A DNA stretch of 39,613 bases. Source: an uncultured Rubrobacteraceae bacterium. Its GTDB lineage: Bacteria > Actinomycetota > Rubrobacteria > Rubrobacterales > Rubrobacteraceae. The notes beneath the pieces are model-generated. The model did not search any database and was not told the DNA's origin. It saw only the letters and a program-made list of their open reading frames with translations. The stretch lies in assembly GCA_902806065.1 (NCBI GenBank), contig CADCVE010000043.1:1-39613 (forward strand), read 5' to 3'. The translations under genes were made by a program, and so were the position numbers. Within the stretch, counting starts at the first letter, position 1; the number at the start of each line of letters is the position of its first letter. Of the stretch, positions 1 to 39,613 are shown in pieces.

Positions 1-198
1 CGTGGGACCTCCAAGCGCTCTATCTTGCCCGCCGGGGTGAGGAGGTTGCGAGTGTAGTGGCCATTGCGCTCGCCGTGCCTGGTACGGGGCGAGTTCTCGG
101 TAGCTGGTTTCCAGATGCTCGGTCATCTCCTGTTGGAGGATCTCCTTCAGGACGGCCTTCACGCCTTCCCGGACCCGGGGTTCTACATCCAGCTTCAC
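1..198 (-). mobile_element. IS256-family (mutator type) transposase, N-terminal fragment, frameshifted and cut by the window edge
   Basis: Read on the minus strand, this stretch encodes the typical start of an IS256-type transposase: a helical segment (KLDVEPRVREGVKAVL, then EILQQEMTEHLETSYREL) followed by the conserved block HGERNGHYTRNLLTPAGKIE. The two blocks lie in different reading frames; the shift falls at about 85-105. A GTG at 196-198 is a possible start, with an AAGGAGG sequence further upstream near 234-240. The rest of the element lies outside the window. Family assignment comes from the RNGHY...LLTPAGKIE...VPR pattern. The frame change suggests a decayed copy, but a sequencing error cannot be excluded. 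Confidence 0.6.
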
Positions 199-271
199 GG
201 GTCGCTCGAACTGCTTCTTTGGGGTTAAGTATGCCTCCTTGTTCAAACCACAAACTACCAGACAACATCGA

Positions 272-1150
272 TTAAAGCCCGAGCTCTTTTTGAATGTACG
301 GCGGAAGAACACCGAGAGTTTCATAGACTTCTGAAGAAAGATATTTGTTCTGCCCCTCGATGTTTTGCATCCACCTCTCGACCTCGGCTGTTTTGGCCTG
401 AGGTTGATCGGAAGCATTGATAAAGCCGAAGAGACTTAGTTGGTAGGCAGGTACAATAGCCGGATAGAGATCGACATATTCAAAGACTCTCCTTAACCGC
501 TGGATTAAAGTCGCAACCTCAGCAGGCTGGAAGGTAATACTCCCTGCATGTAAAGCAACGACTCCCCCTGGCTTGAGGGCATCTTTCACTTCATGATAGA
601 ACTCTTCAGAGAAGAGATATGCGGCAGGACTCCCCGGAACCGGGTCTGTCAAATCGAGAATGACAAGGTCGAACTCAGCCTTGTGCTTTCGAACATATTT
701 AGCTCCATCCTGGATAATAAGCTCCACCCGCGGGTCATCAAATGCACCACCGGAAATTTCGGGCAAGAATTTTTGAGAAGCGTCTATTACTGTCGTATCA
801 ATCTCTGTCATGACGATTTTCTTGAGACTTTTGACTCTCAGGGCTTGCTTGATCGCCCCGCCGTCTCCGCCGCCTATGATCAGTACGGACTGCGGTTTTT
901 CGATTCTAAGTGAAGGCAGAATAACCATCATCTCGTGGTAAACGAACTCGTCGTATACGGTAGTTTGGATAATTCCGTCGATTACGAGCATCTTGCCGAA
1001 GAAAGCGGTATCGAAAACCTGAATATGTCCGTGTTCGGATCTCTCATCCAGGAGCGTTTCGTTGACGAGCACCGAAATTTCGATTCCCTCTTTTCCATAG
1101 GGAAGCTCTGCCTCCGTGAAGTAAAAAGGTTCTTTAGTGATGTTCGTCAT
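272..1150 (-). CDS. speE: Aminopropyltransferase (spermidine/thermospermine synthase family)
   Basis: This 292-residue protein transfers the aminopropyl group of decarboxylated AdoMet to an amine acceptor in the cytosol. It has the N-terminal beta domain and the Rossmann AdoMet fold with GGGDGG at residues 93-98. The proton-acceptor loop reads LDLTDP, not the D-S-S/T-D-P usual for bacterial spermidine synthases. The DLTDP form is more like thermospermine synthases and agmatine/triamine aminopropyltransferases, so the acceptor may not be putrescine; that is an inference. The start overlaps the end of the upstream speD by 17 bases, implying translational coupling. The gene is much AT-richer than the genes right of 2026, a sign of different ancestry. 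Confidence 0.92.
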   Translation of the reverse strand: MTNITKEPFYFTEAELPYGKEGIEISVLVNETLLDERSEHGHIQVFDTAFFGKMLVIDGIIQTTVYDEFVYHEMMVILPSLRIEKPQSVLIIGGGDGGAIKQALRVKSLKKIVMTEIDTTVIDASQKFLPEISGGAFDDPRVELIIQDGAKYVRKHKAEFDLVILDLTDPVPGSPAAYLFSEEFYHEVKDALKPGGVVALHAGSITFQPAEVATLIQRLRRVFEYVDLYPAIVPAYQLSLFGFINASDQPQAKTAEVERWMQNIEGQNKYLSSEVYETLGVLPPYIQKELGL

Positions 1151-1541
1151 GGTTTGAAAAACCTCTCTTTACCGTGACGACCTTCGTATTTTCCGAATCA
1201 AGAGCATGGGCAACGCTTTCAATGGCTAATTCTGTGCGCATTGATTGGCCGCAGGTATAAGCGTCCACTGCAGCATATCCCAGTTCCGGCCAGGTATGAA
1301 CCGAGATATGCGATTCAGCCAGCAGGGCAAAGGCGGTGACGCCGACGGGAGTAAATTTATGGGAGTGAACACTGAGAACGGTGGCGCCAGCAACTTGAGC
1401 GGCTTCCCTTAATTTTTCTCTCAAAAACTCCTCATCGTTCAAGGCCTCTCGATCGCACCCGGCTAACTCAGCAATAAGATGGGTTCCTCCGGGCATCGCC
1501 ATGGCTGCTTTATTTGGAGATGGATGACTTGAAGGTTGCAT
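1134..1541 (-). CDS. speD: S-adenosylmethionine decarboxylase proenzyme, prokaryotic class 1
   Basis: This 135-residue proenzyme self-cleaves to a pyruvoyl enzyme that decarboxylates AdoMet, giving the aminopropyl donor for SpeE. The cleavage site is E76-S77 in LLAESHISVHTWPE. The catalytic residues are all present: pyruvoyl-forming S77, H82 (five residues later) and C97 (twenty residues later, in YTCG). HTWPE is the usual AdoMet-pocket signature. Length fits the class. The first ATG has no clear ribosome binding site, and ATGs at residues 14 and 16 are alternatives. It lies 11 bases after the second SpeD-type gene and overlaps speE. The AT-rich composition matches both neighbours. Confidence 0.92.
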   Translation of the reverse strand: MQPSSHPSPNKAAMAMPGGTHLIAELAGCDREALNDEEFLREKLREAAQVAGATVLSVHSHKFTPVGVTAFALLAESHISVHTWPELGYAAVDAYTCGQSMRTELAIESVAHALDSENTKVVTVKRGFSNHDEHH

Positions 1542-1552
1542 AGAGATAAAAG

Positions 1553-1936
1553 TTATCTACGAATATGGAGAGTAGATCCTACCCGACCAGCTTCGAAAAA
1601 GTCTTTGCTGAATTCTGCGGCCTGTTCCGGGTCAAACTCTTTGCATGAAAAGATGTTGATATAGGCAGAGTTCCTCTCTTCACTGAAGTGGCCGGTAATG
1701 GAGCTGGTTTCTATCAGCTGAACAATAGAATAGCCTGCTGTCTTGGCCTCATTCAAGCCAAACCGCTCCGCAAAAGGGGCTCCGTATGGAGTCATTTCGA
1801 TCACCTGGCAGAGCTCGCGAGCGTACTCCTGAAGTTTCTCTTTTGAGCGGATAGTTTCGGGATCGCAGTCGTAGAGGTCCAGAACAACCTCCATACCGAA
1901 TGTACTCAAGTCGAGGATAGGATTTGTAGACATCAT
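1553..1936 (-). CDS. SpeD-family pyruvoyl decarboxylase paralogue, probably not AdoMet-specific
   Basis: This 127-residue protein belongs to the AdoMet decarboxylase (SpeD) fold: it opens with FGMEVVLDLYDCD, then ETSSITGHF and INIFSCKEFD. Aligned by spacing with the neighbouring SpeD, the catalytic triad is kept: S78, H83 (+5) and C98 (+20). The residue before the pyruvoyl-forming serine is T77 instead of Glu, and the AdoMet-binding HTWPE is replaced by HFSEE. SpeD homologues with altered pockets are known to have become pyruvoyl-dependent ornithine or arginine decarboxylases, so this gene could supply putrescine or agmatine to SpeE. That role is inferred. It is the first gene of the operon and has AGAAGGG six bases before the ATG. 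Confidence 0.85.
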   Translation of the reverse strand: MMSTNPILDLSTFGMEVVLDLYDCDPETIRSKEKLQEYARELCQVIEMTPYGAPFAERFGLNEAKTAGYSIVQLIETSSITGHFSEERNSAYINIFSCKEFDPEQAAEFSKDFFEAGRVGSTLHIRR

Positions 1937-2025
1937 AGTTAACCCTTCTACTTCTCCGCCGGCAAGATGCTGGTGTTCGGATCCTCTATCACCGTCGCTA
2001 CTGTACCAAGGACAACTTCGTGGTG

Positions 2026-3405
2026 TTAGACCCGGTAGCCTAGCTCGCGCTCGAGCTCGGTGAGTGCCTTGTCCGTGATCTCCGCTATCCTGCTCAGGAG
2101 CTCCCGATCGGCGACGAGCGCGGGGGAGTACTGGATCACCGGGTCCTCCTTGTCCTCGAAGCGGCAGATGAGCCCGCCCCTGAGCAGCGCCCGCGAGAGG
2201 ACGCCCTCGAAGTACCTCCGGTACTCGTCTTCCCGGAGGGGCGTCCCGTCCGCCTTCTCGGGCTCCAGCTCTACACCCCAGAAAAAGCCCATTCCCCGGA
2301 CCTCTTTCACCACCGGATGGTCCTCCGCCATGCGCCTCAACTCGTCCCCGAAATGCCCTTCGAGGGAGCGTACGTTCCCCAGGAGCTTCTCCCGTTCGAT
2401 GATCTTGATGTTCTCCAGCGCCACGGCACTGGAGACCGGGTGTCCCCCGAAGGTCGAGCCATGCATGAACATCGGCGCGTTCTCGGCGAGCGTCCGTATG
2501 AGCTGCTCCCTCACCACCACGCCGCCCATCGGCGAGTAGCCGCTAGTTACGCCTTTGGCGAAGCTCGTCATGTCCGGCACCACCCCGAAACGCTCGATGC
2601 CGAACCAATCCCCCAGGCGGCCGAAGGCGCAGATCACAGCGTCCGAGCACAGCAGCACGCCGTGCCGGTCGCAGATCTCGCGCACCCTCTCCCAGTAGCC
2701 CAAGGGGGGCACCAGACATCCGCCCGAGTTCTGCACCGGCTCGAGGATCACCGCTGCCACCGTCTCCGGCGGCCCGGCCTCTATGGCTTCCTCGATGGCG
2801 TCGGCCGCCCCCTTGGGATCCTGCTGCGTGTTCGGCACGTGGTGGAAGCCCTCCAACACGGGCTCGAACGGCGCCTTGAAGTCTGGCAGCCCGGTGGCGC
2901 TCAGGGCGCCCATCGTGGTCCCGTGGTAGGCGACGTCGCGTGAGAGGATCTTGTACCGTCCCGGCTCCCCGTTAGCCTTGTGGTACTGGCGTGCGAGTTT
3001 GATAACAGTCTCCACGGCCTCGGAACCGGAAGAGACGAAGAACGTGCTGGAGAGGTCTCCGGGCGCTATCTCCGCCAGCTTCGCCGCGAGTTCGAGGCTC
3101 CTGGGGTGCTGGAAACCCCAGTTGGGGAAGAAGGCGAGCTCCCCCATCTGCCGGGCCGCGACCTCGCCCAGCTCGCCCCTGCCGTTGCCGACCTGGTTCG
3201 TGAACATCCCCGCGAGCCCGTCTATGTACTTACGGCCCTTATCGTCCGTCACGTAGCAGCCCTCGCCCGAGACGATCACCGGCAGCTTCGACCGGTCCTC
3301 CGCGAAAGGCGTGAAGTGCAGCAACAGGTTCTCCGCGCCGGCGAGGCCCTTGCCCCTTCCTCCTTGCCCGACACCGCGCGCGTTGTCCGGGTTCGTCTCC
3401 GACAT
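2026..3405 (-). CDS. Class III PLP-dependent aminotransferase (omega-amino acid/diamine type)
   Basis: This 459-residue protein has the class III (ornithine/omega-aminotransferase) fold. It shows SSGSEAVETVIKLAR for PLP phosphate binding, a YHG loop, SDAVICAFGR with the ring-contacting Asp, and the Schiff-base lysine K284 in SFAKGVTSG. The family transfers terminal amino groups from diamines or omega-amino acids to pyruvate or 2-oxoglutarate. The gene follows the DUF350 gene by 30 bases on the same strand and sits between the ATP-grasp ligase module and the polyamine operon. This makes putrescine, spermidine or a related amine a reasonable substrate, but the sequence does not fix it. GC content is high, unlike the adjacent speD/speE block. 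Confidence 0.88.
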   Translation of the reverse strand: MSETNPDNARGVGQGGRGKGLAGAENLLLHFTPFAEDRSKLPVIVSGEGCYVTDDKGRKYIDGLAGMFTNQVGNGRGELGEVAARQMGELAFFPNWGFQHPRSLELAAKLAEIAPGDLSSTFFVSSGSEAVETVIKLARQYHKANGEPGRYKILSRDVAYHGTTMGALSATGLPDFKAPFEPVLEGFHHVPNTQQDPKGAADAIEEAIEAGPPETVAAVILEPVQNSGGCLVPPLGYWERVREICDRHGVLLCSDAVICAFGRLGDWFGIERFGVVPDMTSFAKGVTSGYSPMGGVVVREQLIRTLAENAPMFMHGSTFGGHPVSSAVALENIKIIEREKLLGNVRSLEGHFGDELRRMAEDHPVVKEVRGMGFFWGVELEPEKADGTPLREDEYRRYFEGVLSRALLRGGLICRFEDKEDPVIQYSPALVADRELLSRIAEITDKALTELERELGYRV

Positions 3406-3435
3406 CCGTAGGGTTAGCCTCCGTCCGGCAGGTCT

Positions 3436-3861
3436 CTAGGCGAGGGAGGCCACGACGGCCAAGGAGACCGCGATCTGGGCGGCGGCTATCACGAGGGACG
3501 CTGGGTGGAACGGCACCTGTGTGACCACCTCGCCCATCTTGTGCGGCGTTGCCAGCTCGATGAGCAGGAACGCCAGGGCCTGCATCAGGACCCCCAGCAG
3601 CCCGAAGACCGCCGTGGAGAGGAACGCCAGCCCGAACCCGGCCGCCCCGTAGAACCAGATCGCCGAGAATACGATGCCGCCCTGGGCGAGGAACCCCGCC
3701 GACAGAACGATGCCGGCGTTCACCGACTGCTCCCTCCAGATGTGGCTCGCCAGTTGCCCCGGCGTAAGCACATCCAAAGCTACGAACCCGATGACTAGCA
3801 ACACGACGCCCAGAAGTGCGTACGCGGCGGCGTACCCGAGGCTCTCTAACACGACCGTCAC
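3436..3861 (-). CDS. DUF350 family small membrane protein (YjfL-like)
   Basis: This 141-residue protein has about four hydrophobic helices, for example AYALLGVVLLVIGFVALDVL and a C-terminal LVIAAAQIAVSLAVVASLA. The pattern LGYAAAYALLG...TPGQL...NAGIVLSAGFLAQG...IWFYG matches DUF350, as in E. coli YjfL. I chose the GTG at 3859-3861 because AAGGAGG lies nine bases upstream and because it overlaps the TGA of the ATP-grasp gene (GTGA), a classic coupling junction. A longer upstream reading is only the shadow of the ligase gene. Its function is unknown in the family. It recurs next to glutathionylspermidine-synthase-like ligases and small lipoproteins, so a membrane partner role is inferred. Confidence 0.85.
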   Translation of the reverse strand: MTVVLESLGYAAAYALLGVVLLVIGFVALDVLTPGQLASHIWREQSVNAGIVLSAGFLAQGGIVFSAIWFYGAAGFGLAFLSTAVFGLLGVLMQALAFLLIELATPHKMGEVVTQVPFHPASLVIAAAQIAVSLAVVASLA

Positions 3862-5153
3862 GATTGGTAACCTCCTTTTGAGGATCTCTCTTCCTGCTTG
3901 GGGACAACGTGCCGGGCTCCGTCCGCCGGCTCCCCCGCGAGCCACTGGGCCACCTGCTCCGGCGTGGAGCGGGGCGCGTTCAAAAAGTGCGGCACGAACC
4001 GCGCGTCCGTGTCGGTGACGAGCCCGTTGGATTCGCGGATGCCCAAGCCCGCGGCGTGCTCGCCGATCATCCAGGTCCCCAGGACGGCGCGGTTGCCGTC
4101 GAAGATGGGCAATTCCACGAACTGCTGATAGACGTACTCCTGGCCCGCGGCGTGCCGCTCGGGGCGGGCCGCGAGCAGGGCGCCGTCGGCCTCGTGGACG
4201 CGAATGCCGGCCCCCTCCCACCCATACATCGGCTTGGCTACGTAACGCCCCGGGAGGTTCTCCGGCCCGTCGAAATGGGCGGGGAGTATGCTCTCGTGGT
4301 CGGGGAACATCTCGTGGAGTACTACCAAGAGCGCCTTCGAGCCGAGCAGCGCCTTCCAGGCCGGTTCGATCCAGATCGTCGAGGAGGAGCCGTTGAGGAT
4401 GTAATCCCCGAAGGTCTCATTGAGCATCCACTCCCACGGGTACAGCCTGAAGCAGGTCGAGATCTCACGCCCCCGAACGTCCACGAAGGAACCCTTCGCG
4501 TGGTGCCAGCCGATCTGCTCCATCGTGATCCCAAGATCCAGGAGCCCCGCCTCGCGCGCGGCGTCCCTCAAGTACGCGACCGTCGCCCAGTCCTCGTTGG
4601 GCTCGTTGGCCCCGACGGCGAAATGCACCACTTCGTCCGGGAGGTGAGACGCGCACCGCTCCCACGCCTGCACCAGCCGCTCGTGCAGCATGTTCCACTG
4701 GTCGAAGCCCGGCATCTCGTCCTCCAGCCAGTACCACTGGACGACGGACGCCTCCACGAGCGCGGTGGGCGTGTCGGCGTTGTACTCCAAAAGCTTCGCG
4801 GGTCCAGCTTCGCTACCGCCGTACGCGAGGTCGAACCTGCCGTATAGGGTTGGGGCATCGGGGTCGAGCAGGCCGGCGCGCATAAGCTCTGTCGCCTCCG
4901 GGGGAAACCCGAGGCGGGACATGACGCCCCGATCATCCACCATGCGACGGGCGGCCTCGACCGACATGTCGTGGAGCTCCTCGGTCAACCCCTCCAGGTA
5001 CCCGACCTCCTCCTCGGAAAGCTCGTAGACGGCGGCCTCGTGCCAGTACGGCCTCTCGCTGCCGTTCTCGGCGCGGTCCACGGCGTAGGTGAGCCCCTGC
5101 GCCTCGACCTTGCGCAGCCAGTCCTCGCGGGGCTCGACGGGGTGCCGGTACAC
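3858..5153 (-). CDS. Glutathionylspermidine synthase-like ATP-grasp ligase (YgiC/YjfC type)
   Basis: This protein of about 431 residues matches the C-terminal synthetase domain of glutathionylspermidine synthase: YWHEAAVYELS near the start, LLEYNADTPTALVEAS in the middle, the nucleotide loop YVAKPMYGWEGAGI, and the C-terminal pattern EYVYQQFVELPIFDG...LGTWMIGEHAAGLGIRESNG...FVPHFL. It lacks the N-terminal amidase domain of E. coli Gss, like stand-alone YgiC/YjfC. These enzymes form amide bonds between a carboxylate and an amine; the true substrate of the stand-alone group is unknown. The start is uncertain: I chose GTG 5151-5153, eight bases from the lipoprotein stop, with GGGAGG 12 bases upstream. 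It overlaps the DUF350 gene. Confidence 0.85.
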   Translation of the reverse strand: MYRHPVEPREDWLRKVEAQGLTYAVDRAENGSERPYWHEAAVYELSEEEVGYLEGLTEELHDMSVEAARRMVDDRGVMSRLGFPPEATELMRAGLLDPDAPTLYGRFDLAYGGSEAGPAKLLEYNADTPTALVEASVVQWYWLEDEMPGFDQWNMLHERLVQAWERCASHLPDEVVHFAVGANEPNEDWATVAYLRDAAREAGLLDLGITMEQIGWHHAKGSFVDVRGREISTCFRLYPWEWMLNETFGDYILNGSSSTIWIEPAWKALLGSKALLVVLHEMFPDHESILPAHFDGPENLPGRYVAKPMYGWEGAGIRVHEADGALLAARPERHAAGQEYVYQQFVELPIFDGNRAVLGTWMIGEHAAGLGIRESNGLVTDTDARFVPHFLNAPRSTPEQVAQWLAGEPADGARHVVPKQEERSSKGGYQS

Positions 5154-5161
5154 GAGGGCTT

Positions 5162-5530
5162 CTAGCCTCCCACCGCGCCGGAGCAAGCTCCGAATCCACC
5201 CTGAGTAATCTCGCCGCCCTCGCGCGGCACCCCGCCGTAGCACACCGCCTCGGCGTCGGGCGTGGGGGTAAAGACGCCGCCGCTCGCGGTTTCCCCGACG
5301 GCCGGCGCGACGGTGCCGACGGGTACGTAGTACCACCCGTAAGATGGCCCCTCGTCGCAGTCATCGTCGTCGCCCACGCGCTGCTGCGTATTCTGGTCCA
5401 CGCACACGGCGCCGTATTCGTACTCTTCCTCCTCGGCGGAGGCCGAGCACCCGGAGAGTGTAGCGACAAGGACCGCGGCGACCCCAACGGTGACCGATGC
5501 CGAGCGCCGCTGGGTATGTTGAGTGTCCAA
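5162..5530 (-). CDS. Small lipoprotein of the YgiB/YjfM (DUF1190-like) type
   Basis: This 122-residue protein starts with a lipoprotein signal: basic QRRS, a hydrophobic stretch, then the lipobox LSGC. The mature part is acidic (EEEEYEYG, GDDDDCDEG), has several Cys and ends with ITQGGFGACSGAVGG. The GGFG near the C-terminus recalls YgiB/YjfM lipoproteins, which are encoded beside YgiC/YjfC ligases in E. coli, just as here. It could be a substrate or an envelope partner of the ligase; that is inference. The start codon is TTG at 5528-5530 and its ribosome binding site is weak, but the signal peptide supports this start. Confidence 0.65.
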   Translation of the reverse strand: MDTQHTQRRSASVTVGVAAVLVATLSGCSASAEEEEYEYGAVCVDQNTQQRVGDDDDCDEGPSYGWYYVPVGTVAPAVGETASGGVFTPTPDAEAVCYGGVPREGGEITQGGFGACSGAVGG

Positions 5531-5564
5531 AGCTGAGGCACCGCCTCTCTCGCTGCGTCCTTAC

Positions 5565-5957
5565 TTACACCTTGCGGTATGTTTGCATGAGCGGAGCTGT
5601 CGAGCAAGACTGGCGTGGGGCCAAGCCCGAGGAGAGCACGACGCGGTGGAGGAAGAGGCACGCGAAGGCGACGAAGTGCAGGCCCGCCACCGTCTCCGGC
5701 AGCCGCTCGTAGCCCTTGGTTAGAGCCGCCGGAAGCGCGCCGCCCAGGCGAACGTCCTCTGCACCACCCGGCATACCATACACGGCCACCGCGATGATAA
5801 GAGCCAGAGAGGCCAGAGAGGCCAGAGACGACCAGTGCGCCGCCACCCGAAAACCTGCCAGCAACGCGAACAGAACTACTATGGGAATCGCGGACACCAG
5901 CGTCGACAGCACTAAACTATCCGCGACTGGCGTGTAAATGTGTTCGAACGTCGGCAT
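5565..5957 (-). pseudogene. L-lactate permease (LctP)-like N-terminal fragment
   Basis: The first 70 or so residues resemble the start of LctP lactate/glycolate permeases: YTPVADSLVLSTLVSAIPI, then a second helix, then AHWSSLASLASLALIIAVA and VYGMP. Full-length LctP has well over 500 residues. Here the similarity stops after GMP and the reading frame ends after 130 residues in sequence that no longer looks like a transporter. A good GGGGAGG lies six bases before the ATG. I read it as the remnant of a permease gene; a small unrelated two- or three-helix membrane protein is the alternative. Confidence 0.45.
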
Positions 5958-6543
5958 CAGAACCTCCCCGTAAAACTCCCCTACTACCCCTTACACTCCG
6001 TCGCCTGCTGGACCGGATTCTTCTGCACAAAATGCCACCTTTGTAAGCGCGGCGCAACTATAACCAGCCGTACTCGCGGGAGCGTTAGACAAATGAGGAG
6101 GGCCGGGGCTCTCGAAGATCCAGCCGTTCAGCGGCTCCCAGCGGTCTGAGAGTTTGCCCCGATCGCGTCCACCACACCTTTATCCTGGGCTGTGTCGAGC
6201 GTCTTATCTACCAGAATCTTCTCTTTCTGCGTCGCCTCCGCCTGGCGGGTCTCCTGTTGCCCTGGCTCTAGCCAGCCGGGCTCCCGTTCTTCGTCGAGTT
6301 GCTGTCTTGCCAGCTCCTGGTCGTTGACCGGTCTTGCGGTGGTTGATCTCCTCTGAGCAGCGTGTCCTCTTCGGATACAGTGTTTCTTCTTGTTCCCGCT
6401 TCCCCGGCGGGCATTTCTCATATAAGGGAATCGTACTCTCAATGAAGACTCGCTTCATTAGCGGGATGGTCCTGGCGGCGCGCAACCCTGTAGACCTTGT
6501 AGAATCTGATTCGAGGGAAGCGAACCACGAGGAGATGCGACCG
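5958..6543. other. Intergenic region of about 590 bases, mostly featureless
   Basis: This divergent region separates the minus-strand permease remnant from the plus-strand GST gene. It is less GC-rich than the coding parts. The only possible gene is a weak minus-strand frame (6128-6421). I see no convincing promoter, tRNA or terminator. Confidence 0.5.
6128..6421 (-). CDS. Possible small Gln/Glu-rich hypothetical protein
   Basis: This 97-residue frame encodes a basic N-terminus (RNARRGSGNKKK) followed by a charged, Gln/Glu-rich stretch such as ELARQQLDEEREPGWLEPGQ. The composition and third-position pattern of the second half look more protein-like than chance. There is no ribosome binding site before the ATG and I recognise no family. 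It may be spurious. Confidence 0.25.
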   Translation of the reverse strand: MRNARRGSGNKKKHCIRRGHAAQRRSTTARPVNDQELARQQLDEEREPGWLEPGQQETRQAEATQKEKILVDKTLDTAQDKGVVDAIGANSQTAGSR

Positions 6544-7251
6544 ATGGCGCAACCGATAGACCTCTACTACTGGCCCACCCCGAACGGTTGGAAGGCGACC
6601 ATCTTCCTGGAAGAGGCGGGGTTGCCATACAACGTGATCCCGGTGAACATCGGCGCCGGCGACCAGTTCGAGCCCGAGTTCCTGAAGATCGGGCCAAACA
6701 ACAAGATGCCCGTTATCGTGGACCACGAGGGGCCGGATGGGGCTCCGATCTCCGTGTTCGAGTCGGGTGCTATCCTGATCTACCTGTCCGAGAAGACCGG
6801 CATGTTCTACCCGGAGTCTCCGCGCGAGAGGTACGTTGCTTTGCAGTGGCTGATGTTCCAGATGGGCTCCGTTGGGCCGATGCTCGGGCAGACCCACCAC
6901 TTCCGCCAGTACGCGCCCGAGACGATCCCCTACGCCGTGGACCGCTACACGAACGAGACCACCCGTCTCTACAGGGTCATGGACAAACGGCTCTCGGAGG
7001 TAGAGTACTTCGCCGGAGACGAGTACTCGATAGTAGATATGGCGGTCTACCCCTGGATCGTCCCTTACGAGCGGCAGGGACAGAGGATGGAGGACTTCCC
7101 CAACCTTAGCCGTTGGTACGAGACCGTGGGCGCTCGCCCCGCGGTCCAGAGAGCGCTGGCGGTGGGCGAGGAGCTACGCCTCTCGCCCGAGGAGATGGAC
7201 GACGAGACCCGCGAGGCGCTCTTCGGCAACAAGCAATACGAAGAGAGGTAG
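6544..7251 (+). CDS. Glutathione S-transferase family protein (YfcG/YghU-like)
   Basis: This 235-residue protein has an N-terminal thioredoxin-fold domain (IDLYYWPTPNGWKATIFLEE, the cis-Pro region NNKMPVIVDHEG, and the glutathione-binding VFESGAILIYLSEKTG) and a helical C-terminal domain (FAGDEYSIVDMAVYPWIVPY). The TPN(G) start motif and overall pattern fit the Nu-type YfcG/YghU disulfide oxidoreductases. Rubrobacter-like actinobacteria usually lack glutathione, so the thiol partner is uncertain. The ATG at 6544 is preceded by CGAGGAG nine bases upstream; an ATG at 6535 is the alternative. It is transcribed towards the minus-strand DoxX gene. Confidence 0.88.
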   Translation: MAQPIDLYYWPTPNGWKATIFLEEAGLPYNVIPVNIGAGDQFEPEFLKIGPNNKMPVIVDHEGPDGAPISVFESGAILIYLSEKTGMFYPESPRERYVALQWLMFQMGSVGPMLGQTHHFRQYAPETIPYAVDRYTNETTRLYRVMDKRLSEVEYFAGDEYSIVDMAVYPWIVPYERQGQRMEDFPNLSRWYETVGARPAVQRALAVGEELRLSPEEMDDETREALFGNKQYEER

Positions 7252-7335
7252 CGGCTGCACACGTCCCGACTATTTGGCAAGACCGATTTGCCCCCCGCGG
7301 CTTGTTCCGGGTAGGCGCTCGTTCTCGCGCCGGTT

Positions 7336-7824
7336 CTAGGTAGTCCTTGCCCGGTCTCCGCGGGTTGACGGAGCCTCCGCCACGACATCCGGTTCGATGC
7401 CGAGCGCGTGATCGGCCGAGAGCCTTCCAGGGCCTGCGAAGAGGACCACGAGGAGCCCTGCGATGAGGGCCAGGTCCAACTCCGCGCCCGCTCCAGGCGC
7501 CCCCTGCTGCGCGATGAGTCCGATGCTGAGCTTCACGAGCAGGATCGCGACGACGAGGTCGATCGTGAGCAGCAGGGCGGAGAGCCGCGAGAGCAGCCCG
7601 ATGATGAGCAGGAGGCCACCGACCACCTCGACCAACGTCACCACGAACGCCATGAGCACCGGCAAGGGCACGCCCATCCCTTCAAGGGCCCCGCCGAAAT
7701 TCGCCGGCCCTCCCAAGAGCTTTTGCAACCCGTGCGCGAACATGATTATTCCTACTATCACCCTCGCGGACAGCGGGGCAAGGGCCGCGAGCCGGGCCAG
7801 CGGTGAGAGACTGAGCGTCCTCAT
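7336..7824 (-). CDS. DoxX family membrane protein
   Basis: This 162-residue protein has four hydrophobic helices with the DoxX signature RVIVGIIMFAHGLQKLLGG, then TLVEVVGGLLLIIGLLSRL and LALIAGLLVVLFAGPGRLS. DoxX proteins are small inner-membrane subunits or partners of redox enzymes such as thiosulfate:quinone oxidoreductase, and many members have unknown roles. AAGGAGG precedes the ATG at a good distance. It is a single gene between the convergent GST gene and the upstream beta-propeller lipoprotein. Confidence 0.9.
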   Translation of the reverse strand: MRTLSLSPLARLAALAPLSARVIVGIIMFAHGLQKLLGGPANFGGALEGMGVPLPVLMAFVVTLVEVVGGLLLIIGLLSRLSALLLTIDLVVAILLVKLSIGLIAQQGAPGAGAELDLALIAGLLVVLFAGPGRLSADHALGIEPDVVAEAPSTRGDRARTT

Positions 7825-7919
7825 TCGTATCCTCCTTGTCTGACTACAGTTACGCGTTACGTCTTCTATATACGCTGGATAAGGACGGGCGGATTGTGTT
7901 GGATGTCCGCAGACCGCCT

Positions 7920-8957
7920 TTACGGAATCTCGATGTCCGAGACGGTGAACGGTAGCTCCGGACTCTCACCCGACTCGCGCCGGTCGAACTGGGAGTTGAC
8001 GACCAGCAGACGGTTATCGTACTTCGCTATGGTTGTCGGTCGGGCGAAGGACGAGTCCGCGAACTCTTCTCCAACCTCGCCGCTCGCAAAGTCTTCTGAA
8101 AGCTCGACCGGCACGACCGTACCGTCCTGGCCGCGCACCGCGTACAGGGTCAGGCCGTCGAGCAGCATACCGTCGCCCTGGACTGCCTCGCCCCCGAGGT
8201 CTAACTCCGCGACCTCCCTGCTCTGCGTATCTATGCGGTAGAGGCTGCCCGTGTTCGACTGCGTCACGATAAGGTATCGTCCGTCCTCGCTCGCGACGAT
8301 GCCGTTGAGGTTGAACCCCTCCTGGTACTCGATGGGTGTCCCCTCGAAGTCCAGCCAGGGTTCGGCCTCGCCTACCTCTCCATCAGGGGTAGAAGGTACC
8401 CTGAAGAGGGTAGGCCGCATCGAGTCGGTGAAGTAGGCGTCGCCGTTCGGCGTCACCGCCACGTCGTTGATAAAGGTCATCTCGCTCTCCGGTGTCTCCA
8501 GCGCCCGGATGAGATCTCCTGTATCGGAGCTATAGACGAAGATACGGCCGGTGTCACCGCCAGCGATAAACAGCCTGCCCTGATCGTCGACCTTCATCCC
8601 GACGGCGGTCGAGCGCCCGTCACCGCCGGGCTCCAGAAACGTTTCGGCCTCTCCGCCACCAACGATATCCCTGAAAACCGTGCCATCCGTGGTGCTCCCC
8701 ACAAAGAACTCGCCGGTCTCGGGCCGATAGGCGATGCCTTCCGGGTACACCTCTTCTCCTGGCAGCACGTAGCTTGCGGCGCTGGAGGCCGTTGCCTGCG
8801 TAGTCTCGCCCTTACCGCCAGTGTCCTCCTTGCCGCCACCCGTCTCGCCTCCGCCGCAGGCGGCGAGAGACAGCGAAAGGGTAAGTACGAGGATACTCGG
8901 TAACATTCTCCCTCGGTTTACGCCGGTCGTTATAACGTGGATCAGGAGCTCCTTCAC
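7920..8957 (-). CDS. Secreted lipoprotein with SMP-30/gluconolactonase-like beta-propeller
   Basis: This 345-residue protein has a lipoprotein signal ending in the lipobox LAAC, a Gly/Thr-rich linker, and repeated blades of the SMP-30/NHL type: YPEGIAYRPETGEFFVGST, GMKVDDQGRLFIAGGDTGRI, INDVAVTPNGDAYFTDS and LNGIVASEDGRYLIVTQS. Such propellers are lactonases or extracellular binding scaffolds; the activity here is not determined. The GTG at 8955-8957 gives a signal peptide with a basic N-region but has no ribosome binding site. The ATG at 8904-8906 has GAGGGAG very close but would give an uncharged N-region. Confidence 0.8.
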   Translation of the reverse strand: MKELLIHVITTGVNRGRMLPSILVLTLSLSLAACGGGETGGGKEDTGGKGETTQATASSAASYVLPGEEVYPEGIAYRPETGEFFVGSTTDGTVFRDIVGGGEAETFLEPGGDGRSTAVGMKVDDQGRLFIAGGDTGRIFVYSSDTGDLIRALETPESEMTFINDVAVTPNGDAYFTDSMRPTLFRVPSTPDGEVGEAEPWLDFEGTPIEYQEGFNLNGIVASEDGRYLIVTQSNTGSLYRIDTQSREVAELDLGGEAVQGDGMLLDGLTLYAVRGQDGTVVPVELSEDFASGEVGEEFADSSFARPTTIAKYDNRLLVVNSQFDRRESGESPELPFTVSDIEIP

Positions 8958-9356
8958 AGTAGCGGGACAGGTTGGGCCATGCTGAAGCTGACCACGAACT
9001 CAATATCTATATACGCATCGTGAGTGCAGCATGGATCTTATTTGCTGCAAGCTCATCCTAAAGACGGACTCTTCCGACGGCAGTAACCGTGCGAGAATCG
9101 ACATGGAGAGCAGAGAGATGAGACTCGCTATCTCGCCGCGACCATCTTCGGGGTGGACACGGCAGGTCTCTGCAGTTATGAGCCTCTGCTGCACCTCCAG
9201 CAGGCGTGAAGACGAAGAACCCGTTTGTTGGCTCAAGCGTGTCGTCACCGTCCTACTAAAGCGTCTTCGTTCTTTGCGAAAGAACCGCAGGTATGCTAGT
9301 GATGAGCGTGCGAGAGCGCGAAGTTTGCGGGCAGGGAATCAAAGGGAGGGTCTGTT
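8958..9356. other. Divergent intergenic region of about 400 bases
   Basis: This stretch lies between the lipoprotein gene and the glycolate operon, so it should hold both promoters and possibly regulator sites. Short frames on both strands match no family. The only clear element is the palindrome at 9270-9284. Confidence 0.5.
9270..9284. promoter_or_regulatory. Palindromic operator candidate upstream of the glycolate/glyoxylate operon
   Basis: TTCTTTGCGAAAGAA is a perfect inverted repeat with 6-bp arms around GCG. It lies about 73 bases before the hydroxypyruvate isomerase start and 7 bases before a TATGCT that could be a -10 element. Position and symmetry fit a repressor site. No regulator gene is adjacent. 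Confidence 0.35.
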
Positions 9357-10175
9357 GTGAGGTTCAGTGTCAACGTCTCTATTTTGTTCAAGGAGGTCCC
9401 GTTCCTCGAACGGTTTGGTAAGGTGGCGGAGGCCGGTTTTGGGGCCGTGGAGTTCTGGTGGCCGGGCGGAGCAGGGGAAGACCTCGGGAAGGTCGAGAGG
9501 TCCGTCAAGGACGCCGGTGTCTCGGTCGCGCTCTTTAATTTCGACGCTGGGGACATGACGGCGGGGGATAGGGGGTTGGTGGGCGACCCCGCGCGCGAGG
9601 AGCAATTCCGGGAGAACGTGCCGGTGGCGCTGAAGCTTGCGCGAAGTATCGGGTGCCGCAGGATGAACATACTTCTGGGACACGAACTACCGGGAATCGA
9701 GAGGGAGGAGCAGATGGCGCTCGCCCGTCGCAACGTCGGCTTCGCGGCGGATGAGGCGCGGGAGGCTGGCGTCGAGGTCGTGGTGGAGGCGGTCAATACG
9801 TTCGAGAACGGACCGTACCTTATCTATACAACGGAGCAGGCGGTTCGTTTCGTGGAGAGCGTGGAACGTGAGAATCTGAAAACTCAGCACGACTTCTATC
9901 ATATGCAGCGGATGGAGGGGAACCTGGTCGCGAACCTGCGGAAGCACGTAGGTATGATCGGGCACGTGCAGATAGCCGACTCGCCGGGACGCGGGGAGCC
10001 GGGTACGGGGGAGATCCACTACCCTTACGTCCTCAGCATCCTCGACGAGCTTGGATACAGCGGTTACGTAGGCTTGGAGTACAACCCGACGACGCAGACT
10101 ACCGAGGAGAGCTTCGCGTGGATACCAAAGGAGTTGCGCGATGCTGAGATCGCAGCCGGGGACTTGAAACTCTAA
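9357..10175 (+). CDS. hyi: Hydroxypyruvate isomerase (TIM barrel)
   Basis: This 272-residue xylose isomerase-like TIM barrel interconverts hydroxypyruvate and tartronate semialdehyde. Typical Hyi features are the opening FSVNVSILFKEVPFLERF, GFGAVEFWWP, FNFDAGDM, the metal-binding stretches VVVEAVN and QHDFYHMQRMEGN, HVQIADSPGRGEPGTGEI, and GYVGLEYNP. The start is GTG with GGGAGGG seven bases upstream. It is the first gene of a run that continues with tartronate semialdehyde reductase 19 bases later, so the two steps hydroxypyruvate to tartronate semialdehyde to glycerate are paired. Confidence 0.92.
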   Translation: MRFSVNVSILFKEVPFLERFGKVAEAGFGAVEFWWPGGAGEDLGKVERSVKDAGVSVALFNFDAGDMTAGDRGLVGDPAREEQFRENVPVALKLARSIGCRRMNILLGHELPGIEREEQMALARRNVGFAADEAREAGVEVVVEAVNTFENGPYLIYTTEQAVRFVESVERENLKTQHDFYHMQRMEGNLVANLRKHVGMIGHVQIADSPGRGEPGTGEIHYPYVLSILDELGYSGYVGLEYNPTTQTTEESFAWIPKELRDAEIAAGDLKL

Positions 10176-10194
10176 AGACGAAAGGGGAGGCGTA

Positions 10195-11091
10195 ATGGCG
10201 GAGAAGATAGGTTTCGTCGGGCTTGGGATCATGGGCAGGCCGATGGCGAAGAACCTGATGGAGGCAGGCTACGAACTGGTCCTCTACAACCGGACCAAAG
10301 AGAAGGCCGAGGAGATAGCCGCTGACGGCACCACGGTCGCCGGGAGCCCGAGGGAAGTTGCCGAGAGCTGCGATATCGTCATTACCATGCTCCCGGATTC
10401 ACCGGACGTCGAAGCGGTCGTCGCCGGGGAGTACGGCATATTAGAAGGCATCAAAGAAGGCTCTCTCGTAGTAGACATGAGCACTATCTCGCCGGTGGCG
10501 ACAAAGGAGCTTGCGGCTAAGGTTGGGGAGCGCGGGGCGAGCATGCTGGATGCGCCGGTGAGTGGGGGAGACGTGGGGGCGCAAGGTGGGACGCTTTCGA
10601 TTATGGTCGGTGGGTCGGAGGAGGACTTCGAGCGGGCGAAGCCTCTGTTTGAGGTCATGGGAGGAACCGTTACGCACGTCGGTCCCGTGGGGGCGGGGCA
10701 GGTGGTGAAGGCAGCTAACCAGATCGTGGTTGCCCTGACTATCGAGGCGGTCTCCGAGGCGTTGGTGCTCGGGTCGAAAGCGGGGGTGGCGCCGGAGAAG
10801 ATCCTGGATGTACTCGACGGGGGGTTGGCGGGGAACAAGGTGATGGAGGCCAAACGGGAGAAGTTTCTGCACCATTCCTTCGACCCGGGCTTTAAGATAG
10901 AATTGCATCACAAGGATCTGGGTATAGCTCTGGCGGCGGGTAGAGAGTATGGGGTGTCGCTGCCGGTTACGGCCATCGTGGATCAGATGTTGGAGGAATT
11001 GAAGGCGAAGGGGCGGGGTGATAGGGATCACTCAGCCCTCCTTACCCTTATCGAAGAAGGGGCTCAGCACAGGATAGGCGAAGGGGGCTAG
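10195..11091 (+). CDS. glxR: Tartronate semialdehyde reductase (2-hydroxy-3-oxopropionate reductase)
   Basis: This 298-residue protein of the beta-hydroxyacid dehydrogenase family reduces tartronate semialdehyde to glycerate with NAD(P)H. It has the nucleotide-binding motif GLGIMGRPMAKNL, the substrate-binding DAPVSGGDVGAQGG, the catalytic lysine in GAGQVVKAANQ, and the C-terminal helical domain with FKIELHHKDLGIAL. A 3-hydroxyisobutyrate dehydrogenase is the closest alternative, but the pairing with hydroxypyruvate isomerase and GlcDEF favours the glyoxylate role. GGGGAGG precedes the ATG. Confidence 0.9.
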   Translation: MAEKIGFVGLGIMGRPMAKNLMEAGYELVLYNRTKEKAEEIAADGTTVAGSPREVAESCDIVITMLPDSPDVEAVVAGEYGILEGIKEGSLVVDMSTISPVATKELAAKVGERGASMLDAPVSGGDVGAQGGTLSIMVGGSEEDFERAKPLFEVMGGTVTHVGPVGAGQVVKAANQIVVALTIEAVSEALVLGSKAGVAPEKILDVLDGGLAGNKVMEAKREKFLHHSFDPGFKIELHHKDLGIALAAGREYGVSLPVTAIVDQMLEELKAKGRGDRDHSALLTLIEEGAQHRIGEGG

Positions 11092-11121
11092 GGGTCTTAG
11101 AGCTCCCTCAAGGAGGAGTTA

Positions 11122-12576
11122 ATGGAGCGCGAGCAACTGATACGGACGATGGAGTCCATACTCGGGACGGAGGGGGTGGTCCACGAGCGCGAGCAACTCC
11201 GCTCCTACGAGTGTGACGGCCTGATGAACTACCGGGTCGTCCCGGACCTCGTCGTTCTGCCGGAGACCGCCGAACACGTCCAGCGGATCGTCAGAACCTG
11301 CTACGAGGAGGGGATTCCGTTCGTCGCCCGCGGCTCCGGGACCGGTCTCTCCGGCGGCGCGTTGCCGGTGGAGTCGGGACTGCTGATAGTGATGTCGCGG
11401 ATGCGGAAGATCCTGGAGGTAGACATACCGAACCAGCGCATCGTCGTCGAGCCCGGCGTCATCAACGTCTGGGTTAGCCAGGAGGTCGCCGACGAGGGCT
11501 ACTACTACGCCCCGGACCCGGCGAGCCAGGTCGTCTCCTCCATCGGCGGGAACCTCGCGGAGAACTCCGGCGGCGTCCACTGTCTGAAGTACGGCTTTAC
11601 CACGAACCATGTGATGGGTGCGGAAGTCGTCCTCGCCGACGGCTCGGTGGTGCATATCGGTGGCGGCAAGGCGCCGGACGCTCCGGGCTACGAGCTTCTG
11701 GGGTCGTTCGTCGGCTCCGAAGGGACACTCGGGATTGCGACGAAGATCACGCTGCGGCTCTCGCGCAAGCCGGAGTCGGTGCGCACCCTGCTCGCGGCGT
11801 TCGAGGATACCGAAGAGGCTGGAGGGGCGGTCTCGGGGATCATTGGTGGCGGCATCGTGCCCGCTGCTATCGAGATGATGGACGCTCTGTGTATCGAGGC
11901 GGTGGAGACGGCGGTGCATCCCGGTTTCCCGCAGGCCGGGGCGATACTTATAGTCGAGCTAGACGGGCCTGAGGCGGAGGTCGCGAAGCAGTTCGATCAG
12001 GTGATAGAGGTCTGTGAGGAGAACAATGCCTCGGAGATCAGGATAGCCGAGGATGACGCGGAGAGGGCACTCTTCTGGAAAGGTAGGAAGGCTGCTTTCG
12101 CGGCGATGGGCCGTATCGCCAACGACTACTATGTGCAGGACTCGGTGGTCCCGCGCACGGAGCTTGGTAACGTCTTGAAGAGGATCAGCGAGCTCGGCAA
12201 GGAGTACGAGATGCGCGTGGCCAACGTCTTCCACGCTGGTGACGGCAACCTTCACCCTCTGGTCCTCTATGACAACGACAACCCTGGTGAGGCGGAGAAG
12301 GCGGAGGAGTTAGCCGGGGAGATAGTCTTGGCGTGCCTGGAGCACGGCGGCTCGCTGACTGGTGAGCACGGCATCGGTGTAGACAAGAAGAAGTTCATGC
12401 CGAAGATGTTCACAGACGATGACATGAATACCATGCAACTTCTGCGCTGCGCGTTCGATCCGCACGGGCTGAGTAACCCCGGCAAGATCTTCCCGACCCC
12501 GCGCCTCTGTGGTGAGCGCCCCGGCCCCTTCCACATGCACCCCATTCAGCAGGCCGGCCTCGCGGAGAACTTCTAA
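11122..12576 (+). CDS. glcD: Glycolate oxidase FAD-binding subunit GlcD
   Basis: This 484-residue flavoprotein of the FAD-PCMH/VAO type oxidises glycolate (or D-lactate) to glyoxylate (or pyruvate) as part of GlcDEF. FAD-binding motifs are FVARGSGTGLSGGALP and SIGGNLAENSGGVHCLKYG; the C-terminal cap carries NVFHAGDGNLHPL and GSLTGEHGIGVDKK, which include the conserved His residues. AAGGAGG precedes the ATG. It is followed nine bases later by glcE and then glcF, the usual three-subunit order. Confidence 0.93.
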   Translation: MEREQLIRTMESILGTEGVVHEREQLRSYECDGLMNYRVVPDLVVLPETAEHVQRIVRTCYEEGIPFVARGSGTGLSGGALPVESGLLIVMSRMRKILEVDIPNQRIVVEPGVINVWVSQEVADEGYYYAPDPASQVVSSIGGNLAENSGGVHCLKYGFTTNHVMGAEVVLADGSVVHIGGGKAPDAPGYELLGSFVGSEGTLGIATKITLRLSRKPESVRTLLAAFEDTEEAGGAVSGIIGGGIVPAAIEMMDALCIEAVETAVHPGFPQAGAILIVELDGPEAEVAKQFDQVIEVCEENNASEIRIAEDDAERALFWKGRKAAFAAMGRIANDYYVQDSVVPRTELGNVLKRISELGKEYEMRVANVFHAGDGNLHPLVLYDNDNPGEAEKAEELAGEIVLACLEHGGSLTGEHGIGVDKKKFMPKMFTDDDMNTMQLLRCAFDPHGLSNPGKIFPTPRLCGERPGPFHMHPIQQAGLAENF

Positions 12577-12585
12577 GGAGACCAG

Positions 12586-13869
12586 ATGGACACACGCACC
12601 GAAAACGTCTCCCTGGAAGACTTGCAGAAGATAGTCGGCGAGGAGCACGCCCGCGAAGCTACCGATGAAGATGCAGTGGACGGCGTGATGCCCCAATTCG
12701 TTGCCGAGCCGGGCTCTGTCGAGGAGACGAGTGAGCTGATGAAGCTCGCGAACGACGGAGGTCTTACGGTCGCGCCGCGGGGCAGCGGTACGAAGATGGG
12801 CCTCGGGAATCCTCCGCGAGATCTGGACCTCATCGTAAGCACCGTTCGGATGAACGAGATCATAGAGCACGTGCCCGGGGATCAGGTAGTTAGAGTCCAG
12901 GCCGGGGTGAGGCTCGACGACTTGCAAGTGCAACTCGCCACAGAAGATCAAATGCTCGCCGTGGAACCGCCAGAGAGGGGAGCGGGAGCGACGATAGGGG
13001 GCATCGTCGCCGCGAACTCCTCCGGGCCACTGAGGTACCGCTATGGGACCATACGCGACTTGATCATCGGCATAACCGTCGTCCTGCCGGACGGGACGAT
13101 AGCCAAGGCCGGCGGCAAGGTTGTCAAAAACGTCGCCGGCTACGATCTCGGAAAGCTGTTCACAGGCTCTTTGGGCACTCTAGGCATCATCGCGACGTGC
13201 AACTTCCGGCTGCATCCCAGGCCCGAAGCGGGCCAGACGGTCGCGGTGGAGCTCGGCGATACGCTCTCCGCCGGGCAGGCGGCGCAGGCCATGGTTCACG
13301 CCCAACTCGTCGCAAGCGCCGTAGAGCTGCACTGGAGCGAGGACCACAAGCTCCTGACCGTACTCATCGAGGGCATACCGCCGGGCGTGGAGGATCAGGT
13401 AGAGACGGCCTCTTACCTTTTGAAGGGCTTCGGCGACGTCCGGACGCTCTCCGACGAGGAGGTAAAGTATCTCGGTCCTCTGGACCCTCCGAGGGTAGGC
13501 GACGAAGACGTGGCGATCAAGATAGCCCACCCTCCGGTCGAGCTCACCGGCGTCCTCGACTCGATCCTTGGGGCAACGGAGCGCCGCGGAGTCACACCAC
13601 GCATTACCGGCCACGCCGGGACCGGTATCACCTACGTCGCCCTCTCCGGAGGAGATGAGATCGCGCGGGTGCAGGCTGTCGATGAGCTTCGGGAGATCTG
13701 GGTGAGGAGAGGCGGGAGCGTCGTGGTGCAAAAGGCCCCGGTCCAGGCGAAGAAGATGCTGGAAGCGTGGGGGCCGGCGGGGGACTACCTCGGGCTGACG
13801 CGTCGGATGAAAGATAAGTTCGATCCCCGGGGCATTCTTAACCCCGGCCGGTTTGTAGGAGGCATTTAG
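12586..13869 (+). CDS. glcE: Glycolate oxidase FAD-binding subunit GlcE
   Basis: This 427-residue paralogue of GlcD is the second FAD-binding subunit of the membrane-associated glycolate oxidase. It has VAPRGSGTKMGLGNPP, GATIGGIVAANSSGPLRYRY and VKNVAGYDLGKLFTGSLGTL, and the C-terminal FDPRGILNPGRF. As usual for GlcE it lacks the HGIG metal-site segment of GlcD. Its TAG stop overlaps the GTG start of glcF (TAGTG), with AGGAGG just upstream inside glcE. Confidence 0.92.
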   Translation: MDTRTENVSLEDLQKIVGEEHAREATDEDAVDGVMPQFVAEPGSVEETSELMKLANDGGLTVAPRGSGTKMGLGNPPRDLDLIVSTVRMNEIIEHVPGDQVVRVQAGVRLDDLQVQLATEDQMLAVEPPERGAGATIGGIVAANSSGPLRYRYGTIRDLIIGITVVLPDGTIAKAGGKVVKNVAGYDLGKLFTGSLGTLGIIATCNFRLHPRPEAGQTVAVELGDTLSAGQAAQAMVHAQLVASAVELHWSEDHKLLTVLIEGIPPGVEDQVETASYLLKGFGDVRTLSDEEVKYLGPLDPPRVGDEDVAIKIAHPPVELTGVLDSILGATERRGVTPRITGHAGTGITYVALSGGDEIARVQAVDELREIWVRRGGSVVVQKAPVQAKKMLEAWGPAGDYLGLTRRMKDKFDPRGILNPGRFVGGI

Positions 13870-15392
13870 TGACCGAACAAGACAGGCCGAACCCAAGGCA
13901 GACCGGCAACCGCTACGATGCCACGCAAGGCACCGAGAGGCGAAACGATCAGGCGGGAACTACTCGCGAGCAGGCGATGGCCGGCGCCGTTGGCGCGGGC
14001 AGCCCTCAGGACGTCGGGCAGGACACCTTCTCGGCGACCACGGAGTCGCTGCAGCATACGATGGGCCACGACCGGCCCGAGAGCGGGAGCTACACCTTCC
14101 CGGCCTTTGACAGCCACCACCCGCCGGAGAAGGACCTCATAGACGACTGTGTCCACTGCGGCTTCTGTCTGCCGACCTGCCCGACCTACGTACTCTTCGG
14201 GGAGGAGATGGACTCGCCGCGCGGTCGCATCTACCTGATGAACAAGGGGCTCACCGAGGAGCCGATGAACGACACGATGGTACGCCACTGGGACCTGTGT
14301 CTCGGTTGCATGGCGTGCGTGACCGCGTGCCCGTCCGGTGTGCAGTACGACAAGCTCATCGAGGCTACCCGGGCGCAGGTCGAGCGCCGGTATGAGAGGC
14401 GCGCCGACGACAAGGCTTTCCGGGAGATGATCTTCCAACTCTTCCCCTACCGTAAGCGCCTGCGCCTCGCCGCCGGCCCCCTGCGTCTGTATCAGCGTTT
14501 CGGCATCGGTGACAAGCTCAAGAAAGCCGGCGTCATGAGTCGTCTCCCAGCGCGTATGCGGGCGATGGAGGCACTCATGCCCGCGCTACAGAAGGAAGAG
14601 AGGATCCCGGAGTACACCTCTCCCACGGGCGAGAGGCGCAAGCGCGTCGGAGTCCTCACCGGCTGTGTACAACAGGTCTTCTTCTCCCAGGTCAACTCCG
14701 CCACAATCCGCGTCCTCGCCGCCGAGGGCTGCGAAGTAGTAGCCCCCAAGGACCAAGGCTGCTGCGGCGCCTTGAGTACCCACGCCGGGCGCGAGGAAGA
14801 ATCGCTGAACTTCGCGAGGAAGACCATAGAGACCTTCGAGAGGGAAAACCTGGACAACGTCATAGTCAATGCCGCCGGGTGTGGTTCGACGATGAAGGAG
14901 TATGCGTACCTGCTACGTGACGACCCCGAGTACGCCGAGCGAGCCAAGAAGTTCTCTTCGAAGGTCAAGGATGTCTCGGAGTTCTTGCAGGAGATAGGCA
15001 CGGTCGCCGAACGGCACCCGCTACCGCTCTCGGCGGCTTACCACGACGCCTGCCATCTAGCTCACCAGCAGGGGGTTCGCACGCAGCCCCGGAAGACGCT
15101 AAAGCAGATACCGGGGATGGAGGTAAGGGAGATCAAAGAAGCCGAGGTGTGCTGCGGCTCGGCCGGCATCTACAACATGGTCGAGCCCGAACCCGCCGCC
15201 GAGCTGGGCGAACGCAAGGCAAAGAACGTGTTGAAGACCGGCGCGCAGATGATCGTCACCTCCAACCCCGGCTGCATACTGCAGATACAGGCGTCCTTGA
15301 AGAAGATGGGCCACGATATACCGATGGCCCATCCAATGGAAGTCCTCGACGCCTCCATCCGGGGCGAGCCGGTAGAGAGCCTCTTCCGGTAG
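13869..15392 (+). CDS. glcF: Glycolate oxidase iron-sulfur subunit GlcF
   Basis: This 507-residue subunit passes electrons from the flavin subunits towards the quinone pool. Two ferredoxin-type [4Fe-4S] motifs are seen: C94/C97/C100 with C104-P, and C144/C147/C150 with C154-P. Two CCG domains follow, with GCCGALSTHAG and VCCGSAGIYN, as in heterodisulfide-reductase-like subunits. The protein is longer than typical GlcF because of about 85 polar, low-complexity residues before the first cluster; that extension is unexplained. The GTG start overlaps glcE and has TAGGAGG six bases upstream. Confidence 0.93.
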   Translation: MTEQDRPNPRQTGNRYDATQGTERRNDQAGTTREQAMAGAVGAGSPQDVGQDTFSATTESLQHTMGHDRPESGSYTFPAFDSHHPPEKDLIDDCVHCGFCLPTCPTYVLFGEEMDSPRGRIYLMNKGLTEEPMNDTMVRHWDLCLGCMACVTACPSGVQYDKLIEATRAQVERRYERRADDKAFREMIFQLFPYRKRLRLAAGPLRLYQRFGIGDKLKKAGVMSRLPARMRAMEALMPALQKEERIPEYTSPTGERRKRVGVLTGCVQQVFFSQVNSATIRVLAAEGCEVVAPKDQGCCGALSTHAGREEESLNFARKTIETFERENLDNVIVNAAGCGSTMKEYAYLLRDDPEYAERAKKFSSKVKDVSEFLQEIGTVAERHPLPLSAAYHDACHLAHQQGVRTQPRKTLKQIPGMEVREIKEAEVCCGSAGIYNMVEPEPAAELGERKAKNVLKTGAQMIVTSNPGCILQIQASLKKMGHDIPMAHPMEVLDASIRGEPVESLFR

Positions 15393-15405
15393 GGAGGCTC
15401 CGCCG

Positions 15406-16302
15406 ATGAGAGTCTCCCGCTCCGTGCTGGCAGTTCCCGCCTCGAAGTGGAAGATGATCGAACGCGGTCCGTCCTCCGGGGCGGACCTCGTCTTCCTCGA
15501 CCTCGAAGACGCCACGGCTCCGAACGAGAAGGATGCTGCCCGGGAGAACGTGATCCGGGCAATAAGAGAGCTTGACTGGCAGGATAGACCAGCCTTCTAT
15601 CGTACGAACTCTCTGGACACTCCGTACTGGTACAGGGACATCATCGAGGTCGTCGAGGAGGCGGGGGAGGGGCTCGGCCTGATCCTGGTCCCAAAAGTAG
15701 AACGCCCCGAAGACCTGCACACGCTAGACATCCTTCTAGCCAGCGTCGAAGAGAACGCCGGTCTGGAGCCTGGCAAGATAAAACTCGAAGCCCAAATAGA
15801 GACTGCCCGTGGCCTAACCAACATAGACGCTATAGCCAACTCCACGAACCGTCTCGAAGCTCTGGTCTTTGGCCCTGGAGACTACGCGGCGAGTGTCAGG
15901 ATGCCGCAGACGAGTATCGGCACGATGGATGAGTGGGACGAAGCTTACCCCGGACACCGCTTTCACTATGTAATGCACCGCATCGTAATCGCCGCCCGCG
16001 CCAACGACCTACGTGCCATAGACGGCCCCGTAGCAGACTACCGGGACGAAGAAGGCTTGCGCAAGAGCTGCCTCGTCGCCCGCTCGTTGGGCTTTGACGG
16101 CAAGTGGTGCATCCATCCAGGACAGGTGGAGGCCGTCAACGAGGTCTTCTCACCCACCGAAAAGGAGCTAGAGTGGGCCAGAAAGGTCGTGAGTGCCTAC
16201 GAGGAGGCAAACGCGGCCGGGAGCGGTTCCATAAGCGTGGATGGGCAGATGGTGGATGCCGCTTCTATAAAGATGGCTCGAAACACGCTCGATCTCGCCT
16301 AA
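15406..16302 (+). CDS. CitE-like HpcH/HpaI family lyase (malyl-CoA lyase-type)
   Basis: This 298-residue TIM-barrel protein belongs to the citrate lyase beta/malyl-CoA lyase family. Motifs are RSVLAVPASKWKMIE, VFLDLEDATAPNEKDAAR with the metal-site Glu/Asp region, KLEAQIETARGL with a second metal ligand Glu, ALVFGPGDYAASV, and KWCIHPGQVEAVN. Members cleave malyl-CoA, beta-methylmalyl-CoA or citramalyl-CoA, or act as malyl-CoA thioesterases. It follows glcF by 13 bases, so a reaction that makes or uses glyoxylate is likely. Without glyoxylate carboligase nearby it may be the main exit for glyoxylate made by GlcDEF; that is inference. Confidence 0.85.
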   Translation: MRVSRSVLAVPASKWKMIERGPSSGADLVFLDLEDATAPNEKDAARENVIRAIRELDWQDRPAFYRTNSLDTPYWYRDIIEVVEEAGEGLGLILVPKVERPEDLHTLDILLASVEENAGLEPGKIKLEAQIETARGLTNIDAIANSTNRLEALVFGPGDYAASVRMPQTSIGTMDEWDEAYPGHRFHYVMHRIVIAARANDLRAIDGPVADYRDEEGLRKSCLVARSLGFDGKWCIHPGQVEAVNEVFSPTEKELEWARKVVSAYEEANAAGSGSISVDGQMVDAASIKMARNTLDLA

Positions 16303-16337
16303 AAGGCCGGCCTGGAGGTATTCGAAGGCTGACTTTC

Positions 16338-16538
16338 TTAGAAGGCGAATTGTACAGTCTGGAGGATCTGGAGCACCACGTAGGCGACGATGATCACGAC
16401 TACCACTATGGCCAGGTACTTGATAAAGACCGCAGCCGTAAAGGCGCCGCCGCTATCACCGCGCGAGGAACCAAACTCGCGTTCCTGCATCTCCCGGCGG
16501 GCTTCCTCGTAACCCTCGTCGTAGTCTCTCCTGCTCAT
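16338..16538 (-). CDS. Small single-pass membrane protein, hypothetical
   Basis: I chose the ATG at 16536-16538 because GGAGAGG lies nine bases upstream; the resulting 66-residue protein has an acidic/basic cytosolic head (MSRRDYDEGYEEARREMQE), a Ser/Gly linker and one long C-terminal helix (IKYLAIVVVVIIVAYVVLQIL). It resembles no family I can name. It is convergent with the CitE-like gene and divergent from trmFO. Confidence 0.6.
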   Translation of the reverse strand: MSRRDYDEGYEEARREMQEREFGSSRGDSGGAFTAAVFIKYLAIVVVVIIVAYVVLQILQTVQFAF

Positions 16539-16708
16539 GAATTCAACCTCTCCGGTGGCTTCAAAGTTCCCGCACATTATAAACGCGGCTCCGTAAGAGA
16601 AGCGCAAAAGGTCTCGCGAGTTGTAGGCGAGGCTGAAACCCGGCATATCCGACGTAGAATAAGCTCGCTAAACAAACGAACTCACGATGGATTTCGGACG
16701 GTGGTCTC

Positions 16709-18064
16709 ATGGCGGACGTTACAGTTATAGGCGGCGGTCTCGCTGGGAGCGAGGCGGCCTGGCAGGCGGCGGAACTCGGATGCTCGGTGGAGCTCTGGGA
16801 GATGCGACCGGTAAAGGAGACCCCCGCTCATCGCACCGAGCATTTCGCGGAGCTGGTCTGTTCGAATTCCTTGGGCGGCGATTCTCTGACGACGGCATCG
16901 GGGCTGCTAAAGGAGGAGCTAAGACGCCTGGGTTCCGTGATCCTACGCTCGGCTGACGCGAACAGAGTCCCGGCGGGCGGTGCTCTGGGGGTTGCCCGTG
17001 AAGGTTTCCCTCTAGCGGTAACAGAGACCGTACACGCCCACCCGAACATACAGGTGATCCGTAAAGAAGCTACGGAGATTCCAGAAGGCCCGACCGTTGT
17101 CGCCACCGGACCCTTAACCTCGGACGCGCTGGCGGAGAAGATAGAAGTCCTCTCCGGGGAGAGGCTGTACTTCTACGACGCGGCTTCTCCCATCATCTAC
17201 CGCGACTCGCTGGACGAGGAGACCATCTACCTCGCTTCCCGCTACAACAAGGGCGAGGCTGCCTACCTGAACTGCCCGATGGACAGGGAGCAGTATTACG
17301 CCTTCATCGAGGCGCTTGCAGCGGCGGAGCTCTCCCCCATAAAGGACTTCGAGGAGGACATGTACTTCGAGGGCTGTCTGCCCGCCGAAACCATAGCCCG
17401 CCGCGGCCCCGAGACTCTAAGCTTCGGCCCGATGAAGCCGGTCGGGCTACCGGACCCGAAGACCGGCAGAGAGCCCTACGCAGTCGTGCAGCTACGTCAG
17501 GACGACGAGGCGGGACGACTCTTCAATATGGTGGGCTTTCAGACGCGCCTGAAGTGGGGCGAGCAGAAGCGCGTCTTTAGAATGATCCCCGGTATGGAGA
17601 AGGCCGAGTTCGCCCGTATGGGCGTCATGCACCGCAACACCTACCTCCCCTCCAACCACATGCTGGAGGCAACCATGCAGCTCCGAAACAGCGACGAGCC
17701 CCTGTTCTTCGCCGGTCAGCTAACCGGCGTCGAGGGCTACGTCGAAAGCACCGCGATGGGCTACATAGCGGGCACCAATGCCGCCCGGTTTGCTCGTGGC
17801 GAAGACCTCATAACCATGCCCCAGGGTACGATGATGGGGGCGCTCGCCCATTACATCACCACCAAAGAAGGCACTCTCCAGCCTATAAACTCCAACTGGG
17901 GCCTCGTCCAGGCGGTTTCGAAGAAGGAGAACGGGCGTCGGGTCTCTAAGTTCGAGCGGAGACAGCGGCAGGCCCAGACGGCACTCGCTGCGCTAGAGGA
18001 ATTCGTCGGGTTTGAAGCGGTCGGTGGCGTGGATGTTACGACTTTGCGGAGCCTTCAGTTTTAG
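16709..18064 (+). CDS. trmFO: Folate-dependent tRNA (uracil-54-C5)-methyltransferase TrmFO
   Basis: This 451-residue flavoprotein makes ribothymidine at position 54 of tRNA using methylenetetrahydrofolate and FADH2. It starts with the FAD motif [19 protein letters not shown] and ELWEMRP, has the catalytic Cys C51 in ELVCSNS and the second conserved Cys C223 in EGCLPAE, and ends with [17 protein letters not shown] and NSNWGLVQ. Length fits the family. The presence of TrmFO instead of SAM-dependent TrmA agrees with a deep-branching actinobacterium. The ribosome binding site is weak. Confidence 0.96.
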
Positions 18065-18116
18065 TGCCGCGTCAAGGCTGATCTTGACTAACTGCCCAAC
18101 GTTGATACCGGAGGCG

Positions 18117-18146
18117 TTGCGTAAGAACTGCTAGAGTTGATATAAT
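18117..18146 (+). promoter_or_regulatory. Sigma-70-type promoter candidate for the GYD gene
   Basis: TTGCGT at 18117-18122 and a perfect TATAAT at 18141-18146 are separated by 18 bases. It lies about 150 bases before the GYD-domain gene, in a 230-base gap after trmFO. The long leader that follows shows no family I recognise. Confidence 0.5.
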
Positions 18147-18296
18147 TGTCTCAAGGTGGCTCGCCGTGCTTGGGGCATGGTGGAGTATCGGTTAGATGAA
18201 GGTGGTGGGGCTATCGAGCAGCGTTTATGCGTCAGGGGGTTAGAGAGACGAAACTCGTTTTATCTCTCGATCGGACGAGGAGGAGGTTAGGAAGAG

Positions 18297-18641
18297 ATGT
18301 CCCTGTACATGACACAATTTGCTTACACTGCTGAAGCCTGGAAGGCATTCGTCAAGAACCCCGAGGATCGGGGTAAGATCTTTGGCGATCTCGCCGAGAA
18401 GATGGGTGGACGTTTGATCTCCATGTACTACTGTATGGGTGAATACGACGGGCTGGTTATCTACGAGGCTCCGGACGAGACTGCGGCGGCTGCGACGATC
18501 CTCTCCGCTATCTCACCCGGTCACCTCCAGGCAACCAAGACGACCGTGCTGCTCAGCGTCGAGGACGCCATGATAGCTATGCACCAGGCGAAAGGCGAAG
18601 CTTACCCGGGGCCGAAGCTGTGGTCTCCCGCGCCGAGCTAG
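18297..18641 (+). CDS. GYD domain-containing protein
   Basis: This 114-residue protein matches the GYD family (named for a Gly-Tyr-Asp motif, here GEYDGLVIYEAPD). It shows the usual start MSLYMTQFAYTAEAW and the GG(R/K)L...YYCMGEYDG layout with ferredoxin-like beta-alpha-beta pattern. The family has no established function. AGGAAGAG lies just before the ATG. It stands alone between trmFO and the minus-strand ddl operon. Confidence 0.85.
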   Translation: MSLYMTQFAYTAEAWKAFVKNPEDRGKIFGDLAEKMGGRLISMYYCMGEYDGLVIYEAPDETAAAATILSAISPGHLQATKTTVLLSVEDAMIAMHQAKGEAYPGPKLWSPAPS

Positions 18642-18737
18642 AAGAGTTTCTGTACAACGAGCAGCCCTACTGCCGGCCCGAGCTGGTCAGGGGTGATAGA
18701 TAGTAAGCTGAGAGCTTGGGAACAACCGCCCTATACG

Positions 18738-19694
18738 CTACAGTTTCGCCGGAGCCTCCGTCTGTAACGCCGCATCGAGGATAGTCTCCACCAACTCCTC
18801 GAACTTCATGCCGGTGGCTTCGGCGGCCAGGGGCAGGGTGGAGGTCTCGGTGAAGCCGGGGATGGTCTTTACGTCCAGGACCCAGGGGGTCTCGCCTTCG
18901 AGGATTATGTCTACGCGTGCGAAGCCCGAGCAGCCTAGTGCCTGGTAAGCGGATAGAGCGGTCTCCTCGACGCGGGCAGCGGCTTCCGAAGAGACTTCGG
19001 CTGGTATGGCGAAGTCGGTGGCACCGGGAGTGTACTTGGCGTCGAAGTCGTAGGAGCCGCTGCGGGGGCGCACCTCGACGAGGTTGAGGACGCGCGGACC
19101 TTCACCGGCGGGTTCGAGGATGGGGGCGGTGATCTCGGTACCCATCACCCACCTCTCTATTAGTATCTTGCCGTCGTAGCCGAACGCTTCGTAGACGGCC
19201 TCTAGTATCGCCGAGGGCTCCTCTATCCTGGTCAGCCCCAGCCCCGAACCCTCACGAGCTGGTTTGATCACGAGCGGATACCCTATGGCCTCGGCCGCCG
19301 GACCCAACGCCGCCGCCGCCCCCATCTCGTGCATCGCCCTGCGCAAAAAAGTCCTGAAAGGCGGCGTCGGAACGCCAGCGGCGAGCATCGCGCGCTTGGC
19401 GTAATCCTTGTCCATGCAGCGGATCGAAGAGAGCGGACCGCTCCCAGTGTATGGTATTTCCAGAGTCTCCAGCAGAGCCTGTAAGGTTCCGTCTTCGCCA
19501 CCGCTGCCGTGCAGGCAAATAAACGCCGCGTCCGGCTCTGTCTCCATGATCCTCTCGGTCGTGCCCTCCTCGATGTCTAGGGCGTAGACCTCATGGCCGA
19601 GGCGTTCGAGGGCGTGTGCCACCCTACCCCCCGTAACTAGCGAGACGTCCCGCTCCATCGAGTGACCGCCCCTGAGGACTATCAGACGCGCCAT
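18738..19694 (-). CDS. D-alanine--D-alanine ligase-like ATP-grasp protein
   Basis: This 318-residue protein has the Ddl layout: GGHSMERDVSLVTGGR, LHGSGGEDGTLQALLE, IPYTGSG, MDKDYAKRAM, VIKPAREGSGLGLTR, SYDFDAKY (omega loop Tyr) and ARVDIILEG with R260 and the metal ligand D262. The canonical E-x-N Mg-binding pair (E270 and N272 in E. coli DdlB) reads D274-V-K276, so one metal ligand is conservatively changed and the other is replaced by Lys. This could alter or abolish D-Ala-D-Ala synthesis, or mark a ligase with another substrate. It follows the aminotransferase gene by eight bases. Confidence 0.82.
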   Translation of the reverse strand: MARLIVLRGGHSMERDVSLVTGGRVAHALERLGHEVYALDIEEGTTERIMETEPDAAFICLHGSGGEDGTLQALLETLEIPYTGSGPLSSIRCMDKDYAKRAMLAAGVPTPPFRTFLRRAMHEMGAAAALGPAAEAIGYPLVIKPAREGSGLGLTRIEEPSAILEAVYEAFGYDGKILIERWVMGTEITAPILEPAGEGPRVLNLVEVRPRSGSYDFDAKYTPGATDFAIPAEVSSEAAARVEETALSAYQALGCSGFARVDIILEGETPWVLDVKTIPGFTETSTLPLAAEATGMKFEELVETILDAALQTEAPAKL

Positions 19695-19702
19695 AAGTAC
19701 CC

Positions 19703-21016
19703 CTAACGCTCCGGATTACCGACGGCCGAGCGCGGCGAGCTATGCTGAGAGCCGCTCCGCGAGCCGCGCTCGAGGTCGCTTCTCAGCTCCATGCGCTCGC
19801 GGATGACCTCGGAGAGTAGCTCGATGCCTCGCCTTATCTTCTTCGGTTCGACGAACGAGAAGTTGAGGCGCATGTGGTTCTTGCCGCCGCCGTTCGCGTA
19901 GAAGCCCTCGCCCGGCACATAGGCAATGTTCCGGGAGATAGCACGCGGGAGCATCGAGGTTGCGTCTACATAACTAGGCAGCGTCACCCACACGAAGAGA
20001 CCTCCCTCCGGGTGCGTCCAGTGGACCTCGTTCGGCATGAACTCCGCCAGGGCGTCGAGCATCGCGTCGCGCCGCTCCTTGTAGATGGCCATGAGGCGAT
20101 TGACGTAGGCCTGCCAGTCGGCGTGCCGGAAGTACGATTGGATCATCATCTGCGTGAGGTTCGACGAGCAGAGGTCCGCGCCCTGCTTGCCTATGTTGAT
20201 CTTGTGCAGAATCCCCGGCTGGGCATGCACCCACCCGAGCCTTACCCCCGGAGCGAAAATCTTGGAGAACGTCCCGAGGTACACCACGCGATCCGGCCCC
20301 CCGGCAGTCTCCTGCTCTATCGAAGCTATGCTCGGCAACGCCTCACCGCCGAACCTCAGCATCCCGTAAGGGTTGTCTTCGAGGATGATCAAGTCGTACT
20401 CGCGGGCTATGTCCAACAACTCGCGCCGGCGCTGGGCCGCCAGGGTAACCCCGGTCGGGTTCTGGAAGTTCGGGACGGTGTAGATGAACTTTACGCGGAT
20501 GCCCTGCTTGCGGGCCTTTCTCAGAGATTCGTGGGCGGCGGCCGGGATCATACCGGCCCGGTCCATCGGTACGTGCAATATTCTGGGTCGGTACGCCGCG
20601 AAAGCATTCAGGGCTCCGGCATAAGTCGGTCCTTCGCAGAGAACCGCGTCGCCTTCATCCAGAAAGACTTTCCCGACAAGGTCCAGGCCCTGCTGGGCGC
20701 CGGTGGTTATAAAGACGTCCTCCTGGCCGGCGAGCGTGCCTTCAGCGGCCATCACTTCCACGATGATGTCCTTGATACCTTCCAGCCCCGCGGTCGGACC
20801 GTACTGCAAAGCCTGGGCGCTATCGGCGGCTACTAAATGAGAGATCTCCCGGAACGCCTCCTCACCGAACGCCTTTGTATCTGGAAACCCGCCCGCGAGT
20901 GAGATGATCCCCGGCCGCGAAAGGGTAGCCATGAGATCGCGGGTCGCCGCACTCTTCATGCCCTTGACCCGGTTAGCGTACAGGAAATCAAAGCGGTCGA
21001 GATCTACTAGCGGCAC
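19703..21016 (-). CDS. PLP-dependent aminotransferase class I (LysN/2-aminoadipate type)
   Basis: This 437-residue fold-type I aminotransferase shows ISLAGGFPDTKAF, LQYGPTAGLEGIKD, FITTGAQQGLDLVGK, VPNFQNPTGVTL, EDNPYGMLRF and the PLP lysine in GTFSKIFAPGVRLGW. The pattern is closest to the MocR/LysN group (2-aminoadipate, aromatic or branched-chain aminotransferases). There is no helix-turn-helix domain. About 25 C-terminal residues (RSGSQHSSPRSAVGNPER region) look disordered. It lies three bases after the unknown gene and eight before ddl-like, forming a three-gene operon. Confidence 0.88.
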   Translation of the reverse strand: MPLVDLDRFDFLYANRVKGMKSAATRDLMATLSRPGIISLAGGFPDTKAFGEEAFREISHLVAADSAQALQYGPTAGLEGIKDIIVEVMAAEGTLAGQEDVFITTGAQQGLDLVGKVFLDEGDAVLCEGPTYAGALNAFAAYRPRILHVPMDRAGMIPAAAHESLRKARKQGIRVKFIYTVPNFQNPTGVTLAAQRRRELLDIAREYDLIILEDNPYGMLRFGGEALPSIASIEQETAGGPDRVVYLGTFSKIFAPGVRLGWVHAQPGILHKINIGKQGADLCSSNLTQMMIQSYFRHADWQAYVNRLMAIYKERRDAMLDALAEFMPNEVHWTHPEGGLFVWVTLPSYVDATSMLPRAISRNIAYVPGEGFYANGGGKNHMRLNFSFVEPKKIRRGIELLSEVIRERMELRSDLERGSRSGSQHSSPRSAVGNPER

Positions 21017-21019
21017 AGG

Positions 21020-21652
21020 CTATCCCTCTCTTCCATAGTTCTTATCAGCGCCCAGGGGACCCCCCGGCGCTACAGGTTCGACATTCTTCCAGCCGAGCTT
21101 CTCCGACAACACTTGCCATAGCTCCGGCGCCAGCTCGAAGCGACTCGCGCTGCACCGCCTCCCCCGAACCGAGAGCACCTTCAAACCCTCATCCCCGGCG
21201 GCGAGTGTCCGCCGGTCGGCCACCGCCCCAACGAGATACGCCTGCTCGACGAAGTCATCTTCTTTCAGGCTCACCCCAAGTCGGGCCACGTGCTCCGGCG
21301 TAACGACGGGCAAGAAGACGTAGCCGGTGGTCACCGCCAGCAGACCCGCCGGTCGCAGCACGAGGTCGAACTGCTGGACGGAGCGCCCATCGAGCGGCCC
21401 GCCGAGCGGCACGTCTTCGAGAATGGTGGCGAACGAGTTCTCCCGAGCGTGCTCCCCAAGCTGCCGCTTGATGGTTTCCAGCTCCTGGACCTCCCGGGAT
21501 GTCGGCCCCGAGGGGAACGAGCCCTCCTTCAACACGCTCTCCCACAGGTCTTGCGGGAAGACCATCGCGAGGTCCCCGGAGTTGACGAGAAGGCGGACCT
21601 CGCCGTTTGTCGCCTCGATCTTCTCAAGGCTTGTAACCTTCACTTCACGCAT
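21020..21652 (-). CDS. Hypothetical protein, first gene of the ddl-like operon
   Basis: I do not recognise this 210-residue protein. It is soluble, without signal peptide or membrane helices, with mixed alpha/beta character (LVLRPAGLLAVTTGYVFLPV) and one Cys at RRCSAS. Codon use resembles its neighbours and its stop is three bases from the aminotransferase start, so it is a real gene and probably functions with that enzyme and the Ddl-like ligase. It is divergent from rdgB with a 47-base shared promoter region. Confidence 0.7.
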   Translation of the reverse strand: MREVKVTSLEKIEATNGEVRLLVNSGDLAMVFPQDLWESVLKEGSFPSGPTSREVQELETIKRQLGEHARENSFATILEDVPLGGPLDGRSVQQFDLVLRPAGLLAVTTGYVFLPVVTPEHVARLGVSLKEDDFVEQAYLVGAVADRRTLAAGDEGLKVLSVRGRRCSASRFELAPELWQVLSEKLGWKNVEPVAPGGPLGADKNYGREG

Positions 21653-21699
21653 ACCCGCGACTCTACCACAAAGGATTATCCGGTTGTAGACTCTTCGAC

Positions 21700-22275
21700 A
21701 TGGAAGCTATTTTCGTCACGTCCAATCACAACAAATCCCGGGAAGCCGAGGAGATACTAGGCGTAGAGCTAAGGGTGGTTGACCTCGACCTCCCCGAGAT
21801 GCAAGACCTCGATGTCGCCCAGGTAGCCGCTGTCAAGGCCGCCTCTGCCCGCGAAGTTCTAGGTGAGCCGGACTTACCTGTACTGGTCGAGGATTCCGGC
21901 ATTGTCTTCGGGGCCTGGAACGGTCTGCCTGGGGCACTAACCAAATGGTTCCTGGCCTCCGTCAGGAACGAGGGGATCTTGAAGATGCTCCAGAAAGAAG
22001 AGGACCGCTCGGCGCGGGCCGTCTGCGCCGTGGCGATCGCCTTCGCTAGCGGTTCCGTGCGCGTCTTCGCTGGGGAGGTAAGGGGGAGTATCGCGTTCGA
22101 GCCCAGAGGGGAGCGGGGCTTCGGGTGGGACCCCATCTTCATCCCCGATGGCTACACGGAGACTTACGCCGAGCTCGGCCCTCGAAAGCATGAAGTCTCC
22201 CACCGCGCCCGCGCCTTGTACGCCGCTCGCGAGGCGCTCCACGATGGACCCGAAGACGCCTCGTTCGTGGGGTAG
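21700..22275 (+). CDS. rdgB: Non-canonical purine NTP pyrophosphatase (RdgB/HAM1)
   Basis: This 191-residue house-cleaning enzyme hydrolyses (d)ITP and XTP to monophosphates. It shows the N-terminal VTSNHNKSREAEEIL, the metal-site LVEDSGIVFGAWNGLPGA, and GFGWDPIFIPDGYTETYAEL, all typical. The usual SHRxxA near the C-terminus reads SHRARALYA. There is no strong ribosome binding site before the ATG. Confidence 0.92.
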   Translation: MEAIFVTSNHNKSREAEEILGVELRVVDLDLPEMQDLDVAQVAAVKAASAREVLGEPDLPVLVEDSGIVFGAWNGLPGALTKWFLASVRNEGILKMLQKEEDRSARAVCAVAIAFASGSVRVFAGEVRGSIAFEPRGERGFGWDPIFIPDGYTETYAELGPRKHEVSHRARALYAAREALHDGPEDASFVG

Positions 22276-22393
22276 ATAGCCACGAAGGCTCACTTCCATG
22301 CGGTCGTAAGAGCATTGAGCCGGTGTATAGCGTGGGGTGGGGGCGTGTTATTCTTCTAGCAAAATCGTACCTCCACTAGGGAAGGGGGCCGAA

Positions 22394-23467
22394 GTGTCGG
22401 CAGAGAGTGAGAACAAGGGGGATGGGGGTGTGGAGACGCGCGAGGAGTCTCGCAATGGCGGCGCGGTAGCCACGAATGGCGAGCACCTCGTAGACCTCTA
22501 CAAGAAGATGATTCTGGTACGGACCTTTGAGGAGGCGTGCCAGAGGGGGTTCCGGCAGGGCAAGATCGGGGGCTACCTCCACGTATATATAGGCCAGGAG
22601 GCGGTGGCAACCGGATTCCTCGACGCCTACAAGGAAGGCGACGCGGTAATAACGGCCTACCGTGATCACCCGCACGCCTTGCTGCTCGGCAGTGACCCCA
22701 AGAACGTCATGGCCGAGCTCTACGGCAAGGGGACCGGTATCGTCAAGGGCAAGGGCGGCTCGATGCACCTCTTCGACGTGAAAAAGGGCCTGTACGGCGG
22801 CTACGGCATCGTCGGCGGCCACATACCCCTCGGGGTCGGTTTCGCCTACGCGATGAGGTACCAGGAGACCGACCACATCTGCCAACTCTACCTCGGCGAC
22901 GGCGCCATGAGCAACGGCGCCTTCCACGAGGCCGCCAACATCTCGGGGCTGTGGGGCAAGGACGGGATGAACCCATGCCTGTTCATCATCGAGAACAACC
23001 AGTACGGCATGGGCACGAGTGTCGAGCGTACTACGGCCATGACCGATCTCGCCGCCAAGTTCGATGCCTACGGTATCGAGCATGAGAAGGTGGACGGCAT
23101 GGACCTCGAAGCCGTTCTGGAGGCCGCTCACCGCACCACGGAGCAGGTCCGCGAGACCGGCAAACCCTACGTCGTCGAGGCGTTGACGTACCGAACAGCG
23201 CCGCACGGAGCGGGGGACTTCTTCGAGAAGTACCGGACGAAAGACGAGGTCAAAAAGTGGCGCGAGCGCGATCCGATCGGGCTGCTGGAGCACAAGCTGC
23301 TGGAGAGAGACGAACTCGACGAGGATAAGCTGGAGGAGATAAAGAGCGAGATGAAAGAGACCATTCAGGAGGTCTCCAAGTTCGCCGACGAGAGCGAGGA
23401 GCCCGCGATGGAGGAGCTCTACTCCGACGTCTACTCCGGCTCCGACGAGTACATGGGAGAGGAGTAA
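22394..23467 (+). CDS. pdhA: Pyruvate (2-oxoacid) dehydrogenase E1 component, alpha subunit
   Basis: This protein of about 357 residues is the thiamine diphosphate-binding half of the E1 heterotetramer, which decarboxylates pyruvate and passes the acetyl group to the lipoyl domain of E2. Motifs are YRDHPHALLLG, KGKGGSMHLFD, YGGYGIVGGHIPLGVG and the ThDP/Mg motif GDGAMSNGAFHEAAN...ENNQYGMGT. The GTG at 22394 is my choice, with a G-rich site (GGGGG) about six bases upstream; a GTG at 22337 is possible. The first 30 residues and the C-terminal tail are polar and acidic. Its stop is three bases from pdhB. Confidence 0.9.
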   Translation: MSAESENKGDGGVETREESRNGGAVATNGEHLVDLYKKMILVRTFEEACQRGFRQGKIGGYLHVYIGQEAVATGFLDAYKEGDAVITAYRDHPHALLLGSDPKNVMAELYGKGTGIVKGKGGSMHLFDVKKGLYGGYGIVGGHIPLGVGFAYAMRYQETDHICQLYLGDGAMSNGAFHEAANISGLWGKDGMNPCLFIIENNQYGMGTSVERTTAMTDLAAKFDAYGIEHEKVDGMDLEAVLEAAHRTTEQVRETGKPYVVEALTYRTAPHGAGDFFEKYRTKDEVKKWRERDPIGLLEHKLLERDELDEDKLEEIKSEMKETIQEVSKFADESEEPAMEELYSDVYSGSDEYMGEE

Positions 23468-23470
23468 CCC

Positions 23471-24463
23471 GTGTCCGAAAAGAGCTACCGCGAGGCTCTC
23501 AGAGAGGCCATGGAGCAAGAGATGGAGCGCGACGAGTCGGTGCTCCTCATGGGCGAGGACATCGGCGTCTACGGAGGTACGCACCTTATCACCGACGGCC
23601 TCATCGACAAGTTCGGTCCACACAGGATTATGGATACACCCATCGCCGAAGGCGGCTTTACCGGGGCCGCCGTCGGCATGGCGATGATGGGCTTGAAGCC
23701 GGTAGTCGAGATGATGACCTGGAACTTCTCTTTTCTGGCGGCTGACCAGATCATCCAGAACGCAGCGAAGGTTCGATACTTCTCCGGCGGCCAGGTGGAG
23801 GTGCCGCTGGTCATCCGCGGTCCCAACGGCGGCGGCGTCCAACTCTCCGCCCAGCACACGCATAGCCTGGAGAACATGTACGGTCACTTCCCCGGCCTCA
23901 AGGTTGTCTCCCCCGTGACGCCCTATGACGTCAAAGGCATGATGACCACCGCCATCCGGGACCCGAACCCGGTAATCTTCCTGGAGGCTGGCGCTCTCTA
24001 CGGTACGAAAGGCGAGGTTCCGGACGATGACTATACGGTGCCGTTCGGCAAGGCCCGCGTCGCTCGCGAGGGGGACGATGTCACGCTCATCTCCTACGGT
24101 CGGCAGGTCAACCTATGTATGCGCGTCGCCGACAAGCTCGAAGAAGAGGACGATGTAAGCGCTGAGGTTATAGACGTACGCTCGATCCGGCCGCTGGACG
24201 AGGAGACGATTATCGAGTCGGTCAAGAAGACGCATCGGGCGGTGGCGGTGCAGGAGCAGTGGCGGTATTTTGGCGTGGCGAGCGAGGTCGCGGCAATCAT
24301 TCAGGACAAGGCGTTTGATTATCTGGATGCGCCCGTGATGCGCGTGAGTGGGGCGGAGGTCCCGGCGCCATATGCGAGGAACCTGGAGGTAGCGGCGTTC
24401 CCGAGTGAAGAGATGGTAGCGGATGCGGCGCGCCGGGCGCTTTACATGGAGGTGAAGGGGTAG
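23471..24463 (+). CDS. pdhB: Pyruvate (2-oxoacid) dehydrogenase E1 component, beta subunit
   Basis: This 330-residue partner of E1 alpha completes the active site. It has LLMGEDIGVYGGTHLIT, RIMDTPIAEGGFTGAAVGMA, EMMTWNFSFLAADQI, RGPNGGGVQLSAQHTHS and the C-terminal transketolase domain with VIDVRSIRPLDEETI. The start is GTG with GGAGAGGAG upstream inside pdhA. Its stop overlaps the E2 start (TAGTG). The substrate could be pyruvate, acetoin or a branched-chain oxoacid; the sequence alone does not settle this. Confidence 0.93.
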   Translation: MSEKSYREALREAMEQEMERDESVLLMGEDIGVYGGTHLITDGLIDKFGPHRIMDTPIAEGGFTGAAVGMAMMGLKPVVEMMTWNFSFLAADQIIQNAAKVRYFSGGQVEVPLVIRGPNGGGVQLSAQHTHSLENMYGHFPGLKVVSPVTPYDVKGMMTTAIRDPNPVIFLEAGALYGTKGEVPDDDYTVPFGKARVAREGDDVTLISYGRQVNLCMRVADKLEEEDDVSAEVIDVRSIRPLDEETIIESVKKTHRAVAVQEQWRYFGVASEVAAIIQDKAFDYLDAPVMRVSGAEVPAPYARNLEVAAFPSEEMVADAARRALYMEVKG

Positions 24464-25866
24464 TGCCTGAAGTGATCATGCCCAAAATGGGCGACGCGAT
24501 GGAGGAGGGTACCCTCCTCAAATGGCTCAAGAGTGAGGGCGAAGAGGTCTCCGAGGGAGACGCGCTAGCGGAGATCGAGACCGACAAGGTCACGATGGAG
24601 ATCGAAGCCGAAGACTCCGGCACACTCGCCCAACTAATGGCCAGCGAGGGCGAAGACGTGGCCGTGGGCGAGGCCATCGCCTTTATTCAGGGCGAGGGTG
24701 AGGAGGCCCCGGAGAGTAGCGGCGGCGGTGAAGCTCAGGCCGAAGGCGGAGCCGAAGAAGAGTCCGGAGGCGAGGACGATAGCTCCGGCGGCGACGCCCA
24801 GGCCCAGACCGCCACGGAGACCGAAGAGGCGCAACCGGGCGAGGACGGGCAGCAACCCTCCGGTGCTGATGGGGCGCAGACCGGGGGCAACGGCCACTTC
24901 CGCGCCTCCCCGATAGTCAAGCGGCTGGCCCGTGAGAACGACCTCGATCTCTCGCGGATAGAGGGTTCGGGACCGGCGGGACGTATAGTCGAACGCGACG
25001 TGCGCGCGGCGCTGGAGAGTGGTGAAGCGCCGACGACCGACGGCCAGGCCGAACAGGCCGGTGCAGAGGCCGATGGACAGGAAGCCGAGGCGTCCGGGTC
25101 CGGGGAGGTGCAGCCGGAGCAGGCTTCTCAGCAGGGCTTCCAGCCCGCGCATTTGCCCGAACCCACCGAAGAGCCGGGGACGCAGCTCATGGAGCCGACG
25201 CGTATGCAGCGGGTTATCGGCGAGCGGATGACGGAGGCGAAGCAGCACGTACCTCACTTCTACGCCACCGTCGAGGTGCGGATGGACGCGACGATGGCCC
25301 TGCGCAAGCAGCTCAACGAGCAGCTAGAGGAAGAAGGTCTGAAGCTCTCGGTCAACGACTTCGTGATGAAGGCTTGCGGGGTGGCTTTGAGGAACTACCC
25401 GAACCTCAACGCTCTTTATACGAGCAAGGGCATAGAGCTGCATGAGAAGGTGAACATGGCGATGGCTGTGGCGCTGGATGCCGGCCTTATAACACCGGTG
25501 ATCCGGGACATCGCCAGCAAGGGACTCGCGACTATCTCGCGGGAGTCCAAGGACCTGGCACAGAGGGCGCGAGATGGTGGACTCAAGCCCGACGAGTACC
25601 AGGGTGGCACGTTTACCGTCTCCAACATGGGCATGTTCGGTGTCGAGAGCTTCACGGCGATCATCAACCCGCCGCAAGCGGCGATAGTCGCGGTATCGAG
25701 CATCGAGCAGCGCCCGAGCTACGACGAGAATGGCGAGGTAGTACCGGCGAGCATGATGAAGCTGACCCTCTCCGCAGATCATCGTATCGCCAACGGCCGC
25801 GACGGCGCCATGTATATGGCCGAGGTCAAGCGCACGCTGGAGAACCCGGTGCTGTTGATGGTCTAG
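24463..25866 (+). CDS. pdhC: Dihydrolipoamide acyltransferase E2 component
   Basis: This 467-residue core subunit has one lipoyl domain (about 1-77, lipoylated K42 in IETDKVTMEIEA), a long acidic Glu/Gly/Gln linker, a peripheral subunit-binding domain (about 146-184, starting FRASPIVKRLARE) and a catalytic domain from about 240. The catalytic HxxxDG motif reads H440-RIA-N444-G, with Asn for Asp. Some E2 groups vary at this position, so activity is still likely. The start is GTG overlapping pdhB. No E3 (lipoamide dehydrogenase) gene follows; the operon ends at the hairpin at 25895. Confidence 0.92.
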   Translation: MPEVIMPKMGDAMEEGTLLKWLKSEGEEVSEGDALAEIETDKVTMEIEAEDSGTLAQLMASEGEDVAVGEAIAFIQGEGEEAPESSGGGEAQAEGGAEEESGGEDDSSGGDAQAQTATETEEAQPGEDGQQPSGADGAQTGGNGHFRASPIVKRLARENDLDLSRIEGSGPAGRIVERDVRAALESGEAPTTDGQAEQAGAEADGQEAEASGSGEVQPEQASQQGFQPAHLPEPTEEPGTQLMEPTRMQRVIGERMTEAKQHVPHFYATVEVRMDATMALRKQLNEQLEEEGLKLSVNDFVMKACGVALRNYPNLNALYTSKGIELHEKVNMAMAVALDAGLITPVIRDIASKGLATISRESKDLAQRARDGGLKPDEYQGGTFTVSNMGMFGVESFTAIINPPQAAIVAVSSIEQRPSYDENGEVVPASMMKLTLSADHRIANGRDGAMYMAEVKRTLENPVLLMV

Positions 25867-25894
25867 GATCCGGCCGACATCTTTGCTTAGGCGT

Positions 25895-25926
25895 GAGACG
25901 TCCCCGTCGAAAACCGGGGACGTCTC
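25895..25926. terminator. Hairpin terminator between the convergent pdh operon and marC
   Basis: A perfect 12-bp stem (GAGACGTCCCCG pairing with CGGGGACGTCTC) encloses an 8-base loop. It is 28 bases after the E2 stop and 35 bases from the end of the opposing marC gene. The T-tract on either side is poor, but position and strength suggest a bidirectional terminator. Confidence 0.7.
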
Positions 25927-25961
25927 TCTGTCTCACTCTCGCGGCAGGAGCGTATGACGCC

Positions 25962-26591
25962 TCAGATAAGCGAGAAGGAAGTGCGGATGCCGTCTAGGAT
26001 CGTCTCGACGGCGAGCGCGGCGAGGACGAGGCCCGAGACGCGGCTTACCACGTTGATGCCGGTTACGCCAAGGACGCGCTGGACGGTCTCGGCCGCCCGG
26101 AGCACGAGAAAGGTGAAGCCCAGGACCACGAGCAGCATGAGCGTCGTCACCGCCTGCTCCGGCGCGCCGAACCTGTGGTTGTCTGTGAGCAGCACGACGA
26201 CCAGGATGCCCCCGGGACCGGCGATTAATGGCGTGGCCAGGGGGAACACGGCGAGGTCCCGAGCGCTGGCCAAGGACGCTTCCTTCTCTTCTTCCTCCGC
26301 GAGATCGTCGTGTACACCCTCGAAGATGGTCCTCAAAGAGATAATGAGCAGGACCAGGCCGCCCGCGATACTGAAGGACGGTAGGGTTATCTGTAGGGCT
26401 TCGAGCAGGATCTGCCCGAGGACTATAAAGGCGACGAGTATCGCCGTGGCGATCGCGACGCTTCGTAGGGCTAGCTTCTTCCTGACTTCCGGCGACGCGC
26501 GCCGGGTAAAGAAGAGGTACTGTGGGACGATTCCGGTCGGGTTGTAGACGGCGAGCAGGGTCACGAAGTCTTGAAACGCGTGGTCGAACAT
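25962..26591 (-). CDS. MarC family integral membrane protein
   Basis: This protein of about 209 residues has six hydrophobic helices and the MarC features VYNPTGIVPQYLFFT, FSIAGGLVLLIISL and PLATPLIAGPGGILVVVLLT. MarC proteins are transporter-like; despite the name they are not shown to cause multiple antibiotic resistance. The ATG at 26589-26591 gives the normal family length; a longer reading from 26702 would add 37 uncharacteristic residues. The ribosome binding site is weak. Confidence 0.85.
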   Translation of the reverse strand: MFDHAFQDFVTLLAVYNPTGIVPQYLFFTRRASPEVRKKLALRSVAIATAILVAFIVLGQILLEALQITLPSFSIAGGLVLLIISLRTIFEGVHDDLAEEEEKEASLASARDLAVFPLATPLIAGPGGILVVVLLTDNHRFGAPEQAVTTLMLLVVLGFTFLVLRAAETVQRVLGVTGINVVSRVSGLVLAALAVETILDGIRTSFSLI

Positions 26592-26901
26592 CCTGGTCTC
26601 TCGAATCCCTTCTCGTAGAGAATCGACGGTGGCACAATATATATCCTGACAAGCAAGATCCGGCGACACACCTATTCTTGCAAATTCAATCTCACCCCGC
26701 AACGACTGATGCGCCTATGCAGGCCCTTCGCTGAGTTCGAGATGGCTTGCATCTTCCGCTGAGTGCCACGACCGGCTATAGTCGTTAGAGGAACGTGCCG
26801 ATAACTGGTAAGGAAATTATGGCCGAAGGGGTTGCCTGTGGAGAAGAGGAGACTCACGGCGAGCCCCGACGGAATATCTCCCAGCCGCGATAACCGGCGG
26901 G
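26592..26901. other. Divergent intergenic region of about 310 bases
   Basis: This gap separates marC (minus) from the haloperoxidase gene (plus). It is less GC-rich than its surroundings and holds only short frames without family resemblance. I see no convincing promoter pair or hairpin. Confidence 0.5.
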
Positions 26902-28671
26902 ATGTTGTGTCGGCATTGCGAGTCAGACTCCAGGGAGGAACGGAAGAGCGAGCAGCACCAGAACGATAGACGAGAGGCTGACGGCGATAGCCGGGCGGAG
27001 CCCCGGCGCTACGGCCTCGTCACCCGCCGGCAGGTGCTCGCGGGCGCCGGAGGGCTTGCGGCGGTGGCCGCGTTCGGTGGGGCCGGCCTCCGCCAGGCCG
27101 GGGGAGCCGGGGGTGCGTCGCAGGACGACTCCGGGGACGAGTTCGAGAAAGGCTCCGGCAACGCGCCCCCGCTAAACGCCGAAGCCCGGCGGGAGGAGGC
27201 CTACCGGATACGCGTGGACGCCGCGCAGTACCAGCGGGACCTCTCGGCCGTCGAGCATCCCGACAACGGCGACGAGGAGCGGTACGACAACAGGATCGGA
27301 AGCTACTCCAAGGGCCTGCCCCACGAGGACGACGGCGAGGTGAACCCCGAGGCGTACAACGTCCTTCTGGACGTGCTCCAGAACGGGGGTGAGTCCACCT
27401 CAATCCCCATGGGAGGCGTCTTGCAGTTGGACAACCCCGAGGCCGCCTACGCCTTCGCCTTCGAGGGAGCGGACTCTCACAACCTGACCATGCAGCCCGC
27501 GCCCGAGTTGGCGAGCGCCGAGACGGCGGGCGAGATGGTCGAGGCGTACTGGCAGGGCCTGACTCGGGACGTAGCCTTCGCCGACTACCCGGACGACGAG
27601 CTCATCGCGGAGGCAGCGACCGATCTCTCGAACCTGGAGACCTTTCGCGGACCCAAAGACGACGGACAGGTGACCCCGGAGACGATCTTCCGCGGTGTCG
27701 AGTCCGGGGAGTTGACCGGCCCGTACGTCTCTCAGTTCGTCTGGAAGGACGTTCCCTATGGTGCGTTGACGCTCCAGCAGCGTTACAAAGTCCCCGTCGC
27801 AGGCGACGACTTCATGACCTCCTACGACGAGTGGCTCAGCATCCAGCGCGGCGAACGGCCCTCGGGGGAGACCGAGGTCGACACCGAGCAGCGCTACATC
27901 CGCAACGGGCGGGACCTCGCCGCACTGGTACACAGCATGTACCCCTCTCAGTTCGGGATCAGCTCCGCACTGATACTCTTGAGCTACGAGAACCGGGCCT
28001 TGAGCCCCGACAACCCCTTCTTCGGCAACCAGACGGACGACGGCTTCGCCACCTTCGGCGACCCTCACGTTATGGACCTCGTCACCCGCGTCTACAACGA
28101 TGCCCTGAAGGCCGCGTGGTACCAGAAGTACCTCGTCCACCGGCGTCTGAGGCCCGAGGAGTTTGGCGGTCTCGTACACAACGTCCTGGACTCCGACGCC
28201 GACTACCCGATTCACGGCGATCTGCTCGACTCGCCGGTGCTCGAACGGGTGTATGACCAGCAAGGCTCCTACCTTCTGTCACAGTCGTACCCTGAAGGCA
28301 GCCCCGCACACTCCGCCTACCCATCCGGCCACGCGACTACCATCGGCGCCAACATCACCGTCCTCAAAGCCTGCTTCGACGAGGACTTCGTGATCCCGGA
28401 CCCCGTAATGCCGAACTCCGACGGCACGGAGCTAGAGGACTATGAGGGCCCGGACCTCACTGTCGGCGGGGAGTTGAACAAGCTGGCGAGCAACATAGCC
28501 TACGGCCGGAACATCGCCGGGGTGCATTTCCGCTCGGATGCCCAGGCGGGTATGAGGCTCGGGGAGGCCGTCGCTGTCGAGGTCCTGCGCGACATGAAGG
28601 ATACCTACGTCAAGGGCGACTTCGGCGGGTTCTTCTTCACCAACTTCGACGGTGAAGTGGTCGAGATCTAA
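26902..28671 (+). CDS. Vanadium-dependent haloperoxidase, bromoperoxidase type, Tat-exported
   Basis: This 589-residue enzyme of the PAP2/haloperoxidase superfamily oxidises halides with hydrogen peroxide. All vanadate-site residues are visible: K409 and R417 (in QKYLVHRRLRP), S475-G476-H477 (in AYPSGHA), R536 and the vanadate-binding H542 (in YGRNIAGVHFRSD). H470, five residues before S475, matches the extra active-site His of algal bromoperoxidases. The N-terminus carries a twin-arginine signal (TRRQVLAGAGGLAAVAAFGG) after about 40 polar residues, so it should be exported folded. The ribosome binding site is weak. The NDH-2-like gene follows 73 bases later. Confidence 0.88.
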   Translation: MLCRHCESDSREERKSEQHQNDRREADGDSRAEPRRYGLVTRRQVLAGAGGLAAVAAFGGAGLRQAGGAGGASQDDSGDEFEKGSGNAPPLNAEARREEAYRIRVDAAQYQRDLSAVEHPDNGDEERYDNRIGSYSKGLPHEDDGEVNPEAYNVLLDVLQNGGESTSIPMGGVLQLDNPEAAYAFAFEGADSHNLTMQPAPELASAETAGEMVEAYWQGLTRDVAFADYPDDELIAEAATDLSNLETFRGPKDDGQVTPETIFRGVESGELTGPYVSQFVWKDVPYGALTLQQRYKVPVAGDDFMTSYDEWLSIQRGERPSGETEVDTEQRYIRNGRDLAALVHSMYPSQFGISSALILLSYENRALSPDNPFFGNQTDDGFATFGDPHVMDLVTRVYNDALKAAWYQKYLVHRRLRPEEFGGLVHNVLDSDADYPIHGDLLDSPVLERVYDQQGSYLLSQSYPEGSPAHSAYPSGHATTIGANITVLKACFDEDFVIPDPVMPNSDGTELEDYEGPDLTVGGELNKLASNIAYGRNIAGVHFRSDAQAGMRLGEAVAVEVLRDMKDTYVKGDFGGFFFTNFDGEVVEI

Positions 28672-28744
28672 ACTGGACGAGCGTAGGCTTCGCGTGCCGG
28701 GTTGACGACCGGGATGAACTTGTCCACAGAACATCGGAGGTATC

Positions 28745-30118
28745 GTGAACAATCTGTTAAAGGGAAGTTTGGTGGTGGGCGGCGTCGCTGCCGCGGGGGC
28801 TTTGTGGAGGGCCGCAAGGCCCGCATCCCTGCGCAGGTATGAGCCGTGGGAGCGGGCTCCCTACGCGAATTTTCCGAACAAGGTGCTCATCGTGGGTGGC
28901 GGCTTCGCGGGTTACGCGGCGGCGAAGAGACTGTGCGGGCTAACGAAGGGGCGCGACGACATCGGGGTAATGGTCGTCAACCGGGAGAACTTCATGACCT
29001 TCTGGCCCATGGCGACCGGGATTATAAGCAGCGACATGGACATGAAGAACATTGCGCAGCCTCTACGCCGGAACCTGATCCGGTTCGGCGCCAGCTTCCG
29101 GTGGGCGGAGTTGGAGTGCGTGGATCTCGGGCGGCGGTTTGTGGTGGCCGGGGGGCAGGAGATTCCCTACGACCATCTGGTATTGGCGTTGGGCGCACAG
29201 CCGGCCTACTTCGGCATCCCCGGAGTCGAGGAACACAGCATCAGCATGAGTAGCATCGCCGATGCGGAGCGCATCCGCAACCGCGTGATCCAACGCTACG
29301 AAGAGGTCACCCTGGATCCCGTCCGGGCCTCGAACTCGAAGCTCACCTTTGTCGTTATAGGGGGAGGCGCTACCGGGGTAGGGGCGGCCTCGAAGATCTG
29401 GTCGCTCGTTCACAGGACGCTGGAGCCGGATTTTCCAAACATAGACCCGCAAAGGGTGCGCATCATCCTCATCGACAGCAACAAGGAGATCCTGAGGGAG
29501 TTGGACCCTACCCTCAGGCGGGCGGCCCGGTTGCAGTTCGCCGAACGCCGCGTGGAGGTGCTGAACGAGGTCCGGGCCAGAGAGGTCACCGCGGACCGCG
29601 TGATCCTCGGGGACGGCCGCGAGATAGAGACGGAGAACGTGGTCTGGACCGCCGGTGGCCGGGCGAGCGTGAAGCTCGAAGACCTGGGCCTGCCCTACGA
29701 CGAGCGCAAGGGCCTCACGGTAGACGCCTGCATGCGCGTGGAGGGTCACGACAACGTCTGGGGCATCGGCGACTGCGCGGCCAACGTGGACGAGAACGGG
29801 AACCCGGTGCCCCCGAACGCTCAGGCGGCCGTTCAGGAGGGTGAGGCCGTGGCCGAGAATATCCTCGCCTCTATAGACGGAGGGAAGAGACTCTCTCCAC
29901 TCAGGTATCGCCCTGTGGGCCATCTCGTCGATGTGGGCAAGGGCTTCGCTGTCAATGAGGTCATGGGCGTGAAGTTCAGCGGTACCCTGGCCTCCCTCGT
30001 GTGGCGGGGGACGTACCTGTTCGGGCTGGAGAGCCCTCAGAGCCGGACCCGCGGCGCGATCGACTGGTTCCTCGACGTATTCTCCCACTCGACCGTGACC
30101 GAGGTCCCTGACAGGTAG
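28745..30118 (+). CDS. NDH-2-like FAD-dependent pyridine nucleotide oxidoreductase
   Basis: This 457-residue flavoprotein has an N-terminal hydrophobic stretch (LLKGSLVVGGVAAAGALWRAA), the FAD motif VLIVGGGFAGYAAAKRL, LVLALGAQPAYFGIPG, the NAD(P) motif FVVIGGGATGVGAASKI, and the C-terminal FAD contact VWGIGDCAAN. The layout is that of type II NADH dehydrogenases and related membrane-bound quinone reductases. The start is GTG with CGGAGGT upstream. Being downstream of the haloperoxidase it may share a transcript, but a functional link is only suggested by position. Confidence 0.85.
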   Translation: MNNLLKGSLVVGGVAAAGALWRAARPASLRRYEPWERAPYANFPNKVLIVGGGFAGYAAAKRLCGLTKGRDDIGVMVVNRENFMTFWPMATGIISSDMDMKNIAQPLRRNLIRFGASFRWAELECVDLGRRFVVAGGQEIPYDHLVLALGAQPAYFGIPGVEEHSISMSSIADAERIRNRVIQRYEEVTLDPVRASNSKLTFVVIGGGATGVGAASKIWSLVHRTLEPDFPNIDPQRVRIILIDSNKEILRELDPTLRRAARLQFAERRVEVLNEVRAREVTADRVILGDGREIETENVVWTAGGRASVKLEDLGLPYDERKGLTVDACMRVEGHDNVWGIGDCAANVDENGNPVPPNAQAAVQEGEAVAENILASIDGGKRLSPLRYRPVGHLVDVGKGFAVNEVMGVKFSGTLASLVWRGTYLFGLESPQSRTRGAIDWFLDVFSHSTVTEVPDR

Positions 30119-30156
30119 CAGAGGGCGGCCAGCTTTCGAGCGTCACTACCCGCGTC

Positions 30157-30574
30157 TTACTGCTGCGGGAAGAAGACATCCTTAACGGTGATGTTGACCT
30201 CTGTAACTTCCAGGCCGGTGAGCCTCTCTACGCGTTGGATCACGTTATCCCTCATGGCTTTTGTTACCTCGGGGATAGACCTGCCGTAGGGTACCGACAC
30301 TGTAACGTCTACCGCCGCCTGCGTCTCGCCAACCTCGACGGACCCCGCGCGAGCCCCCACCGCCGCCGGTGAACCTGCCCAAGAACTCGCCGACGGTGGG
30401 AGAGTTGTCACCCGGTATGCTTCCGCCACCGCGCCCGGTGGCGATCTCCGGCTCCGCACCCGAGACCTCTTGCACCGCAGTGCTCGCGATGCTGACTACC
30501 ACGGCGTCATTTATGGTCGTAGCTCCCCGGTCGGTCTGAAGTGGGCTCTGCTCTCTACTCTGGGTCTCCGCCAC
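30157..30574 (-). pseudogene. Asp23/Gls24 family envelope stress protein, frameshifted
   Basis: Two adjacent frames together make one Asp23/Gls24 protein. The N-terminal part (from the GTG at 30574, with CAGGAG upstream) holds TTINDAVVVSIASTAVQEVSG and runs to GGGGSRGV. The C-terminal part, in another frame, holds SVEVGETQAAVDVTVSVPYG, RSIPEVTKAMRDNVIQRVE and TGLEVTEVNITVKDVF. The family normally reads RGVSVEVGE at the junction; here GTCTCC appears shortened to GTCC near 30342, a 2-nt loss. It is either a recent pseudogene or a sequence error. Asp23 proteins are membrane-associated stress proteins with unclear biochemistry. Confidence 0.7.
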
Positions 30575-30734
30575 GGCTCTCTCCTGTCTCTGGTGTGCCA
30601 ACTAGACTTCAGCATACATGCTTCCTGATGCTCGCGCCCCACCAAAAGGCTGCGCGAAGGTTTCTCCTGCGTTAAGCTGAATGTTCCTGCCGCCAAGGGA
30701 ACGGCGGGTATAGAACTTGAGGAAGGAGGAGGTT

Positions 30735-32780
30735 ATGTCGGTGGAGCCGGAGCATATCCGCAACGTTTGTCTGATAGGGCACAGGGGAAGCGGGAAGACC
30801 GCCCTCGGGGAGGCGATGCTGGGGCTTGCCTCCGGGAGACAGGGTCCCGCGACCGGCAACGTCCTCGACCACGCCGAAGAGGAGACCGAGCGCGGCATGA
30901 CGCTCGGTATGAGCGTCGCCCACCTCGAATGGAAGGGCCGCCAGGTCAATGTTCTCGACACTCCTGGTGATGGAGGCTTCATCGCGGACGCTTTCGTGGC
31001 GCAACGGGTGGCGGACTGCGCCGTACTAGTGGTACACGCGCAAGACCCGATCCAGGTGGTCACCGAGCGCGTCTGGCGCCGCGGCAAGAAGGAGGACATC
31101 CCGCACATCGTTGTCGTCAACCACCTCGACCGCGAACGCGCGGACTTCTACGATGTGGTCGAAAGACTCCGCGACCGCTTCGGACAGGCCGTAGTGCCCC
31201 TGAACCTGCCGATAGGTAAGGAGGGGGACTTCAAAGGCGTTTACGGGCTACTGAGCGGCATCGCCTTCGTTGATGGCGAACAGACCAACGAGGTCCCCGC
31301 CGGGATGGAGGAAGAGGTCGAGAACGCGAGGGTGCTGATGCTGGAGACCATCGCCGAGAGCGACGATACTCTTCTAGAGAAGTATCTCGAAGGCGAGGAG
31401 CTAACGACGGGGGAGATGTTCGAGGGGATTCGCAAGGGGATCGCTGATGGGCTCATCATCCCGGTGTTGGCGGCGAGCGCGGAGAAGATGATCGGGGTGG
31501 ACCGCGTCCTCGACGTTATAGCCGGTAGCGCCCCGAGTCCCATGGACCGCTCCCGCTGGACGAATGAAGATGGCGAAGAAGTCCCCTGCGACCCGGAAGG
31601 TCCCTTCGCCGCCTACGTCTTCAAGACCTTCGTGGACCCGTACGCGGGACGTCTGAGCGTCCTGCGCGTCGTTAGCGGTCGCTGCCGCTCTGACGAGGCT
31701 TTGACCAACCCGCGCACCGGCTCCACCGAACGGTTGGGCGGCATCTCGCACCTCATGGGCAAGGAGCGTATCCCCGCTGACGAGGCCGTGGCGGGCGACG
31801 TCATCACTGTCGCCAAGCTAAGAGATACACACACCTTCGACACTCTGAGCCGCCCCGAGGCTCCGATGGTCTTCGCGCCGGTCGAACTGCCGGAGCCGAC
31901 GACGGCTTTCGCGGTCGGGGCGAAGACGCGGGGCGAGGAGGAGAAGGTCTTCGAGGCGATCCGCAAGGTCGCGGACGAAGACCCATCGTTGAAGCTGGAG
32001 AGATCCGGGGACACCGGGGAGGACATCCTCTCCGGGCTGGCGCAGATGCACGTGGAGTTCGCTATCGAGCGCATCGCGCGCCGATACGGGGTCGAGGTGG
32101 AGGCCCGAGCGCCGAAGGTGCCGTTCAAGGAGACTATCTCCGGCGTCGCCCAGGCGCAGGGGCGCTACAAAAAGCAGACCGGCGGCCGCGGACAGTTCGG
32201 AGACGCGAGGATAGAGCTCTCGCCGCTGCCGCGTGGCTCGGGCTTCGAGTTCGAGGACGCTATCGTCGGCGGCTCCATACCGCGCCAGTACATCCCGGCG
32301 GTGGAGAAGGGCGTCATCGAGGCGATGCAGGAGGGCGCTCTAGCCGGTTGTCCGGTGGTGGACGTGAAGGTCAGACTCTACGACGGCGCCTTTCACTCCG
32401 TTGACTCCTCGGAGATGGCTTTCAAGGTGGCAGGTTCGATGGCGTTCAAGCACGCTTTCTCGCAGGCTCGTCCGGTATTACTGGAGCCGTATGTAAAGGT
32501 GGAAGTCCTGGCGCCCGCGGAACTGGTAGGGGAGATCATGGGCGACCTCTCGGGCCGCCGCGGACGCCCGATGGGCATAGAGCAGCGCGGCGAACGGCAG
32601 ATCGTACAGGCCGAGGTACCGCAGGTCGAGATGCTTACCTACGCTCGCGACCTGCGCTCCATCACCGGCGGCCGCGCTAACTTTCACATCGAGTTCGGCC
32701 ACTATGAAGAAGTCCCGCCAAACCTCGTCGAGAAAGTCCTCGCTGCCAACAGCACGGAGGTCGCGGAGAAGGTGAGCTAG
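30735..32780 (+). CDS. Elongation factor G-like GTPase (FusA2-type)
   Basis: This 681-residue protein has the full EF-G architecture: a G domain, domain II, and C-terminal domains with GRYKKQTGGRGQFGDARI and GSIPRQYIPAVEKGV. The P-loop is intact (G15-HRGSGKT). G3 reads DTPGDGGF, so D79 stands where translational GTPases have the catalytic His. G4 reads N129-HLD instead of NKxD. It belongs to the divergent EF-G-like group found beside true FusA in actinobacteria; a role in canonical translocation is doubtful. The ATG at 30735 has GGAGGAGG just upstream. Its TAG shares the tetranucleotide CTAG with the stop of the opposing gene. Confidence 0.88.
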   Translation: MSVEPEHIRNVCLIGHRGSGKTALGEAMLGLASGRQGPATGNVLDHAEEETERGMTLGMSVAHLEWKGRQVNVLDTPGDGGFIADAFVAQRVADCAVLVVHAQDPIQVVTERVWRRGKKEDIPHIVVVNHLDRERADFYDVVERLRDRFGQAVVPLNLPIGKEGDFKGVYGLLSGIAFVDGEQTNEVPAGMEEEVENARVLMLETIAESDDTLLEKYLEGEELTTGEMFEGIRKGIADGLIIPVLAASAEKMIGVDRVLDVIAGSAPSPMDRSRWTNEDGEEVPCDPEGPFAAYVFKTFVDPYAGRLSVLRVVSGRCRSDEALTNPRTGSTERLGGISHLMGKERIPADEAVAGDVITVAKLRDTHTFDTLSRPEAPMVFAPVELPEPTTAFAVGAKTRGEEEKVFEAIRKVADEDPSLKLERSGDTGEDILSGLAQMHVEFAIERIARRYGVEVEARAPKVPFKETISGVAQAQGRYKKQTGGRGQFGDARIELSPLPRGSGFEFEDAIVGGSIPRQYIPAVEKGVIEAMQEGALAGCPVVDVKVRLYDGAFHSVDSSEMAFKVAGSMAFKHAFSQARPVLLEPYVKVEVLAPAELVGEIMGDLSGRRGRPMGIEQRGERQIVQAEVPQVEMLTYARDLRSITGGRANFHIEFGHYEEVPPNLVEKVLAANSTEVAEKVS

Positions 32781-33418
32781 CCAGCCAGTCCCGGCTCCAG
32801 CGGCACGGAGACCCCGATCAGGGAGTTCCGGGTGACGAGCCGCGCCAACTCTTCCTCATCCATACCCTCCGCGCCGGGCGGGCGCATGGGCAGGACCATG
32901 TAGCGAACGTCCGCCGAGCTGTCGTGGACGGCGACCGTAACGTCCATAGGGAGTTCCAGGCCGAACTCGCGCATGACGGCGCGGGGCTCGCTGACGGCGC
33001 GCGAGCGGTAGGCGAAGCTCTTGTACCAGTCGGGCGGTCGGCCGAGGATGGCGCGTGGGTAGCAGGAGCACAGGGTGCAGACGATGAGGTTGTGTACCTC
33101 CGGCGTGTTCTCGACCGTGAGGAACTCGACCGGGCCGGAGGCGTCGATTCCAAGCTCTCGGGCGGCGGCTTTGGTATCTGAGAGGAGCCGGGCCTTGAAC
33201 TCGGGATCTGTCCAGGCTCGGGCCACGAGCTTTGCTCCGTTGGCCGGGGAGCGGGCCTCCATATACTCGATCTGGCGCCGCACTTCCTCCTTCGTCAGGA
33301 TACCTCTCTCGACCAGTAGCGCCTCTATCGCCCGGATGCGGCTGGCGTAGAGAGCGGACTCCGCACCTGTTCTTGTCTCCTCGTGTGGGTGGTCGTGACC
33401 GTTGTACGTCTCGCTCAT
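32777..33418 (-). CDS. Cobalt-type nitrile hydratase alpha / thiocyanate hydrolase gamma-like subunit
   Basis: This 213-residue metal subunit carries the cobalt claw C114-TLC117-S-C119, followed by YPR and then PPDWYKSFAYRSRAVSEPRAV, REFGLELP and LVTRNSLIGV. The CTLCSC form indicates noncorrin Co(III) with oxidised cysteines. Nitrile hydratases usually have Trp three residues after the last Cys; here it is R122. Thiocyanate hydrolase has an Arg at this place (gamma R136 by my recollection), so thiocyanate is a plausible substrate. It is the last gene of a three-gene operon whose other two genes are the halves of the beta subunit. AGGGGAGA precedes the ATG. Confidence 0.88.
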   Translation of the reverse strand: MSETYNGHDHPHEETRTGAESALYASRIRAIEALLVERGILTKEEVRRQIEYMEARSPANGAKLVARAWTDPEFKARLLSDTKAAARELGIDASGPVEFLTVENTPEVHNLIVCTLCSCYPRAILGRPPDWYKSFAYRSRAVSEPRAVMREFGLELPMDVTVAVHDSSADVRYMVLPMRPPGAEGMDEEELARLVTRNSLIGVSVPLEPGLAG

Positions 33419-33431
33419 GAGTCTCCCCTTT

Positions 33432-33716
33432 TCATGCCGGGTCGAGCCAGTGCTCGTAGATGTCTATGTACAAAGTGTCGTCCAGTGAACCGGCGTATCC
33501 GTCCCACAGGTCCTTCTGGCGGAACGCTACCTTATACAGGTGTTTCTCGGGGAGGCCTGAGCCGCCATAGGCGAGGGATTCCGGGTTCTTGAAAGTGCCG
33601 AGGAGCGTCTCGATACGGCCGGTCTTGCCCTTTACGTAGCCGGGGGTGCGGATGTGACCGCGCCTGTCTTCGGTGCGGATGCGGACGGGGTCGCCCGGAT
33701 CAAACCTCGCTGTCAT
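33432..33716 (-). CDS. Nitrile hydratase beta C-terminal half / thiocyanate hydrolase alpha-like subunit
   Basis: This 94-residue protein corresponds to the SH3-like C-terminal half of nitrile hydratase beta: ARFDPGDPVRIRTEDRRGH, then RTPGYVKGKTGRIETLLGTF, YKVAFRQKDLW and DIYEHWLDPA. I chose the ATG at 33714-33716, which overlaps the TGA of the preceding gene (ATGA) and has GAGGAG eight bases upstream; an ATG six bases earlier is too close to that site. Its own start signal shows that the split is a real gene boundary and not a frameshift. Confidence 0.87.
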   Translation of the reverse strand: MTARFDPGDPVRIRTEDRRGHIRTPGYVKGKTGRIETLLGTFKNPESLAYGGSGLPEKHLYKVAFRQKDLWDGYAGSLDDTLYIDIYEHWLDPA

Positions 33717-34018
33717 CCCCATTTCTCCTCTAGCTCGGTAGCCTTTCTGTCTATCTCCTCGTGTGTGAGTATGCCTTTTTCGACGAGGAGTATCTCGGTC
33801 GCTACGACCCAGCGCTCGTAGTAGCCCAGGCTCTTATACAGTTCTGGTTTCAGGCTCTCCTGTGCTCGACGGTGCTCGTCGGTGGTCTTGATGCCCTTCT
33901 TATCCAGGGCCACGGTGACGGCATCGGCGAGGCGTTCCCAATCTTCGGTCTCGTGCTGGCTCTTTTCTATGGAGCTTCTTGCTCCGGGTGAGCCTCCGAG
34001 GTCGTGGATACTGGCCAT
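33713..34018 (-). CDS. Nitrile hydratase beta N-terminal half / thiocyanate hydrolase beta-like subunit
   Basis: This 101-residue protein matches the helical N-terminal half of nitrile hydratase beta: SIHDLGGSPGARSSIEK, DWERLADAVTVAL, EHRRAQESL and SLGYYERWVVATEILLVEKGIL. GGAGGAGG sits just before the ATG. The order N-half, C-half, metal subunit is that of the thiocyanate hydrolase operon (scnB, scnA, scnC); toyocamycin nitrile hydratase is another split form. No activator or cobalt chaperone gene lies next to it in the window. Confidence 0.87.
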   Translation of the reverse strand: MASIHDLGGSPGARSSIEKSQHETEDWERLADAVTVALDKKGIKTTDEHRRAQESLKPELYKSLGYYERWVVATEILLVEKGILTHEEIDRKATELEEKWG

Positions 34019-34159
34019 TTTTATCCTCCTCCTGCTCCCTGTCGCGGAGCCTCCGGCTTGAGTTTGTATATCACAGCCCTGAGGTCTGGCTCAATGCTTG
34101 GGGTTTGAATGGTAGTGAAAGTGGTAGGATTTACAGGCGAGCGGGGCAAGGAGAATGAG

Positions 34160-34513
34160 ATGATGCTCGGAGACGATACTGATAAGGTCAACGAGGCTGT
34201 GGAGCGGCTGACGGAAGCCGTTTGGGGCTCTTATGAGACTGCTGTGGAGAACACCGCCGCGATGCACGAGACCAACACGCGCATTGCTCGCAGCCTCTTT
34301 CAGAGCAACATAGAGCTGTTGAGGGCCCAGGCCGAGATACAGGCCGAGATCAACCGCCACAACCTGCAGAGCCTGGCCGAACAGGCCCGAAAGCACCGCG
34401 AGGCCCTCCTTGGGCTCTCTCGCGAGTCGCTGAACGCCTACGACGGCTTTCTCGGCTCCCTGTCCTCGTACTACGAAGAGATATCGGAGGAGAGCGAGAG
34501 GCCGGAAAGCTAA
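34160..34513 (+). CDS. Hypothetical all-helical (phasin-like) protein
   Basis: This 117-residue protein is predicted to be almost wholly helical with heptad-like spacing: DKVNEAVERLTEAVWGSYE, NTRIARSLFQSNIELLRAQ and SLAEQARKHREALLGLSRE. The amphipathic pattern and size resemble phasins and other granule- or membrane-coating helical proteins, without a motif that proves this. AAGGAG lies seven bases before the ATG at 34160; an upstream ATG at 34109 lacks such a site. It is divergent from the nitrile hydratase-like operon. Confidence 0.7.
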   Translation: MMLGDDTDKVNEAVERLTEAVWGSYETAVENTAAMHETNTRIARSLFQSNIELLRAQAEIQAEINRHNLQSLAEQARKHREALLGLSRESLNAYDGFLGSLSSYYEEISEESERPES

Positions 34514-34528
34514 AGTGTGTCCCTGCCC

Positions 34529-34580
34529 TTGAAGACTGGCCCGATCCTTTTTAGACTAGAAACAGCTACTAACAGCTACA
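34529..34580 (+). promoter_or_regulatory. Promoter candidate with tandem repeat upstream of the mannosylglycerate hydrolase gene
   Basis: TTGAAG (34529-34534) and TAGACT (34552-34557) are 17 bases apart, a good sigma-70 geometry. Directly downstream, AACAGCTAC occurs twice in tandem (34561-34569 and 34571-34579), a possible regulator site. The GTG start of the hydrolase is 26 bases further on. Confidence 0.4.
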
Positions 34581-34605
34581 TCTGGAAGCGAAGTAGTACA
34601 AAGAC

Positions 34606-35994
34606 GTGAAAGAAGATCTGGAACCGGAAAATACCACGCCCGAAGCCGCCCGTGACAGACCCGCGGGGGTACAACCGCTAGCAGCCGGGGTACTACGGCG
34701 TAACGGCCTCGAAAGCTGGACCAAGCCCGGTCCCTCTCTGTACCCTCATCAGTGGAGCTGGGACAGTGCGTTTATCGCGCTGGGTCTCGCGCACCTGGAC
34801 AACCGCCGCGCCAGGCGCGAGCTAGAGACTCTCTTCGCGAGCCAGTGGGCTTCGGGGAAGGTGCCTCACATAGTCTTCGACCCGGAGGCTCCCCCCCAGA
34901 GCTATTTCCCGGACGCCGAACGCTGGAGTTCAGCGGCTCTCTCTTCGGATGCGCCATCCTCGCCGCACACCAGCGGCCTGTGCCAGCCGCCGGTTCATGC
35001 TATCGCCGTTTTGCGCATTTGGGAGGCGGCTCAGGGCAAGGACGAGCGCCGGGTCGAGTTGGCGCGCGAGTTTCTGCGCGACAGTTACCCACGCCTGCTC
35101 GCCTGGCACCTGTATCTCACCACTGCCCGGGACCCGGAGGGGTCGGGGCTCGTGACGATCTACCATCCCTGGGAGAGCGGTACCGACAACTCTCCGCGCT
35201 GGGATGCTACTCTGGAGAAGGTCGAGGTGGGTGACCTGCCACCTTACACGCGCTACGACCTCAAGCACGTCTCGGACCCCTCGCATCGGCCAACGGACGC
35301 TGAGTACGACCGCTATCTGTGGCTGCTGGAGATGCTCAAGAGGGCCTGCTACGACGAGGCGACCATCTATGAGTCGCACCCCTTTCTGGTCAAGGATGTC
35401 CTCTTCAGCGCCATCCTGATCGCGGCGAACGAGGCGCTGTTGGAGATAGCTGCGGTGGTCGGCGCCCCCGACGAGGAACAGGCGCTGATCGAGGGTTGGA
35501 TCGAACGCGGCCGTAACAGCCTCGAAGAGTGCTGGGACGACGACTTGAAGCTCTGTCTCGACTACGACCTCAGGGCAGAGAGATACGCTCGGGTCTGCAC
35601 CGTCGCCGGCTTTGCGCCCCTGATCGCCGGTGGCCTCAGTCCTAGCCGTCTCGAAGACCTCCTGCAAACGCTGGACTCGCCCTCGTTCGCAGGTAACCCA
35701 AGGCTTGACCGGCCGCTTCCGCCGAGCACCAGTCCCGACGAGCCTGGTTTTCACCCCCGCAGCTATTGGCGGGGACCGACTTGGCCGGTGGCGAATTGGC
35801 TCCTGTGGTGGTCGCTCATCCGGGCTGGCGCGCACGATCGGGCCGAGAGCATCAGGCAAGCCTCCCTAGCTCAACTCGCCGAAGGCGGGTTCGCCGAATA
35901 CTTCGAGCCGTTCACCGGCGAGCCTCTAGGCTCCCCCGACCAGTCCTGGACCGCCGCCGTCGCCCTGGATTTCCTCGCAGCCGGAAGCGGCTAG
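34606..35994 (+). CDS. mgH: Mannosylglycerate hydrolase-like GH63 glycosidase
   Basis: This 462-residue (alpha/alpha)6-barrel protein fits the GH63 group that hydrolyses mannosylglycerate and glucosylglycerate, known from Thermus and Rubrobacter radiotolerans. The start SLYPHQWSWDSAFIALGLAH is typical. Catalytic candidates are D194 in ESGTDNSPRWD and E431 in GGFAEYFEP; their spacing of 237 residues equals that of D182 and E419 in Thermus MgH as I recall them. No signal peptide is seen, so it acts on internal solute. The GTG start lacks a strong ribosome binding site. The solute synthase gene lies convergently downstream. Confidence 0.85.
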   Translation: MKEDLEPENTTPEAARDRPAGVQPLAAGVLRRNGLESWTKPGPSLYPHQWSWDSAFIALGLAHLDNRRARRELETLFASQWASGKVPHIVFDPEAPPQSYFPDAERWSSAALSSDAPSSPHTSGLCQPPVHAIAVLRIWEAAQGKDERRVELAREFLRDSYPRLLAWHLYLTTARDPEGSGLVTIYHPWESGTDNSPRWDATLEKVEVGDLPPYTRYDLKHVSDPSHRPTDAEYDRYLWLLEMLKRACYDEATIYESHPFLVKDVLFSAILIAANEALLEIAAVVGAPDEEQALIEGWIERGRNSLEECWDDDLKLCLDYDLRAERYARVCTVAGFAPLIAGGLSPSRLEDLLQTLDSPSFAGNPRLDRPLPPSTSPDEPGFHPRSYWRGPTWPVANWLLWWSLIRAGAHDRAESIRQASLAQLAEGGFAEYFEPFTGEPLGSPDQSWTAAVALDFLAAGSG

Positions 35995-36016
35995 CGAAGA
36001 AGCTGGAAACGTAAAA

Positions 36017-36038
36017 GGCGAGCCGCTGTGGGCTCGCC
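36017..36038. terminator. Hairpin between the convergent hydrolase and synthase genes
   Basis: GGCGAGCC and GGCTCGCC form an 8-bp stem with a 6-base loop, 23 bases after the hydrolase stop. On the minus strand, following the synthase, the stem runs into CTTTTAC, so it may stop transcription from both sides. Confidence 0.5.
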
Positions 36039-36073
36039 GGTGATTACTCAAGTCTTACCTGCTCTTACAGGCT

Positions 36074-37093
36074 CTACTGCTCCCGGCTGCCGGCGAGGAT
36101 CTCCGCCATCGGCGGACGCTCGACTAGCTCCTCGACGTGCTCGCGCAGCTTGAGACCGTCGGGGGTCGCCACGGCATGAAGGTAGTCGCTGAACTGGAAC
36201 AGAGAGTCTGGCATCGAGGGGTCGCGGATCTGTCTGAGACGGCCGTCCTGGCGTAGCCTTCTCGCCACGGCACGCAGGACCGAGTAGCTCATGCGGCCGA
36301 GGTCGAAGAGGGGCTGGTGGCGGTTCTGGCGCGTGCCGAGATCCACCTGAGCCATCGCGTCCAGGCCCACCTTTCTCAAAACATCTACCATGACCCCCGT
36401 CTCCACCGCGTAGCCGGTGAGGAAAGGTATGGACGCGAAGAGATCCTTGTCGGCGGCGAACTCTCCCGCCAGCGGCTGCACGAAGCCGGTCAGCTCGGGG
36501 TAGAAGAGGTTGAAGAGGGGCTTGGTGGTCAACTCCGTGACGCGACCACCGCCGTCTTGCTGGACCGCGTCGTTGCTCTTGAACGGTCTCCGGAAGGCGC
36601 CCTTGACGAAGCGTACGCCGGGGGCGCTCAGCAGAGGACCGAGCGTACCGTAGACGAACTGCGCCTCGAAGTCTTTCGTGTCGGCGTCGGCGAACATAAC
36701 GAGGTCGCCGCGCGCCACGGAGAGGCTCCTCCACATGGCGTCGCCCTTGCCGTGCGCGCCACCGTAGTGGGAGAGCAACTCGTTCTCTGAGTACACCTCG
36801 GCGCCCCGGGCGGCGGCTACCTCGGCGGTGCCATCAGCCGAGTCGGCGTCTATTACCAGTATCTGCTCGACGAGTGGCGCCTCCTCGTTGAGGGCATTTA
36901 TCTCGTCTACGATGCCGCCGATCGTGTCGGCGACGTTGCGGCCTGGTAGGACTAAGCTTACCGTTAGTCCCAACTCGCGTTTGCGGCGGGCGAGTTTCTT
37001 TACGTCGCTAAACTCTTCATGCGTATAAGAACGCTTCTCGAACCACTCCGTCACATTTGTGGGTGCATAAGAGCCCCGCTCATTAGTCTCCAT
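36074..37093 (-). CDS. mpgS: Mannosyl/glucosyl-3-phosphoglycerate synthase (GT81)
   Basis: This 339-residue retaining glycosyltransferase (GT-A fold, GT81) joins a sugar from GDP- or UDP-sugar to 3-phosphoglycerate, the first step to mannosylglycerate or glucosylglycerate. It has SLVLPGRNVADTIGGIV, IDADSADGT, the metal-binding D136-A-D138 in FADADTKD, and QPLAGEFAADKDLF and QVDLGTRQNRHQPL. The Rubrobacter xylanophilus enzyme of this family uses both sugars, so sugar preference is open. No phosphatase of the MpgP/GpgP type is adjacent. A palindrome sits three bases before the start codon. The hydrolase that degrades the product is convergent. Confidence 0.88.
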   Translation of the reverse strand: METNERGSYAPTNVTEWFEKRSYTHEEFSDVKKLARRKRELGLTVSLVLPGRNVADTIGGIVDEINALNEEAPLVEQILVIDADSADGTAEVAAARGAEVYSENELLSHYGGAHGKGDAMWRSLSVARGDLVMFADADTKDFEAQFVYGTLGPLLSAPGVRFVKGAFRRPFKSNDAVQQDGGGRVTELTTKPLFNLFYPELTGFVQPLAGEFAADKDLFASIPFLTGYAVETGVMVDVLRKVGLDAMAQVDLGTRQNRHQPLFDLGRMSYSVLRAVARRLRQDGRLRQIRDPSMPDSLFQFSDYLHAVATPDGLKLREHVEELVERPPMAEILAGSREQ

Positions 37094-37095
37094 AG

Positions 37096-37110
37096 AGGGT
37101 AAGCTACCCT
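37096..37110. promoter_or_regulatory. Palindrome covering the ribosome binding region of mpgS
   Basis: AGGGTA-AGC-TACCCT is a perfect inverted repeat ending three bases before the mpgS ATG. It could be a repressor site or a small hairpin that hides the ribosome binding site and controls solute synthesis. Confidence 0.35.
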
Positions 37111-37460
37111 AAAGACATGTCCCTGTCTACCAAGATTAGCATGAATTTTCGATTAAGATTTTCGCTGTTGTGTGTGACGCTGACCCACGACCTTCCAGGG
37201 TATTCGTCTATACGGCGGTGCGTGCTATCTCCTCACACGGAATGAGGCCATGTGACGCCACTAGGATCACAACATCTCATCTCCATGCCAGTATAACCAC
37301 ACTCCACCTGTTCTTCGTCCTTCGGGTCTTCCAGGTAAAGAGGCCACTTCCCTCCTTGTCAGCGACTCTTATATATTGAACCTCTTCAAAGTTTCGCTAA
37401 AAACGTCTGTGAAGTGGTCCATTACTGACAGCTTCTACGTATAAACAGGAGTAGGCAAAG

Positions 37461-37479
37461 GCGCTCCGCTGGGGAGCGC
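37461..37479 (+). promoter_or_regulatory. 5' leader hairpin of the Asp/Phe repeat gene
   Basis: GCGCTCC and GGAGCGC form a 7-bp stem around GCTGG. It lies just before the AAGGAGG ribosome binding site and leaves that site free. Such leader hairpins often protect an abundant mRNA from decay; a regulatory role is possible. Confidence 0.45.
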
Positions 37480-37499
37480 AACGATAAGGAGGTTGCGTT

Positions 37500-37814
37500 A
37501 TGAGGCGTATAAAGTTGATTCTCGCGGTAGTGGCGGTTATGGTGGCATCGCTCGCCATGGTGCCGGGTCCGGCGATGGCAGACGACTTCGACTTCGAGGA
37601 GGGCTTCTTCTTCGTCAGCGATGACTTCGACTTTGAGGACGACGATGACTTCGACTTCTTTGGTGACGGCTTCTTCTTCGTCGGTGATGATGACTTCGAC
37701 TTCTTCGATGACGACGATGACTTCGACTTCTCCTTCGGCGGCGATGGTGTCAGCCAGTCCTTCGAGCAGGAGTCCGAGAGCGGCGACGTAGATCAATCGT
37801 TCGACGTTAGTTGA
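37500..37814 (+). CDS. Secreted low-complexity Asp/Phe repeat protein of unknown function
   Basis: This 104-residue protein has a clear signal peptide (MRRIKLILAVVAVMVASLAM, cleavage expected after AMA at residue 27). Residues 28-79 are almost only Asp and Phe: 22 Asp and 19 Phe out of 52. DFDF occurs five times and GFFFV twice, 22 residues (66 bases) apart, so there is an internal duplication. The C-terminus is Ser/Gln/Glu-rich (SQSFEQESESGDVDQSFDVS). AAGGAGG six bases before the ATG, a leader hairpin and a strong terminator suggest high expression as a single gene. I know no family like it; metal binding or self-assembly at the cell surface are guesses. Confidence 0.8.
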   Translation: MRRIKLILAVVAVMVASLAMVPGPAMADDFDFEEGFFFVSDDFDFEDDDDFDFFGDGFFFVGDDDFDFFDDDDDFDFSFGGDGVSQSFEQESESGDVDQSFDVS

Positions 37815-37893
37815 TACCGCTCCAACAACCATGAAGTAATGAGCCGGGGAGGGACAGAGTTTTAAAAGGACTTCTACTCCCCGCCCGTTCTCT

Positions 37894-37923
37894 GGCGCCC
37901 TCTCGGGGGCGCCTCTTCTTTTG
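37894..37923 (+). terminator. Rho-independent terminator of the Asp/Phe repeat gene
   Basis: GGCGCCC and GGGCGCC form a 7-bp GC stem with a 6-base loop, followed by TCTTCTTTTG. It is about 80 bases after the stop codon. A second inverted repeat (CGGGGAG at 37845-37851 with CTCCCCG at 37877-37883) lies in between. Confidence 0.75.
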
Positions 37924-38040
37924 CTCCTGGACCGTCGTCTGGTCTCTACCGTCCGGTTCGCGAGCCGGATGTTAGAATCGCAGCCTTGCTCTGAGGAAGT
38001 CGCAACTGGCCATAGTAACCAAGAAGAAGCGTGATCATAG

Positions 38041-38838
38041 ATGCGCATAGTTCTGACCAACGACGATGGAATAGATGCTGCGGGTCTCCTCGCGGCGCGC
38101 AAGGCGCTGGAGGAGATCGGGGAGGTGTTGACGGTCGCGCCGGATAGGAACCGCTCCGGTGTCGGGCGCTCCATCACCTTCGGCACGCCCCTGCACGTCG
38201 AGGAGAGGGAGATGGCCGACGGGGGCATTGGATACGCCTGTACGGGTACTCCGGTGGACTGCGTCAGGCTCGTGGCCCTGGGGCTCATGGACTTCTCGCC
38301 GGACATCGTGGTCTCCGGGATCAACCACGGCGAAAACCTGGGCGATGATATTACCTACTCAGGGACGGTGGCGGCGGCATTCGAGGGCATCGTCGTTGGG
38401 GTCCCCGGTATCGCCGTCTCTCTGGCCGTGGAGCGTCCCTGGCACCACCACGACGAGGCGGAGTATAACTTCGAGCCCGTGGCCCGCTTCGCGGCGCACC
38501 TCGCCAAGACCTCCATAAACCGGCTCCCGGCTGGACGTATCCTCACGGTCAACGCGCCGAACGTGCCCGCCAGTGAGCTAAAAGGCGCGAGGATAACCAG
38601 GCTCGGGCGCAGGTTCTACACCGATGAGCTGATCGAGGTGCGTAGCGCGGAGGGACGCGTCGGCTACGACATCTACAACAACCCGCCGGGGCGCCACGAA
38701 GAGGAAGGCACCGACTTCGCGGCGGTGGAGAACGGGGAGATCAGCGTCACCCCCGTCCACCTCAAGCTCACCGACGAGGCCGGCCTCGAAGAGCTGGAGT
38801 CCTGGGACGTAAAGAGCCTCCTGTGGAAGGATAAATAA
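38041..38838 (+). CDS. surE: 5'/3'-nucleotidase SurE
   Basis: This 265-residue metal-dependent phosphatase removes phosphate from nucleoside monophosphates and supports stationary-phase survival. It has LTNDDGIDAAG with the metal-binding Asp pair, VAPDRNRSGVGRSIT, GTPVDCVRL and VSGINHGENLGDDITYSGT, all diagnostic. Length is normal. Four bases separate it from the HAD gene, so the two are probably co-transcribed. Confidence 0.95.
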   Translation: MRIVLTNDDGIDAAGLLAARKALEEIGEVLTVAPDRNRSGVGRSITFGTPLHVEEREMADGGIGYACTGTPVDCVRLVALGLMDFSPDIVVSGINHGENLGDDITYSGTVAAAFEGIVVGVPGIAVSLAVERPWHHHDEAEYNFEPVARFAAHLAKTSINRLPAGRILTVNAPNVPASELKGARITRLGRRFYTDELIEVRSAEGRVGYDIYNNPPGRHEEEGTDFAAVENGEISVTPVHLKLTDEAGLEELESWDVKSLLWKDK

Positions 38839-38842
38839 CCTG

Positions 38843-39523
38843 GTGACGGCGCCGCCGCTCGACGCCGTCCTCTTGGACTTCGACGGTACCATCGTGGACA
38901 CTACCGAGTTGATCCACCAATCCATGCGCCGCGCGACCAGTGAAGTTATGGGCCGCGAACTCGACAGGGAGACTCTGATGGCCAACGTCGGCCAGCCACT
39001 GCCGCGTCAGATGGAGTTGTTGGACCCCGAGAGAGCCGAGGAGCTTCTGGAATCCTACCGCCTCCACAACGAGGAGTTGCACGGGGCCTGGATCCGGGGG
39101 TTCCCGAACGTTGAAGCCTCCCTCGCCCGCCTGCGCGATGCTGGCCTCGCCCTCGCCGTCGTTACTTCCAAACGCCGCTTCTCCGTCGAGATGGCCCTAG
39201 ATTCCTTCCCCGGCTTGAGGAACGCCATCGATGTCTTCGTAACAATGGAAGATACTACCGAGCACAAACCTCTCCCGGCCCCGCTCCTCAAGGGCCTCGA
39301 ACTCCTCGGCGGCATCCCCCCGGAGAGAGCCGCCTACGTCGGCGATGCCCCCTTCGACGTAACCGCCGCCCGCTCCGCCGGTGTAATGAGCATCGCCGTC
39401 AGTTGGGGCGCGTTCCCCGAAGAGCCTCTGCGCGCCGCCGGCCCCGACCACCTCTTCAAAGACCTCGACTCAGTGGTGGACTTTCTGCTAAGTAACCCGG
39501 TGTGCGGGTTTCTAGCGGAGTAG
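38843..39523 (+). CDS. HAD superfamily hydrolase (Gph/PpaX-like phosphatase)
   Basis: This 226-residue protein has the HAD motifs in order: I LLDFDGTIVDTT with the nucleophile Asp, II VVTSKRR, III the lysine in EHKPLPAPLL, and IV YVGDAPFDVTAA. A helical cap follows motif I, as in phosphoglycolate phosphatase (Gph) and pyrophosphatase PpaX. The substrate is open: phosphoglycolate would fit the glycolate operon, and a sugar phosphoglycerate would fit mpgS, but neither is shown. The start is GTG with GGAAGG upstream. Confidence 0.87.
   Translation: MTAPPLDAVLLDFDGTIVDTTELIHQSMRRATSEVMGRELDRETLMANVGQPLPRQMELLDPERAEELLESYRLHNEELHGAWIRGFPNVEASLARLRDAGLALAVVTSKRRFSVEMALDSFPGLRNAIDVFVTMEDTTEHKPLPAPLLKGLELLGGIPPERAAYVGDAPFDVTAARSAGVMSIAVSWGAFPEEPLRAAGPDHLFKDLDSVVDFLLSNPVCGFLAE
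39494..39511 (+). terminator. Weak hairpin at the end of the HAD gene
   Basis: AACCCG-GTGTG-CGGGTT forms a 6-bp stem that lies within the last codons of the HAD gene, followed by TCTAG. It may be a weak terminator. Confidence 0.25.
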
Positions 39524-39556
39524 TCGAGCCAGTTGCAGGGGTCGGTTACCCGCCCG

Positions 39557-39613
39557 ATGGTTGAGCAAGAAGGCAACGGTGTGGCTGAGAACCTTCCGAA
39601 GCAGCCTGCCAAC
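39557..39613 (+). CDS. Possible start of a further gene, cut by the window edge
   Basis: An ATG at 39557 opens a frame (MVEQEGNGVAENLPKQPAN) that is still open at the window end. The nearest purine-rich site (CAGGGG) is too far upstream to be convincing. Nothing can be said about function. Confidence 0.3.
   Translation, partial: MVEQEGNGVAENLPKQPAN

Follow-up and report, generated by a model that had tools for sequence, protein, structure and literature searches.

An Asp/Phe-rich, predicted exported protein of an uncultured Rubrobacteraceae bacterium ends in one unit of an undescribed domain family and may join a cell-surface assembly

The stretch of DNA analysed here (the window) spans 39,613 nucleotides of an uncultured Rubrobacteraceae bacterium and is contig C43 of the genome that we searched (G000; 3.75 Mb, 112 contigs). 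Close to its end lies a real coding gene of unusual composition, whose features are listed in Table 1 and whose product reads, from the N terminus onwards, MRRIKLILAVVAVMVASLAMVPGPAMA, DDFDFEEGFFFVSDDFDFEDDDDFDFFGDGFFFVGDDDFDFFDDDDDFDFSF, GGDG and VSQSFEQESESGDVDQSFDVS. An earlier reading made from the letters alone (the sequence-only reading) had recognised this gene correctly, and its counts agree exactly with the translation: behind the signal peptide, 41 of 52 residues are Asp or Phe, with five DFDF motifs (at residues 29, 42, 50, 65 and 74) and two GFFFV blocks spaced 22 residues apart (35 and 57). The mature part (residues 28-104) contains neither Lys nor Arg and carries a net charge of -32, while the binomial chance of the Asp/Phe composition is about 3e-32 per position against a background D+F content of 9.5%. 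Export of the protein is predicted from the pattern of its signal peptide, which is conserved in the paralogues C96 and G035:C191. A reverse-strand frame of 300 aa lying over the same ORF was considered and rejected as a shadow of biased codons.

Table 1. Features of the window gene, pairs of domain genes and partner genes, and architectures of the family.
Feature	Position or members	Strand	Basis or remark
Leader hairpin 1, 7 bp	37461-37479	+	Folds at -15.1 kcal/mol
Leader hairpin 2, loop holds GATAAGGAG (ribosome binding site)	37475-37499	+	-10.7 kcal/mol
Ribosome binding site AAGGAGG, ATG 7 nt further on	37486-37492	+	Sequence
ORF, 104 aa, D/F-rich predicted exported protein, 21-residue unit at its end	37500-37814	+	Translation of 37500-37811
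Signal peptide, residues 1-27, predicted cleavage after AMA	37500-37580	+	n-/h-/c-region pattern
Asp/Phe-rich segment, residues 28-79	37581-37736	+	41/52 D/F
C-terminal unit VSQSFEQESESGDVDQSFDVS, 21 residues (84-104), equal to family-domain positions 1-21	37749-37811	+	HMM matches, selection, column pattern
Intrinsic-terminator-like hairpin and T-rich tail	37894-37921	+	Terminator scan
Domain gene and KAGG-type partner, pairs	L166 343-1237; L167 537-1391; L168 1494-2360 (-); L171 591-1526; L160 2299-3190		
KAGG-type partner with LPxTG	C53, C74, C24		
KAGG-type partner with LPxSG	C18, C106		
Class A: signal peptide, spacer, domain	Most members		Short, free subunits
Class A without spacer	C15, C18, C53, C74, C106 and others		
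Class A, Gly-rich spacer	C41:9091		
Class A, D/F-rich spacer	C1:9989, C96, C91:38923, C1:64024; G035 C191, C525		
Class B: domain, Pro/Ala or other linker, LPxTG	C22:19481, C17:13935, C17:13064, C37; G035 C67, C153:971; G034 C428		
Class C: end after the 21-residue unit	Window; DUF11-like C30, C46, C97, C90; fragment C91; C24, C14		

The same reading had credited the gene with a leader hairpin, a ribosome binding site and a terminator of its own. All three exist on the forward strand, but the two hairpins of the leader (37461-37499) overlap and are mutually exclusive, so that the first competes with the second; the stability of the whole leader relative to shuffled sequences is modest (z -1.9), and about one terminator-like site is expected by chance within the scanned stretch. 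The terminator stem (37894-37913, 8 bp) is followed by TCTTCTTTTG, and a G+C-rich hairpin with a T-rich run also lies 3' of the stop in most paralogues. Folds that place the ribosome binding site in a loop are likewise predicted 5' of G035:C191 (L078) and C18:38328 (L014). No sigma-70-like promoter was found for the ORF, and scanning the window for Rfam families and tRNAs gave no match. Between the window's flanking genes, no syntenic orthologue was found in relatives; in G036 both neighbours are separated by an empty interval of about 210 bp, compared with a spacing of 947 bp in the window. At the other end of the window, two adjacent reverse-strand ORFs (1134-1541 and 1553-1936) presumably encode S-adenosylmethionine decarboxylase-type proteins, and we take the adjoining gene to be spermidine-synthase-like; the ORF at 1553-1936 may be a diverged paralogue of that at 1134-1541.

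The sequence-only reading had further proposed a stand-alone, undescribed protein type with no comparable family, and had suggested that a lack of homologues would point to a non-functional repeat. Homologues were found in the same genome and in a sister species, so the protein survives that test. Used as a query against the whole of G000, it retrieved 25 places, most of which matched mainly its last 21 residues, while the Asp/Phe stretch alone retrieved one other locus, also in G000, with the reservation that bias filters may hide more. The 21 residues form the start of a domain of 88 residues with the consensus VxQxFEQETESGDVDQSFEVSGxGDNGNQCVNVNGxxNTGNLQxQSGxIQYASDIEEFEQDDIGSDLxVxGxSxVTCDQQVNQAAAAG, for which we built family models A2, A4 and A5. 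A search of G000 with the domain model gave 28 loci at E up to 10, of which 26 had E <0.01. The window ORF matched the domain model A2, from which its sequence is absent, at E 2.2e-7, and the unit model A4, of which it is one of 14 rows, at E 2.5e-11. Both a signal peptide pattern and the match to the domain start are present in the protein, but the full domain to position 88 is not: the stop follows positions 1-21, with nothing homologous beyond. By homology, then, the protein is a family member with a partial domain, and to describe it as standing alone was wrong; the sequence-only reading overlooked that residues 84-104 are a conserved module of many paralogues.

With regard to comparable families, the earlier view holds for curated collections, in that Pfam, NCBIfam and PHROGs returned no credible match for the domain family or the window ORF, but not for the genome itself, which holds a secreted paralogous family. 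A PDB profile search gave a single chance hit (E 5.9), a plasmid search yielded no relatives, and a literature search found no work on such proteins in Rubrobacter. Among 39 genomes of the class, 3 have the domain, as do 3 of 396 in a sample of the phylum, all of them in the window's genus, and the only named records with it are of 'Actinomycetota bacterium isolate MAG54' (JAIVIG01). On these searches it is an undescribed, lineage-restricted and predicted exported family, of which the window gene represents one architecture. Conservation of its two cysteines (positions 30 and 77) exceeds 90%, and both are missing together in C96 and in G035:C191, which fits a disulfide.

Spacers are interchangeable within this secreted family, being D/F-rich, Gly-rich or absent, and the Asp/Phe stretch is one of them. 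Spacers of the D/F-rich type combined with the full domain occur in two species. A lone unit, preceded by a signal peptide and followed by a Pro/Ala-LPKTGG stalk, is found in G035:C153:17408. At two loci an in-frame stop splits an exported protein from its linker and unit (L097 901-903, at about 40700 of G000:C24; L098, upstream of 35339 in G000:C14); stop read-through or decay would each explain these cases.

The most interesting part of the window protein is not its Asp/Phe stretch but its last 21 residues. Seven of the eight unit-terminated loci share a common end residue, with C90 stopping three residues short. The unit of the window protein is most similar to that of the full-length D/F member C1:9989 (86% identity), and the units of the DUF11 proteins differ from it, often carrying P-I/V-T-Q-E, which suggests that the common end point arose separately. 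Among the unit-terminated genes the unit is under purifying selection, with a pN/pS of 0.30 (bootstrap 0.20-0.42) that is approximate, synonymous sites being near saturation. DNA similarity of the window gene to full members includes the conserved DNA of the unit and ends at the window's stop codon. Column statistics of the unit give V/Q/F/Q at positions 1, 3, 5 and 7 and V/Q/F/V at 14, 16, 18 and 20, with polar residues between these alternating positions and an invariant SG in the turn, a pattern that looks like two alternating strands about an ESGD turn (V-x-Q-x-F-x-Q, ESGD, V-x-Q-S-F-x-V). The two halves of the window's own unit are alike at 4/7 positions, which by itself is non-significant (threshold tested: 5). 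The unit-terminated class is seen clearly in one genome only, and a G034-specific unit model revealed no clear unit-terminated proteins in G034.

Several members of the family carry a signal for attachment to the cell wall. An LPxTG motif with a hydrophobic stretch and a basic tail is absent from the window ORF but present in paralogues, and G000 has 11 sortase loci, one of them just upstream of the C15 domain gene and another within the exported-protein cluster of C18. Five loci have a second gene about 95 bp downstream of the domain gene, and its product combines a signal peptide with two KAGG-type repeats, a Pro/Ala stalk and a C-terminal LPxTG or LPxSG anchor; this KAGG-type gene looks like a fixed partner of the domain family. 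The DUF11 proteins offer a further comparison. Four DUF11 loci score above the cut-off in G000, and every one has the unit, C24 only past a stop; it sits where G029, a genome without the domain, has LPxTG-type anchors on both of its DUF11 proteins. Based on few genes, this contrast agrees with the unit serving to attach proteins to the surface. The DUF11 protein of G035 has neither unit nor LPxTG-type anchor, and the tagged protein C30 also bears a lipobox-like LAGC and is lipoprotein-like. The window protein differs from LPxTG DUF11 surface proteins in having neither a DUF11 domain nor LPxTG.

Family membership, the architectures, the common end point and selection on the unit can be read directly from the sequences, and from them we infer surface location, stacking, docking and co-assembly of the tag, and a role for the Asp/Phe segment. 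Since the last 21 residues are common to about 28 genes of G000, some of them wall-anchored, the window protein probably joins an undescribed cell-surface assembly. The best reading that we can offer, and one we put forward tentatively, is that of an acidic/aromatic surface protein whose single-repeat C-terminal tag docks onto a sortase-tethered, chaplin-like assembly. The protein would be exported first; its tag would then stack onto family domains, whether of free subunits or of those tethered to the wall, and hang the acidic, aromatic segment from the cell surface. In that position the segment would bind cations or water, or give an adhesive surface. The broader claim, that such a tag is one polymer repeat and recruits unrelated exported proteins (Asp/Phe-rich, DUF11) onto a sortase-tethered full-domain assembly, is conceivable but more doubtful.

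Docking draws its support from comparisons of genes: the 28 domain loci, the LPxTG-anchored members, the sortase loci and the shared end point; the constraint on the unit (pN/pS 0.30), the end of similarity at the window's stop codon and the lone unit on a G035 LPxTG stalk; and the DUF11 contrast between unit and anchor, the putative alternating strands with their SG turn and the D/F spacers joined to a full domain in two species. Structure prediction, which yielded no usable model, counts against it. AlphaFold2 gave a pLDDT of 39 and no solenoid for the domain (26 sequences), and a pLDDT of 54 for the window ORF, with a signal-peptide helix at residues 2-19 and low-confidence coil in the remainder, whereas curlin homologues average 83 (PMC10192328). 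The restriction of a clear unit-terminated class to one genome, the small number of genes behind the DUF11 contrast and the lipoprotein-like character of C30 would also weigh against docking.

Two known systems resemble the proposed assembly. The chaplins of Streptomyces comprise short free forms and longer forms with a sortase signal, and their domain has two conserved cysteines (PMC5618241). Our family is similar in being actinobacterial, exported and single-domain, in its many copies, in its free and sortase forms and in its paired cysteines, but it differs in that its domain has 88 residues and is acidic and Gln/Asn-rich, not hydrophobic; a Pfam search with the window ORF and 26 domain sequences gave no match to PF03777. 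Chaplins are also marked by an amyloid surface layer. We know of no description of a one-repeat C-terminal tag on other proteins among chaplins. The curlin repeat, on the other hand, is a strand-arc-strand of about 23 residues with alternating inward residues (PMC10192328). The unit resembles the repeats of CsgA/CsgB in its alternation, its Gln ends, the Gly in its turn and its length of 21 residues, but it does not keep the curlin motif's Asn/Gln positions, and the curlin repeat model gave no match.

An alternative to docking is that the protein is free and that its Asp/Phe segment acts alone, binding cations or forming strands or condensates, with the unit as an inherited remnant. That this segment could bind cations and form strands, fibrils or condensates was the proposal of the sequence-only reading, and it is in keeping with the strong negative charge and lack of Lys and Arg in the mature part, with the existence of D/F-rich secreted proteins that have no unit (C18:38328, C14:30473), and with a pN/pS of 0.28 over the 34 codons of the segment that can be aligned with G000:C18:38328, a figure based on few differences. 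However, most D/F members carry the full domain, and the conserved unit shares its end residue with that of the unrelated DUF11 proteins, which makes a free protein unlikely.

Slightly less probable still is a truncated, decaying paralogue with little or no function, in which the 3' part of a gene for a D/F spacer and domain was lost and the D/F codons expanded by slippage. The absence of an orthologue between the same neighbours in relatives, the closeness of the unit to that of a full-length D/F member and the apparently broken state of some sister loci (C91, C24, C14) would all suit such an origin. On the other hand, the lost part has left no relic past the stop, the reading frame is intact with a ribosome binding site and terminator in place, the end point is shared with other architectures, and the unit is under purifying selection.

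PEP-CTERM, GlyGly-CTERM and MYXO-CTERM are described as short C-terminal tags on unrelated exported proteins (PMC1569441, PMC3237569, PMC11980579). While the unit is similarly short, C-terminal, placed behind linkers and common to unrelated exported proteins of one genome, it is very improbable that it is a sorting signal of this kind, read and cut by an enzyme, rather than a docking repeat. Those tags have a membrane helix and a basic end, whereas the window protein's last 21 residues show no PEP-CTERM-type signature, no membrane helix or other hydrophobic run and no basic end or any Lys or Arg. A larger secreted domain also begins with a homologous sequence, so that the unit opens longer domains, and in one LPxTG-stalk protein it lies close to the N terminus.

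If docking onto a sortase-tethered assembly is the right reading, this actinobacterial lineage would have a surface-coat family of its own, without detectable sequence relationship to chaplins or curli. Other proteins would be placed on that coat by a very short, portable tag, which could serve as a small, testable surface-display tool. The Asp/Phe stretches would then be a natural acidic-aromatic, low-complexity surface material. Secreted proteins of biased composition seem to be common in G000: for example, a Tyr/Asp-rich exported protein is found at L015 (G000:C1:65681), and another low-complexity exported protein consists of repeated EEPPFE-type units (L160 3305-3739).
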